Positions 1 through 64,000 of a DNA stretch of 64,000 bases are shown one piece after another; positions within the stretch are counted from its first letter, which is position 1; each line of letters opens with the position of its first letter. The stretch spans positions 1-64,000 of the forward strand of contig CAJYHS010000099.1 in the NCBI GenBank assembly GCA_913774715.1. The letters are read 5' to 3'. The notes beneath the pieces were generated by a model. That model did no database searches. It worked only from the letters and a program-made list of their open reading frames with translations, and had not been told where the DNA came from. The DNA is from an uncultured Siphonobacter sp. (lineage in GTDB: Bacteria; Bacteroidota; Bacteroidia; Cytophagales; Spirosomataceae). The position numbers were made by a program, and so were the translations under genes.

Positions 1-299
1 GGATTCAGCGGCAGAGACTTTTCAACTAGATTTATAATCTCGAGAGCTTTACTGACTTTCATGGAACGCTCGGCCTCTTTAAGGGGTGGCTCCCAGAGCT
101 GCACAATGACTTCTGTCCAGCTGTTCATCTGTCCTCCGCAATCAACCGATACAATGGGGGCTTGCTTGATCTCGGTTATGTGAAACGAGGCATCCACGTA
201 CTGGCCGGGTTGATACTCAAAGGCCAGGTGTAAGTCTGGGTGGGCTTCCAGGTTGCTTTTAAACGCCTGCCAGGTCATCGGGCTGGTTTGGTTTGCCAT
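1..299 (-). CDS. DUF6428 family protein (partial, 3' end beyond the left edge)
   Basis: The reading frame is open from ATG at 299 to the window edge and is not in the ORF track. The visible protein starts MANQTSPMTWQAFKSN and contains FHITEIKQAPIVSVDCGG followed by a QLWEPP segment. This fits my recollection of DUF6428, a small family of unknown function that commonly sits next to ArsR in Bacteroidota arsenic cassettes. It begins 57 bp downstream of the arsR stop on the same strand, so it is very probably co-transcribed with arsR and may belong to an arsenic resistance operon continuing leftwards. About 99 residues are visible. No membrane segment or signal peptide is seen. The molecular function is not known. 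Confidence 0.8.
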   Translation of the reverse strand, partial: MANQTSPMTWQAFKSNLEAHPDLHLAFEYQPGQYVDASFHITEIKQAPIVSVDCGGQMNSWTEVIVQLWEPPLKEAERSMKVSKALEIINLVEKSLPLN

Positions 300-356
300 A
301 GAACTGATTGGTTTATTGTAATATTGCGATGAATAGATGCAAAAAAAGCCGCACTA

Positions 357-683
357 CTAGCAGCAGGAAACTTCGGTGACGGTTTCTAACAGGTTTCCAA
401 AGACTTGCTTGGCTTCCTGCCAGACTTCGGGGTTAATACAGTAACAAACGCGGGGCGGGTTGATTTCTCCCTGAATGATGCCAATGCGTTTGAGTTCCTT
501 GAGGTGCTGGGAAACCGTGGCCTGAGCCAGGTCCAATTCATCGACTAAATCCCCGCAAACGCACGCTTTTTTAGCCGCCAGTAGTTGCAGAATAGCCACG
601 CGGGCGGGATGGGAAAAGGCTTTGGCCAGATCCGCGATTCGGTTTTGCTGAGCAGTGAAACTCTCCTTTTTCGTAACTCCCAT
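357..683 (-). CDS. arsR: ArsR-family metalloregulatory repressor
   Basis: A 108-residue winged-helix protein, the usual length for ArsR/SmtB repressors. It has the dimer/DNA-binding core KAFSHPARVAILQLL, a recognition helix around ATVSQHLKELKRIGII, and a cysteine-containing metalloid motif ACVCGDL close to the ELCVCDL metal-binding box. A C-terminal SCC could add ligands. As known for the family, it should bind its own promoter and release on arsenite/antimonite binding. The upstream region carries a 19-bp perfect inverted repeat overlapping the predicted promoter, which fits autoregulation. The next gene on the strand is a DUF6428 protein. Specificity for arsenic rather than another metal is inferred from the CxC motif and that neighbour. 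Confidence 0.9.
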   Translation of the reverse strand: MGVTKKESFTAQQNRIADLAKAFSHPARVAILQLLAAKKACVCGDLVDELDLAQATVSQHLKELKRIGIIQGEINPPRVCYCINPEVWQEAKQVFGNLLETVTEVSCC

Positions 684-687
684 GTAG

Positions 688-695
688 CAAAGGTA
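688..695 (-). promoter_or_regulatory. Candidate -7 box of the arsR promoter (TACCTTTG)
   Basis: On the minus strand the sequence TACCTTTG matches the Bacteroidota housekeeping -7 consensus TAnnTTTG and lies 4 nt upstream of the arsR ATG. The -33 region would fall inside the adjacent palindrome, so repressor binding would block polymerase. No clear TTTG -33 element is visible. The very short leader suggests near-leaderless initiation. Confidence 0.5.
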
Positions 696-697
696 AA

Positions 698-739
698 AAA
701 AGAAATATCTATCGTAATAGTACGATAGATATTTCTTTT
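698..739. promoter_or_regulatory. ArsR operator palindrome
   Basis: Two perfect 19-nt arms (AAAAGAAATATCTATCGTA and its complement) are separated by ATAG. The core ATCTATCG/CGATAGAT is a typical symmetric winged-helix operator. It sits directly upstream of arsR and overlaps the expected -33 region. No gene starts on the plus side within 1 kb, so it seems to serve arsR only. Confidence 0.85.
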
Positions 740-912
740 CGTAGGGGCAATTATATTAAGCTGTAATCACCTCTCTACTAGTGACTATATGATGGATTCA
801 GACGATATTCGCATGGACCTTGCTAGTATCTCTAAAGCATCAGCCCTAAGGGCCGCCCATTCAAATGAAGGCTCCTGTTTCTATAAGCCGCTGCTTGAAG
901 AAGTAGAAGCTT

Positions 913-1617
913 TTATCCTAATTGGCGGGCTACTACAAAAGCGGCCGCGGCAGCTGCCGCACCAGTAAACATGACTTTCAGGGCTCCTGCTAAAGGAGGC
1001 TGACCCGTTACTTTACTTTTAAAGTACCCAAAAATAAACAGGCATACTAAGGTAATCAAAGAGGAGACCGTGAGTGACTGGACTGGGGTTGGCAGAAAAA
1101 AATAGGGTAACAGGGGAATGAGTCCACCCAGTGCGTAGGAAAGACTAATCGTCCAGGCACTCTTGCCGGCCTGAGCCGGGTCAGGTTTTTGCAGGCCCAG
1201 TTCTAATTTCATCATGAAATTAATCCATTTTTCTTTGTCAGTTGCTAACTGTTCGACGGCCTGCAGTTGCAGCTCTGGACTCAGACCCATTTCTTCAAAA
1301 ATGAGTCGAACCTCTTGCTTTTCCTGTTCGGGCATGGTTTCCACCTCCTGGCTTTCTCGGCTTAATTCTGAGTTATAATGATCTATTTCGGTTTGGGCGG
1401 ATAAATAACCTCCCAAACCCATAGCTATTGAACCAGCTACAATCTCAGCTATACCCGCCGTGACAATTAAGCTGGAATCATGAACGGCTCCGGATAATCC
1501 CGCGGCCAGGGCAAACGGAACCGTCAAGCCGTCAGACATGCCAATGACGATATCGGCAATAAATACCGAACTGGTTAAATGATGCTCCGAGTGGCCACTC
1601 ATGCGTTCATTCTTCAT
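913..1617 (-). CDS. VIT1/CCC1-family iron/manganese transporter
   Basis: A 234-residue membrane protein of the VIT/CCC1 family, which moves Fe2+/Mn2+ out of the cytoplasm. The N-terminal region VFIADIVIGMSDGLTVPFALAAGL is the family signature of the first membrane helix. A second helix contains GSIAMGLGGYLSAQTE. An acidic cytoplasmic domain rich in E and M follows (about 80-140), which in this family binds metal. Three more hydrophobic segments lie at the C terminus. Its start overlaps the stop of the upstream adaptor gene by 11 bp, suggesting translational coupling and a shared role in metal efflux. It is the last gene of the pump operon. The exact metal cannot be read from sequence. Confidence 0.88.
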   Translation of the reverse strand: MKNERMSGHSEHHLTSSVFIADIVIGMSDGLTVPFALAAGLSGAVHDSSLIVTAGIAEIVAGSIAMGLGGYLSAQTEIDHYNSELSRESQEVETMPEQEKQEVRLIFEEMGLSPELQLQAVEQLATDKEKWINFMMKLELGLQKPDPAQAGKSAWTISLSYALGGLIPLLPYFFLPTPVQSLTVSSLITLVCLFIFGYFKSKVTGQPPLAGALKVMFTGAAAAAAAFVVARQLG

Positions 1618-2761
1618 TATTGTTGAGTTTAGAAACCAGGCTATAGGCTCCTTGAAGGGCTATAGTATTTTCCGAAAGATTGAAGGAAGTGGGCAGCTCA
1701 ATGGCAACAAAACCTTGATGACGAAGCCCCGTTTTAATTTCCTCTTGACGGAAAGTATAGCCCTGCTTTGGTGTTTTCTTTTCCAAAATGTAGATATAGT
1801 TTTTGCCCGAGAAATGCACGATTGCCGTTTCTGGCAATGCCCAGTGGAGTTGAGATTCCAGGGTAATTTGTGCCGTGACGTAACTACCGGCAATGAGCTC
1901 TTCTACCGGCCCTTGTGGTTTAGCTAGAACGGTGATGGTACGATCCGGATTGATAGATTTATTAAGGGAAGTAATCCAGCCTTGATGCGCCTGGTTGGGA
2001 TTGTCTCCAATGCCAAAGGTGATTTTTTGTCCTACTTTTAAAGATAAGATATCTTTTTCATAAACGCTTAACTCTACCCGAACCGAAGCTGGGTTTATGA
2101 TTTCTAAGATTACATCACTTGGATTGACGAAGCGTCCTTTATTGGCAGTAATGCGAGTGATAACGCCAGAAATAGGGGCGGGGATAAAAACGGATTTGAC
2201 AAAGGTAGCCGGCGAGAGTTGACGGGGGGTAATTTTTAAAAGCCGAAGGCGTTGATCCAGTCCAGCCAGCTGGGCCTCCAAACTATGAAGAGTGGATGAG
2301 GCTTGTTGAAGTACCCGACCGGCATTGATATTTTCCCGGCTTAACTCCTGTTCCCGGTCAAATTCCTGCTGGGCAAAGAGAACTTTGGCTTTTAAATCCA
2401 GGTAGTCCTGTTGCAGCTGGATGAACTCGGGGTTTTCCAGTTCAAAGAGGGGTTGCCCCTGACGAACGCTCATACCCGGCTCTAGCTTGATTTGTTTAAT
2501 ATAGCCCCCTAGGGGCGCAATGATCGAAACCAGATCATTAGCGGGCACTTGCAGGGTTCCGTTGACTTTTAGATTCCTGGGCATGGCTTGTTGACTTAGC
2601 TTGCCTAGTTGCAAGCCGGCCACCTGAGCCTGTTGAGTGGTAATACTTACTTGAGTGCTTACCTGAGCTGGGGCCGAATCCGTGGATGGTGCCTGAGGTT
2701 GTTCACAATTACTAAATAGTAGTACGAGTGAAACTAGAGCGATCAAAAAAGAGAATTTCAT
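1607..2761 (-). CDS. RND efflux periplasmic adaptor (CzcB/CusB-like membrane fusion protein)
   Basis: A 384-residue membrane-fusion protein. It begins with a lipoprotein signal ending in LLFSNC, so it is likely lipid-anchored. A barrel-sandwich segment follows (IIAPLGGYIKQIKLEPGMSV), then an alpha-helical hairpin around 120-165 (LQQDYLDLKAKVLFAQQEF), the second lipoyl half (FIPAPISGVITRITANKGRFV) and beta-barrel/MP domains. It should bridge the inner-membrane pump encoded just upstream to an outer-membrane channel. It lies 18 bp downstream of the RND pump and overlaps the VIT gene. No His-rich N-terminal metal-binding segment is present. No TolC-type channel gene lies in this operon, so it presumably recruits one encoded elsewhere. 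Confidence 0.92.
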   Translation of the reverse strand: MKFSFLIALVSLVLLFSNCEQPQAPSTDSAPAQVSTQVSITTQQAQVAGLQLGKLSQQAMPRNLKVNGTLQVPANDLVSIIAPLGGYIKQIKLEPGMSVRQGQPLFELENPEFIQLQQDYLDLKAKVLFAQQEFDREQELSRENINAGRVLQQASSTLHSLEAQLAGLDQRLRLLKITPRQLSPATFVKSVFIPAPISGVITRITANKGRFVNPSDVILEIINPASVRVELSVYEKDILSLKVGQKITFGIGDNPNQAHQGWITSLNKSINPDRTITVLAKPQGPVEELIAGSYVTAQITLESQLHWALPETAIVHFSGKNYIYILEKKTPKQGYTFRQEEIKTGLRHQGFVAIELPTSFNLSENTIALQGAYSLVSKLNNNEE

Positions 2762-2779
2762 AGCAAAACAGGGGATGGA

Positions 2780-5700
2780 TTAATGGCTAGGGCGTGAGGG
2801 TTGAGTCTCCAGATACGAGTAGAGAATGGGCAAGACGATGAGTGTAAGCAGAGTAGCCGTGAAGAGTCCACCCATGACAACGGTGGCCAGGGGCTTCTGA
2901 ACTTCGGCGCCCGCTGAGTTCGAAAGAGCCATGGGAAGAAAGCCAAAGGAAGCCACTAATGCCGTCATCACCACCGGTCTGAGTCGAATGGCTGTTCCCC
3001 GAACAATGACTTCGTTGATAGCCTGAATTCCTTCTTGGTCTCGGAGCCGATTAAACTCGGCAATAAGGACAATACCATTGAGCACGGCTACTCCGAACAG
3101 TGCAATAAAACCCACGCCTGCCGAAATGCTAAAGGGCATGCCTCTTAGGTAAAGCGCCGCGACCCCGCCAATGGCAGCCATGGGAATGGCCATGAAGATG
3201 AGTAGACTTTGACGGATGGATTTAAAGCTAAAGAACAAGAGTAGCAGAATAAGTCCCAGCGCAACGGGAACGGCAAAGAGAAGACGACTCTTGGCTTCCA
3301 CTAAGTTTTGAAACTGTCCTCCGTAAGTAATCGAGTAGCCGGCGGGAAAACCCACGTGCTGACTGATTTTTTGCTGGAGTTCAGCGATCATACTTTCGAC
3401 GTCACGGCCCCGAACGTTAAAACCCAGGGTAATGCGTCGGTGGGTGTTATCGCGTTGAATCTGATTGGGTGCTTGTTGGAGACTGATTTTAGCAATTTGG
3501 CCCAGCGGAAGTTGCTGACCCGTAGGCGTGGAAACATACACATTGCCTACATCTTCGATGCTTTGGCGTTTACTGGCCTCTAATCGAACCACGAGATCAA
3601 AGCGCTTTTCGCCCTCAAAGACCAGGCCAGCGGATTGCCCAGCAAAGGCAGTGTTGATGACCCGGTTGACATCTGATATGTTCATGCCATACTTAGCAAG
3701 TAAGTTTCGGTCTAATTCAATGAGAATCTGGCTCAAGCCCCCTACCTGTTCCTGATAGAGGTCCTGGGCTCCCGTGATGGTTTTGATTTGACTGCGTACT
3801 TGATGGGCTAGTCTTTCTAGCTGAGCGAGATCCTCTCCGTAAATTTTAATAACTACATCCTGACGGGCACCGGTCATGAGTTCGTTAAAGCGCATTTGGA
3901 CGGGTTGCTGAAATCCAAAGGTTACTCCGGGGATGACCGATAGAGCCCGGGCCATTTTTTCGGCTAATTCATCGCGCGTTGAGGCCGAAACCCATTCTGT
4001 TTTGGGTTTAAGAATGACCATTAAATCAGAGGCTTCAATGGGCATGGGATCCGTTGGAATTTCTCCGGATCCAATCTTTCCCACCACCTGCTCGACTTCC
4101 GGAAAAGATTTTAACAGGATGCGCTCAGCCATCAGCGTCGCATTGACGGTTTGGGAAAGCGAGCTTCCCGTTAAGGTTCGAGTATCGACGGCAAAATCGC
4201 CTTCGTCCAGCTGGGGAATGAATTCACCTCCCATTTGGCTAAAACCGTAAATTGATGCGACAAACAAACCCAGTGCGGTAAGCAAAATTAGACCCCGGTG
4301 GGCTAGTGATCGCCGCAAAAGGGGTTCATACCAGGTTTGTAAGCGCTCCATGAGTCGATCTGACCAGGTACGCTGGGGCTGACTTTGCTTGCTGAGAAAC
4401 AAAGCAGAAATCATCGGAACGTAGGTTAGCGATAGAATGAAAGCTCCCAGAATAGCAAAGGCAACGGTTAAGGCCATGGGTTTGAACATCTTGCCTTCGA
4501 TGCCTGAAAGCGCCAGGATGGGCAAATACACAATGAGAATGATGATCTCTCCAAAAGCGGCTGAGGAGCGAATGCGCGCGGCTGAGTGAAATACTTCTTC
4601 ATCCATTTGCAATTGGGTGAGTCGCTGAGAACGCTGATTCAAGGCCAGGTGATGAAGCGTCGCTTCGACAATGATCACGGCTCCGTCGACAATGAGGCCA
4701 AAGTCAATGGCGCCTAAACTCATGAGATTACCCGAGACGCCAAAGAGATTCATCAAGGCAATGGCAAACAAAAGCGAGAGCGGAATCACTGATGCGACAA
4801 TCAAGCCCGCCCGCACGTTTCCCAGCAGAATAACCAAGACTACGATAACGATGGTAGCTCCTTCCAATAGATTTCGCTCTACGGTACCAATGGCACTATT
4901 GACCATCTTCGTGCGGTCCAGGAAAGGGACAATTTCAACGCCCTGCGGCAGTGTTTTCTGAATTTGATTGATTTTTTCCTTGACGCGGGTAATGACGGCG
5001 GAAGAATTTTCACCTTTGACCATCATCACCACTGCACCGACGGTTTCTCCCTGGCCGTTTCGGGTGACGGCTCCGTAGCGTACGGCTGAGCCTATACGTA
5101 CGCTGGCTACATCGGATACGCGAATGGGAAGTCCTTGGTCATTCAATCGAATGACGATGTTGGCAATGTCTGTCTTGGAATTAATCAAGCCACTGGATCG
5201 AATGAAAAAGGCATTGGGCTGCTGATCAATGTAGGCTCCGCCCGTATTTTGATTATTCGTTTCCAGAGCCGTCAGCAGCTCCTGAACTGTAATGCCCATG
5301 CTGCGCAGGTGATCGGGATCCAGGGCAATCTCATACTGTTTGACCAGACCTCCGAAGCTACTCACATCGGCTACCCCCGGCGTACCCAGCAGACTGCGCC
5401 GGATCATCCAATCTTGAATGGTGCGCAACTCCGAAAGGCTATAGGTTCTTTCGTAGCCTTTTTTCGTCGCAAGCGTATATTGGAAAATTTCACCCAGACC
5501 CGTGGTAACCGGAGCCATACTGGGCGTGCCTACGTGGGGTGGAATCTGCGCGCTAATGCTTTGCAGGCGTTCGGCAATTTGTTGACGAGCCCAGTACACA
5601 TCCGTTGATTCGGAAAAAACGACGGTGACAATGGATAACCCAAAACGGGAAAAGGATCGCAGCTCGGTCAATCCCGCAATGGTAGATAAACTCACTTCAA

Positions 5701-5905
5701 CGGGAACGGTAACCAACCGCTCCATGTCTTCGGCCGCCAGTGAGGGGCTGCTGGTGATGACTTGAACCTGATTGTTGGTAATATCGGGTACGGCATCAAT
5801 GGGAAGCCTGGCAACCGAGTAGATGCCCCAGCTAATCCAGCCTAGTAAGGCCAAACCAATGATGAGCTTATTCTGAATAGAAAAGCGTATAATGGCATCA
5901 AGCAT
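2780..5905 (-). CDS. CzcA-like heavy-metal efflux RND transporter
   Basis: A 1041-residue pump, the usual length for heavy-metal efflux RND proteins. An N-terminal helix (MLDAIIRFSIQNKLIIGLALL) is followed by a periplasmic porter domain, a central membrane block, a second porter domain (RTLTGSSLSQ region) and the final membrane block ending in VLPILYSYLE. The TM4 motif DFGLIVDGAVIIVE (about residue 401) is the divalent-cation (Zn/Co/Cd, HME1-type) form rather than the copper/silver form, so CzcA is favoured over CusA. It uses proton motive force and works with the adaptor encoded next. Unlike many Bacteroidota CzcA proteins it has no C-terminal TolC fusion. It follows a small His-rich protein gene. 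Confidence 0.93.
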   Translation of the reverse strand: MLDAIIRFSIQNKLIIGLALLGWISWGIYSVARLPIDAVPDITNNQVQVITSSPSLAAEDMERLVTVPVEVSLSTIAGLTELRSFSRFGLSIVTVVFSESTDVYWARQQIAERLQSISAQIPPHVGTPSMAPVTTGLGEIFQYTLATKKGYERTYSLSELRTIQDWMIRRSLLGTPGVADVSSFGGLVKQYEIALDPDHLRSMGITVQELLTALETNNQNTGGAYIDQQPNAFFIRSSGLINSKTDIANIVIRLNDQGLPIRVSDVASVRIGSAVRYGAVTRNGQGETVGAVVMMVKGENSSAVITRVKEKINQIQKTLPQGVEIVPFLDRTKMVNSAIGTVERNLLEGATIVIVVLVILLGNVRAGLIVASVIPLSLLFAIALMNLFGVSGNLMSLGAIDFGLIVDGAVIIVEATLHHLALNQRSQRLTQLQMDEEVFHSAARIRSSAAFGEIIILIVYLPILALSGIEGKMFKPMALTVAFAILGAFILSLTYVPMISALFLSKQSQPQRTWSDRLMERLQTWYEPLLRRSLAHRGLILLTALGLFVASIYGFSQMGGEFIPQLDEGDFAVDTRTLTGSSLSQTVNATLMAERILLKSFPEVEQVVGKIGSGEIPTDPMPIEASDLMVILKPKTEWVSASTRDELAEKMARALSVIPGVTFGFQQPVQMRFNELMTGARQDVVIKIYGEDLAQLERLAHQVRSQIKTITGAQDLYQEQVGGLSQILIELDRNLLAKYGMNISDVNRVINTAFAGQSAGLVFEGEKRFDLVVRLEASKRQSIEDVGNVYVSTPTGQQLPLGQIAKISLQQAPNQIQRDNTHRRITLGFNVRGRDVESMIAELQQKISQHVGFPAGYSITYGGQFQNLVEAKSRLLFAVPVALGLILLLLFFSFKSIRQSLLIFMAIPMAAIGGVAALYLRGMPFSISAGVGFIALFGVAVLNGIVLIAEFNRLRDQEGIQAINEVIVRGTAIRLRPVVMTALVASFGFLPMALSNSAGAEVQKPLATVVMGGLFTATLLTLIVLPILYSYLETQPSRPSH

Positions 5906-6034
5906 AAAGCCGTAGCAATTAAAATATGAATAAATAGATGCACTTGCCAGACAGTTGATGACTGCCTAGGGCCAGGGAGTACAAAAAAGAGGAGGCATCT
6001 TCAACGAAAAGGCCTAACCCGGGGGAGAAGGATA

Positions 6035-6418
6035 TTAGCGGGGTGGATGAATAAGCGCCTGAATGATCTCAAAGCAGTAGAGATTCTTGACAATCCAGTT
6101 TTGGGAAGGCGCTTGTAAGCTAATCAGGATTGGTAAAGAGTAGACAAATGAATTAAAATGAGGGGCAGTGACAAGCAGAGAATGCGAGCCAGAGGGCAGG
6201 TGCTGATGACTGTGGTTAGGGTGTTTATGGTGTTCAGAGTCAGCCCGGTAGTGCATCCATAAAAAATCGCAAAAGTTTAAGTCTTTTTCTGTTTGCCGAT
6301 GGTCTTGAAAATGCTTTACTAGTTGATTAAGCTCAGCAGACTCCTCAATGCCTACACCAGGAAGAAGGCTTCCCAGCAGCGTCCAAGTCGCAAGCCATAT
6401 CGAAAGGAGTGTTCGCAT
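6035..6418 (-). CDS. Small His-rich exported protein of the metal-efflux operon
   Basis: I prefer the ATG at 6418 over the track start at 6517, because it gives a 127-residue protein opening with an apparent signal/anchor (MRTLLSIWLATWTLLGSLLPG). The middle holds a histidine-rich stretch, HHKHPNHSHQHLPSGSHS, suited to loose binding of divalent metals. A moderately hydrophobic segment follows (FNSFVYSLPILISL). I do not recognise a family. It is the first gene of the predicted metal-efflux operon, 129 bp upstream of the CzcA-like pump, so a periplasmic metal-sensing or chaperone role is a reasonable inference. A candidate promoter lies about 30 bp upstream of this start. Confidence 0.65.
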   Translation of the reverse strand: MRTLLSIWLATWTLLGSLLPGVGIEESAELNQLVKHFQDHRQTEKDLNFCDFLWMHYRADSEHHKHPNHSHQHLPSGSHSLLVTAPHFNSFVYSLPILISLQAPSQNWIVKNLYCFEIIQALIHPPR

Positions 6419-6448
6419 TTCAATTGCAGAAACCAGTAGGTCTTTCAA

Positions 6449-6456
6449 CAAACATA
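6449..6456 (-). promoter_or_regulatory. Candidate -7 box (TATGTTTG) of the metal-efflux operon
   Basis: TATGTTTG on the minus strand matches TAnnTTTG and sits about 30 bp upstream of the chosen ATG at 6418, giving a leader of roughly 24 nt. It lies inside the longer ORF called in the track, which supports the shorter start. No convincing -33 element or operator palindrome is visible. Confidence 0.4.
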
Positions 6457-7259
6457 ACGTAGGAAATCGACATTTTTGCTTAAATGTCAAATTTGTAAGT
6501 AATCTAAAACTAATCAAGTTTACAAAAAAGGCCTTTGCTCATGAGCTACTAGTACGCTGCCGAAGTAGGGTAAGTGAAAGCTTAAAATTGGATCAAGAGT
6601 AGCCAGAAGAAAGGGGGGGGGCGGGTGTTTACCCAAGTTAGATTTTAAGGTAAGTTTATTTACCGCTTGCGCTGTATGCTAGTAAACTGCTAAAAGAGGC
6701 TACTGCTGCCACTGGTTAAGCCCCAAAAAAGCCCCGTGTTATTGAATAAAAGCATAGTACTGTAAAAAGGCTTTTTGCTAAGGGGCTGAGTCGTAGAAAT
6801 TAATTCAATTGGTAAGCAAGGGGTAATGGATTGTGGGCAACCCTTCAACCTACCCGGTGTTAGGGTGGGGGGCTCCTCCAAAATAAGCAGCCAAAGGAGT
6901 ATGCTCGCTTTGTTAAGGCTACATTAGAATTACCCTGGATACTACCCCGATGGGCTCTGATGTTACACAAGCCGGCACAGGCAAATGGGGCAACTTTTTT
7001 AACCAAGTTTCAGGGCAAGCAAGTCTCTATCACTTCTAAGGCTCGGTTTTCAAATCTTCTAAAAGGTGATTTACTATTCTTTAATAATAAAGCATAGATA
7101 AGTTAGTAACTCATTTGAATTTGTAATGAAGTGTAGCCGTTGCTATACCTATCCATTTGAATGGTTGAAGTATAGGTTAGTGAGAAAACCTTTAAATAAG
7201 AGTGATGGATTAGAGACAATGCTTGGAAAGTAAATGTTTAAGATTTGATCTTCATTGAG

Positions 7260-7320
7260 TTATTCGATAGTGCCCGAGTGTCTAAACCGTAAAACACTCA
7301 GGTGCTATCGAATAATTTTT
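7260..7320 (+). terminator. Long stem-loop followed by a T run
   Basis: The arms TTATTCGATAGTGCCCGAGTG (7260-7280) and CACTCAGGTGCTATCGAATAA (7295-7315) pair over 21 bp, with a 14-nt loop and only three non-Watson-Crick positions. TTTTT follows at 7316-7320. This is the shape of an intrinsic terminator on the plus strand, but no gene is visible upstream on that strand. Confidence 0.5.
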
Positions 7321-7650
7321 AAACAGAGGTTGAAAGTCAAACCTAAACCCTAGTAGGAGGTGTAATCAATCATGCAATTATCTTGAGTAAGGTTAATGTT
7401 TTGTTTTCATTCATCCAAATCAATTTCATTAAAAGTATGATAAAAGATAATTGTTAGGATGACATACAAAATCTATCTAGTTATCTATACTTAATGAACT
7501 GGTAGGGCGTAGTTATTAATATTTAAAAAAAAGATTAGAAAGATTATAAATTAACATATACTAATTAGTGGTATTTTTTTTTAAATAGTCGTTGATATAT
7601 TTGCTACTCATAACCATTTTTGGCGGAATGGCTTGTATACTTTCATGTAC

Positions 7651-7679
7651 AACACCTGATTGGAAACCAATCAGGTGTT
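7651..7679. repeat. Perfect 13-bp inverted repeat, 3-nt loop
   Basis: AACACCTGATTGG - AAA - CCAATCAGGTGTT is a perfect tight hairpin in gene-poor DNA. There is no T tract on either side, so it could be a terminator remnant, a small RNA element or a protein-binding palindrome. No neighbouring gene explains it. Confidence 0.6.
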
Positions 7680-8835
7680 ACTGAGTAGTTCACTTCAAAG
7701 AATGCATCGCTTTAAGAATTGAAAGGAAACTTAACTCATTAAATGGTGTCTAGTAAGTCTATTAGTAAATACACTTAGTATAATATAAGCGAAATTACGA
7801 TGGCTTATTAATGAGTTACCATAGAATTATTAGTCTATCCAACCTGCTTATAACTAATCGAGCGAGGATTAATTAGAATTTATAAAAATTAATACATACG
7901 TAATCTTCTATGTGGCTCTCTTACTAGGTATGGAGCGTGATTGTCCGTAGCTATTTAAAAACTCAATTGAAGGGAAACCCTAAGGTAAGTTTTAGTTGTA
8001 AAATGGAATCTAGCACTTAGGGGTTGTAAAAGGTAATTGCGATCATTTGAACTGTAGTTTAGCTACGTTTAAGTTTCCCTATTCCCGCTCAGAAATATTT
8101 GATGAAGAGTTTGTAAATTTACTTGCTTACCACCTTACTATGCGCATGCATAGCGGATAGCTGCGTACTTGTGATAGTAGATACAAGCGATGAGAAGGGT
8201 CTCTAAGCCCTTTCAAGTGTAGGACTTCAAGCCGTCTTGACGACGCACTTGCTAAGCGTAAGCACGGGAGAGCGCTCAGCCAAGGGGATCGCAAAAAGGC
8301 CCCTGTGGGCAATAACACGTCTTCAAAACCCAACGCTTGCCCTAGTATTTAAAATTCGATGAGTGGAGGGGAATGTAAATTTGTTGGGCCGTGAGGTATA
8401 TACCTTTCGTGTACCATCTTAAATTTACAGGGATCCAATCAGGTAGTCAACCCATTGGATTAGTTTATCTATTAGGGTAAGCACATGCTGACGATAATTT
8501 CTTTACTTGATAAGAAATTATATTTTTATGTTTTGCTGCCTTAGAGGTAATACTTCAAATACAGTTTTTACAGTTGAGTGCTTGCGTATGAATTTTTACT
8601 GATATATGAAAATTTTTTGCTTAAAGTAAAAGTTAAGGTTTGATTGGCCAGTGTTAAAATGTAATAATCGTACTTATTTTATTCAGTAGTAGTTAGCATA
8701 AAATGCTATTTTTTAGCCTTTTATAAGTCTGGTATTTCGTAGAAAAAACGGATTTGCTTACGGGTTTAATTCAGGAAATGGTAGTTAAAGTTATTTATTA
8801 GATCTATTTTTTTCAGACGTTGTACTTTAATAGGT

Positions 8836-9132
8836 ATGATTTCTTTACTGGAGTTGGAGCAATCTCTAAGTGCACTAGTATCACTTTATATTGAATTTGA
8901 TTTTGAATTAGAGCTCCAATGCATTCGCCAAGATAATGCATGGGTGTCTGTCTATTCTAGTTCTATAGAAAGAGCTATTAATGCGCATCGAGCTATTAAA
9001 AAATATCCACAATTATACGAAGAAATTTATAATGATTTTCTTGATGAATTTATGAAACATCAAGAAGATATTGCTGAGATACTGGATGTGAGAAATCAAT
9101 GGAGAGATTACTTTAAAGAAAGGAAGAAGTAA
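8836..9132 (+). CDS. Small hypothetical acidic protein
   Basis: A 98-residue ORF starting MISLLELEQSLSALVSLY. It is probably helical, rich in E/D with a basic tail (RDYFKERKK), and has no signal peptide or membrane helix. I do not recognise a family. Codon use and composition look coding (balanced hydrophobic/charged spacing, no low-complexity runs), in contrast to the surrounding DNA. It stands alone between two long gene-poor regions, with AT-rich leader DNA. Confidence 0.5.
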   Translation: MISLLELEQSLSALVSLYIEFDFELELQCIRQDNAWVSVYSSSIERAINAHRAIKKYPQLYEEIYNDFLDEFMKHQEDIAEILDVRNQWRDYFKERKK

Positions 9133-10509
9133 ACGATTGTGTGAAGTAGATAACTGCTTGGGCACAAAAATAACGACTTGGTTTATATAATGCCCTTTAA
9201 ATAAGCATAGGCTACTGCTCCTTTGGAGGGTAAGCCAGGATAATAGGAGTGATTAGCACTCAGATTTGTAGTTAGCTATACGATAGACTCTTGGCTAAAA
9301 AGTATCCTTACCTACCATTAGTTTGAAATCGGGCTCTCTACTAAATCGAATCGAAACCCAAGCATTCCATCAAGGAGGCTTATTTCTGGATACTTCCCCC
9401 ATAGACGATCGCTGTGATCATGCCGTCATAGTAAGAATCCCATCAGTCCTGTGCATACTACGCCGGAGGCGCTTGCAACAAAGTGGATCCTACTATTTCA
9501 GTTTTAGGATAAATAACGCACCTGTAAACCTTCAAGGCTAGCTAGCAAACGGCGGTAGTAATTGGCGTACGCCCAAAAATAGACCTTACCGGCCAAAGGC
9601 AATAAGGTCTACCAATCGCTACGCCTATGCAATAGAACGGTTAAGGTATTGTACCCTCTAGAATGTAGCTCACTCCTTTGCGGGTGGGGAGCTTGAGGAT
9701 ATAATAGCCTTGTTGACGCGTGGATTCAATACCCTGATGGCTAAAGGGAAAAGCACTTCGGATAAGACATTCTTCGCCCGTGAGATTATTTTTCCAGCTG
9801 CTACTGAAAATCAGTACATAAGCCAGGGTAATGAGTGGAATGGATATGGAAGAAGACGCAATCTTTAGAGTATTCAGTGGCACTCTAAAAGTAAGCTATC
9901 CTTCATATCTGCTTTGGAATTATGGATAGATCTCAACATTTCAGCCCCCAACGCAGGAGACTTTTCAACTATCTATTTCATAGAATAACATCCGGCCGGA
10001 ATAGTATTTGTATAAAAATAGATGTCAACAAATGTAAGAAAAGGCCTAAGTCCTTTGTTCGTTCAATTCCTCCTGAAAGGCAAACTCAGAATTAGAGCTT
10101 TGGGAAGAGCCTGCTAAGTTCTATAACTGTGTTGCAAAAACAAGCGACGGTAAAAGTTAGAAAACTAATAGAAATAATGGCACTGAGTTTACCCGGTGTT
10201 CGTTGGAAGAACGCCACTTGCAGGATACCAGGCTATCAAAAGATTTACCAATGCGTTGGCCGCTGACAATCGTATTGCACCGTCTTTAGTAAATACCCCG
10301 CGGGCAGTTTCCTTGTTAAATGCATAGCACGAAATGGAAACTAGCCCATTCAGGTATTCGCTCAAACGAATTGGTATAGCAGCAGATACCACAAACAGGG
10401 CAACGTTTTTCTTTTAGAGAAGACCGTTAGATGACCGGGTAAATTGTAAATGTTGATAGCGCAACGACACCATTAAAATATCCATGTAAGTACTATGTTC
10501 TTTTAAAAT
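9133..10509. other. Gene-poor stretch
   Basis: No recognised gene apart from a doubtful 80-residue minus-strand ORF at 9641-9883. The ORFs at 9323-9541 and 10189-10392 have no family features or good starts. The DNA just before 10510 should hold the promoter for the DUF2071 operon, but no TAnnTTTG box is evident. Confidence 0.55.
9641..9883 (-). CDS. Doubtful small exported protein
   Basis: An 80-residue ORF with a GTG start. The N-terminal third (SISIPLITLAYVLIFSSS) is hydrophobic like a signal or anchor. The rest (GYYILKLPTRKGVSYILEG) looks like ordinary protein sequence. No ATG is available and no family is recognised. Listed because the composition resembles coding DNA; it may be spurious. 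Confidence 0.25.
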   Translation of the reverse strand: MPLNTLKIASSSISIPLITLAYVLIFSSSWKNNLTGEECLIRSAFPFSHQGIESTRQQGYYILKLPTRKGVSYILEGTIP

Positions 10510-11226
10510 ATGACCGATACGTTTTTATCAGCGAAGTGGGAAAATCTTATCATGGCTAACTATGCCGTAAGTCCAGAAGTATTAAAACCCTATTTGCCCC
10601 AAGGGGTTGAACTGGATTTTCACGATGGCAAAGTTTATGTAAGCCTCGTTGGTTTTATGTTCAAAGAAACCAGCCTGTTTAAAATTCCCATACCATTTTT
10701 TGGAACATTTGAAGAAATCAATCTCCGGTTTTACGTAAAGCGGATGGAAGAAGGAACTGAAAAACGGGGGGTGGTTTTTATCAATGAGTCCGTTCCGTAT
10801 AAATCAGTAGCCTGGCTGGCCAACAAATTATATAAAGAACACTACATTTCTATAGCTACAAAGCACTCCATTCAAGTAGGAAAAAGGGATAAGCAAATAA
10901 AATATGAATGGGAAATAAACAATACCTGGAATCACCTGGCTGTGAACGCTTCTACTGAAAAAAGTGAAATGTTAAGGGGCAGCATAGAAGAATTCATTTT
11001 TGAGCATTACTACGGATATACAAAAATTAATAACCGACTTTCTCAGGAATATAAAATTCATCATCCAAGGTGGCTGGTGAATAAAGTAACAGATTATTCT
11101 ATTTATTGTGACTTTGCATCCATGTATGGAAATGACTATGCCTTCTTGAATAATCAGAAACCTGATTCAGTTATTTTAGCCGAAGGATCGCCGGTTAATG
11201 TTAAATGGAAACGAACAAATTTCTAA
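10510..11226 (+). CDS. DUF2071 / YqjF-like protein
   Basis: A 238-residue protein matching the DUF2071/YqjF family. The N terminus LSAKWENLIMANYAVSPEVL followed by LPQGVELDFHDGKVYVSLVGF is the family's characteristic opening (X-A-x-W-x-x-L, then P-x-G-x-x-x-D). It is cytoplasmic, with no signal or membrane segment. The biochemical function is unknown. It is the first gene of a very tight plus-strand trio: the next ATG is 9 bp after this stop. Its partners (TIGR03643 and a photolyase-like protein) suggest a light- or flavin-linked role, but that is inference from context. Confidence 0.88.
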   Translation: MTDTFLSAKWENLIMANYAVSPEVLKPYLPQGVELDFHDGKVYVSLVGFMFKETSLFKIPIPFFGTFEEINLRFYVKRMEEGTEKRGVVFINESVPYKSVAWLANKLYKEHYISIATKHSIQVGKRDKQIKYEWEINNTWNHLAVNASTEKSEMLRGSIEEFIFEHYYGYTKINNRLSQEYKIHHPRWLVNKVTDYSIYCDFASMYGNDYAFLNNQKPDSVILAEGSPVNVKWKRTNF

Positions 11227-11235
11227 ACGACGATA

Positions 11236-11505
11236 ATGGATCGAAAAGATATTGACAGGATAATAGAAATGGCCTGGGAAGACAGAACACCATTTGAAGC
11301 CATTGAAATACAATTCGGTATTTCGGAAGCTAATGTGGTTTCACTAATGCGAAAAGAGTTGAAACGCAGCAGTTTTAATTTGTGGCGAAAACGGGTAAAT
11401 AGCGGCATCAGTCAAAAGCATTCTAAAAAAAGAAATGCTGAAATAACACGGTTTAAATGCAATCTGCAAAAAACCATATCAATGAATAAAATAAGCAAGC
11501 GATAA
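11236..11505 (+). CDS. TIGR03643 family protein
   Basis: An 89-residue basic protein. The core DRIIEMAWEDRTPFEAIEIQFG followed by ISEANVVSLMRKELKRSSFNLWRKRV matches TIGR03643, a small helix-turn-helix-like family usually encoded next to cryptochrome/photolyase-related genes. The first half looks like a sigma-70 region-4-type HTH, so nucleic-acid binding is possible. The C-terminal tail is Lys/Arg-rich. Its stop is one base from the next ATG, so it is almost certainly translated together with the photolyase-like protein downstream. Confidence 0.85.
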   Translation: MDRKDIDRIIEMAWEDRTPFEAIEIQFGISEANVVSLMRKELKRSSFNLWRKRVNSGISQKHSKKRNAEITRFKCNLQKTISMNKISKR

Positions 11506-11506
11506 A

Positions 11507-12607
11507 ATGAACGGGTCTTTTGAAACAGATTACGAAACCATACTCCGAAAGGTCGATGAGATTGATCCCCTTCAATATGCAAGAACCAGAAATTATATTA
11601 ACGGAGCAGTAACCCATTTATCACCTTACATTTCAAGGGGTGTTATCAGCACCAAACAGGTACTGAATAGTGTACTTGAAAAAGGATATGATTCACGACA
11701 AATTGAAATTTTTATAAAGGAGTTGTGCTGGCGTGACTATTTTCAAAGGGTAGCCCAGCACAAGAATCTAGACCAGGATATAAGGCAGCCGCAGCAACCC
11801 GTATCAAACTATGAAATACCTGTCAGCATAATAAAGGCAACCACGGGAATAGAGGGCATTGATGAGGCAATTAAGGAATTATACAATACGGGCTATATGC
11901 ACAATCATTGCAGAATGTATACGGCTTCCTTGGTTTGCAACATTGCCAAATCTTACTGGTATCAGCCGTCCCGATGGATGTACTATCATTTATTAGATGG
12001 TGACTGGGCCAGTAATTCGTGTAGCTGGCAATGGGTAGCTGGTAGCAACAGTAATAAAAAATATTATTTTAATCAGGAGAATATCAATAAATATACACAA
12101 ACAAGTCAGTCAAATACATTTTTAGATACCTCGTATGAAGCCATACAGTCTATGGAAACCCCTGCTTCATTAGTGTTTACACAAGAGTTTATTCCTGAAA
12201 TAAACCTGCCTTCATTCACCCCCATACACATTGATTCCTCACTACCAGCTTTTATTTACAATTATTATAACCTGGACCCAACCTGGCATAAAGAAGTACC
12301 GGGAAACAGGATATTATTAATCGAACCTGATTTTTTCTCGAAATATCCAGTTAGTAGACGGTGCATAGATTTTATGCTGTCACTAAGTAAAAATATTCCT
12401 GGTGTACAAGTATATACAGGTTCCTTTCAATCCCTGGTTAACGAGTATAAATTTGAAAGCATTTTCTACAAAGAACATCCGCTTAATACGGGTTATACAG
12501 GAACTGAAGAATCCAGAGATTGGATTTCCCATGAGACTACCGAGTACTATTCTTCTTTTTTTGGATACTGGAAAAAAATTGAAAAGCAGTTATTTAAGGC
12601 AAACTAA
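11507..12607 (+). CDS. Photolyase/cryptochrome-like FAD-binding protein with FAD domain first
   Basis: A 366-residue protein. Residues about 10-215 match the C-terminal FAD-binding domain of photolyases: FIKELCWRDYFQRV, then TGYMHNHCRMYTASLV and YYHLLDGDWASNSCSWQWVAG, the equivalents of the canonical TGWMHNRLRM and GDLAANNGGWQW boxes. The N-terminal alpha/beta antenna domain that normally precedes this is absent. Instead an alpha/beta-looking segment follows (NRILLIEPDFFSKYP, then PGVQVYTGSFQSLVNEY). This suggests domain permutation or an unrelated C-terminal domain. The canonical Asn-His-Arg context is altered (MHNHCRM). Repair activity is uncertain; a light-sensing role is possible. Confidence 0.82.
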   Translation: MNGSFETDYETILRKVDEIDPLQYARTRNYINGAVTHLSPYISRGVISTKQVLNSVLEKGYDSRQIEIFIKELCWRDYFQRVAQHKNLDQDIRQPQQPVSNYEIPVSIIKATTGIEGIDEAIKELYNTGYMHNHCRMYTASLVCNIAKSYWYQPSRWMYYHLLDGDWASNSCSWQWVAGSNSNKKYYFNQENINKYTQTSQSNTFLDTSYEAIQSMETPASLVFTQEFIPEINLPSFTPIHIDSSLPAFIYNYYNLDPTWHKEVPGNRILLIEPDFFSKYPVSRRCIDFMLSLSKNIPGVQVYTGSFQSLVNEYKFESIFYKEHPLNTGYTGTEESRDWISHETTEYYSSFFGYWKKIEKQLFKAN

Positions 12608-12940
12608 TGAGATGCGTCTGAATAGAATAAACTTGAATAGCTATACACAGAAACTTTTTATCAATTGATTAGCGCTTTCTCGTCAGAGAGAATGGGTGGA
12701 CATTAAATCTAAAACAGATAAGCATAACGTAATAATATTTAATCGATCATTTGCTTAGTGTTATTTGACTTGGTATATCAAATAATCTGTACGATGGACG
12801 TATATTTTTTTCAATAAATCCGAAAAATATAGAAGAAATCACTACCATTTACTAAAAAAAACCTGTGCATAATATCACTGGTAACGCACAAAGGACATAC
12901 CAGATAAGCTGATTGATAAAATATTCTTTTTCAAGAAGTC
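12608..12940. other. Intergenic DNA after the photolyase-like gene
   Basis: About 330 bp, AT-rich, with no recognised gene. The overlapping ORF at 12402-12668 is a shadow of the photolyase-like gene. No clear terminator follows the operon. Confidence 0.5.
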
Positions 12941-13021
12941 ATGAAGAATCAATTATGGAACCGATCTTTAGGGGCAATGCTTTTACTGGCCTTATTGCTA
13001 GTATCAATGTTGCTGGTTTAA
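12941..13021 (+). CDS. Possible 26-residue single-pass membrane peptide
   Basis: A short ORF below the track cut-off: MKNQLWNRSLGAMLLLALLL followed by VSMLLV and TAA. It has a polar, positively charged N terminus and one uninterrupted hydrophobic helix, the layout of small bacterial membrane peptides. It is followed 50 bp later by a terminator-like hairpin. No strong ribosome site is seen (TCAAGAAGTC just upstream). No family is known to me, and chance occurrence cannot be excluded. Confidence 0.3.
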   Translation: MKNQLWNRSLGAMLLLALLLVSMLLV

Positions 13022-13071
13022 TTTTTAAGTAAATAGCTTTATAGCGGCTATAGTTGAGTAGATTAACAAAG

Positions 13072-13100
13072 ATAGGCTACCTCCAAAGGGGGTAGCCTAT
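13072..13100. terminator. Terminator-like hairpin between convergent units
   Basis: ATAGGCTACCTCC - AAA - GGGGGTAGCCTAT is a 13-bp stem with one wobble pair. It lies between the small ORF on the plus strand and the stop of the cytochrome c gene on the minus strand, so it could end both transcripts. The flanks are only moderately T-rich. Confidence 0.6.
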
Positions 13101-13135
13101 GCTGCCTTTAAACTAAATAAAAAAATCAACGGAGA

Positions 13136-13471
13136 CTATTTCTTTTTAGCTGCCAGGGAATTAATCCACTTGGCTATTTTTAAGGCATCCTCTTTAGGCA
13201 CCTGGGGCATGGGAGCCATGGGTGGATAGCCCGGCCAGTGCGAAGGATCGGGCTTATGTATCAAGGCTACGATCTGCTCAGGTTTGTATTTTTTCTTGGC
13301 TACTTCCTGGTAAGCCGGACCTACCAGCCGGGTTTCAATCTGATGGCATGCTAAACAGGCATGTTTTTGCAGAATTTTTTCAACGTCAGCGGGTGGCTTT
13401 TTCTGAGCTGTCGCTGCCAAGATCAGAGTAGTGAGCAAAAGGCTAGTGATTCCTAGAGAACGCATATGCAT
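13136..13471 (-). CDS. Small periplasmic class I cytochrome c
   Basis: 111 residues with a cleavable signal peptide (SLLLTTLILAATAQ) and one heme c site, CLACH, followed by a fold typical of class I cytochromes. Candidate axial methionines lie in PPMAPMPQ. The C-terminal helix (ALKIAKWINSLAAKKK) is standard for this class. It should shuttle electrons in the periplasm. It lies 188 bp downstream of the di-heme peroxidase on the same strand and is a plausible electron partner for it. A second in-frame ATG two codons in could be the true start. Confidence 0.9.
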   Translation of the reverse strand: MHMRSLGITSLLLTTLILAATAQKKPPADVEKILQKHACLACHQIETRLVGPAYQEVAKKKYKPEQIVALIHKPDPSHWPGYPPMAPMPQVPKEDALKIAKWINSLAAKKK

Positions 13472-13659
13472 GGGATGATTGAGTTAAATTTTTTTGTCAA
13501 GTGAAAAGGGTTAAGTATCTAGGGCTTTTTAAAACGGATTTCTTTAAAGTTCTGCCACATCGACCAGGGTATATTCTCACTAGTTAGTAGGACTATTTTG
13601 AGCTGCTCATTACTGCTGGCTTCTGCCCAAGTAGGCGTTATTGAAAAGGTATTTAGCCG

Positions 13660-14712
13660 TCAAAAAGGATTTTGTAGCCTGGGGTTAGTGGTAAAAGAGT
13701 AGTCGGTTAAACTGTTGAGAAAGTGGATGATGTCTTGTTGCTCACTTTCACTCAGACGAACGCTTCTATTTTGAGTTAAGACAGCGTCCGTGCTTGGACT
13801 CGCTTTTACACCAGTTGCATAATGCTTTAAAACGGCTTCTAACGTTGGAAAGCGGCCGTCGTGCATGTAAGGCGCCGTCAGGGCAATATTGCGAAGGGTA
13901 GGGGTTTTGTATTTGCCCAAATCTACCGGGTTTCGGGTAATACGAAATCGCCCTTGGTACACCCCTTCTTTGGAGTCATCCGAAAAATCATCGTCTAACC
14001 CATTGTTATGAAAAAGGTTATCAGTAAACAAAGCCCCCTGATGACAGCGGCTGCAATGCGTTGTAAACAAAGCCAAACCCCGACGTTGGGCCGACGAAAG
14101 TGCTTGTTTCTTTTCAACGTAGGCATCGTAGGCCGATTGATAGGAAAGCAGGCTTCGCTGAAACTGGGCCAGTGCTCTGGCCACATAGGCCACTTTAATT
14201 TCTCCATCGAATACACGTTTGAAGGCCTGCACATAGGTGGGATCCGCCTTGAGCTCAGTTTCCAGCTCTACAAGATCCTGAGCCATTTCGTCGAGGTTCG
14301 TCAGCGGAGCAAAAGCCTGTGACTCCAGATTGGTAGCTCCTCCTTCCCAAAACAAACCGTTATTCATCCAAGCCAGATTCAGAAGTGCCGGCGAGTTACG
14401 ATCTAGCGGGCGTCCCGACACGCCAACCGTGGTGAAGGCAACGCCGTCAGAAAAGGCTTGGGCGGGCTCGTGACAGCTTGCGCAGCTAATTTGATTATTG
14501 CCAGACAAGCGCTTATCGTAGAATAGCCGCCGCCCCAGCTCAACGCCCTGCTGAGTCATGGGGTTGTCAGGTGTAGAGGGAAAGGCTGGAAAGTGAGTGG
14601 GAAGCTCCCTATCAAAGGGGGCCAGGGAAGGCGTGACCTCCCTTGGCTGAGGCTGACAGGCTACCAGTAGGAACAGCACGAATCCAAGCATCAAAAAAGA
14701 ACCCTTACCCAC
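13660..14712 (-). CDS. Di-heme cytochrome c peroxidase / MauG-MbnH-like lipoprotein
   Basis: 350 residues with two heme-binding sites, CASCH (N-terminal half) and CSRCH (C-terminal half), plus the C-terminal block YKTPTLRNIALTAPYMHDGR typical of the CcpA/MauG family. The lipobox LLVAC predicts membrane anchoring. The track start is GTG, 2 nt after the MbnP-like stop; an internal ATG at 14691 gives a better lipoprotein signal (MLGFVLFLLVAC). The immediately upstream MbnP-like gene makes an MbnH role likely. In that known pair the di-heme enzyme oxidises a tryptophan of MbnP to kynurenine to create a copper site. Generic H2O2 peroxidase activity is the alternative. Confidence 0.88.
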   Translation of the reverse strand: MGKGSFLMLGFVLFLLVACQPQPREVTPSLAPFDRELPTHFPAFPSTPDNPMTQQGVELGRRLFYDKRLSGNNQISCASCHEPAQAFSDGVAFTTVGVSGRPLDRNSPALLNLAWMNNGLFWEGGATNLESQAFAPLTNLDEMAQDLVELETELKADPTYVQAFKRVFDGEIKVAYVARALAQFQRSLLSYQSAYDAYVEKKQALSSAQRRGLALFTTHCSRCHQGALFTDNLFHNNGLDDDFSDDSKEGVYQGRFRITRNPVDLGKYKTPTLRNIALTAPYMHDGRFPTLEAVLKHYATGVKASPSTDAVLTQNRSVRLSESEQQDIIHFLNSLTDYSFTTNPRLQNPF

Positions 14713-14714
14713 GT

Positions 14715-15494
14715 TTAGTTGACGGATTTAACCGAGAATACCTTGCTGGAAAAGTTAGAAGCTACTTTGCTCATCACATCCCCCTGAGCGGCACCTACGC
14801 TGGGCGTAGTCATTACATCCACCCCTTCGGTAATGGCGGCTACATTGGTAGAAATGACGGCAGAAGCTGCCGCTGAGCTCACTTTTAACGCTTGAGGTAA
14901 TGTTAATTTTACCGACTTAAAATTGGTATTAAGACCCGTTTCTACCTTTAATGTTTTGGTGGTAGAATTCTGTTTTACACTTCCTTGTAAGGATGAGAAA
15001 ATATAGCTGGTATGCCACATCCAGGAAATGTTGGTCATGCCGTTAAGCTGGGAAAGCTCGCCGGCCTGTAAACTAAGATTATTATTATAAACGGAGTCAA
15101 CACCCACGGAGAATTCAAGTGAGGTATACTCTCCCACTGGGATATTGGTAAGTTGAATTTGTTCGCGTTTGCGGGCCGGGTATTTAAAAGATCCATCCTG
15201 CACGGAAATTTCCTTGGTTTCTTCCAGCAAATAATAGGAATTAGGTACGCTATAGGCTTCACCGTTCGCTTTGACGAGCTTGAGATTACTAACCCAGTAG
15301 CGGAGCGTGGAGAAGTTATAGGTGGTCCCGCTAATGGTAAAATCTTTACTTAAGGTAAAGTCCGCGTCATTGACAACGGCATCAAAGGTAAGATCAGCTG
15401 AACCACTAGTGACGGCTGGAGAGACTTCATTTTCTTGGGAACAAGAAGATAGCAAAGCCGCAGCGGCTAGTAAAGTAATGATGGAAGATTTCAT
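14715..15494 (-). CDS. MbnP-like periplasmic copper-binding lipoprotein
   Basis: I use the ATG at 15494 (MKSSIITLLAAAALLSSCSQ), a clean lipoprotein signal; the longer track start at 15590 adds an implausible leader. The 259-residue product has family features of MbnP: FSTLRYWVSNLKLVKANGE, then SLEFSVGVDSVYNNN and the tryptophan-rich block MTNISWMWHTSYIFSSLQG. MbnP proteins bind copper at a site that includes an oxidised tryptophan made by the partner MbnH, encoded next with a 2-nt gap. Strict gene order and coupling support a functional pair. No methanobactin genes are visible, so this is likely the methanobactin-independent type. Confidence 0.85.
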   Translation of the reverse strand: MKSSIITLLAAAALLSSCSQENEVSPAVTSGSADLTFDAVVNDADFTLSKDFTISGTTYNFSTLRYWVSNLKLVKANGEAYSVPNSYYLLEETKEISVQDGSFKYPARKREQIQLTNIPVGEYTSLEFSVGVDSVYNNNLSLQAGELSQLNGMTNISWMWHTSYIFSSLQGSVKQNSTTKTLKVETGLNTNFKSVKLTLPQALKVSSAAASAVISTNVAAITEGVDVMTTPSVGAAQGDVMSKVASNFSSKVFSVKSVN

Positions 15495-15733
15495 TTTAAA
15501 TATAGTAGGAAAATAAAAGAATAGTTGACTCGAAGCATGGCTTTGAGTGGATGACAAAAAAGGTAATACGAGTCGTTGAGCTCCCGGCAAAGTAAGCAGA
15601 GCAGATACCCGAAAATTTTTGAGCGTATCGCGTGAGTAATTGCCTTACGTAGATGTATATACGTAATGATGGGGCAATACGTTACCGGTAGCCTGACTAG
15701 GGTAGGCATACGCGCAAGAAAAAGCTTTGAAGG

Positions 15734-16126
15734 CTAAGGCCTGGGCGGGCGAAACAGGGAGAGTGCTTCAGCCGAAGGAAAGAAGCGATGATAGAAAAGA
15801 GGAGACTTGACGAGCGGGAACTCAAAGCTAGGAGCTTCGAAGCTAAATTCCCAGGGGCTAAGCTGGTCGGAAAGCTCCAGTACCTGAGAAAGTAACCGCT
15901 GACTGGTTTCTTTCTCCTGGGATTCCTGAGCGGCTTTGAGTTTTTTAGCCAGGTAACACTTCCCATCGCAATGCAGCTCCGGGCGGCTCTTGTTTTCGCA
16001 GTGATACTTGATGATATACTCCTTGCGAAGCTCAAAGTCCATTAAAATCGCAGGCACCACCAGCGATCTCACCAGCAATAGGCCAGTGAGAAAAAAGACG
16101 CTCATGGATTTGAGAAGTGGACTCAT
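15734..16126 (-). CDS. Small conserved Bacteroidota protein with a CxGKC motif
   Basis: 130 residues. The N-terminal hydrophobic helix (SVFFLTGLLLVRSLVVPAI) is a signal or anchor. The motif that follows, KEYIIKYHCENKSRPELHCD then GKCYLAKKLK, is shared by a small conserved but uncharacterised Bacteroidota family often found near copper or heme genes. The pattern of Cys and His suggests metal binding or a disulphide. It heads the MbnP/MbnH/cytochrome run, with about 240 bp to MbnP. A TAnnTTTG box ends only 5 nt before this ATG, so the internal ATG at 16105 (MSVFFLTG) may be the real start. Confidence 0.75.
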   Translation of the reverse strand: MSPLLKSMSVFFLTGLLLVRSLVVPAILMDFELRKEYIIKYHCENKSRPELHCDGKCYLAKKLKAAQESQEKETSQRLLSQVLELSDQLSPWEFSFEAPSFEFPLVKSPLFYHRFFPSAEALSLFRPPRP

Positions 16127-16131
16127 GCTGG

Positions 16132-16139
16132 CAAAAATA
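16132..16139 (-). promoter_or_regulatory. Candidate -7 box (TATTTTTG) of the copper/heme cluster
   Basis: TATTTTTG on the minus strand fits TAnnTTTG. If used, transcription would begin near 16126, favouring translation from the ATG at 16105 of the CxGKC protein. No -33 TTTG is evident at the usual spacing. Confidence 0.35.
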
Positions 16140-16586
16140 AAGTAGACTTTTGGTTTTCACTATAAAAATGTTGAAATGACTCTTAGCAGTAATAGCTTTC
16201 GGAAAAAAACAGATGTTAAGTTTAGGAAATATGAAGCTAATCGACTTTAACGGGGATTTCGCTATCGCAGAACAGCGCTCTACCTAATGGGCCGCTTTAA
16301 ATAAGCAGGGTATGGTAAGGTTAACTAAGGTATAGTTAACGTATAAAAGCTAGTCGCGCGCTATTTTAAGGCCGGTTATCCTTGCTCTGGGCAGGGCAAC
16401 AAGTAAACTAAGGTGGCTAAAATCCTTTTTTTCGACTGGATGACCTGTTAAAGGTAGGCTAGGCTTTTACTTTTATCTTTAATGGTCTGTTTTTACCGCT
16501 GCAAAAAACACCCGGGCGAATCTGCAGGGTGAGGGGTACTGGCTGAGTATCACGCGTGCCCAGTCGCTGACCTTTTTATTATCAAG
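16140..16586. other. Intergenic DNA
   Basis: About 450 bp with no credible ORF on either strand. It separates the copper/heme cluster from the broken histidine kinase. Nothing notable was seen. Confidence 0.5.
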
Positions 16587-17398
16587 CTAAAGGGAAGTCA
16601 AGGGACGGGGAAAGAAAACGTGAAAAGTAGCGCCTTTGCCTAGCGTAGAAGATGCCGTAATGGCTCCCCCCAGGCTGCTGATAATTTTTTCACAAATGGA
16701 AAGACCAATGCCACTGCCCCCAAAATCACCCTGTCCGTGTAAGCGTTGAAAAATTTGAAAAATGCGGGATACGTATTTTTCATCAAAGCCAATACCGTTA
16801 TCCGACACGTCAATGCGCAGGTAGGTATCTGCTTGCCTAGTGGGCTCAAGGCCAGTGGGTAAGTCCTGAGCCGCTAGCTATAAAAAGCTGATGTGAATAA
16901 TACTCCGCTGGGCACGCCCCGATAGGTCTAATCGGCTAAACTTAATGGCATTGGAAAGTAGGTTTTGAAAAAGTCGAATCAGTAGCGATTTATCTCCCCA
17001 AACCTGGGGTAATGCTTCGATGGTAATTTGAGGGGATGCTTCAGTAATGGCTACTTCCAGCAGAGATTTTACTTCTTCTAGCACCTGAGAAAGCGAAATG
17101 AGTTGGTAGTGAGGGGGCTGATCGCTAAGCCGGGAGAAGTCGAGTAGGGATTCTACCAGTGACGACATTCGCCGGGCGGAGACCTGGATGCGACCAATGT
17201 AGGTTAGGAGCTCAGGGTCAACTATCTTTTGACGGGCTAAATCACCAAACTGCTGAATTTTGCGAAGAGGCTCCTGTAAATCATGACTGGCTACGTAGGC
17301 AAAATTCTGTAAAAGTTCGTTGGATCGTTGCAGTTGCTGATTGACGAGAGTAAGCTCTTCGTTGTTGCGAGTTAAAGCTTCCGCCAGCGATAGCGTAG
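16587..17398 (-). pseudogene. Histidine kinase remnant: 5' end missing and an in-frame TAG
   Basis: The track shows two pieces (16878-17474 and 16587-16808) that are in the same frame, separated by one TAG at 16878-16880. Reading through, the sequence is a sensor kinase C terminus: coiled linker ([20 protein letters not shown]), HisKA box [20 protein letters not shown], dimerisation helix, N box (LFQNLLSNAIKFS), G1 (VSDNGIGFDEKYVSRIFQ) and G2 (FGGSGIGLSICEKI). All sensory domains and the native start are missing. Homology stops at about 17398, where a YeeE gene begins on the opposite strand. It is a pseudogene by truncation and nonsense mutation. Confidence 0.88.
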
Positions 17399-17401
17399 CC
17401 C

Positions 17402-17947
17402 TGGCCTTGGTACGTAGCCGGGCCGCTGGTGGGCCTGACTGTACCCGCCTTATTGCTACTGGGCAATAAATCATTCGGAATTTCTTCTTCGCTGCGGCAC
17501 GTGTGTGCCGCTTGCCTGCCGGCCCAAATTCCCTTCTTTGCCTACGATTGGAAAAAAGAAGCCTGGAATTTAGTCTTCGTGGCCGGCGTGCTGCTGGGGG
17601 GAATGCTGGCCACGCAGTTTTTAGCCAATGCCCAGGCCTTTGCGGTAGCTCCGGCCACCCAGACGGCCCTGCGCGCCTACGGAATTTCGGATTTTTCCGG
17701 GCTCATGCCCCCTGAGCTTTTTGCCGGATCACATCTGTTTTCATTAAAAGGGATGATCTTTTTTGTAATGGGGGGCTTTTTAGTGGGATTTGGCACCCGC
17801 TGGGCTGGGGGGTGTACGTCGGGCCATGCCATTATGGGTTTGTCCAATCTACAGTGGCCTTCACTCGTAGCTACGTGCTGTTTTATGGCCGGGGGACTGG
17901 TCATGACCCATCTGCTGCTTCCTTCTATCTTTTTACTAGTTAACTAA
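17402..17947 (+). pseudogene. YeeE/YedE-type sulfur transporter, first half, 5'-clipped
   Basis: The frame reads [33 protein letters not shown] and so on. It has the conserved GGCTSGHAIMG cysteine motif of YeeE/YedE thiosulfate (TsuA-like) transporters and several membrane helices. Family homology begins at TGG 17402, but the preceding in-frame codon pair is TAG CCC and no ATG exists, so about 10 N-terminal residues and the native start are lost. A GTG at 17429 could allow a shortened product, so some function cannot be excluded. The partner half (DUF6691) follows. The 5' edge abuts the truncated kinase head-to-head. Confidence 0.78.
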
Positions 17948-17991
17948 GCCATGCGCTCACCCTTTCCTAGTTACAGTCACAATGCACTCCG

Positions 17992-18040
17992 AGTTGATTC
18001 ATCGCCTGCCCGCGAGTCGGGGGCAGGCGATGAATCAACT
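17992..18040. repeat. Perfect 20-bp inverted repeat at the start of the DUF6691 gene
   Basis: AGTTGATTCATCGCCTGCCC (17992-18011), a 9-nt loop GCGAGTCGG, and the exact complement GGGCAGGCGATGAATCAACT (18021-18040). The right arm contains the ATG at 18030 that would be the natural start of the downstream gene. In RNA this stem would bury the start codon. It may be a small palindromic insertion, a terminator or a local inverted duplication. Confidence 0.85.
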
Positions 18041-18435
18041 ACGGAATCCTGGGTATTCTCTTTGGAATTGTCTTTGTGAAAGCTGAGATTATTTCCTGGT
18101 TTCGAATCCAGGAGATGTTTCGATTTGATTCGTTTCACATGTACGGCGTTATCGGCAGTGCCATTCTTACCGGCATGGTATCAATTGGACTCATCAAGCG
18201 TTTGGGTTTAAAAACCAAACAAAGCGAGCCCGTGCGCATTGCCGCTAAAACCTTCCACCGGGGACAGATATACGGAGGCTTACTCTTTGGTCTGGGCTGG
18301 GCTTTGACGGGGGCTTGCCCCGGTCCCTTGTTTGCTCAGATCGGTAGTGGCTTTCTACCCGTAAGTGTCACCCTGCTGAGTGCCATTGGCGGTACGTGGG
18401 TGTACGGCTATTTCAGAGCACGCTTGCCGCATTAA
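18041..18435 (+). pseudogene. DUF6691 (YeeE second half) with disrupted start
   Basis: The frame from 18040 reads YGILGILFGIVFVKAEIISW, then RIQEMFRFDSFHMYG and GWALTGACPGPLFAQIGSG. This is the DUF6691 partner of YeeE, carrying the second conserved Cys motif. The track start is a GTG inside the first membrane helix (18076), too late for the family. In-frame codons upstream run into TGA at 18031. The ATG at 18030 or 17951 would be suitable but each is out of frame, so an indel or a palindromic insertion has separated start from body. It is likely non-functional or poorly translated. With the clipped first half, the whole transporter seems to be dying. Confidence 0.75.
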
Positions 18436-18866
18436 CGTAGTGAGAGTGAATGCGGTTTCAAAGGATCTCTAAGGGGTTAGAAAGATTCAAAGCCATTACT
18501 TAGGCTTCAGCTATTGCTAAGGCCTGCCCATGTTGTGAAAAAAGACTTGGCAGGCCTGCTTACAAGCCGGCGGATGAGGTATGATAGCAAAGCTCAGGGC
18601 AAGCTAAAGAGGCAGAGGAAAGACGTATGGGGGGACTGCTGGCAGTCGCGGGAGTGTTGAAAACCAGCCCGGCAAGAGCCTCTTGGCCGGGCTAGTTTTT
18701 AGGTTTTAAAGGCGGGCCTGCTTTCCTAAGGGCGCAGCTCCGGCGAGCCAACTGCGTAGGAGATGCTGCTTGGCAAGGGCTAGGTAGACTCTGTTTAGGT
18801 TAGCTGGATGCCTCAGAGCAATCGCTTGCAGTGGAGCTTGACTTCTTAAGCCGGCCTAGCGTAGGG
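18436..18866. other. Intergenic DNA with one hairpin
   Basis: About 430 bp without a credible ORF. The only structure seen is the terminator-like stem at 18662-18700, listed separately. Confidence 0.5.
18662..18700 (+). terminator. Terminator-like hairpin
   Basis: AACCAGCCCGGCAAG pairs with CTTGGCCGGGCTAGTT (one bulge and one mismatch), followed by TTT. This is a GC-rich stem with a short T tract on the plus strand, over 200 bp downstream of the DUF6691 remnant. Confidence 0.5.
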
Positions 18867-19295
18867 TTAGTAAATGCGCACGGTTCGGCTGTCCCGCCAG
18901 ACAATTTTAATATTTAGTTTTCCGTAACGCCGGCCTAGAATAAGGTAGAGCAGCAAAAGAGGAATGCCGGCTAGGCTGAGCAGGGCGGCTAGGTAAGTAC
19001 TCGCCTGGAGCCAGGTCAGGGTGTGGTGGTGGGGGAAAAAGCTTTTTTTATACCTTTTAACCGAGTAGTGATGCAATTTTAACCAGCTAATGATGTCCTG
19101 CTCAAGTCTAGAATCCAGGTGGTAAGAGCAACTGTATTTTCCCCGCTCAATGGCCCTGACAATGGCGTCCTGAAGGGTACTAAACTCTTGATCAAGCAGG
19201 GCTTGTTTTTGGATGCTGTTTAAAGCGGGTTTTTTCTTTTTACGTAAGGAATTAATGCTTTGAGTTTGGACGAGAGCTTCTTGGGCGGTAAGCAT
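18867..19295 (-). CDS. Hypothetical protein with a C-terminal membrane helix
   Basis: I take the ATG at 19295 (MLTAQEALVQTQSINSLRKK); the track start is nine codons earlier. The product is about 142 residues. It has a basic helical N-terminal region, a central segment (ALLDQEFSTLQDAIVRAIER then GKYSCSYHLDS) and a hydrophobic stretch (LAALLSLAGIPLLLLYLILG) near the C terminus that should span the membrane, with a basic tail. No family is recognised. It lies alone inside a pseudogene-rich zone but has an intact frame. Confidence 0.5.
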   Translation of the reverse strand: MLTAQEALVQTQSINSLRKKKKPALNSIQKQALLDQEFSTLQDAIVRAIERGKYSCSYHLDSRLEQDIISWLKLHHYSVKRYKKSFFPHHHTLTWLQASTYLAALLSLAGIPLLLLYLILGRRYGKLNIKIVWRDSRTVRIY

Positions 19296-19573
19296 TCGAA
19301 TGGTTTTTAGTGAGTAAGGCAATGAGGCGCGAGAACAACCTGCAAGTATAGCACATGGAATAACTCCACTAAAGCAGCCCGGGCGATTAATTTTACGCCT
19401 TTAAGGGATTCTTGAGACTGCATTTATCGCATGCAATCCTTACAAAACAGCATCCTTTAAAAACAGGGTTTTTCTTATAAACTTCTATGGCAAGAAATGG
19501 ACCTGACTAACTTGAAAGGCCGGGATCCTCGGGGCTCATGTTCGATTGATCCGACGCTAGTTGAAGTTGCTAA

Positions 19574-20617
19574 TTAGGGGGCCACTTGAAGGCCCTAGCC
19601 GCCGTGGCCGTACTGCCCTTGCCGGAGGTAGGCAGTCATCAGGAAGCCTTGCTTTCTCATTTGGGAAATGTTACGGCCGGCTCCTGGCTTCGAACCTTTA
19701 TTTCTTTCGATGCGGTATTGGTCTTAAGTGGAGCGTTACTAACTTCTTACGTTGGGGTGAATGGGTTAATCAAGCGTATGACCTTAGACCGCATCCTGCC
19801 CCAATTGCTTTTGAAGGAAAACGCAAAGGGAAGTTCACCCAGGATTTTGCTTTTATTCTACTTCCTGTGCTTATCCGTTCTCATCATAACGCAAGGAAAG
19901 CTGGGCCCCTTGGCTGGCGTATACACCATTTCGTTCTTACTGGTGATGATCTACTTCGGGCTGGGAAATTTCCTGTTAAAAATAAAACGAAGTCAACTGC
20001 CCAGGCCCGAACGAGCCTCCGGATTTACGGTCGCCTTGGCCATCCTGGCCGTCATGATTGCTCTCTACGGCAACGTGAGAATGCATACGGAATACCTGAT
20101 TGTCTTCTTGCAGTACTTTCTACCCTCCATGGTAGTAGTTACGCTCTTACTCAATCGCAATGAACTGTTTAATTATTTACTAGTCGGGGTTGATCGCTTC
20201 TTTACCTCGGTTAAAAAATTAGCCGATGTGAGTAAATTTTACTTGACGCAGGCTTCCCTCAGACTAACCCAGCAAGAGTTCGTCTACTTTACCAAAGCCG
20301 ATGACGTTTCCATTTTAAATAAAGTCATGATTTATGTTCAAGAAAATGAAATCACTAGGAAACTAAAAATTGTTACCGTTCTAGCCGACGAAGACTTTGT
20401 AGGCGAGGACTTCCTGCGCGATTTGGAAGTGCTGGACCGGGCCTATCCGGACATTAAGATTGAGTTTTTACAAATTCGGGGCTCCTTTGGTCCTGAAATT
20501 ATTAACCGGCTCAGCAAAGAATGGAACATCCCCATCAACTTCATGTTCATCAGCTCGCCCAGTGATCGCTTCTCACACCGGGTTTCTGATTTGGGAGGGG
20601 TACGATTAATTATTTAA
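19574..20617 (+). pseudogene. APC-family permease, 5'-truncated remnant
   Basis: The frame gives about 340 residues of the C-terminal half of a long APC-superfamily permease. Membrane helices lie around FISFDAVLVLSGALLTSYVG, ILLLFYFLCLSVLIIT, VYTISFLLVMIYFGLGNFLL and TVALAILAVMIALYG. A cytoplasmic domain follows (FVYFTKADDVSILNKVMIYV) that ends SDRFSHRVSDLGGVRLII. Relatives of this type have roughly 650-700 residues, so about half is gone. The track start is TTG at 19586, just after an in-frame TAA at 19571, with no ATG or promoter. It is clearly a truncated gene. The substrate is unknown. Confidence 0.75.
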
Positions 20618-21041
20618 TTGATTCTGAAAAAATAAAAAACCTGACCTAGACGGCAGCGTAAAAAGCCGGGCGGCTTACGCAATGCAATAGTGCCTATAGA
20701 TCGATAGGGGTTAAGAAGTCCGCTTGGGGCCTGGAGTTAGGATATAAGAAAATAGCTCCTGGTCTAGTGGACAAGAGCGCTCTTAAAAACGCTCATGGGA
20801 TTGGACTACACCGGCAAAGACTGCTGGCTAAGTAAGGGGTTGAGTCGTACAGCCGGGCCGGTTATGCCCAATGAATGTATCAAGTTGGGACGATTCCGCG
20901 TGTTGCACGCTATAAAACAGTGCATTCTATCCATTAAAGAGTTAGAAATACTCTTGCCTTATAGAGTCGTAGGTAAAATCTTCGACTCATGCTTAATAGC
21001 AGGCAACTTCATTTCTTCATGGTTGGTGTATTTTCCTATCT
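20618..21041. other. Non-coding stretch before the NhaA remnant
   Basis: About 420 bp. The 83-residue ORF at 20795-21046 has no family features. It could include decayed N-terminal NhaA sequence, but I cannot recognise it. Confidence 0.4.
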
Positions 21042-21730
21042 ACTGACATTGCCTTGTTTTGCTTGTCTGGCGGTACTATTCCGCCATTTATGAAAGTATT
21101 CCCATCAGCCGTAGCCGGCGACTTGGGAGTGGTAGGAGTGTTTGCTTTTTTCTACACGACTAGCAAGGACTATCCTTTTACGGGTTTTTGTCTTGGTAGA
21201 GAAATGGTTTGCCGGAAACCTAGGAGCCATCCAGCAGAGTAGTTTTCAGTTGTTTCGGGGCACTATGGTCTGGAGGGGTTTGCTGCTTTCAGGCGTAGCT
21301 ATGATGATTGCCAGGGTATTTGTTGCTTTTCACTAGTTCAGCTCGAACCCCAATCAATGAAAGCGAGTACAGGGAAAAAAGTAGAACCCGGCTCAACGGT
21401 TTTGCAGTATCTATTGCTTGGCAACTCCCCTGATGATCGCTCATCAGCATGAAATTATCGAAGAGATTAAAGGCCTGAGTTTAGACGCTCCAACACCGCT
21501 TTAAAAAATGGAATCTACCCGGCACCTTTCTTCGCATGCCCCCCGCTCGTTTTAGCCAATGCAGGCATGCCTAGTACCTTTTTTTCATCGTTCATCTTTG
21601 AGGGTTAAGACCTCAATGGGCTTTCTCTATTCTGAGCCCGTCGATGCCGCTACGGATGGTATGAAGCTGGCGTGGCTGGTTTTGGGCAAGGCATCAATGA
21701 GGCATCTACGGTTCATTTTAAAAGCTTAGT
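21042..21730 (+). pseudogene. nhaA: NhaA Na+/H+ antiporter, heavily decayed
   Basis: Fragments in several frames line up in order with NhaA. TDIALFCLSGG and PPFMKVFPSAVAGDLGVVGV with FAFFYTT (from 21042) match the TDIAFALG ... LKVFLTALAIVDDLGAV ... FYTS region. QLFRGTMVWRGLLLSGVAMM (frame starting 21142) matches the later ...LVWLALLLSGVHATIAG helix. EIIEEIKGLSLDAPTPL (21451) matches the loop before the final helices. LVLANAGMPSTFF (21546) matches PLFALANAG. GMKLAWLVLGK (about 21660) matches the LGLFLGKPLG helix. At least three frame changes and stops are needed, and one aspartate of the transport DD pair is lost (AGDLG). The assignment is by eye. Confidence 0.6.
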
Positions 21731-21760
21731 AAAAGCGCATATCCTCACGCTTTTACTAAG
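21725..21760 (+). terminator. Inverted repeat after the NhaA remnant
   Basis: CTTAGTAAAAGCG (21725-21737) and CGCTTTTACTAAG (21748-21760) are perfectly complementary, with a 10-nt loop. The position immediately after the last NhaA-like segment suits the original terminator of that gene. Confidence 0.55.
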
Positions 21761-22572
21761 GGATAGGTAAGATTTTGCAAGACAGGATCGGGCTAATTTT
21801 AAAGACGCCCTTTGCTAGGCCAGGGGCTTTGCTGAGGGGTGGAAGAAAAAAGTTGCGAAAAACTCCTGCTTTCCCAAAGGCATGAATCCAGTCGAGGGGG
21901 ATTTAGGCTTTAACTAAAAAAGGACACATTGAGCGCCGAGTAGTCCGGTTTACGTTTCCATTAAAGATACTAAGGCAACACTTGGATCTTTGATGAATAC
22001 TGGTAAATTTATCTATACGTCAGCCCTAGATAAGGCTGGTGGGCACTAGACGGCTTGGGTGCCGATTGCCACTAAAGTCCTGTTTTACTTGGTGGATGTT
22101 TACAAATAAATACATTTAATATTTCCTTGGTGCAGGGGATGGTTTGATCATGGATTTAAGGGTTTGGTACCTTTGTTAATACGGCAAGCAATGCTAATTT
22201 TACTAAGCAAGTAAACGACTTAGAATCGACCAGTCAGCGCTTGATTAACTACGAAAAATCACTTTGACATTCATTCGTAAACCAGGCACAAATAAAATCA
22301 ACTACTAACATGAATTCAATGGAGCTTTCGCTAGACAGGTCAGCACTTCTTGCGGGCTTTGCAGGGACAATATGCGCCTATTTACACGGGGCAGTAGAAG
22401 GCGAAATGGCTACTAGTCTTACCTCGGGATAGTACTTTTTTTAGTGCTTAGAGAGGAGCGTACATGGGGAGAAAAAAAAGGGTGAATTAAGGGATTGCTG
22501 ATTTTAACAAGATTTGCAAGGCTGAAGGCTAAGAAGCATTTATCAATGTTTTTGGCATGGACGATTATATAT
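21761..22572. other. Non-coding DNA with short protein-like scraps
   Basis: No intact gene. Two short frames look like protein remnants: PVYVSIKDTKATLGSLMNTG with KFIYTSALDKAGGH before a TAG (about 21945-22050), and NTASNANFTKQVNDLESTSQ with RLINYEKSL before a TGA (about 22180-22267). I cannot name the family. Together they suggest another decayed gene before the hybrid kinase. Confidence 0.4.
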
Positions 22573-25500
22573 ATGCATTACTTAAATAAGCAACTGCTTC
22601 ATTTGTTAGGGTCCGACACTCGTTTCTTTTCTTTTTTTCAAGAGTCCGGCCTTTGGATTTGGGATGTCATGCATCCAGAAAACTACTGGATGAGCCCTAA
22701 TTTCTGGCTGAAATTAGGGTACGGGGCCGAAGAAATTCCTAACCTTTTAGAGTACTGGAAAGGGCTAATCCATCCCGATGATGTGGACTTGCTTAGTCGT
22801 CAGTTGCAGGCGCATTTGCAAGATCCCGGTAGCAACTTTGATACCTCTATTCGCTACCTTCACAAACGGGGTCATGTGGTTTGGTTTCGCTGCCGGGGTA
22901 TGGCCCTGCGTAATGAGGAAGGCCAGCCCACGCTACTGGTGGTGAGTCATATTGACATTAGTAAAGAAAAAGAAGCCGAGCTGAAAGCCCGCCAGCAGTC
23001 CCTGCTCTACGAATACATTGTCGGTAGTGAGGTCTTGTACGTGGCTAAAATGGACGCATCGGGCTATTACAGCTTCGTTAGTGAGACCTACGCCCAATCC
23101 CTGGGCCAGTCCGTAAAGAGTCTGCTGGCTAGGCCGGCAAGCCTGGGCATCATTGAGGAAGATCTCCCGCTCTATGAGCAAACCATAGAAGCCTGTCTGG
23201 CTCATCCCTTGGTTTCCTATACGGTTCAAATTCGTCATCGTTTGCCGGGCCAGGCCCTGCAGGCCTACGAATGGAACTTGACCGGCCTGGAGGATCATCT
23301 GGGTAGGGTTAGTGAAATCCTGTGTCTGGGACGTAACGTTACGCAAACCCTGAAAACGGAGACCAATTTGGCCGTTCTGCTGATGACCATGAGCGATATG
23401 GTTTCCATCACCACTCCGCAGGGAAAAATTCTGTATTTATCCCCTGCCTGGACTACCATTCTGGATTACTCCGTCATGGATTGCCTCGGGCGAAACATGG
23501 AAGAGTTTATGCATCCCGATGATTTGCCCCAAGCCTTGGCCGTGATCAATCAGGTTAAAGAAAGGGGACAGGCTAGTTTTGAGCACCGCATCAGCCATGG
23601 CCAGGGACACTACCTTTGGATGGAAACCAAAGTCAGCTTTCAGCCCAATAGTGACGAAATCGTGTGGACGAGTCATGACATTGATCAGCGGAAAAAAGCC
23701 GAGGAGGAACTCCTAAAAACCAAACTTCTTTTGGAAGAAACCAGCCGCATTGCCAGGGTAGGTGCTTGGGAGTATGTCGTAGAAAGTCAACGCGTATACT
23801 GGTCGGAGGTAACCAAAGAAATTCACGGGCTGGACTGGAAAGATAGCCTTGAAACCGATGAGCTCCTGGCTTTTTTTGCCACTTCTCAGGCCCAGGAGCG
23901 CATAGTTAAGGTGTTTTGTGAGGCCATCGCTCAGGGACAGGCCTGGGACGTAGAAGAGCAGATTCTCACCCGGCAGGGACAGCTTCGATGGATACGCATG
24001 ATTGGGCAAGTCGAGTGGGCAGAGGGCAAAGCCCTTCGTTTATTTGGAACCATTCAGGATATCGATGATCGCAAAACGGCTCAGCTTCAAAGCGAGAACG
24101 CCCGCCAGCAGGCGGAAGATGCCAGCCGGGCCAAGTCGGAATTCCTGGCCAATATGAGCCACGAAATCAGAACTCCGCTCAACGGAGTGATTGGGTTTTC
24201 CGAACTTTTGCTTAAAACTCCACTCGACGAAACCCAGCATCTGTATCAGCAAACGGTCTATGAATCCGCCCACTCCTTACTGGGCATTATCAACGACATC
24301 CTTGAGTTTTCAAAGATTGAGGCCGGGAAACTATCCCTAGTCATTGAAAGAACGGATTTGGAGCTTTTGAGCCAACAGGCCCTGGCTTTAGTGTCGACCC
24401 AGGCTCAAAATAAAGGCCTGGAGGTCATTCTGGATATGGATGCAAATCTTCCCCAGTGGATTTGGACGGATGAGCTGCGTTTGCGACAGATTTTGGTAAA
24501 CCTTTTAGGCAATGCGGTTAAATTCACCCTGCAGGGAGAAATTGAATTAAAAGTACAACTCCTCAAGGCTGATGGGGAGCAGTCCGTGCTGGGCTTTTCA
24601 GTCCGGGATACGGGCGTTGGCATCGAACCAGAAAATCAGCAAAAAATCTATGAAGCCTTTACCCAGGAAGATTTTTCAGTAACTAAAAAATTTGGGGGTA
24701 CGGGCCTGGGACTGACCATTTCCAGTCGTTTGGTGGGCCTAATGGGAAGCCACTTTGAGCTGTCGAGTCAGGTAGGCAAAGGCAGCTGTTTTAGTTTTAG
24801 TTTGACCTTACCCGCTCAGTCCCGCAGCCAGGAGCTGGATTACCCTTATTTGAGCCGAATTAAGTCCGCACTCGTAGTGGATGATAACGAAACGAGTCGG
24901 CGGGTCTTAGAAAAAATGCTGGCCCAGCACCATATCGTTTGTCGCCTTGCTAAAGATGGATGGGAGGCCTTGGAGCTACTCCAAACCCAGGCCTTTGATG
25001 TCATCCTTATGGATTACGGTATGCCTGCGTTGAATGGGCTGGAAACCTTAGAGAAAATGCGTAGTCGGTTGGATTTTGGCCTGCCACCGGTGCTGCTGAT
25101 GAGCACTTCGGTGGACGGATTAAATCTGCAAAAAAGTGGCAGTACTTGGCTGCTCAAGCCCCTCAAGCGATCCGAGCTGCTGGCTGCACTTTCCAATCTT
25201 TTTGGGCAGGAACGCTCTTCACTTGGCATACCGGTGCCCCGCCTTGAGCAGAGTCAGTTGAACGAGCTGAAAAGTACGGCTTCGGTATTAGTGGTAGAGG
25301 ACAATGCCGTCAACCGTCTACTGGCCAGAAAACTCATTGCTTCCCTTCGACCAGAGCTCATGATCTACGAAGCTCAGGATGGCATTCAGGGTCTGGAAGC
25401 CTTTGAGCGGTATCACCCGGATCTCATCCTGATGGATATTCAAATGCCCGTTATGAATGGGTACGAGGCGGCTCAGCAGATTCGTAAAATAGAAAACCAG

Positions 25501-25656
25501 CACGTTCCCATCTTAGCCCTGACGGCGAGTATACTGCCCGGAGAAAAAGAAAAATGTTTGGCTGCCGGCATGGATGATTATCTAATAAAACCCATTTTGA
25601 GAAGTATGTTGGCAAAAGCGCTCGAAGAGTGGCTGCCTTACCCTACCCTTGAGTAG
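22573..25656 (+). CDS. Multi-PAS hybrid sensor histidine kinase/response regulator (copy 1)
   Basis: I use the ATG at 22573 ([15 protein letters not shown]), which aligns with the start of the paralogue at 32808; the track start is a TTG 26 codons earlier. The product has about 1027 residues and no membrane helix. Order: four PAS/PAC sensor modules (about 20-515; e.g. [20 protein letters not shown]), HisKA ([20 protein letters not shown], His about 529), HATPase ([21 protein letters not shown]), receiver 1 (VILMDYGMP, Asp about 814) and receiver 2 (LILMDIQMP, Asp about 954; LALTAS). It is a soluble phosphorelay kinase. The signal is unknown, and PAS pockets could bind a cofactor. There is no linked output regulator. 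Confidence 0.93.
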
Positions 25657-25710
25657 GTTCCTTAAACCCTTCAATGTCCTGGTTTAAGGCTGACTAGCAC
25701 TAACAGCGAG

Positions 25711-25740
25711 TGTCTGGGTACAACCTGTCTGGGTACAACC
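25711..25740. repeat. Tandem 15-bp duplication
   Basis: TGTCTGGGTACAACC occurs twice with no spacer, 55 bp after the hybrid kinase stop. It is probably a slippage duplication. Only two units, so it is not an array. Confidence 0.9.
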
Positions 25741-25849
25741 AAAGAAGACCTTTTCTATTTGAGCAGACAGTAGAGCAAAGGGCAAACAAGCCTTTCTGGG
25801 CTAATAGAAGTTTAAACAGTCCGCTAAAGGGCAGGGCGTGGTCACTACT

Positions 25850-26233
25850 TTAAGATAAAATATTGCTAACCTCAAGTAAATTTTGATCGGGATCTCTGAA
25901 ATAAACTGAGTAGATTTTATGGGTAGCTCCGGTGCGCTCGATCGGACCTAGCTCAATGGGTATTTGATGATGGCGGAGTTCTGCAACAATCTCATCCATC
26001 GGCGTTTGACTAATGAAACACAAATCGCCGGCACCGGGGGTGGGTTGGTCGGCCTTGGGATCAATCTCTTGTCCTTTCTGGTGAAGATTGATTTTTTGCT
26101 GATTAAAACGCAAGGCTTTTCGCCCCTGGTTGAATTCTTCGATTTGCATGCCTAACACTTGGTGATAGAATTGCAAGGTTTTATCTACGTCAGCAACCGT
26201 GAGTACTATATGGTCGAGATGGTCTATAATCAT
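25850..26233 (-). CDS. VOC-superfamily (glyoxalase-like) protein
   Basis: 127 residues with the paired beta-alpha-beta-beta-beta modules of the vicinal oxygen chelate superfamily: MIIDHLDHIVLTVADVDKTL, then FYHQVLGMQIEEF, and in the second module GDLCFISQTPMDEIVAEL and YFRDPDQNLLEVSN. The His of the first strand and the final Glu (LLEVS) are typical metal ligands. Close relatives are annotated as lactoylglutathione lyase-like or bleomycin-resistance-like, but the substrate cannot be told. Convergent with the hybrid kinase upstream; no operon partner. Confidence 0.88.
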   Translation of the reverse strand: MIIDHLDHIVLTVADVDKTLQFYHQVLGMQIEEFNQGRKALRFNQQKINLHQKGQEIDPKADQPTPGAGDLCFISQTPMDEIVAELRHHQIPIELGPIERTGATHKIYSVYFRDPDQNLLEVSNILS

Positions 26234-26455
26234 TGGTGTAGCGAGTCAAGTCATTTAAATACGCTAAACAAGCGTGCTAAAGCGTTGGACTATTGACAAG
26301 AAAAGTCTTGCCTGTGCCTTTTTCTTCACACGTGATGCGCTCACCTAGCCCCCATTGCGGCACTACTTAGCAGTAGGGGCAATACCTCTGATTGTAAAAC
26401 GAAAGGCCCGTATGGCCTGGTTTTAGTCGCGCACTGGCCGTACTTGGTATTAGAT

Positions 26456-26501
26456 GCCAGGTTTGAGGGCCACCAATCAAAGGTTAGCCCTCAAACCTGG
26501 C
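26456..26501 (-). terminator. Hairpin immediately after the ScyD/ScyE gene
   Basis: GCCAGGTTTGAGGGC (26456-26470) and GCCCTCAAACCTGGC (26487-26501) form a perfect 15-bp stem with a 16-nt loop, 8 nt beyond the stop of the ScyD/ScyE-like gene. There is no T tract, which is common for Bacteroidota terminators. Confidence 0.65.
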
Positions 26502-26508
26502 CGTGGTC

Positions 26509-27489
26509 CTACCAGCTAAAGCGCTCTAAAAGGCCCTGACTCACACTGGTTACGTAATAACTATTACCCTTTCGTTCAACGGAAGCCGGGCCCCTTAAAT
26601 CACTTACTAGGGTAGTGCCCAGGGCATTGGCCAGGCGGCCCGAAGGTAAGGTCGGATTAAAAATACCGTCGGATACGAACTCTACCACGACAGGCTTATT
26701 GCCCTCTGAAAGGGTTAGATCCATAATCGTGGTATAGCCTGATTGGTAAACACTGACGACTCCCTGCGGAGTTACCTGGTAGATCACGGCTGAGCCTTTC
26801 GTGAAGGGACCGCCGGAAAGCGTGGAAACCAGAAAGTTAGTACCGTCAAAGACGATACCCGTGGGGACGGCTTCCTGGGCCGGAGTGACGTTAGGCAAAT
26901 GCGCTAGCAGCGTTAATTTACCCGTATTTTTTTCCCGTTTGATGACGGCATTCGTGCCCGCATCCACCAGGACAATGTTGCCACTAGCGTCGGATGTTAA
27001 GTTATAGGCATTGGAGTTCAGGGGAGTGACCAATTTCAGACTGTCAATGAAGGGACGCAAAGCCTGGCTTTTGAGATCACTAAGCTGTAAGGGCTGATTG
27101 GGATTGAGCTGGGAAGCCTTTACACTGTAGAGATTGCCCAGTGCTCCGTGTAAGAAATACAGGGAATCATTGGCAAAGAGTAAATGCGTAATGCCAATAA
27201 AAAAGGCCGGGCCGTCAGGCATGGAAGGCAGGCCCTGCACGACGGGTTTGACCTGATTGTTCTCGATGAGTGAAATCTGACTGTTGGATTGACCCGTACC
27301 GACTTCGGCGACAAAGAGTCTCTCCTGAGCATCAAATGCTATTCCGATGGGACCTTTCAATCCGCTAGCTATAATCTGCCTTTGCACGGAAGCGGGATCT
27401 GGCCCGGTGTGGTCGGTACAGCTAAGGGTAAAAACGGTGAGCGCGACCAAGGCCGTTAGGCCGAGAAGAATCGAACGTGGTTTCATCAT
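26509..27489 (-). CDS. ScyD/ScyE-family beta-propeller lipoprotein
   Basis: I start at the ATG at 27489 (MMKPRSILLGLTALVALTVF), which gives a lipoprotein signal ending FTLSC; the track start adds 19 unlikely residues. The 326-residue product matches the ScyD/ScyE family: GLKGPIGIAFDAQERLFVAE, then ISLIENNQVKPVVQGLPSM and PTGIVFDGTNFLVSTLSGGP, strand repeats of an NHL/SMP-30-like six-blade propeller. ScyD/ScyE were named from scytonemin clusters, but in Bacteroidota they occur widely with no known substrate. It is exported and likely surface- or periplasm-anchored. It stands alone. Confidence 0.85.
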   Translation of the reverse strand: MMKPRSILLGLTALVALTVFTLSCTDHTGPDPASVQRQIIASGLKGPIGIAFDAQERLFVAEVGTGQSNSQISLIENNQVKPVVQGLPSMPDGPAFFIGITHLLFANDSLYFLHGALGNLYSVKASQLNPNQPLQLSDLKSQALRPFIDSLKLVTPLNSNAYNLTSDASGNIVLVDAGTNAVIKREKNTGKLTLLAHLPNVTPAQEAVPTGIVFDGTNFLVSTLSGGPFTKGSAVIYQVTPQGVVSVYQSGYTTIMDLTLSEGNKPVVVEFVSDGIFNPTLPSGRLANALGTTLVSDLRGPASVERKGNSYYVTSVSQGLLERFSW

Positions 27490-28975
27490 GAATTGATTGG
27501 ATAAAAATGAGTAGCCCGGCCATCGGTGCGCTTTACTCGAGCTCACGTAAGCCTACGACTGGTTTGGATGAAAAAGTACGCGGGTAATTAAGAACTGCAA
27601 AGAATGGGCAAGCTTTGTGAAATGATCTAACCCTGGGTTAGCCAGAGGGCCTGACAGGTAAAAATCATTGAAACGAAATCAAGAAGTATACAATTGATGA
27701 GCACAGTCCTGCGCTAACTCGCTTGTTAAGGGGTAGATAAAGATTACGCTAATAATCTGAATTACAGATAAAATGTATGTGAAACGTCTCTTTTTGAAAG
27801 TGAAACAGGCTTCTAAAGCAGTAAGCAAAAAAAAACAAGGCTATGGGCTGCCCAAAACCGGATCATACCGACTTTCTATCCTGAAGGCCAGCAGATTCAA
27901 TCGAGTTATTTTTAAGGGTTTTATTGATCCTCAATGCCTGACCCAAAGGCCTTTATTCACCTACCATCAGCCTGATCAGGCTATCTTGTGCACCTACTGT
28001 AGATTCCCACACTAGGCCCGTGCTATGAAAAGCTAACGCCCACTAGAATACGCTATAGGCAAAGCCAATAGAACATAAGCTGATTTTTGACTAGTGCTTA
28101 GCTAGGAATAGCAAGCCCACCTGCCGGATTATGACTAACCGTAGCGTTTAGCTTGATTAAATTTGCTTGCTAGGCTCGAAGTGAACTATTCGTGTGGGTT
28201 TAAAAATTGCTATTGCTGGCATTGGCACTAACCCGGCTGTGTTCAGCCAGTACTCACTTTCCATTTGTTTTCTTTTAAAGTGGAGATAAATACGCTTTTA
28301 CTTGCTCGCTCTGGCTAGGTTTAGCGATACCTACTTAAGCGGTAAAGTCAAACCAAACGTGAGGCACGAGCAATACGTTTAATGCTCGTTTTAGAGTGAT
28401 AAAGCTTAGGTGTATTACTGCTTTAAATAAAATTAAGTAAAGGAGAGAAATCTTATTGGTATTTAGGCTGCTTAACTACGGGTTACTACTTATATAAATT
28501 AATTTTAAACTCATTTTGTAGACATTTGATAATTGTAGATGAGGGCTTAAGTTCTTGAATTATCTTGCTATTGAAGTCTTTTAATTCATCTAATTAAAGT
28601 CGATATCTTCTGTCTTACTGGTTTGCATTTTCTTGTTCAATAGTGAGACTAGTTCCTTCAAAAATCAATGAAAAGATCATACAATGATCAATTGAAATTA
28701 GCCCTTGTTGAGCAGACTATTTTTAAATGGATGATTGCTTAAAAATGCACTTTCTAAAGAATTACTTTCAAAACTATATAAAGTTACCTGTATTTAGCTA
28801 TCAAGCAGGTTACATCGCCGCTATTGATTTGATTTAATACTGCTATAAAAGTCGATTGTATCTTATTATCTAAACCGAATTCTAGCGCTGATTAACACTC
28901 CATCTGCCGTATGATTAACGGCGTATGGTTCTTCCGTGCTACGTACTTTTTAAATTCATTTAATTGCTCCAGACT
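27490..28975. other. Gene-poor stretch
   Basis: About 1.5 kb. The ORF at 27773-28015 (80 residues, very basic, no family) is not convincing. DNA from about 28400 onward is AT-rich and should include the promoter of the esterase gene, but no TAnnTTTG box is obvious. No repeats were seen. Confidence 0.5.
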
Positions 28976-31201
28976 ATGAAATCACAACTACTCATGGATT
29001 GCAAGAGAATCATTCGATTCTTTACCCTGTTTTTCTTATGCTGGGCCGCTAGAGGAGGGCTTTACGCCCAACAAGTGCTCTGGCCTACGAATGTGGGTGA
29101 TGGATCATCTTCCATGATCTTTCAAAGAGATGCCGCTAACAAGGCCTTGGTTCGCTTCACAGTCGCTTCCGCCAATAATGCGACCATTACCTCGTGTCAG
29201 GTACGCTATAAGAAATATGCACTTTCGGGCGCGCTGGAATCCAACTACGTTGATCCAAGGCCCGGATCATCCTCTTTAACTAATGGCTACCTCAATGGGG
29301 TTAGCATGAGTGGAATGAATGCTTCTTGCCAGGTAAGCTTTACCTTGGAGATTCAGCAGGGCATGTACCAAATGGAAGCCTTAATCAACGGAAGTCAGAC
29401 CTACCGTGACTTTGGCGTTGGGGAAGTCTTTGCCATTGCCGGGCAGTCGAATGCCGCCGGCTATGCCAAAGATAATAATGGGGAGGCGGAAGTAAGCACG
29501 CCCAAATTTGTTCATTACAACAATACCAAAACCCAGTTTGATAGCAATGATCCTGGATCGGCGGGGGTAGGACGAACCTATTATAAATATTACTGGGGAA
29601 AACTGGGTTCGCAGTTGGCAACGGCGTTGAATGTACCCGTGGCTTTTTATCAGGCCGCCTGGTCGGGTACGTCGGTACATACCTGGTATTTGAGCAGTTT
29701 AGGCACCCCAACGGCGTATCCTACTGGTTATCCCTATCAAAACTTAAAAGCGGTTCTTCAAACGACGAAAAATCAGGTGGGACTTCGGGGCGTGCTTTGG
29801 CATCAGGGGGAGACCTATGATACAGGAAATTACAATGATGAACTAAACGCTCTGATTCAACAATCTCGAAACGATGTGGGAGCAGATATTGCCTGGGTGA
29901 TCGCGCGAACGTCTTATATCAATGGCAATGCCCAGCCCGCCATTATCAACGCCCAGAATCGTTTGCTGACTGCCAATATTTACGGCAATAATTTTGTCAT
30001 TAGCGCAAAAGCCTTTGGCGATAATACGGCAACGGTTTATAATAAAACGAACATCTTTTCGGGCCCTGAAACCGATGGATTTACGGGTGCAAGCCGCTTG
30101 TCGGATCAAACTCATTTGAGCGTGCAGGGGCAAGGGCAAGTCGCTAATGCCTGGTTTACGGCTTTGACTCAAAGTTATGGCGGGCAAAACTTCTTTAGCT
30201 ACCCTACGGCTTTGCTTAATTCTCAGGCCACGACGGTCAGTGCCCCGTCCTGTAATAACCCGACGCCCTGCGATCTTTCGAGTGCGGTTTCCATCGGAAA
30301 TTGGAATGGCTATGCCGTGGAGCTTAGAGCCTTGGGAGCCTACCGAGTGCTGGTTACGGTAGTACCCGGAGGGCCCAATGGAGCCCTCAAATACTTTCCA
30401 CGGGGGAAAAACTACTGGAATAGCATCAATCGTAATGCGGGCACGGATGCCTATTACAATTGTATCAATGTCGGGGAAACGGGCTACGGAGGATTGGTAT
30501 TTCCTTCGGAAGTAACCCTGCCAGCTGGTTATGCCGAAGGCTTCGAGCAGGATGGAGCCCGCTATTTTTATCAGAGCAATCAACCCATTGATATCTGCCA
30601 ATTAGATCAACCCCAAACCATTGGCAGTTGGAGTGGCTACAGCGTTCAGCTTCGCAAGTTTGATACCTATAAAGTGCTCGTAACGGTAGTGGCCGGAGGA
30701 CCCAATGGAGCCCTCAAATACTTTGCTCGGGGGAAAAACTACTGGAATAGCATCAATCGTAATGCGGGTACGGATGATTATTACAATTGCATCAACGTGG
30801 GAGAAACCGGCTACGGAGGGTTAGTGCTTCCCCTGGATGTGAATTATACGCCCTCGGGTTATTTAAAAGGCACTGAAAGCGACGGCGCGATCTATTACTA
30901 CCAGCCTAGTGGAGGACGCTTAGCCGCCACTCAGGGCGAAGGGGTAGCCCTAAAGCTGATGGCGATAGCTCCTAATCCTTCCACGGGTACATTCACAGTT
31001 CAGGTAAATGTGATTCAAGATCAACCTGCTGAGCTAGTGGTTAGAAGCATGCAGGGAGTCGTATGGTTTAGAAAAACATTGACGGAAAAAGGGACTCAGA
31101 CGCATCAAATTAATCTGGGTTCTTCGGCGAAAGGGACGGCATTAGTTTCTTTAGAAACAAAGGAAGGCATGATAACCCACCGGGTTATTCTTTTGCCTTA
31201 A
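28976..31201 (+). CDS. T9SS-secreted sialate O-acetylesterase-like (SGNH) protein with duplicated module
   Basis: I use the ATG at 28976 (MKSQLLMDCKRIIRF), 4 codons inside the TTG of the track; the product has 741 residues with a signal peptide ending near YAQQ. The catalytic domain has SGNH blocks: GEVFAIAGQSNAAGYA (Ser), LWHQGETYD and DQTHLSVQG (Asp/His), as in the SASA/DUF303 esterases that deacetylate sialic acid or plant polysaccharides. Two repeats of 109 residues follow (GNWNGYAVELRALGAYRVLV and GSWSGYSVQLRKFDTYKVLV), probably carbohydrate-binding. A type A T9SS sorting domain (IAPNPSTGTFTV ... HRVILLP) closes the protein. It lies between the two paralogous kinases. Confidence 0.88.
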   Translation: MKSQLLMDCKRIIRFFTLFFLCWAARGGLYAQQVLWPTNVGDGSSSMIFQRDAANKALVRFTVASANNATITSCQVRYKKYALSGALESNYVDPRPGSSSLTNGYLNGVSMSGMNASCQVSFTLEIQQGMYQMEALINGSQTYRDFGVGEVFAIAGQSNAAGYAKDNNGEAEVSTPKFVHYNNTKTQFDSNDPGSAGVGRTYYKYYWGKLGSQLATALNVPVAFYQAAWSGTSVHTWYLSSLGTPTAYPTGYPYQNLKAVLQTTKNQVGLRGVLWHQGETYDTGNYNDELNALIQQSRNDVGADIAWVIARTSYINGNAQPAIINAQNRLLTANIYGNNFVISAKAFGDNTATVYNKTNIFSGPETDGFTGASRLSDQTHLSVQGQGQVANAWFTALTQSYGGQNFFSYPTALLNSQATTVSAPSCNNPTPCDLSSAVSIGNWNGYAVELRALGAYRVLVTVVPGGPNGALKYFPRGKNYWNSINRNAGTDAYYNCINVGETGYGGLVFPSEVTLPAGYAEGFEQDGARYFYQSNQPIDICQLDQPQTIGSWSGYSVQLRKFDTYKVLVTVVAGGPNGALKYFARGKNYWNSINRNAGTDDYYNCINVGETGYGGLVLPLDVNYTPSGYLKGTESDGAIYYYQPSGGRLAATQGEGVALKLMAIAPNPSTGTFTVQVNVIQDQPAELVVRSMQGVVWFRKTLTEKGTQTHQINLGSSAKGTALVSLETKEGMITHRVILLP
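30374..30448 (+). repeat. Near-identical repeat unit, copy A
   Basis: The segment starting CCCAATGGAGCCCTCAAATA is nearly base-for-base the same as 30701-30775, offset 327 bp (109 codons). Synonymous sites match too, which indicates a recent duplication or gene conversion inside the esterase gene. Confidence 0.85.
30701..30775 (+). repeat. Near-identical repeat unit, copy B
   Basis: Second copy of the 75-bp core encoding PNGALKYF[AP]RGKNYWNSIN and the following residues. It differs from copy A at only a few bases. Confidence 0.85.
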
Positions 31202-32807
31202 ATAAGATCTTTAATGAGTCTTATGCTTTCAAGTAATTATCGACGCTATAAGGAAATAGTAGGTACTCCATAGCGGGATAGAAAGAAGCCTACGAAGGGA
31301 GAGATTGTACATGGTATTGAAAAGCAGTAGTTCAAAAGGATTGCTTTCAGATCATGTACAATCAACTCAACCCATTCTTGTAGGAGCATTTTCTAAAGTG
31401 TGGGAGGGGAATAGCTTTTATCTTGCCGCCAGTGAACTAGGCCTAGTTTCGCTAGAAGCAACCCTTTGTACACCCATCATTTTTCTGTTTTTAAAGCAGT
31501 CTCTTGTAAAGAGTTTTGCGCGGCTTATTCGCGCACTAGCTCTCACCATTCCCAAAAGGTACCCTGCCTACCTTTTACGCGTAGCTGAAGGGGATTCACC
31601 GGCTACCTAGTCTTTATAGTTTGATTGGATTTTGCTCTCCATTAGCAAATGATTAGAATGCCCCGCTGCATCATTCATGCGCATTTATCGGCCCGAATTA
31701 ATCCAGTTTCATATTAACAAGCCTTCCAAGGCGGTAGGTTTAAACTACCTTTAATTCCAGCCGCCCAAAGGCTGCTACTAATACTGATCAACAGATACGC
31801 TCAAAGGGGCATGAGGTTTTAAATTCTTTAAAAGAGCTAGCATAAAAAGAGCCTAAGGCTGGTAAGGACTATCTTTTCGGTGGCCGTCCCAGCAACTCTT
31901 TTCTTTGACTTGCCAGGAAAATCCAGTTCACTTCGCCGTTGAAAACAAACACCCCAACGCACTCTTTTCAAGGGGACTTGCCCTGAGAAGGTACTCGCTA
32001 AAAAAGTAGAAATACTTTTTCTGTGCTAGAGAATTCATTGCAATGACAAGCAGGCTGGTACTTGCCTAACCCGTGCCCTAGTTTTTTACCTTGCCTAAGG
32101 GATTAACTTAAAATATTTTAGAGAGAAATAGTCTCATTTTTGCCTATAAAATACTTATACACTTGTTTTAAGTTAGGGTGATACGTAAGTAAAAATATTG
32201 TTAAAAACCTTGGCTTTTTAGAGGCCAGGGCTCTCACTTGACTAACTTCACCCGTTTCTTTTTCTTTATTCTGCTCTTAGTTTAGACCACGGATTATCCG
32301 CTTCATAGCCTACCTAGGCATTAGCTAAGTTAACTAGAGAAAGTAGGCGTAGACGGCTATACTTAGTTTACAAAGGGCGGGGGCTAGGGACTTGTACCCG
32401 CTTAAGAGCTTTAAAACTAGTAATGTAGGTGAGTATAATTATAATCATCTAATGGTTAGGTGATTATGCGAGATAAGATAAAAATTTGTTGGATTTTATT
32501 TAAGTAAAAAAAGATAGTAACTTAATGTAGTTAATCTCTTTTAAAGGCATCTACAGACTAAAATCGGTTTACAGGAAGCCGCCAGAAGAGTAGCGTACCT
32601 ACAAGCGTGAAAAGAGAAAACAAAAGGCAGGTAAGTATTCGTAAATACAGTAGTTTAAAAACCAACACTAAACGATAGTAAATACTACTAACGATGGTAA
32701 TCGGATTTATTTAGGCCTTATTCATTACTACTTAAATTTAGGGGACTTAGCATAGTTTTTTTAATTTCTTGTTTTAACTGTCCGTTTGCATAGACCGCCA
32801 CACTCGT
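31202..32807. other. Gene-poor stretch before hybrid kinase 2
   Basis: About 1.6 kb. The 101-residue ORF at 31305-31610 has no family features. An 11-bp perfect inverted repeat (GATTGTACATG at 31303-31313, CATGTACAATC at 31353-31363) spans 39 nt and lies at its start. The remaining DNA shows nothing clear. Confidence 0.5.
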
Positions 32808-35800
32808 ATGCACCATTTAAAGCAAAAGCTTTTTACATTATTAGAAAGCGATGATCATTTTTTTTCCTTTTTCCAAGAGTCGGGATTGTGGATTTGGGAT
32901 GTTTTACACCCTGATCATCACTGGATGAGCCCTAATTTTTGGAAAAAGCTGGGCTATGAACTCAACGACACTCCGGACCTGCTTCAAGGCTGGCAACAGC
33001 TAATCCACCCCGATGATATTGCGTTTCTTACTGAGCAACTTCAAACGTATTTGACCGACCCAGAGGCCGTTTTTGACGTGCATGTAAGGTATTTGCATAG
33101 GCTAGGATCCATCGTCTGGTTTCGTTGCCGGGCTATAGCTATGCGTGATGAGCAAGGAAAGGCTACTTTATTAGCAATTAGTCATTTGGATGTTACTCAG
33201 GAGAAAGAAGCCGAGTTAAAAGCTCTACAACAATCATTACTCTATGAATACATTTTAAGCAGTCAGATCCTGTACGTAGCTAAAATGGATTTAAGGGGTC
33301 AGTATACGTTTGTAAGCCAAACCTACGCCGAGTCTTTAGAGGAGACCGGAGAGGTTCTACTTGGAAAACGGGCTATAGACTTAGTCATAGCCGAGGATGT
33401 AGCGCTTTGCCAGCAAACCCTGCAGGCTTGCCTTGATCATCCTTTGGTTTCCTATACCATCCAGGTTCGAAAACGAGCAGAGGGTAAATCCATTCAGACC
33501 TACGAGTGGAATTTGACGGGTCTGGAAGATAGTTCCGGTCAGGTGAGCGAAATTTTATGCCTGGAACGTGATGTCACGCAAAGCATAAAGACTCAAACTA
33601 ATTTATCGGTTTTGCTTTCCAGCATGAGTGATATTCTTTCCATGACTACGCCCGAGGGAATGATCACGTATTTATCACCCGCTTGGACGAAAATCCTGGG
33701 CTACTCGGTAGAAGAGTGTCTGGGAAAAACGATCGGAGATTTCTTGCACCCTGAGGATATGCCCCGGGCTTTTGAAACGGTTGAATTGGCTATGAATCAG
33801 CAAAAGGCCTGTTTTGAACATCGAATCAAACATGCTCAAGGCCATTATATCTGGATGGAAACCAAGGCTACTATTCCTAACGGCAATGAAGAAATTGTTT
33901 GGACGAGCCACGATATTCACCAGCGAAAAAAGGCCGAAGAGGAACTTTTAAAAACCAAGGCATTACTCGAAGAAACGAGTCGGTTAGCCAAAGTGGGAGC
34001 CTGGGAGATGATGATGGATAGTGACCAATTATACTGGTCAGAGGTAACTAAGGAAATTCACGAACTGCCCGCCGATTACATTCCTGAGCTTTCCCAAGGG
34101 ATTAACTTTTATGCTTCTCAAGAAGCCCGCGACCGCATTCAGGCGGTGGTAGAAAAAGCAATGATTGAGGGAACCTCCTGGGATTTAGAAGAGCAGATTC
34201 AAACCGCTAAAGGAAATCTTCGCTGGGTACGTACCATTGGGCAAGTAGAAATGGTAGACGGTAAGGCCGTACGCATGTTTGGTACGTTTCAGGATATCGA
34301 CGATCGGAAAAAAGCGGAACAGGAAACTCAGAAAGCCCGTCACCAGGCCGAAGCTGCCAGTAAGGCTAAGTCGGAGTTCATGGCCAATATGAGTCATGAA
34401 ATTCGAACGCCCTTGAACGGGGTCATTGGTTTTACCGAACTGCTTTTGAAGACGCCCCTGGATGAAAATCAGCGTCTTTATCAGAAAACCGTGTACGATT
34501 CGGCTAATTCACTGCTGAATATTCTCAATGATATTCTTGAGTTTTCTAAAATAGAAGCGGGTAAACTCTCGCTCGTGGCTGAAAAAACGGAACTTGAATT
34601 ACTCGGTCAACAGACGCTGGATCTTATTACGACTCAGGCTCAGAACAAGGGTCTGGAAGTACTCTTTTATAAAGAAAGCCAGGTGCCCCACTGGATTTGG
34701 GTGGATGAGCTGCGGCTGCGGCAAGTACTGGCTAATTTACTCAGTAATGCCGTTAAGTTTACTTTGCAGGGAGAAATAGAGTTGAAAATTAAAGTCCTTG
34801 AAAAAGGACATGGGGAGAGTCTGCTGCGCTTTTCCGTATGCGATACGGGAATTGGCATTGAAACGGAAAATCAGCGTAAAATTTTTGAAGCCTTCACCCA
34901 GGAAGATCTTTCGACGACCAAAAAGTTTGGAGGTACGGGTTTGGGTTTGACCATTTCCAATCGTTTGCTGGGCTTAATGGGAAGCCAGCTTTCGCTCAGT
35001 AGCGAAATAGGAAAGGGAAGCTGCTTTAGCTTTGATTTACGCTTGCCTACGGCTAGCGAGCCGCCTGAAGAGGCAAAAGACTGGCCGTATCTAGACCGGA
35101 TTAAATCCCTGCTCATTGTGGATGATAATGCTTCTCATCGGCGGGTTTTAGAGCAGATGCTTCTAGAGCAGGAAATTAGCTGTCGGCTGGCAAAAAATGG
35201 ATTAGAGGCCCTGGAACTCTTGAGTAGTGAATCTTTTGATGCGGTAGTGATGGACTATCAAATGCCCTATCTCAATGGATTGGAAACGCTTGAAAAAATG
35301 AGCGCTTTTACTTCAGTGCCGCCGGTGCTGTTGATGGTTACGATTTCGCAAGGCTTAGAGCTGGAAAAAAGCGGAAAACCTCTTTTAATGAAGCCTCTGA
35401 AGCGAAAGCAGCTTTTTACTTCCCTTTCCAATCTCTTTGAACCAGAGCAGCAGGCGATCACTCCGCAAGTAGCGGCAGTGGATGTGCCGCCCCAGAATTC
35501 AAACGGAAAAGAAGCAACGGCTTCCATTCTCATTGTGGAAGACAATGCCGTCAACCGCTTGCTTGCTAAAAAGCTCATTGGGTCGCTCAGGCCGGATCTT
35601 AGCGTACACGAAGCCCACGACGGCAAACAGGGCGTGCAGGCCTTTGTCGAGCATCAGCCCGATCTGATTCTCATGGATATTCAAATGCCGGAAATGAACG
35701 GCTATGAAGCCACGCAGGAAATTCGCAAGCTAGAGTCGGGCCATACGCCCATTTTGGCCCTTACGGCGAGTATTTTACCCGGTGAAAAAGAAAACTGCAT

Positions 35801-35897
35801 GGCCGCTGGTATGGATGACTATTTAACCAAGCCCATTGCCCGTACCGTACTCGAGCAGGCTCTGGTAAAATGGTTACCCGTGCATCTCCCTTTGTAA
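32808..35897 (+). CDS. Multi-PAS hybrid sensor histidine kinase/response regulator (copy 2)
   Basis: 1029 residues, collinear with the kinase at 22573 over its full length. N terminus MHHLKQKLFTLLESDDHFFS; four PAS/PAC modules; HisKA ([20 protein letters not shown], His about 529); HATPase ([21 protein letters not shown]); receiver 1 (AVVMDYQMP, Asp about 815); receiver 2 (LILMDIQMP, Asp about 956). Both receivers keep their acidic pocket and Lys (MKPLKRK; LTKPIAR). It is soluble, and the signal is unknown. It converges on metX with an 80-bp gap. The two copies probably arose by duplication and have diverged mainly in the sensor modules and the spacer between receivers. Confidence 0.93.
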   Translation: MHHLKQKLFTLLESDDHFFSFFQESGLWIWDVLHPDHHWMSPNFWKKLGYELNDTPDLLQGWQQLIHPDDIAFLTEQLQTYLTDPEAVFDVHVRYLHRLGSIVWFRCRAIAMRDEQGKATLLAISHLDVTQEKEAELKALQQSLLYEYILSSQILYVAKMDLRGQYTFVSQTYAESLEETGEVLLGKRAIDLVIAEDVALCQQTLQACLDHPLVSYTIQVRKRAEGKSIQTYEWNLTGLEDSSGQVSEILCLERDVTQSIKTQTNLSVLLSSMSDILSMTTPEGMITYLSPAWTKILGYSVEECLGKTIGDFLHPEDMPRAFETVELAMNQQKACFEHRIKHAQGHYIWMETKATIPNGNEEIVWTSHDIHQRKKAEEELLKTKALLEETSRLAKVGAWEMMMDSDQLYWSEVTKEIHELPADYIPELSQGINFYASQEARDRIQAVVEKAMIEGTSWDLEEQIQTAKGNLRWVRTIGQVEMVDGKAVRMFGTFQDIDDRKKAEQETQKARHQAEAASKAKSEFMANMSHEIRTPLNGVIGFTELLLKTPLDENQRLYQKTVYDSANSLLNILNDILEFSKIEAGKLSLVAEKTELELLGQQTLDLITTQAQNKGLEVLFYKESQVPHWIWVDELRLRQVLANLLSNAVKFTLQGEIELKIKVLEKGHGESLLRFSVCDTGIGIETENQRKIFEAFTQEDLSTTKKFGGTGLGLTISNRLLGLMGSQLSLSSEIGKGSCFSFDLRLPTASEPPEEAKDWPYLDRIKSLLIVDDNASHRRVLEQMLLEQEISCRLAKNGLEALELLSSESFDAVVMDYQMPYLNGLETLEKMSAFTSVPPVLLMVTISQGLELEKSGKPLLMKPLKRKQLFTSLSNLFEPEQQAITPQVAAVDVPPQNSNGKEATASILIVEDNAVNRLLAKKLIGSLRPDLSVHEAHDGKQGVQAFVEHQPDLILMDIQMPEMNGYEATQEIRKLESGHTPILALTASILPGEKENCMAAGMDDYLTKPIARTVLEQALVKWLPVHLPL

Positions 35898-35977
35898 ATA
35901 GAGCAGTACGCCACCAATTGAAGGGTAGCCTTGGCGTCTTAGTAAATGCAAATCAAGGTTACTAAAGGCAAACCAAC

Positions 35978-37354
35978 TTAAGTAGAACTGGTCTTTTTTA
36001 AGGGAAACTCCGGGGGCAGGGTTTGACTGCGACCATCGCTCAAATAAATGCGATTGTTCTTCTCGTCAAAGCTTTTGATGTGACGGGTATTGGCTAGAAT
36101 GTGGGGCAGGTACGGGCTTAGCAGGGTAAAATCATAGTTTTCCTGCAAAGCCAGACTTACTTTATCTAATACCGTATCCGATTCAATGCGGTTACCGTTG
36201 ATGAGATGAATCGTGTAGGGGGTGGCCAGAAACGAAATATTATCGACGGCAATGTATTCTCTTACTCCCTTTCGTACATCCACGTGCACCCGGTCACGAA
36301 CGATGAGTTCTTCTTCTTCGGATTCGGGTTCCAAGCGGTTGGAAAGCTCCCAGGTGCGGATGGTCTTGGTCATGAGTTCATTTTCAACCAAAAAACCATC
36401 GTGGCCGTAGAGAGAGTCAATTTCAGTTAATTCAGCCTGGGGAATATATCGGGCTAAAAACCGCTGCTCTTCGACAGGAAATAATACGTCCGACTGAATG
36501 CCGATAATAAGGGTCTGGGCTTTAATGCGGTTCAAGGCCGACATGGCTCCGCCGCGATTTCTGCCCACATCGTGCGAATCCATCATTCTCGACAGACTAT
36601 AATAGGAAAAGGCATTGAACCGGGTAGCAATTTTTTCTCCCTGATACCGCTGATACGAACTGGCCCTGAAATGCTCAAGCACAGATTCTTCGCGGGCCTG
36701 GGTATACTCGTACATGACTGCACTGCGATAACTCAGTAGAGCAGTGGCCCGGGCGGCTTTCATGCCCATGCTGCCCGCGTCCGCTCGCCGCTCCTGCCAG
36801 GTTTGATCAGCTTCAATGGCCATGCGCTGGGACTCATTAAAGGCAATACCCCAAGGCGACATGCGGGCATTGGTGGCAATTAGAATGAGCTGTTTAAACA
36901 GCTCCGGCTTTTGAATGGCCCACTCTAGAGCCTGCTGCCCGCCCAGGGAACCACCTACAAGCATACTAACGTGATGAATTTGTAAATACTCCCGCAACAG
37001 ATCCAGGCTTTTGACAACGTCACGAATGGTCACTAGAGGAAAATCCTGATAATAAGGCTCCTGCGTAAGCGGGTTAATCGAAAGAGCCGAGGTAGAACCG
37101 TAAGCCGAGCTAAGCACGTTAGCGCAAACAATAAAGTACTGCCTCGTATCGAGCAACTTTCCTTCACCCACCAGTCCACTCCACCAATCCGTCACGTCTG
37201 AATTACCCGTCAGGGCGTGACAAATCCAAACCACGTTATCCGCGGTAGCGTTTAACTTTCCAAAGGTGTGATAGGCTACCTCAATTTCGGGTAACGTCTC
37301 TCCGCATTCCAGGTCAAACGGCTGCGGATAGTGAAAAATCTGTAACTCAGACAA
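35978..37354 (-). CDS. metX: Homoserine O-acetyltransferase with an extra C-terminal LytTR-like domain
   Basis: Makes O-acetyl-L-homoserine from homoserine and acetyl-CoA. Residues 1 to about 345 form the alpha/beta-hydrolase core with nucleophile elbow GGSLGGQQ (Ser136), Asp289 (GIQSDVLFP) and His318 (YGHDGF). Typical MetX ends near here, but this protein has 458 residues. The additional segment (about 366-450: [20 protein letters not shown], then [41 protein letters not shown]) has the strand/helix pattern of a LytTR DNA-binding domain, with an altered recognition loop. It follows metY by 102 bp in an operon led by a SAM-I riboswitch. The core call is firm; the extra domain is by eye. Confidence 0.92.
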
Positions 37355-37456
37355 CGTGTAATCTTTCAGTTAAGGACTTATTTTAACTAAGTCAGTATGC
37401 AACGTTAACTTATTAGGGCAGGGGCAAAGCTCAAGGCTTCGCCCCAGCTATACTTA

Positions 37457-38824
<1,368 letters not shown>

Positions 38825-38854
38825 TCAGGATGCAACCAACAACAAGAAGAGTCA

Positions 38855-38870
38855 CCACCCTTGCGGGCGG
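38855..38870 (-). terminator. Candidate expression-platform hairpin
   Basis: On the minus strand CCGCCC-GCAA-GGGTGG forms a short GC stem-loop between the riboswitch and metY, followed by TGACTCTTCTTGTTG, which is only moderately T-rich. It could be the regulated terminator, but no competing antiterminator pairing was established. Confidence 0.3.
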
Positions 38871-38959
38871 AAGCCTTAAAAAGAAAACAAGGGATTGAAT
38901 AGGAGGGCAGAGTAGCAGCCCCCAAGAGAAGGGTCGTCCGGTGCATGAAAGTTCGCTTT

Positions 38960-39077
38960 ACTTATCTCCCCCCGAAGACCTTCTTCGGGGCAGGAATTAG
39001 CACCTTGTTTACGTGATGGTTCGTAAATAGGTTGCCAGCGGTTCACAGAGCCCGTCTCTCCCCGCTTCTCGATAAGT
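38960..39077 (-). promoter_or_regulatory. SAM-I (S-box) riboswitch upstream of metY-metX
   Basis: Reading the minus strand: ACTTATCGAGAAGCGGGGAG, then GACGGGCTCTGTGAACC, GCTGGCAACC, a P3 stem TTTACG...CGTAAA, AAGGTGCTAATTCCTGCCCC, a P4 stem with GAAGA/TCTTC, and GGGGGGAGATAAGT. These are the conserved S-box blocks (CTTATC.AGAG, TGAA.CC, GGCAACC, GGTGCnAATTCC, GATAAG) in order, and ACTTATC pairs with GATAAGT to close P1. It should sense SAM and control the methionine operon in cis. Confidence 0.95.
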
Positions 39078-39106
39078 CAGCATGGTTCGGGCTGACTTTT
39101 CAAGAG

Positions 39107-39114
39107 CAAACTTA
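39107..39114 (-). promoter_or_regulatory. Candidate -7 box (TAAGTTTG) upstream of the SAM riboswitch
   Basis: TAAGTTTG on the minus strand matches TAnnTTTG and ends about 30 nt before the first riboswitch stem, a suitable position for the operon promoter. The -33 element is not obvious. Confidence 0.5.
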
Positions 39115-39280
39115 AAAAGGAATGCTCATATGTGGAAAGAAGCAGGATCGTTTTTTGCAGAGAAGGCGTTATAAAATCTTAAGAAGGAACCAGATTGCTT
39201 GTTTTAAAAGCAGGTCATCAACAACAAACCAGCCGGAAAAGCTTTACGAGGGAACATGAACTTTCCCGGTAAGGAAGCAC

Positions 39281-39288
39281 TACTTTTG
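39281..39288 (+). promoter_or_regulatory. Candidate -7 box (TACTTTTG) of the acyltransferase gene
   Basis: TACTTTTG matches TAnnTTTG and lies about 40 bp upstream of the ATG at 39328, giving a leader of around 30 nt. No clear -33 motif at the normal spacing. Confidence 0.45.
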
Positions 39289-39327
39289 TAAAAACGTCAG
39301 CAGCTTAGACTGACTTTAGGATCACTT

Positions 39328-39960
39328 ATGGAAAATCCCGTCCTTATTTTTGGAGCCAAAGCGTTGGGTAAAACGGCTCTTGATATTTTTAACCGCAATC
39401 AGGTCATCGTCTACGGCTTTTTAGAGGATGACGCCAGCATGCAGGGTACCGAGATTGGTGAGGTCTCCGTGTTTTCAACCACGGATGATGAAAATTTTAC
39501 TAGTCTCATCGGTAATAAATGCGAAGCCTTTATCGCCCTGGAAGATCGCACGGAACGCAAAACTCTGGTCGAGTTCCTGCACGAAACTCGCCAGACGCAG
39601 CCCGTGAATGCCGTGCACCCTTCGGCTATCCTATCCGAAAACGCCCATATTGGCCACGGAAATCTCATTGCTGCCGGCGTCATTATTCAGACCTTTGCCA
39701 AAGTAAGCAACCACTGTGTTTTGCACGCGGGAGCTATTATTGACACGGAAACCGAAGTGGAGGACTTTGTACAAATCGGCGCGGGAAGTGTCATCGGAAT
39801 GGGGGCTAAGGTGCGGGAAAACGCATTCATTGGTTCGGGCGTAACCATTGTAGGGGGCGTTGAAATCGGGAAGAATGCCCGCATTGGAGCGGGCTCTGTC
39901 GTTGTTGAAAACGTTCCGGCGGGGGCTACAGTCTTTGGTAACCCGGCTAAAAAGGTATAA
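39328..39960 (+). CDS. Left-handed beta-helix sugar O/N-acyltransferase (NeuD/PglD-like)
   Basis: 210 residues. The N-terminal Rossmann-like part (PVLIFGAKALGKTALDIFN) is followed by hexapeptide repeats (HIGHGNLIAAGVIIQTFAKV, then VEIGKNARIGAGSVVVENVP), the architecture of NeuD/PglD sugar acetyltransferases that use acetyl-CoA. The end, FGNPAKKV, is the standard finish. It is a single-gene unit with its own promoter and a strong terminator directly after it. It is located before the polysaccharide locus and may modify a precursor sugar, though the acceptor cannot be assigned. Confidence 0.85.
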   Translation: MENPVLIFGAKALGKTALDIFNRNQVIVYGFLEDDASMQGTEIGEVSVFSTTDDENFTSLIGNKCEAFIALEDRTERKTLVEFLHETRQTQPVNAVHPSAILSENAHIGHGNLIAAGVIIQTFAKVSNHCVLHAGAIIDTETEVEDFVQIGAGSVIGMGAKVRENAFIGSGVTIVGGVEIGKNARIGAGSVVVENVPAGATVFGNPAKKV

Positions 39961-39975
39961 GTAACATTCTTTTTA

Positions 39976-40025
39976 CAAAAGCGGACTCGGTTTGAAACAT
40001 TCAAACCGAGTCCGCTTTTGCTTTT
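39976..40025 (+). terminator. Strong intrinsic terminator
   Basis: CAAAAGCGGACTCGGTTTGAA (39976-39996) and TTCAAACCGAGTCCGCTTTTG (40000-40020) form a perfect 21-bp stem with a 3-nt loop, followed by CTTTTT. It ends the acyltransferase transcript. Confidence 0.9.
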
Positions 40026-40707
40026 TATAGCCTGTAAATCTCTGGCTTAAGTGGAGGAATTGAAGATAAAGAGGCAGGGTACCATTAATTTTTTCTAATC
40101 TCAGGTAGGTATATGTCCGATCTCAACCCTCGAGAGAAAAGACCCAATAAAAATGGTAAGAAATCAATATGAGGCAGGTAGGTAGAAAAAATAGCTAATT
40201 GTACTATTTAAGTAATGATTATCAATCTACAAAAAATAGTAATGATTTAATTCTATATAAATAGCTACTAATGAGTAGTTTGTCTCTAGTTTAACAAGTG
40301 TGGGGAATTTTGTGTGGTATAAATTTTTAAGGAGATACAGGGCTTCTCTATTAGCATGAAAAATTGAATGATATTTGAATCTGAAAATTGCTTTTTTTTT
40401 CGATCAAATGTCTTGAAAGTGATCCAACCGGTAATTTTTTCCGTACTTATAGATCGGAGCCCCGTGTAGTGATTGTAAACAAGATCCATTCATTCGTAGG
40501 TGAATTCTATGTATAAGTCTTTAAAATGAATGGCCAAAATTGTTCATTTCAGAGCCATGACCAACCCTTCTATAGAATTTATTAGTATCTGAAATTTATG
40601 AAGTTTAATAGTCCGGACTCATCTTATTTTTTGTTTAGGATGTGGTTATTTATGAGTAAAAGGTCTCTTTTATTTGGGCTATTCCATCTTAATTCATTGG
40701 TACAATT
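40026..40707. other. Intergenic region before the capsule locus
   Basis: About 680 bp, AT-rich, with no credible gene (the minus-strand ORF at 40286-40489 has no family features). It should contain the promoter of the polysaccharide locus. No TAnnTTTG box was firmly identified. Confidence 0.5.
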
Positions 40708-41625
40708 ATGAATACGGAATTTGATGAACTAGTTTCGCTATCTGAAAAAGACGAAGTTCGTTTGCATACGGGTGCTCAGATTTTTGCAAAGACTACTCCT
40801 GAGCCAGACCATACCAGCGATTCCCCTGTTCGCACCACTATAAAGTCAATGAGTTCTACGAGTATATGGCAGCGTTTAAAAAACCGCTTTTTTACGGGTG
40901 CTGAACCCGAAACGCAAGAGCCGGTAAAAGACTGCTTCTGGAAGGTTGATATACACTCCCATCTGTTACCGGGAGTCGATGATGGAGTCTCTTCCTGGGA
41001 AGAAACTCTGGCCTGTTTACAACAGTTCTCGGAGTGGGGGATTAGTAAAGTTATTACGACTCCTCACGTTAGCCGGGACTGGTTCCCTAATAAATATCAG
41101 CAGTTACTGGAAGGACAGGAGCAGTTGCAAGCGCTGGTTCGGGAGCATAATCTGCCCCTTACCATTGAAGTAGCGGCTGAATACCTGCTGGATGATTTCT
41201 TTCTGGACTTACTCAACAGCCGCGAAGTGTTAACCTTTGGAGCGGAAAAGTATATACTAGTGGAAACGGCCTGGTCCTCGGCTCCTTTGCACTTATCAGA
41301 TTTGATTTTTCGGATTCAGTCGGCGGGGTATACGCCCATTTTAGCTCACCCCGAGCGCTACAAATACTATAAGAATTTTGAAGCCGAATTATCGCATCAC
41401 CGCGATGCGGGTTGTTTGCTCCAGCTTAACGCCATGTCTCTTTCAGGTAAGTACGGAGAGCAGGCTCGTCGGCAGGGAAAAATCCTCCTGCAAAAGGGAT
41501 GGGTAGACTTTATTGGCAGTGATTTGCACCGTCCGGGCGATTTACCCCGCTTTGAAAAGATTTTTTCTTTGCCAGAATTCAAGGAATTAGCCAAGCAACC
41601 CCTGCGAAATTCGAAGTTATTATAA
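40708..41625 (+). CDS. CpsB/YwqE-type PHP-domain tyrosine phosphatase
   Basis: 305 residues. The catalytic PHP domain begins near residue 77: VDIHSHLLPGVDDGVSSWEE, then VITTPHVSRDWF, EVAAEYLLDD, ILAHPERYKYY and FIGSDLHRPGD. The metal-binding His/Asp/Glu set is complete. CpsB/YwqE enzymes dephosphorylate the capsule tyrosine kinase, here encoded two genes downstream. The first 75 or so residues are low-complexity and poorly conserved; an internal ATG at 40849 (MSSTSIWQRLKNRFF) is a possible alternative start. It is the first gene of the plus-strand locus. Confidence 0.88.
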   Translation: MNTEFDELVSLSEKDEVRLHTGAQIFAKTTPEPDHTSDSPVRTTIKSMSSTSIWQRLKNRFFTGAEPETQEPVKDCFWKVDIHSHLLPGVDDGVSSWEETLACLQQFSEWGISKVITTPHVSRDWFPNKYQQLLEGQEQLQALVREHNLPLTIEVAAEYLLDDFFLDLLNSREVLTFGAEKYILVETAWSSAPLHLSDLIFRIQSAGYTPILAHPERYKYYKNFEAELSHHRDAGCLLQLNAMSLSGKYGEQARRQGKILLQKGWVDFIGSDLHRPGDLPRFEKIFSLPEFKELAKQPLRNSKLL

Positions 41626-41905
41626 TTATAACAAGAAATTGGATTTTGCTAAGTTAGTGTTATTCCAAGTCATTCTTCTTGCCGGGAGTGTTATGTAAAT
41701 GTTGTGTTATCGTTACATTTATTTTGCATGTTTCTGAAATAGTAGTTGAAAATGCCTGAGTATTTCTTAAGTACTATTGTGTTTTGATAGTAAATTTTAT
41801 TTTTTTGAAGATTACCCGTTCTAAATTAGTTGTTCACGAAAAATTGTACTTTCTTTGAAAAAGAGTTCAGAGTTCGCCAGCTTTTTGCACTATTTTAAGC
41901 TTTAT

Positions 41906-42733
41906 ATGTTCGCCAGATCAGTCCGCCAGGATCGGGTAGCCATAGTGAAGAATGTTGCTTCATTATTCGTTCTTGCCCTCTTGCTTTCTAGTTGTGTATC
42001 CTCGAAAAACTTAGCACTTTTCCAGGACGGCCCTAATACAACGATTGACAGCTTAAGTATAGCGAAGCAATATACACCGACCATTCAGGTAGGGGATGTA
42101 CTAAACATAAGTGTTACGAGTTTAAATCCGGAAGCGTCCGCTGTTTTCAATTTACCTGAAAACATGTCGATGGTGCAGGGACAAGGCCTGATGGCCTCGG
42201 CTAACCCCTTAGCGTATCAACCCGGTTACGTTGTAAGTAAAGATGGGACGATTGAGTTTCCGATGCTGGGTAAGATCAATGTGTTAGGACAGGCTTCTTC
42301 TCAAATTGCTACAACGATTAAGGAAAAACTGAAGGTATATCTGAAAGAGCCCTCGGTTAATGTTCGGAACGTAAACTTCCGGATCTCGGTATTGGGTGAA
42401 GTGAACCATCCTTCGTTGTTTTTGATCAACAACGAACAGGTAACGATCCTTCAGGCCTTAAGTATGGCTAATGACCTGACGATTTTTGGCAAACGCGAGA
42501 ATGTGTTAGTCATCCGGGAAGAAAATGGAAAGAAAACGTTTGCCCGTATTGATTTAACGAAGCGGGATGTATTTAGCTCTCCTTATTATTATTTACATCC
42601 CAATGATGTAGTATACGTAGAACCCAACCAAGCTCGTGCGGCATCAACGGACAATACCTATCGTGTAGCTCCCATTGTGATCAGTGCGGCTTCAGCTGTT
42701 CTAGTCCTAGTAAGTGTGTTAGTTCGTAGATAA
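41906..42733 (+). CDS. Wza-like polysaccharide export lipoprotein
   Basis: I prefer the ATG at 41906 (MFARSVRQDRVAIVKN) to the TTG of the track. The protein has about 275 residues and a lipobox LLLSSC. The Poly_export domain covers YTPTIQVGDVLNISVTSLNP and VVSKDGTIEFPMLGKINVLG. A SLBB domain follows (RISVLGEVNHPSLFLINNEQ), and a hydrophobic C terminus (VISAASAVLVLVSVLVRR) likely crosses a membrane. It forms the outer-membrane export pore and works with the BY-kinase encoded 51 bp downstream. Confidence 0.9.
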   Translation: MFARSVRQDRVAIVKNVASLFVLALLLSSCVSSKNLALFQDGPNTTIDSLSIAKQYTPTIQVGDVLNISVTSLNPEASAVFNLPENMSMVQGQGLMASANPLAYQPGYVVSKDGTIEFPMLGKINVLGQASSQIATTIKEKLKVYLKEPSVNVRNVNFRISVLGEVNHPSLFLINNEQVTILQALSMANDLTIFGKRENVLVIREENGKKTFARIDLTKRDVFSSPYYYLHPNDVVYVEPNQARAASTDNTYRVAPIVISAASAVLVLVSVLVRR

Positions 42734-42784
42734 GTACGGAGTTACAACGAAATCTAATCAAGGCAATCCACTCTTTTTAATTAT

Positions 42785-45100
42785 ATGGCAACGAATAACC
42801 CCTATACTTCTTACGTCCCTTATCAGGTCGTTGAGACAGATCAAACGAACATTCGGGCAATTCTTCTTCGCTACGTTCGCAACTGGCCCTGGTTTCTGGT
42901 TTCAGTGGCAGTAGCCTTAGGCGGAGCTTATGTCTATTTATTATATCAGCAGCCGATTTATCGTACCCAGGCCAGCCTTTTAATCAAGGATGAGAAAAAG
43001 GGGGCAGCCGATGCGGGCGAGCTTATGAAGCAGCTGGATATTTTTGGTCAGCAGAAACTGGTTGATAATGAAATTGAGATCCTGAAATCTTATACGTTAA
43101 TGAATAAGATTGTGGGAGATCTCAATCTGGATGTTAAATTCTTTGAGCCGACTACCTTTGGAAAGCGGGAGGTATACGGAGATGTTCCTATTAAATTCAT
43201 TATTGAGCAGCCCAAACCCGAACTTTACAAAGAGAAACTAACAATTAGTTTCCCCGAGAACAATATCGTTCGTATCAATGATCATAATTATCCGGTGAAC
43301 CAAAGTGTAGAAACGCCTTATGGCCGTCTTCGCTTTTTTGCTTCAAGGCCAATAATTAAAGGTGAACAGCAGTTCATTGCTCAAGTTTCTCCGAGAGCAC
43401 AAACGGTAGAAAGTTATTTAAAAAATCTAAAGACAGAAACTACTAGTAAACAGTCAACGGTTATTCTGTTAACTCTGGAAGATGCTGTTCCTGCCAAAGG
43501 CGAAGCAATCTTGAACCGTTTAATTGATGAATATAATTCAGCGGCTGTAGAAGACAAAAATAAAACGGCGGCTAATACTCTTAAATTTTTGGAAGAACGC
43601 CTCGGTTTAGTTTCCGGCGAATTACAAAACGTAGAGAAAAACGTTGCTCAGTACAAAACTTCACAGGGCATTACGGATTTGAGTGCTCAGGCTCAGAGTT
43701 TCCTGCAAACGGTTCAACAGAACGATGCCCAATTAAGCGAGGTAAATATCAAGCTTGGGGCGATTGATGATGTTGATAGATATATCAATTCTAGAAGTTC
43801 TGAACGTACTGGTGCACCTTCTACGGCCGGTTTGAATGACCCCGTTTTATTAGGGCTTATTACAAAAGTATCTGAGTTAGAACTGGAACGTGAACGTTTG
43901 GCTCGCACTACTTCAGAACAAAATCCAATGCTCCAAACTTTGGAAAGTCAAATCAAGTCTATCAAGTCTAATATTCGTGAAAATGTGCAAACAACTAAGG
44001 CAATCTTAACGACTTCGAAGAATCAATTGACCGCTACCAATCGTAAAATGGAAGGAGTCATTCGGAGTATTCCTCAGAAAGAACGTTCATTAATTGACAT
44101 TTCTCGTCAACAGGCTATTAAAAATGATCAGTATACGTTTTTGCTGCAAAAACGTGAAGAAACAGCCGTTTCGTATGCTTCTACCATTGCCGATAGTCGT
44201 ACGGTAGACGCGGCACGTAGTTCAAATGAACCCGTGAAACCCGTGGGTAAAATGATTTTTGCCTTATTTGGACTGGTAGGGTTAGTTATTCCCGTAGGGG
44301 TGATGGCTGGCAAAGATGCCATGAATAACCGAGTAATGCGTCGGACGGATGTAGAAGAACTCACTAACGTACCTATTCTGGGTGAAGTAGTGAAGAGTAA
44401 AGATGCCGATCGTCTGATTATGGCTCCGCAAAACCGTTCGGTCATTTCAGAACAGATTCGTACCATTCGTACCAACCTACAATTCCTGAAAGCGGCTTCT
44501 GACAGTCAGGTACTTCTATTCACTTCTAGTATTTCAGGTGAAGGAAAATCATTTGTTTCATTAAACCTGGGTGCAAGTTTAGCTTTAGTAGATCGTCCTA
44601 CCGTAATTTTAGAAATGGATTTACGCAAACCCAAACTTCGCGAAGCATTGGGTATGCAAAATGGTGTAGGTATTAGTAATTACCTAATTGGAGAATGTAC
44701 ATTGGACGAAGCTCTGCAACCCATTCCTGGATATGATAATTACTTTCTGATGCCAAGTGGACCTATTCCGCCGAACCCTTCAGAGTTATTGAGTAGCCCA
44801 CGTCTAGAGCAGATGATGAATGAATTACGCGAACGCTTTAGCTATGTGCTCGTCGATTCACCTCCAATTGGTTTGGTGACCGATGCTCAGTTGATCGCTC
44901 CATTTGCCGATACAACAATGTATATGGTTCGTCATGATGTGACGCCTAAGCATTACTTAAAGATGATTGATACGCTGTATAAAGAACAACGTTTCCAGAA
45001 ATTGAATATCATCCTTAACGGGGTAGGCGAAGGCGAAGCGTATTACTATAGCTATAGCTACGGATATTACGGAGAAGATGAGAAGAAAAAACTGAATTAA
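42785..45100 (+). CDS. Wzc-like polysaccharide co-polymerase / BY tyrosine kinase
   Basis: 771 residues. N-terminal Wzz domain with a first membrane helix (NWPWFLVSVAVALGGAYVYL), a long periplasmic coiled coil (about 260-430), a second helix (MIFALFGLVGLVIPVGVMAG) and a C-terminal kinase: Walker A SSISGEGKSF (about 580), Walker A' VILEMDLRKPKL, Walker B YVLVDSPPIG. The tail YYYSYSYGYYGEDEKKK is the tyrosine cluster that is autophosphorylated. It controls chain length and export with Wza and is the expected substrate of the CpsB-type phosphatase. Kinase and co-polymerase are fused as in Gram-negative Wzc. Confidence 0.94.
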   Translation: MATNNPYTSYVPYQVVETDQTNIRAILLRYVRNWPWFLVSVAVALGGAYVYLLYQQPIYRTQASLLIKDEKKGAADAGELMKQLDIFGQQKLVDNEIEILKSYTLMNKIVGDLNLDVKFFEPTTFGKREVYGDVPIKFIIEQPKPELYKEKLTISFPENNIVRINDHNYPVNQSVETPYGRLRFFASRPIIKGEQQFIAQVSPRAQTVESYLKNLKTETTSKQSTVILLTLEDAVPAKGEAILNRLIDEYNSAAVEDKNKTAANTLKFLEERLGLVSGELQNVEKNVAQYKTSQGITDLSAQAQSFLQTVQQNDAQLSEVNIKLGAIDDVDRYINSRSSERTGAPSTAGLNDPVLLGLITKVSELELERERLARTTSEQNPMLQTLESQIKSIKSNIRENVQTTKAILTTSKNQLTATNRKMEGVIRSIPQKERSLIDISRQQAIKNDQYTFLLQKREETAVSYASTIADSRTVDAARSSNEPVKPVGKMIFALFGLVGLVIPVGVMAGKDAMNNRVMRRTDVEELTNVPILGEVVKSKDADRLIMAPQNRSVISEQIRTIRTNLQFLKAASDSQVLLFTSSISGEGKSFVSLNLGASLALVDRPTVILEMDLRKPKLREALGMQNGVGISNYLIGECTLDEALQPIPGYDNYFLMPSGPIPPNPSELLSSPRLEQMMNELRERFSYVLVDSPPIGLVTDAQLIAPFADTTMYMVRHDVTPKHYLKMIDTLYKEQRFQKLNIILNGVGEGEAYYYSYSYGYYGEDEKKKLN

Positions 45101-45104
45101 TATA

Positions 45105-45137
45105 TAGCGGGGAGCAATCGCCCATTGCTCCCCGCTA
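45105..45137 (+). terminator. Hairpin after wzc
   Basis: TAGCGGGGAGCAAT (45105-45118) and ATTGCTCCCCGCTA (45124-45137) form a perfect 14-bp stem with a 5-nt loop, 5 bp after the wzc stop. It lacks a T tract but is well placed as a terminator or attenuator. Confidence 0.75.
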
Positions 45138-45375
45138 TGGAATGCTGAGTTCTTAATTAACCCGTTTAGTAAAATGCTGATTACTAAACTACCTGAAACT
45201 TATATTTTTAATCGAAACCGCCACACGATTATGAACCTTCGGTTGAGTAAATCGCCCCCTCACCAGCCATGATTTTATGAGAATTAATCTCGTCCAAAGA
45301 TTAGTTCGTTTGCCCTGAATAGAATTTCAAACGCTGGAATTACTTACTGTTAATGTTTTAACAGTCAGGGCTCGT

Positions 45376-46152
45376 ATGGAAGAAACAAGGGAGTTTGTTT
45401 CACTCATGCCGGTCATTCCCCACCATTCAGATCATAAAATCCGCCTGATAGTTATGAAATACTCAACAGAAACACTTCAACTGGATCCCAGCTTTTTTGA
45501 GTCCAAAGAAGCATCAACTTATGTGAATAAAAAGCCGACCTTACTGCTTAGTAATCCTACGGCTACCCCTTTTGGCAAACGCTGTTTTGACGTCATTATG
45601 TCCAGTTTTGTTGCCCTAACGGTACTGATATGGTTAGTACCCATTATTGGCCTTCTCGTTAAACTTTCTTCCCCGGGTCCTGTCTTTTTTATCCAATGGC
45701 GGACGGGCCGTAATGGCCGCCGGTTTCGTTGCTTAAAGTTTCGCACCATGCGAAATGATATGGTAGCTCCTTTCAAACAGGCTTCAGCCAACGACCCTCG
45801 GATCACCAAAATTGGTGCGTTTCTTCGGAAGACTAATCTTGACGAAATGCCTCAGTTCTTAAACGTGCTTTGGGGTGATATGAGCATTGTAGGTCCTCGT
45901 CCGCATGCAGTAGAACATGATGCTCAATACTGGAGCGTCGTTCCTAATTTCCCTGCTCGTTATTTGGTTAAACCAGGTATTACAGGCTTAGCTCAGACTC
46001 GTGGACTCCGGGGTGAGGCGGGTTTGAGAGATATGGAACAGCGTCTCAAATTAGACCAATGGTATATCAGAAGAAGATCTGCTGTGCTAGATGCTAAAAT
46101 CTGCTGGTGGACAGTTGAGAAAATGATTAAGGGCGACGAAAAAGCCTATTAA
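45376..46152 (+). CDS. Initiating sugar-phosphate transferase (WcaJ/WbaP-like)
   Basis: 258 residues. One membrane helix ([20 protein letters not shown]) followed by the cytoplasmic bacterial sugar transferase domain: [55 protein letters not shown] and [12 protein letters not shown]. It transfers a sugar phosphate to undecaprenyl phosphate to start the repeat unit. The short form lacks the N-terminal four-helix domain of WcaJ. Start uncertain: ATG 45376, or ATG 45454 ([11 protein letters not shown]), which removes a 26-residue leader. Confidence 0.92.
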
Positions 46153-46207
46153 TCAACGCTCCATGTTTTCATCAGCCCCAATTCCCCATTTGACAGAAAC
46201 TCTCATC

Positions 46208-47155
46208 ATGAATATTTCCAGCAAAATCTACATTGCCGGTCACCGGGGTATGGTGGGCGGAGCCATCAAACGTTACCTGGAAAATCAGGGCTACTCCAAC
46301 ATTCTGGTTCGTAGTTCTACCGAACTGGACTTACGGAATCAACAAGCCGTGGCTGATTTTTTCGAAACAGAAAAACCAGAATATGTTTTTCTGGCAGCAG
46401 CTAAAGTAGGAGGAATCGTAGCGAATAATACGTACCGAGCGGAGTTCCTGTACGATAACCTGATGATTGAAAGTAATATCATACATTCGGCTTATCAGAA
46501 CGGTGTAACGAAATTATTGTTCTTAGGCAGTAGCTGCATCTATCCTAAAATGGCTCCTCAGCCTTTAAAGGAAGAATATTTATTGACAGGAGCACTGGAA
46601 CCTACCAACGAACCTTACGCTATTGCCAAGATTGCTGGAATCAAGCTTTGCGAGGCTTACCGCGATCAATACGGAGCTAACTTCATTTCAGCGATGCCTA
46701 CAAATTTATACGGCATTGGCGATAATTACCATCCCCAAAATTCACACGTCTTACCAGCCCTGATTCGCAAGTTTCATGAAGCTAAAGAATCCGGTCAACC
46801 TAAGGTAACGATCTGGGGTACAGGTTCTCCCATGCGAGAATTCCTGTATGCAGATGACTTAGCAGAAGCCTGTGTATTTTTAATGAATACATACGAGGGC
46901 CGAGAGCTGGTTAATATCGGAACGGGAGAAGATTTAACCATTAAAGAACTGGCTCAAACGGTTCAACAAGTAGTGGGTTTTGAGGGTAGTCTGGAATTTG
47001 ATACCTCAAAGCCCGACGGCACCCCTCGTAAGCTGATGGATGTTAGTAAACTACACAGTCTGGGCTGGAAGCATACGGTAGAGCTAACCGAAGGCATAAC
47101 TAAGGCCTATGCGGATTTTCTTGCTAAGGAAGAATTCGTAGCGGCTCAAAATTAA
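46208..47155 (+). CDS. fcl: GDP-L-fucose synthase
   Basis: I use the ATG at 46208 ([18 protein letters not shown]); the track start adds 15 residues. The 315-residue SDR enzyme has the NADP-binding [10 protein letters not shown], the SSCIYP loop and the catalytic YAIAKIAG (YxxxK). It converts GDP-4-keto-6-deoxymannose to GDP-L-fucose by epimerisation and reduction, so the polysaccharide probably contains fucose or a derivative. Its substrate is made by Gmd, encoded next. Confidence 0.94.
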
Positions 47156-47267
47156 GTATACAATACCCTTCTATAAATCTTACCAAATCCAGTGGCCTAG
47201 TATTCGGCATAAGAAGACTGAACACAGAGAACCGCAGTAGCGGCCGCTGAAACAAAAAAACTAAAAG

Positions 47268-48365
47268 ATGAAAACGGCATTAATTACCGGCGTCAATGGT
47301 CAGGACGGAGCCTATCTGTCAGAATTATTATTAGAAAAAGGCTACATGGTACACGGCGTGAAACGCCGGGCATCCTTAATTAATACCGAACGGATTGACC
47401 ATTTGTATCAGGATCCTCACGAAAATGACGTTCGCTTTAAATTACACTATGGTGACATGACGGATTCTACGAACCTGATTCGTATCATTCAGGAAACGCA
47501 GCCCGACGAGATTTATAACCTGGCGGCGATGTCACACGTAAAAGTAAGTTTCGATACACCAGAATATACGGCTAACGCGGATGGCATAGGAACACTTCGC
47601 ATTCTGGAAGCTGTTCGTATCTTGGGTTTAGAGAAAAAGACGAAAATCTATCAGGCTTCAACTTCAGAATTATATGGTTTAGTTCAGGCTGTACCTCAAA
47701 AAGAAGATACGCCATTCTACCCACGCTCTCCTTATGCCGTTGCTAAATTATACGGATACTGGATTACAGTTAACTACAGAGAAGCCTATGGTATGTATGC
47801 TTGCAACGGTATTCTGTTTAACCACGAGTCTCCCTTACGCGGGGAAACCTTTGTGACACGTAAAATCACGCGGGCGGTAGCGGCGATTGGTTTAAGTTTA
47901 CAAAACTGTTTGTACCTAGGTAACCTAGACGCACAACGGGACTGGGGCCATGCGAAAGATTATGTGGAAGCTATGTGGCGTATTCTGCAACAAGAGCAAC
48001 CCGAAGATTACGTAATTGCTACGGGAGTAACCACTCGCGTACGCGAATTCGTAAAAATGGCTTTTGCTGAAATCGGTGTGACGGTAGAATTCAAAGGCGA
48101 AGGGGTAGAAGAGAAGGGTTACGTAGTAAGCTGTTCGAATGAAGACTTCCAATTAGAAGAAGGAAAATGCGTGGTAGCCGTTGATCCTGCCTATTTCCGT
48201 CCAACAGAAGTAGAATTATTGATTGGTGATCCTACCAAATCAAAAACTAAATTAGGCTGGGAGCCTAAGTATGATTTACCTATGCTTGTTAAAGAGATGG
48301 TAGAGAAAGATGTGGAAGTGTTCCGTCGCTCAGGTAAGACTCAGTTTGAGCATTTAATAGGATAG
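47268..48365 (+). CDS. gmd: GDP-mannose 4,6-dehydratase
   Basis: 365 residues. SDR fold with [19 protein letters not shown], the VHGVKRRAS nucleotide-binding loop, [19 protein letters not shown], active-site TSELYG and [10 protein letters not shown] (YxxxK). The motif [18 protein letters not shown] is specific to Gmd. It makes GDP-4-keto-6-deoxy-D-mannose for Fcl. It lies 112 bp after fcl, and a hairpin just downstream marks the end of the GC-normal part of the locus. Confidence 0.96.
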
Positions 48366-48376
48366 ATATAAATAGA

Positions 48377-48410
48377 TAAACCCTTACATGTATTTTCATG
48401 TAAGGGTTTA
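48377..48410 (+). terminator. Hairpin between gmd and the AT-rich block
   Basis: TAAACCCTTACATG (48377-48390) and CATGTAAGGGTTTA (48397-48410) pair perfectly over 14 bp around a TATTTT loop, 11 bp after the gmd stop. It coincides with the abrupt change in base composition. Confidence 0.75.
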
Positions 48411-48424
48411 CTAATAAAAGAAGT

Positions 48425-49063
48425 ATGATACAAATAATGAAGTTTTTGTATAAGTGTAATGTTTTTAAAACACTAGTTTATAATCTTATAATAAAAGGAA
48501 ATAAAGGTTTAGTAAAGAATAGTATAATTCTGTATGGTAATTTAAGGATAAGTGTTCATAAAAAATCGAAAATAAATATATATAAAGGATACTTACACTT
48601 AAATCAAGGGACAAGTACATATGAACCATTTATTGGTATGCTTGAAATGCATGAGAATTCAGAAATTAGTGTCATGAATAGCTTTATCATTAAATCTGGG
48701 TGTCATATTATAGTAGCAAGAAATGGAAAACTAATATTAGGTAACGGTTATATTAATAGAAATGTAAAAATTAAATGTTTTTCAAGAATTGAAATAGGTA
48801 ATGGAGTAGCGATTTCAGAGAATGTTACAATTTGGGATAGTGATGCACATAGATTAAAATATGATGGCTATGAAATGACAAAACCAATTAAGATTGAAGA
48901 TAATGTTTGGATTGGGACAAATGTAACAATTTTAAAAGGCGTGACAATAGGGGAAGGAGCAGTGATAGCAGCAGGCTCATTAGTAAACAAATCTGTACCT
49001 GCTAGAAGTTTAGTTGGAGGTGTACCAGCAAGAGTTATTAAAGAAAATGTAAGTTGGGAGTAA
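48425..49063 (+). CDS. Hexapeptide-repeat acyltransferase (WbbJ/LacA-like)
   Basis: 212 residues. Left-handed beta-helix: RIEIGNGVAISENVTIWDSD, then IKIEDNVWIGTNVTILKGVT and IGEGAVIAAGSLVNKSVPAR, ending GVPARVIKENVSWE. The conserved histidine (DSDAHRLKYDG) fits the O-acetyltransferase active site. It probably acetylates a sugar of the repeat unit using acetyl-CoA. ATG 48425 is used; ATG 48440 is an alternative. It is the first gene of the AT-rich island, with codon use unlike the upstream genes. Confidence 0.85.
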   Translation: MIQIMKFLYKCNVFKTLVYNLIIKGNKGLVKNSIILYGNLRISVHKKSKINIYKGYLHLNQGTSTYEPFIGMLEMHENSEISVMNSFIIKSGCHIIVARNGKLILGNGYINRNVKIKCFSRIEIGNGVAISENVTIWDSDAHRLKYDGYEMTKPIKIEDNVWIGTNVTILKGVTIGEGAVIAAGSLVNKSVPARSLVGGVPARVIKENVSWE

Positions 49064-49078
49064 AAAAAGTAAAAATTA

Positions 49079-50539
49079 ATGGCATCTTATAAAGAAGTGT
49101 TAAAATCTAGTGGAATTGTTGCATCTGTACAAATATTTCAACTTGGTTTCGGGCTTATAAGGAATAAATTTATAGCGTATTTATTAGGTAGTACTGGCTT
49201 TGGAATATGGGGGTTATATCAAACTTATGTTGAATTAGCCTCAAATTTTTCTACTCTAGGAGTGGATCAAAGTGGTGTAAGAGAAATTGCAAATCCTGAT
49301 GTAGTACGAAAGGATAAATTTATAAGTTCTTTTAATAAAATTATATTACTAATTTCTTTATTGTTTTTCACAATTACAGCATATTTCTCAGATTATATAA
49401 GTTATTCAATGTTTAAAACATCAGATAGAAGTTTAGAAATAAAAATAGTATCTATTGCAGTAATATTAAACTCTATTTCTAGAGGTCAAAAATCTATTTT
49501 AAATGGATTAAGAAATATTAAATATTTAGCTATTAGTCAAATATACGCAGCAATTACTGGTACAATTTTAACTATTATAAGTGTATGGATCTTTGGATTA
49601 AATGCTTTAGTATGGGGAATATTTTCTATTTCATTAACAGCTTTATTGTTTTCTTGGATATATGTAAATAAGGGTAATATTAAATCATCAACCTCAACCT
49701 TAAGTGAGGATTTTATATTATTTAAAAAATTATTATATGTAGGCCTAGGATTTAGTGTTAGCGGCCTAATATCGTCTTTAGCTACTTATTTTTCAAGAAT
49801 ATATTTAAGTTCTGAATTTAGTTTAAGTGCAGTAGGCATATATCAAGCAAGTTGGACGATTTCAAATTTATATATAGGTATAATTCTAGCAGCAATGGGC
49901 GTAGATTTTATGCCAAGATTGATGAAAGTAAAGAATGATAATGTTGCAATGACAAAAATAGTGAACGAACAAATGGAATTCGGTGCACTAGTTTCTAGTA
50001 TAGGAGTAGTAGGAATAATTTATTTTTCTCCTTTAGTATTAGAATTGTTATATGCAAAAGAGTTCATCATAGGACAAAATATAATACATTGGCAAGTATT
50101 AGGCGTATCTTTAAGGATATTGGGATTTCCGTTTAGCTATTCAATAATGGCGAAAAACAAACCAGTTTTATATATAATTGTTCAGGCAGTATTCTGGTTA
50201 ACTGATTATGGATTATTAATATTTTTTTCAAAATGGATGGGATTTGATGGATTAGGCATTAACTATTTTTTTTCTTATTTAATTTATTTAGTGCTAACAT
50301 GGACCATAGCAGTAAAGATTTTTGAATTCAAAAGTTCAGCTTTATTAAGGAAAATAACTTTTATCTCATATTTATTTATCGGCATTTCGTGGATATTAGC
50401 TATTACTCTTGATGGAATAAGCCACCAAATTTGTGGAGTGATCACAATATTAATAATGTTATATTGGATAAACATATATTTAAGTAAATATATGGGTATT
50501 ACAATATCAAAATTTTTAATCTCAAAGTTTAAAAAATAA
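49079..50539 (+). CDS. Wzx-like oligosaccharide flippase
   Basis: 486 residues with about 12-14 predicted membrane helices, MATE/PST type: SSGIVASVQIFQLGFGLIRN, then KFIAYLLGSTGFGIWGLYQT, the typical Polysacc_synt opening. Further helices run to VITILIMLYWINIYL. It flips undecaprenyl-linked repeat units to the periplasm. It ends in TAATG shared with the next gene (1-nt overlap), so they are co-translated. Strongly AT-rich. Confidence 0.9.
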   Translation: MASYKEVLKSSGIVASVQIFQLGFGLIRNKFIAYLLGSTGFGIWGLYQTYVELASNFSTLGVDQSGVREIANPDVVRKDKFISSFNKIILLISLLFFTITAYFSDYISYSMFKTSDRSLEIKIVSIAVILNSISRGQKSILNGLRNIKYLAISQIYAAITGTILTIISVWIFGLNALVWGIFSISLTALLFSWIYVNKGNIKSSTSTLSEDFILFKKLLYVGLGFSVSGLISSLATYFSRIYLSSEFSLSAVGIYQASWTISNLYIGIILAAMGVDFMPRLMKVKNDNVAMTKIVNEQMEFGALVSSIGVVGIIYFSPLVLELLYAKEFIIGQNIIHWQVLGVSLRILGFPFSYSIMAKNKPVLYIIVQAVFWLTDYGLLIFFSKWMGFDGLGINYFFSYLIYLVLTWTIAVKIFEFKSSALLRKITFISYLFIGISWILAITLDGISHQICGVITILIMLYWINIYLSKYMGITISKFLISKFKK

Positions 50540-51543
50540 TGGTTAAGAAAGTTAAGAAATACGTACCTAGATTTGTCTTGATTTGGATTAGAACCCAAAT
50601 TGAAAGATATAAGTTTGCAAAAGCTTACTTATATGACTTTAGAAAAAACATTAAATTCTCTTCAGCAATACGATATGATGATACACAATTAAAACTTGTA
50701 TCTACAATTATAAGAAATTATCATGTAGTAGAAAAAGGTCTGACTATGCCTGAAACTAGATTAGGTTTTGGAAAAGACAGAATTAATATACTATGTGATG
50801 ACATAATCTTATACATTAAAAAATACGGTTTAGATAATGATCAAATACATCATGCAATAGGAGTTCTATTAGAATATGATCATTTGCACAGACAAAATAA
50901 TTTTATTCTCAGTGATAATATTCAATCTAAAATTAATAAACTGAAACAACAAATCCCTGTAGTTGAACCAACGCCGCAATTGATTAAAACAAGGAACGAA
51001 TATTTTAAATCTGTTAAAAGTGATTTTAAAGAATTTTCTAACTCTAGAGCAAGTATAAGAAACTTTTCAACAGAAGAAATCTCAGTAGACAAAATATTAA
51101 ATGCTTTAGAATTAGCAAGAAATACTCCATCTGCTTGTAATAGACAAACTTCAAGACCTTATGTATATAATAATAAAGAGGAAATAAAGGAAATTTTGCA
51201 AGTTCAAGGTGGAAATAGAGGATTTGGACACCTGGCAAATAAGTTATTAATTGTTACGGCAGATTTATCAGTGTATAATAGTGTAGCAGAAAGAAATCAG
51301 GCATTTATAGATGGTGGAATGTATGCAATGAATGTATTATATAGCCTGCATCATAATGAAATAGCTGCATGTATATTAAACTGTAGTCATACACCAGAAA
51401 AAGATAAGAAATTAAGGAAGTTGTGTAACATAAAAGAATCAGAAGTATTTATAGCTATGATTGCTTGTGGAATACCACCTGAAAAGTTCAATGTAGCTAT
51501 TTCAAAAAGACATAGCCTTTCGGCCATAGTTACTGTTAATTAA
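50539..51543 (+). CDS. Nitroreductase-family protein of a polysaccharide cluster
   Basis: 334 residues. An N-terminal helical part (VPRFVLIWIRTQIERYKF ... RNYHVVEKGLTMPETRLGFG) precedes an FMN-binding nitroreductase fold (SRASIRNFSTEEISVDKILN, then ELARNTPSACNRQTSRPYVY and ACILNCS, with CGIPPEKFNV). Such proteins recur in exopolysaccharide loci together with polysaccharide pyruvyltransferases, one of which is encoded two genes on. The reaction is unknown; a redox modification of a sugar or pyruvyl group is an inference. Confidence 0.85.
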   Translation: MVKKVKKYVPRFVLIWIRTQIERYKFAKAYLYDFRKNIKFSSAIRYDDTQLKLVSTIIRNYHVVEKGLTMPETRLGFGKDRINILCDDIILYIKKYGLDNDQIHHAIGVLLEYDHLHRQNNFILSDNIQSKINKLKQQIPVVEPTPQLIKTRNEYFKSVKSDFKEFSNSRASIRNFSTEEISVDKILNALELARNTPSACNRQTSRPYVYNNKEEIKEILQVQGGNRGFGHLANKLLIVTADLSVYNSVAERNQAFIDGGMYAMNVLYSLHHNEIAACILNCSHTPEKDKKLRKLCNIKESEVFIAMIACGIPPEKFNVAISKRHSLSAIVTVN

Positions 51544-51554
51544 CTAAACACTAT

Positions 51555-52778
51555 ATGGGCTCTAGAAAAAATCAAGTATTAATATCTATTTTATGTTCAG
51601 TTCATATTTTTGGTCTTTATTATAGTATAGGTGATTTTGTATATTTCATTTTAGATGGAATAGGGTTATTAATAATTTTTAAAAATTATTTGGAATTTAC
51701 ATATTCAAAAAACCAGAATGATTCATTTAAAGGTCCAATTTATTTGCTATTTATTTGTTTAATAGTGAATTCTATCTCATGTTTAATATATCATGATCAA
51801 GATATTGTAGCTACCTTAGTAGCAATGAGATATTTCTTATACTTAGGGATATATTTCGTATTAAGCAATGCTAAACTGTCTAAGTTTTATTTAGAAAAAA
51901 TTATTGTATATGGAGCTACTATATATCTAATTGTGTTTCTAATACAAGTCGTGATATTTCCTTTAAAAATTGTGCCTACTGGACGTATTGATGGGTTAGA
52001 TAGAGGTTTGCTAAGATTCAGAATTGAAGGAGCTGGATTCCTAATGCTTGCAGGCTTCTTGTTTTTAAATAGGTTTATTTTATATAAACATAAATTGCAA
52101 CTAATTAAATATTTTATTTGCTTAGCTGGACTATTTATGTTGGGATTTAGAACCTTATTAATAGTAGCAATACTTTGTTCTGTGGTTTTGATTTTCAGAA
52201 CATTAAATAAACCCCTTAAAATAGTGCCGTATTTGATCTTTATATCTGTTGCTCTATATTTCATATATAATGTACCATTCGTTAACGACTTTATAAATAA
52301 TAGTTCAGAAGAAACCTCAAATCAATTAGAGGCAGGAAATGATTACATTAGATTTCAAACGTTTGATTTCTATTTTAATAAAGTGAATGTAGACGAATTG
52401 TCATTAATTTTTGGTAACGGATTCCCTCAGGAAGATAGTGGTTATGGTAAAATGGTTACTTCTCAAGGAGTTGAAAGTAATGGGTATATATTTGCTGATA
52501 TTGGGTTGATCGGTTTTGCAATAATATATGGAATTCTATCATTAGTTGCCCTATTATGGATTTCTTTTAAAGCCATTTTTTATAAGCTACCTAAGGATTC
52601 AATCTACTTGAGTATTTATTTTTTATATCTATTGTTATCTTCAATTACCACAGTTGAAATTTACAGAATAGGTATTTTTGGAATAGAAGCCTTAGCCTTA
52701 TACCTTATAAATGTTTCAAAATATTCAAACTTATTCATTCATGAAAGTAAATATTTTAACGTTCCATTACGCCAATAA
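51555..52778 (+). CDS. Wzy-like O-antigen/exopolysaccharide polymerase
   Basis: 407 residues, very hydrophobic, about 10 membrane helices. It has a large periplasmic loop containing RFQTFDFYFNKVNVDELSLI and FGNGFPQEDSGYGKMVTSQG, the layout of O-antigen polymerases/ligases (Wzy_C-like). Polymerases diverge quickly, so the call rests on topology and place between flippase and glycosyltransferases. It starts 11 bp after the nitroreductase. Its end overlaps the pyruvyltransferase start by 38 bp. Confidence 0.82.
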   Translation: MGSRKNQVLISILCSVHIFGLYYSIGDFVYFILDGIGLLIIFKNYLEFTYSKNQNDSFKGPIYLLFICLIVNSISCLIYHDQDIVATLVAMRYFLYLGIYFVLSNAKLSKFYLEKIIVYGATIYLIVFLIQVVIFPLKIVPTGRIDGLDRGLLRFRIEGAGFLMLAGFLFLNRFILYKHKLQLIKYFICLAGLFMLGFRTLLIVAILCSVVLIFRTLNKPLKIVPYLIFISVALYFIYNVPFVNDFINNSSEETSNQLEAGNDYIRFQTFDFYFNKVNVDELSLIFGNGFPQEDSGYGKMVTSQGVESNGYIFADIGLIGFAIIYGILSLVALLWISFKAIFYKLPKDSIYLSIYFLYLLLSSITTVEIYRIGIFGIEALALYLINVSKYSNLFIHESKYFNVPLRQ

Positions 52779-53793
52779 TTATGGAGCGGTGCTTCAATGT
52801 TATGGTCTTTCTTCTACGTTGATAAATTTGGGTTATGAAGTAGAGATTATAAACTTAAGACCTAAGACTGATGATCAATCTTTTAAGCAAAAAATTAGTA
52901 ATTATATACTTTCTAGGCAATTTGTTATTTTCAATTCGAAATATCTTCCTTCTTTTACCAAAGAATTTAATTCATTTGAAGATTTAAGTTCATATAATTT
53001 CGAAGCAGATATTTATATAGTTGGAAGTGATCAAGTATGGAATTTAGATATTACGAAAGAAAAGTTCTTAGCATATTTTTTTGAATTTTTAAAAGAAGAC
53101 CAGTTTAGAATTTCTTATGCTGCCAGTTTTGGTAATTCGAATTGGGATTGGTCCAGCGAAACAAACCGAGTTAAAAATAGTCTTTTAAAGTTTAATGCTG
53201 TTGGTATAAGGGAAGAGCAGGGAGTTAAGATTGCACGAGATACGTTTGAAATTCAAGCTACTCAAGTACTTGATCCTACACTTCTTTTAAATTCATCAGA
53301 TTACAATAAGCTAGTCTCGTCTAGTAAAATTGGTATTGATAGAATAGTTACTTATAAATTTAATAAACCTAAAGAGTGGTATTCAACTCTTTTTAAATTA
53401 CAAGATTTAACTAATTATAGAGTTATATGTTTGAATGATAATAAGTTAATCAGAGGTTTAAAGTTTTCTTATTTTACTAGTGTAAATAATTGGTTAGCTG
53501 CAATAAAAAATTCTTCTTTAGTTATAACTGATTCTTTTCATTGTATGGTTTTTGCGATAATTTTCAAAAAGCAATTTATCGCTATGCCAGCCAATGCTAA
53601 AAGAACTAGTAGAATGTTATCTTTATTAAAACAGTTAGGTTTAGAATCTAGGTATTTGACAGATTTTAGTGAATTACTAGAATTAGATATATTATTTAAT
53701 AAAATTGATTATGATCAAGTTCATTTAAAAATAAATGATCTAAGAATTATATCTAAGGATTTTCTTAAAAATGCTATAAGTAGTAAGAATTAA
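52741..53793 (+). CDS. Polysaccharide pyruvyltransferase family protein
   Basis: I use the ATG at 52741 (MKVNILTFHYANNYGAVLQC), the usual PS_pyruv_trans start; the track start lies ten codons upstream inside wzy. The 350-residue protein has VGSDQVWNLDITKEKFLAYF, FRISYAASFGN, VGIREEQGVKIARDTF and ITDSFHCMVFAIIF. It transfers pyruvyl from phosphoenolpyruvate to form a ketal on a sugar, adding negative charge to the polymer. Translation is likely coupled to wzy by the 38-bp overlap. Confidence 0.88.
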   Translation: MKVNILTFHYANNYGAVLQCYGLSSTLINLGYEVEIINLRPKTDDQSFKQKISNYILSRQFVIFNSKYLPSFTKEFNSFEDLSSYNFEADIYIVGSDQVWNLDITKEKFLAYFFEFLKEDQFRISYAASFGNSNWDWSSETNRVKNSLLKFNAVGIREEQGVKIARDTFEIQATQVLDPTLLLNSSDYNKLVSSSKIGIDRIVTYKFNKPKEWYSTLFKLQDLTNYRVICLNDNKLIRGLKFSYFTSVNNWLAAIKNSSLVITDSFHCMVFAIIFKKQFIAMPANAKRTSRMLSLLKQLGLESRYLTDFSELLELDILFNKIDYDQVHLKINDLRIISKDFLKNAISSKN

Positions 53794-53816
53794 TTTCACT
53801 ACTTAATCAGTCTCTT

Positions 53817-53855
53817 ATATAAGAATTGATTTTAACATTAGATTGATTCTTATAT
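53817..53855. repeat. Weak inverted repeat after the pyruvyltransferase gene
   Basis: ATATAAGAAT (53817-53826) and ATTCTTATAT (53846-53855) are perfectly complementary, with a 19-nt loop. AT-rich; a weak terminator at best. Confidence 0.35.
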
Positions 53856-53960
53856 GACATTTGTCAATTCAAGTATACCGTACTTTATTATAAATATTAG
53901 TCATAACTAGTGACATAATTTATATTTTTTGAATTTGATTGATTTAATTTTTTGAAAGTT

Positions 53961-55136
53961 ATGAATCCAAAAGTTTTAGTTCTTCCATCTTTTTATCCAA
54001 TTGAGATGGATTTTCCTAGAGGTGTTTTTTTTAAGGAACAAACTGAACTAATTAATAAGTATGGTGGAGACGCTACTATATTGTATAATGAAGCAAGATC
54101 AATTACATCTTTAAGTTTTAAAAAATTAATTAAATTCCATTTTCAAAAAAGTTCTAAATATGAAAATAATATTTTTGTTTTAAGAAGACATAGTTGGAAT
54201 GTAGTACCAACCAGATTTCAGTTAGGTAAGAATATCTGGATAAAACAATCATTAGATTTGTTTGATAGATATGTTAGTAATTTTGGAAGACCAGACTTAT
54301 TGCATGTACATTGTGCATTACATGCGGGTAGCGTAGCTAAAATTATTAAAGAAAAATACAATATACCATATCTGGTAACTGAGCATTCTACTTTTTTCGC
54401 TACTAGAGAAATTGATCCAATAGTTGAAAAAGAAATATCAGATATCTACAACAATGCTAATAAATTAATAACTGTAAGTAATCCTTTTAAAGAATTAATA
54501 TTAAAAAAAATTAGAGGCATTAATACTGATGTTTCAGTGATTCCAAATTTTATAGATACTGATTTTTTTGATCCATATAGTGATTCTATTATTTATGATA
54601 AACAAGAAATTGTTTTATTTTGTACCTGCTATCATGAGCCTAAAAAGAATTTGTATAGGTTAATTGATGCATTTAAAGAAGCTTTTAGAGTCCATAACAA
54701 TTTGCGTTTAATACTAGGGGGAGAAGGATCAGAAACAATAAATTTAAAAAAATATGTAAAGGACAAAGGATTAGATTCAGTAATAGAGTTCCCTGGGTTC
54801 TTAGATAGAGTGCAAATAAGAGATTATTTAAATAATAGCGATCTATTTGTTCTATCTAGTGATTATGAAACGTTTGGAGTAGTTCTAATAGAGGCTATGT
54901 CTATGGGCGTTCCTGTTTTAAGTACAGACAGTGGAGGACCTGAAGATTTTATAAATGCCGAAGTTGGATATGTATCTAGTAAAGACACAAATAAATTTGC
55001 AGATTGTATTTTAGATTTTATAATACGTAGGAATACTTTTAATAAAAAAAATATTAGAAATTATGCTATAAGTAATTTTAGTGGTAAAGCAGTAGCTAAA
55101 AAGTATGTTGAGCTGTATAAAGATTTACTTTATTAG
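53961..55136 (+). CDS. GT-B glycosyltransferase, family 4
   Basis: 391 residues from the ATG at 53961 (MNPKVLVLPSFYPIEMDFPR); the track uses a TTG three codons earlier. It has the typical GT4 plan: N-terminal acceptor domain with LLHVHCALHAGSVAKIIKEK and YLVTEHSTFFATREID, then the donor domain RLILGGEGSETINL and LSSDYETFGVVLIEAMSMGV, with the E-x7-E motif. It probably adds one sugar to the lipid-linked repeat unit. Donor and linkage cannot be inferred. Confidence 0.9.
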   Translation: MNPKVLVLPSFYPIEMDFPRGVFFKEQTELINKYGGDATILYNEARSITSLSFKKLIKFHFQKSSKYENNIFVLRRHSWNVVPTRFQLGKNIWIKQSLDLFDRYVSNFGRPDLLHVHCALHAGSVAKIIKEKYNIPYLVTEHSTFFATREIDPIVEKEISDIYNNANKLITVSNPFKELILKKIRGINTDVSVIPNFIDTDFFDPYSDSIIYDKQEIVLFCTCYHEPKKNLYRLIDAFKEAFRVHNNLRLILGGEGSETINLKKYVKDKGLDSVIEFPGFLDRVQIRDYLNNSDLFVLSSDYETFGVVLIEAMSMGVPVLSTDSGGPEDFINAEVGYVSSKDTNKFADCILDFIIRRNTFNKKNIRNYAISNFSGKAVAKKYVELYKDLLY

Positions 55137-55175
55137 AGGAATCTACTTTTCACGGTCAATTTTAAATTTTAATCA

Positions 55176-56078
55176 ATGAATAATTTAGCACCAATAGTTT
55201 ACTTTACATATAATCGTCTTGATACTTTACAACGATCTGTAAAGTCATTACAGGCTAATGATTTATCTAAGGATAGTGTATTATATATATATTCAGATGC
55301 TCCTAAAAGTGAAAGGGACTTTGATGCTGTGCAGAGAGTAAGAACTTTTTTAAAAGATATATCTGGATTTAAAGATATCATAATATTTGAAGCTTCGACT
55401 AATAAAGGCTTAGCTAAATCTATCATTGAAGGTGTAACACATGTTATTAATAAACATGGAAAGATAATTGTATTAGAGGACGATTTATTATTAGCACCTA
55501 ATTTTTTATCTTTTATGAACAAGTCTTTAATTAAGTATATTGATAACCCTAAAGTTTTTTCAATATCAGGATTTATGTTTGATATTAAGCATAAAAAAGA
55601 TTATCCTTATGATGTATTTTTCACTAAAAGACATTGTTCATGGGGTTGGGCGATGTGGAAAGATAGATGGAATGAAATAGATTGGGAAGTCAAAGATTTT
55701 GCTGAGTTTATTAAGGATACTTCTAAGCGAAAAGCTTTTAATGATATCGGTGCAGATTTGACTTATTCTTTGATTAAACAGCAAAAAGGTAAAATTAATT
55801 CTTGGGCTATTCGCTGCAATTATCATCAATTTAAAAAACAAACATTTACTGTTTACCCTTTAATAAGTAAAATTGATAATTTAGGTTTTGGTAATGATGC
55901 GACTCATACGAAACAAAGATTTAATAAGTATAAAACAACAATTGATACTAAAAAAACAGAAGATTTTATATTTCCTAATGAAGTTGTTATTGATAATACA
56001 TTAATTAATAGATTTAAAATGAAATATTCAAATCTTAATCGACTATATTATATCATTCTAAATACTATATTTAAATAA
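55176..56078 (+). CDS. GT-A (GT2-like) glycosyltransferase
   Basis: 300 residues. N terminus APIVYFTYNRLDTLQRSVKS with nucleotide-binding strands, then the metal-binding acidic motif in IIVLEDDLLLAPNFLSFM. The block RHCSWGWAMWKDRWNEIDWE is typical of sugar-transfer proteins of this Bacteroidota subgroup. No membrane helix is seen. A second glycosyltransferase for the repeat unit. It follows the GT4 gene by 39 bp and precedes an acetyltransferase by 3 bp. Confidence 0.85.
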   Translation: MNNLAPIVYFTYNRLDTLQRSVKSLQANDLSKDSVLYIYSDAPKSERDFDAVQRVRTFLKDISGFKDIIIFEASTNKGLAKSIIEGVTHVINKHGKIIVLEDDLLLAPNFLSFMNKSLIKYIDNPKVFSISGFMFDIKHKKDYPYDVFFTKRHCSWGWAMWKDRWNEIDWEVKDFAEFIKDTSKRKAFNDIGADLTYSLIKQQKGKINSWAIRCNYHQFKKQTFTVYPLISKIDNLGFGNDATHTKQRFNKYKTTIDTKKTEDFIFPNEVVIDNTLINRFKMKYSNLNRLYYIILNTIFK

Positions 56079-56081
56079 CTC

Positions 56082-56567
56082 ATGAATTCAATTTTTTGTG
56101 ATTGGGAAAGAAACTCTAAGAATCTAAAAGGTAGAGTGATTTTATTTAGTTTTCGTTTAGCTCATTTAGCTACAAGAAATAGAATTCTTTTCCTTATTCT
56201 TTTGCCACATTTAGTTACACATAGAATATTTATTGAGTGGCTTCTTGGTGTAGAAATTCCTTGGAAAACTTCCATTGGTGAGGGACTAATTATATACCAT
56301 GGGCATGCTTTAGTGATAAATGATGCATCGAAAATAGGTAAAAATTGTACTTTAAGACATTGTACTACTATTGGAAATAAACAACTATCTGATTTATCAT
56401 TCTCAGATTGTCCTATTATAGGCGACAATGTTGATATTGGATCTAATGTTTGTATTATTGGGCCTATCACCATAGGTGATAATGTTAAAATTGGTGCTGG
56501 ATCAGTAGTGGTTAAAAGTATTCCTTCAAATAGTATTGCTGTTGGTAATCCTGCCAGAATAATCTAA
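56082..56567 (+). CDS. Serine acetyltransferase-like (WcaB/CysE-like) O-acetyltransferase
   Basis: 161 residues. A basic helical N-terminal part is followed by a beta-helix with IGEGLIIYHGHALVINDASK, then IGKNCTLRHCTTIGNK and IGDNVKIGAGSVVVKSIPSN, ending VGNPARII. The HG-HALVI and RHCTTIG pattern is that of the CysE/WcaB group. In this context it more likely acetylates a sugar than serine. It is translationally close to the neighbouring genes (3 bp and 18 bp gaps). Confidence 0.85.
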   Translation: MNSIFCDWERNSKNLKGRVILFSFRLAHLATRNRILFLILLPHLVTHRIFIEWLLGVEIPWKTSIGEGLIIYHGHALVINDASKIGKNCTLRHCTTIGNKQLSDLSFSDCPIIGDNVDIGSNVCIIGPITIGDNVKIGAGSVVVKSIPSNSIAVGNPARII

Positions 56568-56585
56568 TTAAATAACATCATTATT

Positions 56586-57731
56586 TTGAAAGTCTTATAT
56601 ATTCATAGTTTTTATCAGCACAAAGGTGGCGAGGAATCTGTTTTAGAGCAAGAGATTGAATTATTGAAGAGCGATTTAGATATTCGCTTATTTTCTTTGA
56701 GTAACAAACAGGGTATATATGGGGCAATCCAATTTTTGCTTTCTATTTGGAATTTTAAAGTTTCAAAAAAATTAAAAAAAGAAATCCACGATTTTTCTCC
56801 AGACGTAGTTCATATACATAACTGGCATTTTTCTGTAGGTCCTATCGTAGTAAGAACTGCTAAAAAATTTAATATCCCAGTTATTATAACTCTACATAAC
56901 TATAGATTAATTTGCCCTAGTGCTACATTCTTAATTGATAACAAGATTAATATAAATAGTATTTATCAATATTTTCCTTGGAATGCAGTTCTAAAAAAAG
57001 CTTACAGAAACTCTTTTTTCCAAACCTTTTGGCTTTCTTTTATAATTTGGTTTCATAAGCTTATAGGAACGTGGAAGCTCGTCGATAAATATATTGCATT
57101 AACTACTTTTTCTAAAGATCTTTTTTTAAAATCATCCTTAGGTCTCACAGATAATCAAATTTTAGTTAAACCAAATTTTGTTAAAGATAAAGGCTTCGTC
57201 TGTAATCAAAGGAGTAGCCATTTTTTATTTGTAGGCCGATTAAGTCCTGAGAAGGGCATCAATATACTGGTTGAAGCATTTATTCGTAGTGGTTTACCTA
57301 TTAAAATCGTTGGAGATGGACCATTGAAAAACTTCGTTAATAATATTTCTAATCAGTACGAGAATATTCAGTATCTTGGTTCTATGACTAATGATAAGAT
57401 ACTTGAACAGATGTCTTTAGCTTCTGCTCTAGTGTTCCCTTCTATTTGGTTTGAAGGGATGCCGATGACTCTAGTTGAAGCCTTCTCAACTGGTACACCT
57501 GTAATAGCTTCAGATATAGGTGCTATGAAATCTATGGTAATCGATCATTTTAATGGCATGCTTTTTGAAGCATCATGTACTGATGACTTGGTAAAGCATC
57601 TGCAGGAGTGGAACTGTATTTCTACAGAATCTAAAAATGATTATAGCTATAATTGTCGTAGAGTTTATGAACAACAGTATACCCCCGAGATTAATAGGGA
57701 TGTATTGTTAAAGCTTTACGAGAAAATTTAG
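56586..57731 (+). CDS. GT-B glycosyltransferase, family 4 (TTG start)
   Basis: 381 residues. MKVLYIHSFYQHKGGEESVL is the family start, encoded by TTG at 56586 with no ATG nearby. DVVHIHNWHFSVGPIVVRTA and VIITLHNYRLICPSATFLI (acceptor side) are followed by SSHFLFVGRLSPEKGINILV, IVGDGPLKNFV and FPSIWFEGMPMTLVEAFSTG (donor side, E-x7-E). It is the third glycosyltransferase of the block. The TTG start may lower its translation. Confidence 0.9.
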   Translation: MKVLYIHSFYQHKGGEESVLEQEIELLKSDLDIRLFSLSNKQGIYGAIQFLLSIWNFKVSKKLKKEIHDFSPDVVHIHNWHFSVGPIVVRTAKKFNIPVIITLHNYRLICPSATFLIDNKININSIYQYFPWNAVLKKAYRNSFFQTFWLSFIIWFHKLIGTWKLVDKYIALTTFSKDLFLKSSLGLTDNQILVKPNFVKDKGFVCNQRSSHFLFVGRLSPEKGINILVEAFIRSGLPIKIVGDGPLKNFVNNISNQYENIQYLGSMTNDKILEQMSLASALVFPSIWFEGMPMTLVEAFSTGTPVIASDIGAMKSMVIDHFNGMLFEASCTDDLVKHLQEWNCISTESKNDYSYNCRRVYEQQYTPEINRDVLLKLYEKI

Positions 57732-57749
57732 ACTAATATCTTTAAATAT

Positions 57750-59891
57750 ATGGTAATTCAAAGATTGGCTGTTGTGATGTTATTTTGTTTCATTACAACG
57801 TTCGCTTTAGCCCAGAAAGTTAACCAGATCTATGTTAGTAATGCTGGTGCAGATAGTAACTCTGGTTCAATAGATTCTCCTGTTAAAACTTTAAGTAAGG
57901 CTATTGCTATCGCAAAACAATATAATGGAAATACATCTATTTATGTAAGAGGTGGATACTATTCATTAATTAATTCTGTAGAGATTTCAAATATTAAAAA
58001 TGTATCTATTAGTGCTTACAAAAAGGAGAAAGTTATAATTAGTGGTGGTAAGAAAATTGATCCAAGGTTTATAAATTCGTTAAAAGATTCAAATATTTTA
58101 GATCGCCTTACTTCTGTTGCTCGTAGTAATGTATATCAAATTGATTTAAAGGAAGCTGATATAACTAATTACGGAAACATTGTAAAGCATGGTTATACTT
58201 GGATAAGTCCCTCTCAACTTGAGTTATTCATTGATGACAAACCTTTCATTCTTTCCAGATGGCCAAATAATGATTATGTAGATCTAGGAGAAGTCTTAGA
58301 TACTGGTTCTATACCTAGAAATGGACAAAATGATAACAGGGGTGCTACAATTAGATTCGGATTTGATCAGCCCTTAAAATGGAAGAATTCCCAATCTGTA
58401 TGGGTTCATGGAGTTTTCGCAAATGGATATTCTGATGATAATTTGAAAATTAAAGAGATAGATAATTCCTCTAAAACAATAACTTTCTTACAGCCTAGTA
58501 TATATGGAGTTCAAGGTGATAATAAAGATAAAATAAATTATAGAAGATATTTTTTTTATAATATACTTGAAGAGCTAGATTCTGCTGGTGAATACTTTAT
58601 AGATTCTACTAATAATATGATATATTTTTGTGCTAATAATGATATAAAAAATTTAGATATTAATGTTTCTATTTTGGACAAACCCTTAATTGTATTGAAG
58701 AATTCTGAAAATATTTCTATTGAAGGAATTATCTTTGGATATTCTAGAGGAATGGGTATTTATCTTCAATCTAATAAGAATGTGAGAATACATAAATGTG
58801 ATTTTAAAAATTTAGGTACAGTAGGTATTAGTCTTAATAATCCTTTGTCTAAATCTAACACAGATTATAGAAATACATTAATTAGTGATTCTAACGAAAG
58901 TAATCTTAATGTAGAAATTAACTCATGCAATATTGTTAATACAGGAACAGGAGGAATAATATTGTCTGGAGGTGATAGAAAGAATTTAATTGAAGCAAAT
59001 AATGTTATTAGTAACTGTAACTTAGATAATTTTTCGCGTTTAAATATGTTCGGATGTCCCGCTGTAACTATAGATGGTGTTGGTAATAAAGTGCTTAATT
59101 GTGATATCACAAACTCTACAGGTCAGGCTATTACGTATTTAGGAAATAATCATGAAATTGCTTTTAACAATATAAAACATGTAGTTTCTGAAGTTAGTGA
59201 CCAAGGTGCTGTTTATACGGGAAGAGATCCTTCTTCTGCGGGTACAAAAATTCATGATAATTTTTTCGATGATATTAAGAGTAAATATGGTTCAGCTGCA
59301 GCCCTCTATATTGATGATGGAAGTGGAGGAATTTATGTTTATAACAATATTTTCTCTGATTGTGGATCTGTAGGAGAATATCCATTTGGTGCTATACATA
59401 TAAATGGGGGAGGTAATAATTCTTTTGATAATAACTATTTTGTAAACTGTGACAGAGCATTTTCAATGTCTTCTTGGAGTAATGAGAAGTGGAAGCAAGT
59501 GATGTTTAATGATGTGATGAAGAAGAAACTTACATCGGATGTAAACATCACTTCGAAAGTTTATTTAGACCAATATCCATTTTTGAATAATTTTTTTAAT
59601 ACAAGTAATATTAGTCCTAGAATTAATAAAATTTCTAATACCATTGCATATAAAGTAAAGGATTTTGCTTCTAATAAAGTAGGTTTAAAGCAAAGTAATA
59701 CTGTTATTACAGATTCTGACCCAGGTTTTAAAGATTTGTCTAATAAAAACTTTAATTTAATTATTAAAAAAAATACTAACGTTAAAAGATTTCAAAATTC
59801 TCAAAGTGTAACTTCTGATAAGGGTAATCTAGATAACATTCGTCCAATTGATTTTAATAAAATTGGATTTAGAAAACTGAAAAATGAATAA
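57750..59891 (+). CDS. Secreted right-handed beta-helix protein of the polysaccharide locus
   Basis: 713 residues with a signal peptide (LAVVMLFCFITTFALAQ). It opens with IYVSNAGADSNSGSIDSPVK, the DUF1565-like entry of pectate-lyase-type beta-helices. Later repeats include NEVNSCNIVNTGTGGIILSG-like rungs and TGQAITYLGNNHEIAFNNIK, then YIDDGSGGIYVYNNIFSD. Such proteins in capsule loci can be polysaccharide lyases, epimerases or polymer-editing enzymes; the catalytic residues cannot be assigned from sequence alone. Its last 8 bp overlap the start of the TagA/WecG gene. It is the longest gene of the AT-rich block. Confidence 0.82.
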   Translation: MVIQRLAVVMLFCFITTFALAQKVNQIYVSNAGADSNSGSIDSPVKTLSKAIAIAKQYNGNTSIYVRGGYYSLINSVEISNIKNVSISAYKKEKVIISGGKKIDPRFINSLKDSNILDRLTSVARSNVYQIDLKEADITNYGNIVKHGYTWISPSQLELFIDDKPFILSRWPNNDYVDLGEVLDTGSIPRNGQNDNRGATIRFGFDQPLKWKNSQSVWVHGVFANGYSDDNLKIKEIDNSSKTITFLQPSIYGVQGDNKDKINYRRYFFYNILEELDSAGEYFIDSTNNMIYFCANNDIKNLDINVSILDKPLIVLKNSENISIEGIIFGYSRGMGIYLQSNKNVRIHKCDFKNLGTVGISLNNPLSKSNTDYRNTLISDSNESNLNVEINSCNIVNTGTGGIILSGGDRKNLIEANNVISNCNLDNFSRLNMFGCPAVTIDGVGNKVLNCDITNSTGQAITYLGNNHEIAFNNIKHVVSEVSDQGAVYTGRDPSSAGTKIHDNFFDDIKSKYGSAAALYIDDGSGGIYVYNNIFSDCGSVGEYPFGAIHINGGGNNSFDNNYFVNCDRAFSMSSWSNEKWKQVMFNDVMKKKLTSDVNITSKVYLDQYPFLNNFFNTSNISPRINKISNTIAYKVKDFASNKVGLKQSNTVITDSDPGFKDLSNKNFNLIIKKNTNVKRFQNSQSVTSDKGNLDNIRPIDFNKIGFRKLKNE

Positions 59892-60627
59892 GCGTCTTAT
59901 TAGTATTGATGTTACAACGGGAATTTACAGTGAATTTATTGATAGGTGGGTTGCTATGTCTCAATTGAAAACATCCTCCTATACATGTGTTGCTAATGTA
60001 CATATGTTGGTTGAAGCTCATAACGATCCTGATTTTGCAAAAATTGTTAATGAAGCAGATATAGTTACTCCTGATGGAATGCCATTAACGTGGGGTTTAA
60101 AACTTATTTATGGTATAGATCAACAAAGAGTTGCGGGAATGGACTTATTACCTGATTTACTAAGAAAAGCTGAAAATACAGGTATATCTGTTTTCTTCTA
60201 TGGCGGAACACAGAATATGTTAGCTCAAACAGAGAAGTTTCTTATTGAAAAATTCCCTTCTTTGAAAATATCTGGTATGATTAGTCCGCCATTTAGATCA
60301 CTTCTAGAACATGAGGAAATTGAAATTATTGAAAAAATTAATCAAAGTGGTGCCCAGTTAGTATTTGTAGCACTTGGGTGTCCAAAGCAAGAAAAATGGA
60401 TGGCTTCTATGAGAGGGCGTATCCATGCTACCATGATAGGTATTGGAGGAGCTTTACCCGTTATGGTAGGTATGCAGAAGAGAGCTCCCGAATGGATGCA
60501 AAAAGCAAGTTTAGAATGGCTATATCGTTTGGTTCAGGAGCCTAAACGCTTATTCAAACGGTATGCGGTTACAAACACTACCTATTTATGGCTTCTAGCA
60601 AGAGCAGTAGTAGCTAAAAAGGTATAA
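59884..60627 (+). CDS. WecG/TagA/CpsF-family glycosyltransferase
   Basis: 247 residues. Family motifs: YTCVANVHMLVEAHNDPDFA, then IVTPDGMPLTWGLKLIYG, RVAGMDLLPDLL, VFVALGCPKQEKWMASMRGR, ATMIGIGGALPVMVGMQKRA and APEWMQKASLEWLYRLVQEP. GT26 enzymes add the second sugar (ManNAc or ManNAcA in known cases) to the lipid-linked primer. Composition is nearer to the normal genome than the preceding genes, so it may mark the end of the island. Convergent with wzi. Confidence 0.92.
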   Translation: MNKRLISIDVTTGIYSEFIDRWVAMSQLKTSSYTCVANVHMLVEAHNDPDFAKIVNEADIVTPDGMPLTWGLKLIYGIDQQRVAGMDLLPDLLRKAENTGISVFFYGGTQNMLAQTEKFLIEKFPSLKISGMISPPFRSLLEHEEIEIIEKINQSGAQLVFVALGCPKQEKWMASMRGRIHATMIGIGGALPVMVGMQKRAPEWMQKASLEWLYRLVQEPKRLFKRYAVTNTTYLWLLARAVVAKKV

Positions 60628-60646
60628 AAATCAGCATAAGCTTATA

Positions 60647-62146
60647 TTACAACCAACCTGATTTACGAATGGTTAACATTCCAGCAATGGAGGATGTTAA
60701 CCATTCTCCTTTATCTAATGCTAAAGTAGCTTTCCATTCTATACCTCCCCATTTTCCTTGAGGAACCACTACTTCAATCAAACCAGAAAATTGTTTTGCT
60801 CCTCCGGGTAGGGGAGAGGCACTATAGGGGCGACCTGAGTTCCAACTTTGTGAAGCTAATGCTCTTAAGCTTATCCCTGATGAGAATTGCCCAACAGCGG
60901 CTACGTGTATTAATTGCACTCGGTTATTACTAATCATAGAGAAACCTTTGAAGGGGCCTCTTAGACTATTCCATCTCGAAGATGCATCCATCCAACGCGT
61001 GATAAATGGCGTACCTACCACTCTTTGCTGATGTGTCCATCCATCAATGTATTGGTAATTATGAAAGTAATCATCATTCCCTTTTGGATACTTGGGGCCG
61101 CTTTGATTCATAGTTGTCATGAATTCAGCTGTGAATTGAGCAATTTTAAATCCTGATTGCGGTTCTATAGAATGATTTTTCCAGCGGAGTCCATATAATC
61201 CATCAGGTAAGTTTCCAAATACAACGCCTGACATATCTTCCCATGGTCGCTGTACGTACAATAGAAAATTTGATTTTGATAGGTTTATTTCTAAAGCCAA
61301 ATCAATAGAACCTAAGTGATTACCCGATCGGTTTGCTGTATCAAAGGCTGTAAAGCCTCCTGTATTTTTATTATCTACAGCACTAGGCCATAAAGCTTTT
61401 TTATAGGCATTCCAGTCAGAAGGAAGATGCCCCTTATTTGATAAACTATTATTTAAATAAGGTGAATACCCACCCCATTGCACGTAATGAGACATACCTC
61501 CATAAAAGCGTACTTTCCAGTTGGGTTTGCCAATGCGGATGTATAATGCTTTCGCATGTAAATACACATTTTGTAAGGAATCCGTGTTAGCAAACCAACC
61601 ATGACTAAAAAAGGCATTAACGGAAATAACGTCTTTCGTGAATTTCAGTGGAGCGTAATCTTTTGTACCGATGCGAACCTGGGTAATAGGTACTGCATTA
61701 CCCGACCAGGCATACGAACCAGAGGTAAGCAGGGTATCCGTGATTCCGTTGATTTCCTTGCGTCGGCCTACGTATAGTTCGCCATGGCCCAGACGCACCG
61801 CAGCGTAAGCTTCAGGTAATACAAAGCGGGAGTTACGGGTGGCATTCCCTACGGCTTCAACGCTGGCTTTGAAATAGGGTTTTCGGTTTTGTGTAGCATC
61901 GCCCCATAGTCCGGTAGCCTCTACGGAAACGATACCGGCAGGGGATTCCAGAGGAATGGTTCCAAATTGATTGGAACGTAACCAGAAGGGGGTACGGCTA
62001 CTGGTAGAGGCAATTCCGCTGAGTTCGGCTTTGTATCGAATGCCCTGGGTAGTTACCGTATCGTAAACGGGACGATTGAACTGAGCCCGAAGCGTAGCCG
62101 TATTGCACAGAAATACGATCAAAAAACCGAAAAGCCTTACTTGCAT
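60647..62146 (-). CDS. Wzi-family capsule assembly outer-membrane protein
   Basis: 499 residues with a signal peptide (FLIVFLCNTATLRAQ). The sequence is an antiparallel beta-barrel pattern with alternating hydrophobic residues; TPFWLRSNQFGTIPLESPAG and ELYVGRRKEINGITD resemble Wzi/CapA barrels that attach capsule to the cell surface. Encoded on the opposite strand to the synthesis genes and following ugd. Convergent with the TagA/WecG gene by only 19 bp. Confidence 0.87.
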   Translation of the reverse strand: MQVRLFGFLIVFLCNTATLRAQFNRPVYDTVTTQGIRYKAELSGIASTSSRTPFWLRSNQFGTIPLESPAGIVSVEATGLWGDATQNRKPYFKASVEAVGNATRNSRFVLPEAYAAVRLGHGELYVGRRKEINGITDTLLTSGSYAWSGNAVPITQVRIGTKDYAPLKFTKDVISVNAFFSHGWFANTDSLQNVYLHAKALYIRIGKPNWKVRFYGGMSHYVQWGGYSPYLNNSLSNKGHLPSDWNAYKKALWPSAVDNKNTGGFTAFDTANRSGNHLGSIDLALEINLSKSNFLLYVQRPWEDMSGVVFGNLPDGLYGLRWKNHSIEPQSGFKIAQFTAEFMTTMNQSGPKYPKGNDDYFHNYQYIDGWTHQQRVVGTPFITRWMDASSRWNSLRGPFKGFSMISNNRVQLIHVAAVGQFSSGISLRALASQSWNSGRPYSASPLPGGAKQFSGLIEVVVPQGKWGGIEWKATLALDKGEWLTSSIAGMLTIRKSGWL

Positions 62147-62166
62147 AGAGTGATGAGGTTGAATAG

Positions 62167-62196
62167 AGGGATGCTATCCTAAACGATAGCATCCCT
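62167..62196 (-). terminator. Hairpin between ugd and wzi
   Basis: AGGGATGCTATC (62167-62178) and GATAGCATCCCT (62185-62196) form a perfect 12-bp stem with a 6-nt loop, 8 bp after the ugd stop. It should end or attenuate ugd transcription before wzi. Confidence 0.75.
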
Positions 62197-62203
62197 ATTA
62201 CTA

Positions 62204-63520
62204 TTAATTAATTTTCTGACGGCCAATGGAATAATAAGTGTAGCCCCTTTCCTGCATGTCCTCAAGCTCGTAGACGTTACGACCATCGAAGATCACCTTG
62301 TTCTTCAACCGAGCTTCGAGCTTCTCGAAATCCGGCGTTCTGAACTGCGGCCACTCCGTCATGATCATCAACGCATCGGCATCCACCAGGGCCGAATAGG
62401 CATCCTTGGTAAACGTCACCTTCGAGCCCAGATCCTCCAGATTGGCTACGTTCTCCATCGCCTCGGGATCGTACGCCTTCACGTGTGCTCCCGCCGCCAG
62501 CAGCTCCCGGATGTTATACAGAGCCGGAGCTTCCCGGATGTCATCGGTATAGGGCTTAAACGCCAGTCCCCACACGGCAATCGTCTTACCCTTGACGTCT
62601 CCACCGAAGTACTCCAGCACCGAAGGCAACAACCGCGTCTTCTGCTCTTCGTTGACTTTCATCACCGAATCCAGAATCTGGAAGTTGTAGTTATGCTCGC
62701 CACTGGTCTTGGATAAGGCCCACACGTCTTTGGGGAAACATGAACCGCCGTAACCAATCCCGGCAAAGAGAAACCGCTTGCCAATGCGGCTGTCGGTGCC
62801 AATCCCCCGGCGAATGTCGTCGACGTTGGCTCCCACTTTCTCGCAAAGGTTGGCAATCTCGTTCATGAAGGTAATCTTCACGGCCAGAAACGCATTGGCC
62901 GCGTACTTGGTCATCTCCGCTGAACGCTCGTCCATGAAGATGATGGGATTACCCTGCCGCACCAGCGGAGCGTAGAGCCGGTTCATCGAAGCCTTGGCTT
63001 TCTCTGACGTCGTGCCAATCACCACGCGGTCGGGTTTCATGAAATCTTCTACCGCTACGCCTTCCCGCAAGAATTCAGGGTTGGAGATCACGTCGAACTC
63101 TACCTGAGCATTGGCAGCGATGGCCGCTCTCACTTTTTCGGCCGTGCCCACGGGAACGGTCGACTTATCGATGATGACGGTGTATTGCTTGAGTAAAGGG
63201 CCCAGATCCTTGGCTACGCCGAGAATGTACTTGAGATCGGCCGAGCCGTCTTCGCCCGGAGGCGTGGGCAGGGCTAAAAAGATCACTTCGGCTCCTTCGA
63301 TGCCTTCGGCCAGGGAAGTCGTGAAGGAAAGCCGGCCTTCGGCGGTATTGCGTAAGAATAATTCTTCCAGACCGGGTTCGTAGATGGGGATGACCCCACT
63401 CTTCATCTTCTCGACTTTGCGGGCGTCGATGTCCACGCAAACCACCTGGTTTCCTGTTTCGGCAAAGCACGTGCCCGTGACTAATCCCACGTATCCAGTG
63501 CCTACGACGGCTAATTTCAT
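62204..63520 (-). CDS. ugd: UDP-glucose 6-dehydrogenase
   Basis: 438 residues. N-terminal Rossmann GTGYVGLVTGTCFAETGNQV, the substrate region ISNPEFLREGVAVEDFMKPD, catalytic cysteine in GIGYGGSCFPKDVWAL and the C-terminal domain VWGLAFKPYTDDIREAPALY. It oxidises UDP-glucose twice to UDP-glucuronic acid using NAD, supplying an acidic sugar for the capsule. Only wzi is nearby on the same strand. Normal genome composition. Confidence 0.95.
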   Translation of the reverse strand: MKLAVVGTGYVGLVTGTCFAETGNQVVCVDIDARKVEKMKSGVIPIYEPGLEELFLRNTAEGRLSFTTSLAEGIEGAEVIFLALPTPPGEDGSADLKYILGVAKDLGPLLKQYTVIIDKSTVPVGTAEKVRAAIAANAQVEFDVISNPEFLREGVAVEDFMKPDRVVIGTTSEKAKASMNRLYAPLVRQGNPIIFMDERSAEMTKYAANAFLAVKITFMNEIANLCEKVGANVDDIRRGIGTDSRIGKRFLFAGIGYGGSCFPKDVWALSKTSGEHNYNFQILDSVMKVNEEQKTRLLPSVLEYFGGDVKGKTIAVWGLAFKPYTDDIREAPALYNIRELLAAGAHVKAYDPEAMENVANLEDLGSKVTFTKDAYSALVDADALMIMTEWPQFRTPDFEKLEARLKNKVIFDGRNVYELEDMQERGYTYYSIGRQKIN

Positions 63521-63954
63521 ACTATTGACAGTGTGTTGAAATAGTTATAATGATATTGACTTGGCGGAATAATATTCATGTAAAATAAGACCCACAAAAA
63601 TATATTTTTTCGGACAAAGCTTTATACTACATACATAATTTGACAATGTGGTTAACAGAATATTTATATCTTTCTATTTATTATAAAAATTATTTAAAAT
63701 AAGCTTTTTGTTCCTACTAAAACAGAACAACATTCAGTACTAAACGGTATTCAATCAAAATTGTTTGGCTGTATAATCGCTGAATTATCTTCTGTATTTC
63801 TTCTTTACATAATAGAATAAAAGAAGATCTCATCTGCTTGGCATTGGACTAAAAACTAACCCGATCCACCTACAATCCCAAGCAGCAAATTCATTCAGTA
63901 AAAAAGGAAAAACAGGTTTAGAGCTTTATCTTTCCCAAAAAAATTGCCTGTCTC
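63521..63954. other. Intergenic DNA upstream of ugd
   Basis: About 430 bp, AT-rich, no ORF. It must contain the ugd promoter (leftward) and perhaps one for the rightward gene at the edge. No clear TAnnTTTG box was found. Confidence 0.5.
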
Positions 63955-64000
63955 GTGACGAACGAAGAAATAGTTGAAATTTTCGAACTGACTACCAAGC
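63955..64000 (+). CDS. Possible start of a PolX/DNA polymerase beta-like gene (partial)
   Basis: A GTG at 63955 opens a frame reading MTNEEIVEIFELTTK up to the window edge. This resembles the first residues of bacterial PolX (HHH-domain opening, often followed by a LMELHGENPFK-like segment), but only 15 residues are visible. The start codon is unusual and no ribosome site is clear. The identity is a guess. Confidence 0.3.
   Translation, partial: MTNEEIVEIFELTTK

What the first reader, a model, noticed from the sequence alone, without database searches (positions are those of the whole stretch)
11507..12607. Photolyase-like protein with the FAD domain at the N terminus
The FAD-binding domain that is C-terminal in photolyases occupies residues 10-215 here, and an alpha/beta-looking segment (NRILLIEPDFF..., GVQVYTGSFQSL) follows it. 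This suggests circular permutation or a new domain combination. It is locked in an operon with TIGR03643 and DUF2071 proteins of unknown function, so the trio may be a light-linked module that has not been characterised.
Basis: partly seen in the sequence, partly recalled or inferred. Interest (0 to 1): 0.7.

Follow-up and report, generated by a model that had tools for sequence, protein, structure and literature searches.

The report
Reversed-domain photolyase of a known class
The gene encodes a light-driven DNA-repair enzyme (photolyase) whose two halves come in the reverse of the usual order; this layout is real but was published in 2020-2022 for other bacteria, and what is less documented is its tie to a small, unstudied neighbouring gene (DUF2805).

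Summary
ORF 11507-12607 (366 aa) has the photolyase FAD domain at its N terminus (PF03441, E 5.5e-23) and a separate small alpha/beta domain at its C terminus (AlphaFold model, pLDDT 95). A Deinococcus relative carries the normally N-terminal photolyase domain (PF00875) after the FAD domain. In a profile-profile test the window family's own C-terminal domain also leans to that domain (probability 41, against at most 1.3 for 31 unrelated decoys).

It is not new. Inverted-topology photolyases are a described class: NewPHL (2020), SPL (2021) and cyanobacterial Phr4-7 (2022). The window protein belongs to a well-supported Bacteroidota branch of the FAD-first clade. All mapped FAD/CPD-contact residues are invariant, so it is most likely an active CPD photolyase, perhaps for single-stranded DNA (inferred).

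The "trio" is partly right. DUF2805 (TIGR03643) is strongly tied to this gene: all 19 genomes with the enzyme have it, and it lies directly upstream in 34 of 76 loci. DUF2071 is an occasional member (13 of 72). Related clusters add a flavin reductase, an SDR and up to two conventional photolyases. DUF2805's function remains unknown.

The parts
11507..12607 (+). Inverted-topology (FAD-domain-first) photolyase, 366 aa
11507..12181 (+). FAD-binding catalytic domain, residues 1-225; holds E72, W75, N133, M137, N170, W174, W176 (E. coli Phr E274, W277, N341, M345, N378, W382, W384)
   Evidence: Pfam, structure alignment, residue mapping, invariance
12242..12604 (+). C-terminal small alpha/beta domain, residues 246-366; reduced counterpart of the photolyase N-terminal (PF00875) domain
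   Evidence: Model; hhalign to canonical N-terminal domains with decoy control; Deinococcus relatives
11236..11505 (+). DUF2805 / TIGR03643 protein, 89 aa, basic C-terminal tail; conserved partner gene
   Evidence: co-occurrence, adjacency
10510..11226 (+). DUF2071 protein, 238 aa; occasional first gene of the same cluster
   Evidence: adjacency 13 of 72 loci

Best explanation
The protein is a Bacteroidota member of the inverted-topology photolyases (NewPHL/SPL class). SHOWN by sequence or model: the complete helical FAD domain comes first, a shortened photolyase-type alpha/beta domain comes last, it falls within the FAD-first clade on a FAD-domain tree, and the mapped residues that contact FAD and a CPD in E. 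coli photolyase are invariant. INFERRED: it binds FAD, is photoreduced through W174-W151, and repairs cyclobutane pyrimidine dimers by light-driven electron transfer. As in the characterised NewPHLs, the substrate is probably single-stranded or flipped-out DNA, and the C-terminal domain covers the FAD site rather than holding a strong antenna pigment. The gene is probably transcribed in a short operon with DUF2805, a photolyase-associated small protein that may assist or regulate repair.
For: Domain content and order. Deinococcus relatives with PF00875 after the FAD domain, E 7e-4, 1e-3 and 2e-4 (the last as a separate ORF annotated with a 4-bp overlap). Profile match of the Deinococcus C-terminal domain to canonical N-terminal domains, probability 96.3, E 1.5e-9; of the window family's domain, probability 41 against a decoy maximum of 1.3. 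FAD-first proteins form one side of a 100/100 branch. Active-site residues map one to one and are invariant in 50 homologs. Literature on the class. Partner gene.
Against: No member of the Bacteroidota branch has a tested activity that I could find. Pfam PF00875 does not itself hit any of the 50 Bacteroidota proteins, and the C-terminal homology is moderate. A fold search with the C-terminal domain alone could not be run. The outer tryptophan of the classical triad (E. coli W306) is replaced by P98. Single-strand specificity is carried over from other branches.
Confidence: 0.82

Rival explanations
1. It is a cryptochrome-like blue-light sensor without repair activity that signals through the DUF2805 protein next door.
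For: Tight gene pair with a small basic protein; DUF2805 is present in every sampled genome with the enzyme.
Against: The CPD-contact residues (E72, W75, N133, M137, W176) are invariant in 50 homologs, which a pure sensor would not need. DUF2805 also sits next to conventional photolyases in genomes without this gene, and no known DNA-binding fold was found for it.
Confidence: 0.1
2. The C-terminal segment is an unrelated alpha/beta domain fused to a photolyase FAD domain (a new domain combination rather than domain reversal).
For: PF00875 does not detect it in any Bacteroidota member; it lacks a helix between strands 1 and 2.
Against: The same slot holds a recognisable PF00875 domain in Deinococcus relatives, and the profile match to canonical N-terminal domains stands well above decoys.
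Confidence: 0.1
3. A conventional photolyase gene truncated at its 5' end or mis-called.
For: The PF03441 match covers only 1-137 of 203 profile positions.
Against: Length and start are conserved across dozens of genomes; the stop codon of DUF2805 ends 1 bp before the start codon; the structure shows a complete FAD domain.
Confidence: 0.01

Closest known systems
NewPHL (Emmerich et al. 2020, NAR 48:12845; Dinoroseobacter shibae, Methylobacterium mesophilicum)
   Same: N-terminal FAD domain, C-terminal short photolyase-like domain; no Fe-S cysteines in the Phr7-type members; conserved active-site Asn (N170 here).
   Different: The Bacteroidota proteins form their own well-supported branch; their C-terminal domain is hard to align with the alphaproteobacterial one; a different gene neighbourhood (DUF2805 instead of DUF3429 / UbiB-like kinase / FAD oxidoreductase).
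SPL, short photolyase-like (Xu et al. 2021; Rhodococcus fascians, S. elongatus SePhrC)
   Same: [quoted passage not shown] resembles class I/III in FAD and substrate regions.
   Different: No Fe-S cysteine set (present in the Deinococcus relatives). The literature summary says the domain is lacking, whereas relatives here carry it at the C terminus.
Phr4/Phr5 and Phr6 of marine Synechococcus/Cyanobium (Haney et al. 2022, PMC9426592)
   Same: Reverse domain order, sometimes split into two ORFs, as in Deinococcus sp. QL22.
   Different: They carry the four Fe-S cysteines and a domain that InterPro recognises as a photolyase domain; the window protein has neither.
Class I CPD photolyase (E. coli Phr)
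   Same: FAD domain fold and the mapped lesion-contact residues.
   Different: Opposite domain order; full antenna domain; complete Trp triad.

Membership tests
NewPHL / inverted-topology photolyases | Catalytic FAD domain at the N terminus | tested here: met
NewPHL / inverted-topology photolyases | C-terminal domain derived from the photolyase alpha/beta domain | tested here: inconclusive
   Model shows an alpha/beta domain; profile probability 41 against decoys at most 1.3, but no Pfam hit and no fold search of the domain alone
NewPHL / inverted-topology photolyases | Groups with other FAD-first proteins, not with conventional classes | tested here: met
Prokaryotic 6-4 rows were left out of that tree; when included they fell among the FAD-first proteins on a very long branch
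NewPHL / inverted-topology photolyases | Light-dependent CPD repair in single-stranded DNA | not testable with these tools
   Active-site residues are consistent
SPL (short photolyase-like) | No N-terminal alpha/beta domain | tested here: met
SPL, Fe-S subtype | Four conserved cysteines for a 4Fe-4S cluster | tested here: not met
   Cysteines present in Deinococcus relatives, absent in the window protein
Class I CPD photolyase | N-terminal PF00875 domain followed by the FAD domain | tested here: not met
Prokaryotic 6-4 photolyase (FeS-BCP) | PF04244 N-terminal domain and Fe-S cysteines | tested here: not met
   No PF04244 match anywhere in the window's genome; cysteines absent

The most novel reading that the evidence does not exclude
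DUF2805 is a dedicated partner of photolyases in Bacteroidota (a lesion-handling or light/UV regulatory protein). DUF2805 plus inverted photolyase, flavin reductase, SDR and conventional photolyases would form an undescribed multi-gene photorepair module.
Probability: 0.4. Interest if true: 0.5.

Novelty: new member of a known kind. Interest (0 to 1): 0.33.

Why it matters
It extends inverted-topology photolyases to a distinct, widespread Bacteroidota branch. The conserved neighbourhood gives the unstudied DUF2805/TIGR03643 family its first concrete functional link (photolyases and flavin reduction) that I could find. The Deinococcus relatives show that the 'missing' alpha/beta domain of SPL-like proteins can sit at the C terminus.

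Tried and rejected
Literature: TIGR03643 gave no papers and DUF2805 none about photolyases; 'circular permutation' with photolyase found nothing relevant; DUF2071 with photolyase, none. The primary NewPHL and SPL papers are not held, so their content is taken from citing papers and my own knowledge. Viral contigs: no relatives. DUF2805 against PDB sequences: no significant match. Promoter and terminator scans were not above shuffled controls. The first comparison of the C-terminal domain with single neighbouring photolyase groups was too weak to use; its 'class I' set was mis-extracted and was redone. Truncation and mis-call were considered and rejected because of conserved length and gene spacing. 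No fold match is reported for residues 226-366, as whole-model searches were filled by the FAD domain; absence there says nothing.

Full report
Observation. The ORF at 11507-12607 on the + strand encodes 366 aa. Pfam places FAD_binding_7 (PF03441) at residues 69-198 (E 5.5e-23) with nothing before or after it; PDB sequence matches of note are all to the C-terminal half of photolyases and cryptochromes. A 50-sequence alignment gave a model with mean pLDDT 95.1 and pTM 0.92. Residues 1-225 align with the whole FAD domain of solved photolyases (Thermus 1iqr, residues 171-413; Z 15.9, rmsd 3.0, 215 aligned). Residues 246-366 form a separate small alpha/beta domain.

Domain order. Among plasmid records the nearest FAD-first relatives outside Bacteroidota are in Deinococcus and Alphaproteobacteria. 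In Deinococcus sp. AJ005 (456 aa) Pfam finds FAD_binding_7 at 102-218 and then PF00875, normally the N-terminal domain, at 300-395 (E 7e-4). D. psychrotolerans agrees (E 1e-3), and in Deinococcus sp. QL22 the two domains are two consecutive ORFs, annotated with a 4-bp overlap, the second matching PF00875 at E 2e-4. These matches lie below Pfam's curated cut-off, but a profile-profile comparison of the Deinococcus C-terminal domain with N-terminal domains of conventional photolyases gives probability 96.3 and E 1.5e-9 over 119 columns. For the Bacteroidota branch the same comparison gives probability 41, E 2.8e-4 over 77 columns in the matching register; 31 unrelated neighbour families give at most 1.3. 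PF00875 itself hits none of the 50 Bacteroidota members. I conclude that the C-terminal domain is most likely a reduced version of the antenna domain; this is strong for Deinococcus and moderate for the window's branch.

Kinship. On a FAD-domain tree (43 rows, 193 columns) all FAD-first proteins (Bacteroidota, Alphaproteobacteria, Deinococcus) lie on one side of a 100/100 branch, and the 18 Bacteroidota-type rows, the window included, are one 100/99 group. Prokaryotic 6-4 photolyases were left out of that tree because of their extreme branch length; with them in they fell among the FAD-first proteins, a placement I do not trust. In the class sample about one genome in ten has a full-length copy (19 of 198, my count of the rows with full-length matches). 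Nearly all of the 80 named loci are Bacteroidota, with a few labelled Chlorobiota or Kapaibacterium.

Active site. Mapped to E. coli Phr (crystal numbering in brackets), the window has E72 (E274), W75 (W277), N133 (N341), M137 (M345), N170 (N378), W174 (W382), W176 (W384) and W151 (W359). All are invariant in 50 homologs except W151 (48 of 50). The outer triad Trp (W306) is not conserved (P98). The Fe-S cysteine set of the Deinococcus relatives is absent. That these residues serve CPD binding and FAD reduction in photolyases is established knowledge; that they do so here is inference.

Neighbourhood. DUF2071, DUF2805 and the enzyme follow each other with gaps of 9 bp and 1 bp. In the named loci DUF2805 lies directly upstream on the same strand in 34 of 76 with enough upstream sequence, mostly 3-7 bp away; DUF2071 in 13 of 72; a flavin reductase directly downstream in 26 of 70; a conventional photolyase within 4.5 kb in 27 of 44. 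Frequent extended order: SDR, DUF2071, DUF2805, this enzyme, flavin reductase, DASH-like photolyase, prokaryotic 6-4-type photolyase (the names of the last three are my reading of the sequences). In the 198-genome sample all 19 genomes with the enzyme have DUF2805, against 67 of 198 overall (hypergeometric 2e-10; relatedness not corrected, although many families are involved). In loci where DUF2805 is not directly next to this enzyme, 14 of 48 have a photolyase within 6.5 kb (one of the 14, L173, is this same enzyme nearby), against roughly 1% expected by a crude estimate. DUF2805 is therefore photolyase-associated. Its function is unknown; the PDB has no significant sequence relative.

Literature. 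Haney et al. [quoted passage not shown] 2020 to be single-strand CPD photolyases in D. shibae and M. mesophilicum. A 2026 paper (PMC13274461) treats 'NewPHLs or SPLs' as one class with inverted domain topology. [quoted passage not shown] The primary NewPHL and SPL papers were not available. The finding is thus a new member of a known kind.

Verdict. Ordinary as a class, well supported as an observation. The remaining open and testable point is what DUF2805 contributes.

Noticed in passing
L119:2896-4187 (Deinococcus sp. QL22 plasmid): The inverted photolyase is split into two consecutive ORFs, annotated with a 4-bp overlap: FAD domain, then alpha/beta domain; it resembles the Phr4/Phr5 split reported in marine Synechococcus.
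   Followed up: partly
L120, L124, L125 (Alphaproteobacteria plasmids): FAD-first photolyases there sit beside a DUF3429 gene (all three), and in Asticcacaulis also an NAD(P)/FAD oxidoreductase and a UbiB-type kinase, a different recurrent neighbourhood from Bacteroidota.
   Followed up: no
L165-L219 (DUF2805 loci of other genomes): DUF2805 without the inverted photolyase next to it sometimes precedes an SDR and a flavin reductase, in part with conventional photolyases.
   Followed up: partly
fold search of window protein: Chain Ff of 7pub (Trypanosoma brucei mitoribosomal small-subunit assembly intermediate) aligns with the FAD domain at Z 15.6, suggesting a photolyase-like assembly factor.
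   Followed up: no
window 913-5905 (-): From reading the translations: an RND heavy-metal-efflux-type pump and adaptor genes beside a VIT-like membrane protein; unrelated to the finding.
   Followed up: no

Follow-up and report, generated by a model that had tools for sequence, protein, structure and literature searches.

The MetX enzyme of Siphonobacter carries a C-terminal tail that is conserved throughout the genus, is kept under selection, is remotely akin to LytTR domains and differs from them in the motif that contacts DNA. We examined its gene within a window of 64,000 nucleotides, the whole stretch of DNA analyzed here, from the genome of an uncultured Siphonobacter sp. (contig CAJYHS010000099.1); among named organisms, the nearest relatives of the window are Siphonobacter genomes. 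The tail probably retains the LytTR fold, has lost DNA binding and works through contact or regulation; we give a probability of roughly 0.55 to the reading that a LytTR-derived tail, which no longer reads DNA, now serves as a structural or allosteric module by protein contact. The established role of LytTR domains is that of a DNA-binding output, and a tail derived from one of them without its DNA-reading residues, on a central metabolic enzyme, would, if true, show protein contact or allostery to be a further use of the fold. As a small genus, Siphonobacter would then allow the passage from a regulator to an enzyme module to be tested directly.

The MetX enzyme and its operon

The ORF analysis of the window placed metX on the minus strand, from 37354 down to 35981, with the stop codon extending to 35978, and across this interval the plus strand has many stops in the matching frame. 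The encoded protein has 458 residues, and its start codon is TTG (37352-37354). The other Siphonobacter species (L019-L022 and L123) have TTG at the homologous position as well, so that all six share it; the codon is located at the conserved N-terminus of MetX and looks like a conserved non-ATG start. The catalytic core (residues 1-338; 36341..37354, minus strand) has the alpha/beta-hydrolase fold with conserved Ser136, Asp289, and His318, and these three positions are invariant in 36 aligned Bacteroidota MetX sequences. Residues 14-337 aligned with solved homoserine O-acetyltransferases (E 1.7e-58), TIGR01392 covered residues 11-334, PF00561 scored above its cut-off on Siphonobacter MetX, and the AlphaFold2 pLDDT of the core was mostly above 85. 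The window protein reached 351.3 bits with TIGR01392 (cut-off 500) and 321.8 bits with NF001209 (cut-off 331), thereby missing both equivalog cut-offs. Four other Bacteroidota MetX proteins from outside Siphonobacter also missed the TIGR01392 cut-off, three of which missed that of NF001209 as well, and both cut-offs seem strict for Bacteroidota. The window protein is a MetX-type homoserine acyltransferase with an otherwise ordinary core. An earlier note on this DNA had described a 458-residue MetX with a long extra tail, and our analysis agrees: the core ends at about residues 334-338, the C-terminal excess over it amounts to about 110-120 residues, and the tail residues quoted in the note are present as written.

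Upstream of metX in the same operon lies a metY-like ORF of 433 aa (37457..38758, minus strand) of the PLP-dependent sulfhydrylase type, which we take to be metY from its sequence together with general knowledge. The metY leader contains a SAM riboswitch (RF00162; 38959..39078, minus strand; 79.7 bits), and these two upstream elements provide a methionine-pathway context for metX. The riboswitch is also found at the Siphonobacter loci L019-L022 and at loci outside the genus; at L123, where the available DNA is short, none was found. On the other side, a hybrid sensor histidine kinase gene (32808-35897, plus strand), encoding several PAS-type stretches, HisKA, HATPase, and two receiver domains, is convergent with metX and separated from its end by a gap of about 80 bases. 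The same genome encodes a second MetX-like alpha/beta-hydrolase (G000:C102:2477-3373, locus L002) of 353 aa, which shows 26% identity, is without the tail and was matched by no NCBIfam model at E 1e-80.

Distribution and selection of the tail

The tail comprises three parts, all encoded on the minus strand: an acidic variable linker (residues 339-352; 36299..36340), a LytTR-like domain (residues 353-448; 36011..36298), and a variable C-terminal end (residues 449-458; 35978..36010 with the stop codon). It is in frame in all six available Siphonobacter species, in which the C-terminus lies 137-142 residues downstream of where the GHD motif begins, compared with 7 to 56 residues at about 75 other Bacteroidota MetX loci. 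An order-wide search detected MetX in 328 of 390 genomes, and among the roughly 150 order-wide MetX matches listed, the alignment extended past residue 364 only in Siphonobacter. Searches with the tail against 291 genomes of the order, 41 of the family, and 395 of the class gave, outside Siphonobacter, weak matches only, of which none was a MetX. Among the MetX proteins inspected, the tail is restricted to this one genus; a survey of Cytophagales MetX for the same tail, which the earlier note had recommended, thus returned Siphonobacter alone and not the order at large. The weak order-wide matches that were scanned fell in a phosphomannomutase, a flavoprotein, and a LysM protein, except for two LytTR proteins (L008 and L016), and the class-wide matches were mostly broken frames or unrelated, with one LytTR response regulator (L194). 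A MetX from another family of the same order (L183:939-2513; G177:C1) ends in another kind of extension, about 150 residues long, which gives a weak HEPN-type match under the cut-off (PF18735) and contains an LRNSFAHKR motif. MetX has thus gained C-terminal additions more than once.

Identity to S. aquaeclarae was 65.6-68.8% in the tail and 78.9-82.8% in the core, and the tail evolves faster. Nevertheless, invariant columns make up more than half of the tail alignment of the six Siphonobacter species. Synonymous sites were saturated and the dN/dS of the tail was about 0.01-0.15 where measurable (up to about 0.28 in the linker, the least conserved part), which indicates that the tail is under purifying selection. 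This selection and the in-frame presence in six species argue that the tail is neither a sequencing error nor a chance read-through. The same data bear on the possibility that a LytTR-derived tail came passively with the fusion, as a by-product tolerated without a role of its own. Such a by-product could evolve faster than the core and lose its DNA-reading parts, as this tail seems to have done, but we consider it unlikely to have kept its frame in six species whose synonymous sites are saturated, with so low a dN/dS and so many invariant columns.

Kinship of the tail with LytTR domains

LytTR domains have been described as domains through which response regulators and further regulatory proteins bind DNA (PMC6193735). 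Direct sequence searches did not connect the tail with them: Pfam LytTR (PF04397), the check proposed in the earlier note, matched no tail of the six species even with E relaxed to 10, NCBIfam models did not match the tail, and a PDB sequence search with a tail profile returned chance matches only, with LytTR absent. By contrast, profile-profile comparison, in which the lack of any LytTR hit was to count against a LytTR-like tail, gave hits in the register that had been proposed. A profile of the six tails matched 60 LytTR domains in hhalign at 92.8% (score 38.2, columns 26-104 on 2-79 of 89), a value that is somewhat favourable because part of the set came in via a LytTR protein to which the tail had led. 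In the controls, the best of 300 shuffles scored 21.0, the reversed tail scored 11.7, and the best of 38 decoy families scored 24.2 at 5.8%. A tail-blind set of single-domain LytTR proteins, for which the one encoded in the window genome served as seed, was matched at 60.4% (score 29.0, columns 25-104 on 1-80), the best of 150 shuffles scoring 19.9. The part matched in both comparisons (tail columns 25/26-104) corresponds to residues 367-446 (36017-36256, minus strand).

Profiles of canonical response-regulator LytTR domains gave 6.7% and a score of 18.4, which is inside the shuffled range, and the genome's own 19 LytTR domains, used in the first comparison, gave 8.5%; better values were obtained only with sets rich in single-domain proteins. 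Since the tail-blind single-domain set was matched and the response-regulator set stayed within the shuffled range, the tail is, by profile comparison, closest to the single-domain LytTR type of Bacteroidota and remote from other LytTR domains. When a tail HMM was searched against the 41 genomes of the family, the top three intact ORFs outside Siphonobacter were LytTR proteins, as were four of the first six.

Structure prediction, also suggested as a check, yielded no confident fold: the AlphaFold pLDDT was 46 for the tail alone and 79.7 for the full chain, in which the tail was mostly under 50. In a Foldseek search of 350,542 PDB chains, this low-confidence model nevertheless had LytTR chains at ranks 1-4, 6, 7, and 9, with those of AgrA at the top of the list, at E values of 0.33 or worse; VIA-align with the same model listed no LytTR row. 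The order of secondary structure elements in the model (strand-strand-strand-helix-strand-strand-strand) fits LytTR, and the tails appear to keep the LytTR scaffold positions V-x-N-I (strand), I/V-H-L-I-x-G, L-x-K, D-F, I-L-x-N, F-D, and D-G.

The proposal that the tail is LytTR-like is therefore supported in part: the profile-profile match favours it, PF04397 and the AlphaFold model do not, and broad LytTR profiles match only weakly. We regard a LytTR origin of the tail as very probable. A genus-specific alpha/beta extension that aids the folding or oligomerisation of MetX and resembles LytTR by chance would explain why Pfam is silent, why AlphaFold confidence is low and why broad LytTR profiles score weakly. 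It is improbable, however, given an in-register match across the domain that exceeds shuffles, reversal, and decoys, including with the tail-blind set, a tail HMM that picks LytTR proteins first, and a Foldseek list headed by LytTR chains.

DNA-contact elements, proposed role and known systems

In AgrA, His169, Asn201, and Arg233 contact DNA (PMC11424843). We compared the corresponding elements of the tail, where the equivalence of residues with the AgrA contacts is inferred from a weak alignment. The recognition strand, taken over 78 tail-blind LytTR segments, consists of R (99%), any residue, H (73%), R/K (100%), and S (78%). The same stretch reads F-[TSA]-[LDQP]-L-[ST]-[PQ] in all six tails and is followed by a 3-residue insertion; none of them has R-x-[HNS]-[RK]-S. 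In the window protein, the place of H-R-S is taken by the segment SPYLPH (residues 413-418; 36101..36118, minus strand), which is three residues longer, and the ILAN that follows it (36089-36100, minus strand) aligns with I-V-N of LytTR. The altered recognition loop described in the earlier note is shared by the six available species, with R-x-H-R-S replaced and three residues inserted in each. In addition, all six tails have a loop some three residues shorter at the place of His169, and T-L-P where LytTR proteins have the S-R-R strand. With each of the three DNA-contact elements altered in every one of the six species, DNA binding is disfavoured and has probably been lost. Few parts of the tail are as conserved as the replaced segment L-P-H-I-L-x-N, which is nearly invariant, and such conservation is more in keeping with a new contact surface than with decay.

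A pattern scan of the window found no LytTR-type direct-repeat pair upstream of metY or in the metY-metX gap. The charge of the protein was rejected as a test of DNA binding, as the ranges of the tails (+0.1 to +2.1) and of the genome's own LytTR domains (-2 to +8) do not discriminate. It is quite unlikely that the tail still binds DNA as a LytTR domain whose recognition surface has changed, making MetX a "trigger enzyme" that reports the state of the methionine pathway to a promoter, possibly its own: the kinship by profile comparison, the conserved LPHILxN segment, and the mildly basic tail would agree with this, but the R, H/R, and S-R contact elements are gone from all six species, the His169 loop is shortened, the scanned regions have no direct-repeat pair, the charge is not discriminating, and a SAM riboswitch already controls expression.

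Our preferred reading, a LytTR-derived module acting by protein contact, would have the following history. On the stem lineage of Siphonobacter, metX would have gained a LytTR-type domain at its end, in place of the last residues of the enzyme; the donor domain may have been most like the single-domain LytTR proteins that are common in this bacterial family. The MetX catalytic core would have been retained after the fusion, and the added domain would have kept the LytTR strand-helix-strand scaffold and lost the three DNA-reading loops or strands. The tail may now pack on the MetX core or dimer, steer oligomerisation, or act allosterically, in each case by protein contact, and would do so at the first committed step towards methionine, in addition to the control that the SAM riboswitch already exerts on expression. 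We offer only tentatively the further idea that the LytTR scaffold, as an allosteric or assembly domain (or, less likely, in a DNA-binding MetX), adds a second, protein-level control of methionine synthesis on top of the riboswitch. Fusion with a neighbouring LytTR gene was rejected as the origin, as no LytTR ORF lies near metX at the loci of relatives. An independent fusion in a SAM-controlled operon, as the sequence had first suggested, is supported by these data in that the fusion is lineage-specific and RF00162 lies upstream, and its role may be regulatory; the option of DNA binding is the part that the changed contact elements of all six species disfavour.

In the open papers searched, no LytTR-enzyme fusion of this kind is described, and nothing is reported on LytTR together with homoserine enzymes or on Siphonobacter methionine genes. 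From its sequence, the Siphonobacter protein is a variant of a known enzyme, MetX with a degenerate LytTR-derived domain, confined to one genus. It resembles MetX (TIGR01392; 5w8o, 2b61, and 6iog) in its aligned core, its retained Ser-Asp-His residues, and its operon with metY and a SAM riboswitch, whereas the solved homoserine O-acetyltransferases that we found have 349-394 residues and are without the LytTR-like domain. With LytTR (PF04397; AgrA and ComE), the tail shares the domain-wide profile match, the predicted order of strands and helix, the hydrophobic pattern, and the ...VN...I... and I-x-L-x-DG strands, but it lies below Pfam detection, its contact elements are replaced (the S-R-R strand reads L-P), and it is fused to an enzyme instead of being attached to a receiver or standing alone. 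The best-scoring subfamily, the single-domain LytTR proteins of Bacteroidota (about 100-170 aa; L117 in the window genome, L133, and L136), has a similar I-K-x-Y/F-D ... I-Y-L-S-D-G stretch; unlike the tail, these proteins keep the DNA-contact motif and are encoded by separate genes. In concept, the nearest systems are trigger enzymes such as PutA, metabolic enzymes that also bind DNA; the Siphonobacter enzyme is like them in having a DNA-binding-type domain but differs in that its tail appears to have lost the DNA-contact residues. According to the earlier note, some archaeal MetX proteins likewise have an added C-terminal domain, of the CBS type; both the domain and the lineage are unrelated.

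Follow-up and report, generated by a model that had tools for sequence, protein, structure and literature searches.

How SAM-I riboswitches act in Bacteroidota, without Shine-Dalgarno pairing or terminators, has so far been left to default predictions, and the question is posed by the metY leader in a 64,000-nt stretch of contig CAJYHS010000099.1 (hereafter the window) from an uncultured Siphonobacter sp. Initiation in Bacteroidota proceeds without Shine-Dalgarno pairing and is tuned by mRNA structure (PMC6847099, PMC3155529). The initial annotation had proposed a SAM-I riboswitch leading a metY-metX pair, citing the conserved S-box blocks and a closing P1 helix. By cmscan of the 64-kb window, RF00162 (SAM) was matched at 38959-39078 on the minus strand over the full length of the model (positions 1-108), with an E-value of 3.9e-17 across the window and a score of 79.7 bits, well above the gathering cut-off of 44.4 bits; no other Rfam family reached Rfam thresholds in the window. 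The covariance search suggested as a check was thus significant, and the earlier coordinates agreed with the match to within 1 nt. The RF00162 alignment contained the GGCAACC block, AAGGUGCUAAUUCC and P4, as well as P1, formed by GACUUAUC (39078-39071) and GAUAAGUA (38966-38959) with a non-standard outermost pair. Four RF00162 matches were present in the genome of the window, and the metY-leader aptamer was common to all six Siphonobacter genomes. On the grounds of covariance score, conservation and position, the aptamer before metY is confirmed as a SAM-I riboswitch.

The position of the aptamer is that expected of the class, i.e., upstream of methionine/SAM metabolism genes. The metY gene (37457-38758, minus strand) starts at 38758, 200 nt downstream of the aptamer, and encodes a 433-aa O-acetylhomoserine sulfhydrylase (homocysteine synthase; TIGR01326 647 bits, cut-off 495 bits; PF01053); Siphonobacter aquaeclarae metY is 91% identical to it. 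After a gap of 102 nt, metY is followed on its strand by a gene for a 458-aa metX-like homoserine O-acyltransferase (35978-37354, minus strand; PF00561), a name that we use at the family level only because the top-scoring equivalog models fall short of their curated cut-offs (TIGR01392, 351 vs 500 bits; PRK00175, 322 vs 331). Strand and spacing suggest that the two genes form one operon. The metX-like ORF carries a C-terminal extension of approximately 123 aa (35981-36349, minus strand) that matched no Pfam family and had no clear relative in the PDB; a guess that this extension is a LytTR domain was unsupported in domain and structure searches. On the plus strand, divergent polysaccharide-synthesis genes occupy 39328-45100 (a NeuD-family acetyltransferase, a Cps4B-like phosphatase, an export-type lipoprotein ORF and a Wzc-like ORF), the first of which is preceded by a TACTTTTG box that may be a promoter.

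The initial annotation had also seen no obvious terminator in the expression platform, and this observation stood: there was no intrinsic terminator between the aptamer and metY, the best terminator-like site of the leader being weaker than the shuffle mean. How regulation might work without one had been left open, the features described below, i.e., an upstream open reading frame (uORF), its tandem Cys codons and a hairpin (P0) upstream of P1, having gone unnoticed. Alignment of six Siphonobacter metY leaders revealed three conserved blocks outside the aptamer: a promoter-like box, a GAAAAGTCAG block that could base-pair with the 5' end of the aptamer, and an AUG after P1. The box, TAAGTTTG (39107-39114, minus strand), lies at the same distance from the aptamer in five of the six leaders and is a probable promoter -7 element, an assignment that relies on the Bacteroidota consensus, TAnnTTTG. 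If it is correct, transcription probably starts near 39101.

Near this predicted 5' end, the sequence AAGUC pairs with nucleotides preceding and including the first five of P1. The resulting hairpin, P0, comprises a 5' arm, AAGUCAGC (39091-39098, minus strand), identified by comparative pairing, and a 3' arm, GCUGACUU (39074-39081, minus strand), with compensatory changes across genera. Given that the last five nucleotides of the 3' arm are the first five of the P1 5' strand, P0 and P1 are mutually exclusive over 39078-39074; the minimum-energy structure predicted for the window without ligand contained P0 and not P1. The pairing was assessed across loci anchored on AAGUC by scoring only pairs 6-10, which had not been used in finding P0. 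Of 170 such pairs, 128 were standard, compared with 113.6 +/- 3.8 (maximum 127) in 2000 partner shuffles, and A-U to G-C exchanges were observed at pairs 6 and 7. The anchor was found in 34 distinct loci among 86 candidates, so P0 is not a feature of every SAM-I leader.

Downstream of the aptamer, the uORF (38797-38946, minus strand) comprises 49 codons, with its AUG 13 nt after the last standard P1 pair and its stop 38 nt before metY. Both the AUG and the reading frame after P1 were kept in all six Siphonobacter genomes. The stop lies 37-41 nt before metY in five of these species, and in S. aquaeclarae the uORF has 32 codons and ends 90 nt before metY. Codons 35-36 are tandem Cys codons, UGU UGU (38839-38844); a Cys pair occurs at this site in the window and three sister species (4/6), and at least one Cys in all six. 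Of the features expected of a Cys leader peptide, the window therefore has a start codon in a conserved place and a Cys cluster, but not a Cys run beside the stop, as its pair lies 13 codons before the stop. The uORF start region, AUGCACCGGACGAC (38933-38946), is predicted to pair with the Cys-codon region at 38843-38830 in the minimum-energy fold without ligand, and the partner GCAU is kept in five of the six species. Just 3' of the Cys codons, and still inside the uORF, the alignments contain a hairpin, UGAAACGACUCGUUUCA (38811-38827, minus strand), whose stem by eye varies in sequence while its pairing is kept (GAAACGA/UCGUUUC, GAAACAGA/UCUGUUUC and GGAAAGCAG/CUGCUUUCC).

Within Siphonobacter, the uORF displayed no codon-position-3 bias, the codon positions changing about equally, and a second frame was also open in three of five species, owing to the pyrimidine-rich nature of the leader. 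Coding evidence from the genus alone is consequently weak, and we make no claim for conservation of the peptide sequence. The case for the window uORF is instead built on the AUG position, the preserved frame, the kept Cys pair and the poly-Cys relatives.

We extracted metY loci from 80 named genome records, of which the aptamer-bearing ones yielded 49 leaders. In 45 of these, an AUG followed the P1 3' strand at a distance of no more than 16 nt, most often 11-12 nt. When one leader was taken per genus, an AUG was present at +5 to +16 after P1 in 25 of the 26 genera with a SAM-I/metY leader, whereas 1000 dinucleotide shuffles gave 4.1 on average and 12 at most. The genera, which we assigned by sequence similarity and from the titles of the records, with MAGs grouped by similarity, are not independent samples. 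SAM-I riboswitches are common in the phylum as defined by GTDB (167 of 198 sampled Bacteroidota genomes), and a wider survey was made of the higher-scoring aptamers among the matches listed. Among those matches, 21 of 33 metY-family loci had an AUG between +3 and +14 relative to the aptamer end, the exceptions including a different paralogue and short leaders, as did 3 of 18 metX loci and 0 of 17 metH loci. In two of these metX loci the AUG was the start codon of metX itself, at +8 and +9, i.e., in the place of the uORF AUG, as expected if P1 gates whatever AUG sits there. At three loci (L198, L212, L039), the metX start codon was located 8-10 nt after the SAM-I P1, an arrangement that suggests direct translational control.

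The frames opened by these AUGs were rich in Cys codons. With one leader per genus, 86 of 871 in-frame codons (9.9%) encoded Cys, whereas the remaining frames contained 34 and 38 Cys codons. Ten uORFs had at least three Cys within five codons; shuffled sequences gave 0.24 such uORFs on average and never more than 2. The uORFs of Pontibacter, Thermonema, Parachryseolinea, Mucilaginibacter, Adhaeribacter, Telluribacter and several MAGs end in or beside a Cys run of up to nine consecutive residues. Across all sets, we counted 24 Cys-cluster uORFs, in most of which the cluster ends at or beside the stop codon; UGU and UGC were mixed in 22 of the 24, indicating that selection acts on the encoded Cys and not on a repeat in the RNA. 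In Runella (in part), Aquiflexum and Cognataquiflexum, the AUG was present without a Cys cluster, and Cys sensing is thus not universal. Five metY loci that had been set up as SAM-I-free controls also had poly-Cys frames. The aptamer-free status of four of them proved to be wrong, an RF00162 aptamer having been missed by the text pattern, and the fifth (L119) lies at a contig edge. The poly-Cys ORF of one of the four (L111) starts approximately 170 nt after the aptamer and is an exception to the spacing rule; Hymenobacter loci called aptamer-free by the same pattern do carry RF00162, with the uORF at +7.

On the basis of these comparisons, we propose, with a probability of about 0.6, that the output of the SAM-I aptamer is the start codon of the leader uORF, and neither a terminator nor the start of metY. 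The 5' end of the transcript would initially fold into P0, taking five nucleotides of the P1 5' strand through a pairing that is backed by covariation, and without SAM the uORF AUG would be left free. SAM binding would then allow P1 to displace P0 at these five nucleotides and initiation at the uORF would be blocked, because P1 ends 13 nt before the AUG and hence within the 30S footprint. In constrained folds, accessibility of the uORF start did not change consistently between the P0 and P1 states but varied between species, so that any block imposed by P1 would need to be steric. For other SAM-I riboswitches, P1 has been predicted to control translation directly (PMC2258182); a block of the uORF AUG by P1 may be drawn by analogy with that prediction and with structure-tuned initiation in Bacteroidota (PMC6847099).

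Once the uORF is translated, the supply of Cys-tRNA would set the position of the ribosome, as for mycobacterial poly-Cys leader peptides. The analogy with the systems described in PMC1262725 and PMC9031893 makes a strong argument for such sensing in the poly-Cys relatives and a weaker one for the Cys pair of the window. In the final and least certain step, the translation state of the leader would decide whether RNA polymerase arrives at metY. In its simplest form, Rho would act on the C-rich, G-poor leader when this is uncovered by the ribosome. All metY leaders examined contain more C than G, nearly all of them more so than their own coding sequences, and those of Siphonobacter rank with the most pyrimidine-rich stretches of 150 nt when set against the background of the 64-kb window. 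This composition, together with the presence of a rho gene and the arguments against simple occlusion given below, favors Rho-dependent attenuation, although we hold this last step loosely, composition being what points to Rho. The expected logic is that metY-metX would be on at low SAM and further up when Cys is low too, in which case the RNA probably responds to both SAM and Cys, two sulphur signals and not one.

Several other explanations must be weighed against the proposed model. One is the classical SAM-I mechanism of the Firmicutes S-boxes, acting here through an intrinsic terminator that lies past P1 and went unrecognized, and a slight excess of leaders did contain a terminator-like site at or below -8 (8/45, vs 8.5% in shuffles). 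Nevertheless, the terminator/antiterminator arrangement of a classical attenuator was absent from the window leader, and in five of the six Siphonobacter leaders the terminator score was weaker than that of their own shuffle mean; we therefore regard this explanation as highly improbable. It is also doubtful, albeit less so, that this is an ordinary SAM-I riboswitch in which SAM-dependent refolding of the 200-nt leader hides the distant metY start and the uORF is incidental. Outside Firmicutes, riboswitches are most often predicted to act on translation (PMC2258182), and a long-range pairing between the P1 3' strand and the leader was predicted in the fold. In constrained folds, however, the accessibility of the metY start was about equal in the P0 and P1 states, which argues against simple occlusion and led us to reject direct hiding of this start; a ribosome held at the Cys codons opened it on folding only in S. 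aquaeclarae. Direct control of metY would, moreover, leave unexplained both the AUG after P1 in 25 of 26 genera and the in-frame poly-Cys.

A closer competitor, though still an unlikely one, is that the riboswitch gates the uORF as we propose and that translational coupling or reinitiation then carries ribosomes on to metY, with no role for the Cys codons in this genus. Coupling fits the species in which the uORF ends close to metY, such as the window (38 nt) and the relatives without Cys clusters in Runella, Dyadobacter and Cognataquiflexum (12-23 nt), and termination-reinitiation at a riboswitch-associated uORF is known for M. tuberculosis (Mtb) ppe2 (PMC11260477). Against it are the Cys pair kept in four of six species, with one Cys in all, and the distance of 88-326 nt between the uORF stop and metY in the poly-Cys relatives, which is too far for simple coupling.

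The aptamer and the Cys uORF of the proposed regulator each have precedents. The leader resembles SAM-I/S-box riboswitches (RF00162) in its aptamer core, P1 closure and class of target gene, but differs from them in that neither a terminator nor Shine-Dalgarno sequestration is seen, the upstream P0 takes the 5' strand of P1, and the P1-adjacent AUG is that of a uORF. Cys-codon leader peptides have been described in Actinobacteria (PMC1262725), and poly-Cys leaderless uORF attenuators in mycobacteria (Canestrari et al., 2020, as related in PMC9031893 and PMC13236596). The mycobacterial uORFs share with the leaders described here a short ORF, a Cys run near the stop, sulphur genes downstream and no identified terminator hairpin, but they are standalone and leaderless, whereas here the start follows a SAM-I aptamer and the window has a Cys pair with no terminal run. 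The uORFC-8-2 motif upstream of cysS in Rhodobacterales likewise has tandem Cys codons in a uORF, with proposed Cys-tRNA sensing, but includes an intrinsic terminator and no riboswitch (PMC8632094). At Mtb metE and ppe2, a B12 riboswitch and a translated uORF jointly affect the gene that follows, whereas the evidence here is comparative, and these riboswitches differ in ligand, aptamer and phylum, with no amino-acid-sensing codon run reported (PMC11260477). Text searches of a library of open-access papers did not find a SAM-I aptamer joined to a Cys uORF, or an upstream P0 of this kind. Within the scope of these searches, SAM-I riboswitches, Cys-codon uORFs and riboswitch-uORF pairs are known separately. 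A fixed AUG after P1, an upstream stem that competes with P1 and in-frame poly-Cys amount to a specific, testable answer to the question of SAM-I action in this phylum. If it is true, a metabolite riboswitch and an amino-acid leader peptide would operate in series on one transcript.

In its broadest form, the proposal is that Cytophagales and other Bacteroidota possess a composite regulator in which a SAM-I aptamer, through exchange between P0 and P1, controls access to the AUG of a Cys-sensing leader peptide. In this phylum, which does not rely on Shine-Dalgarno initiation, such a SAM-and-Cys logic gate in one leader would serve a sulphur regulon (metY, cysH, an AhpC/TSA-family gene and possibly genes for a cysteine desulfurase and a TonB receptor); we judge the odds of this generalization to be evenly balanced. 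At SAM-I loci of AhpC/TSA-family genes, the uORF directly after P1 reads MNPKQYLCLSCTSRC in this genome and MNAKLFACNARCCTCCC and MNCTTCLPCQRGAC in sister species, each followed by a stop. The cysteine-desulfurase-like (PF00266) and TonB-receptor SAM-I loci of Siphonobacter have short ORFs with single Cys codons, which we counted as weak. In this genome, three SAM-I aptamers (L003, L002 and L004) have a variant core, with AUCAGUGCUAA replacing AAGGUGCUAA; they precede the AhpC/TSA-family gene, the cysteine-desulfurase-like gene and the TonB receptor, and a short ORF lies directly after each P1. Finally, in another Bacteroidia family (L175), a SAM-I aptamer is followed by a uORF that ends in CCCCCCC at its stop codon, before a PAPS-reductase (cysH) gene.
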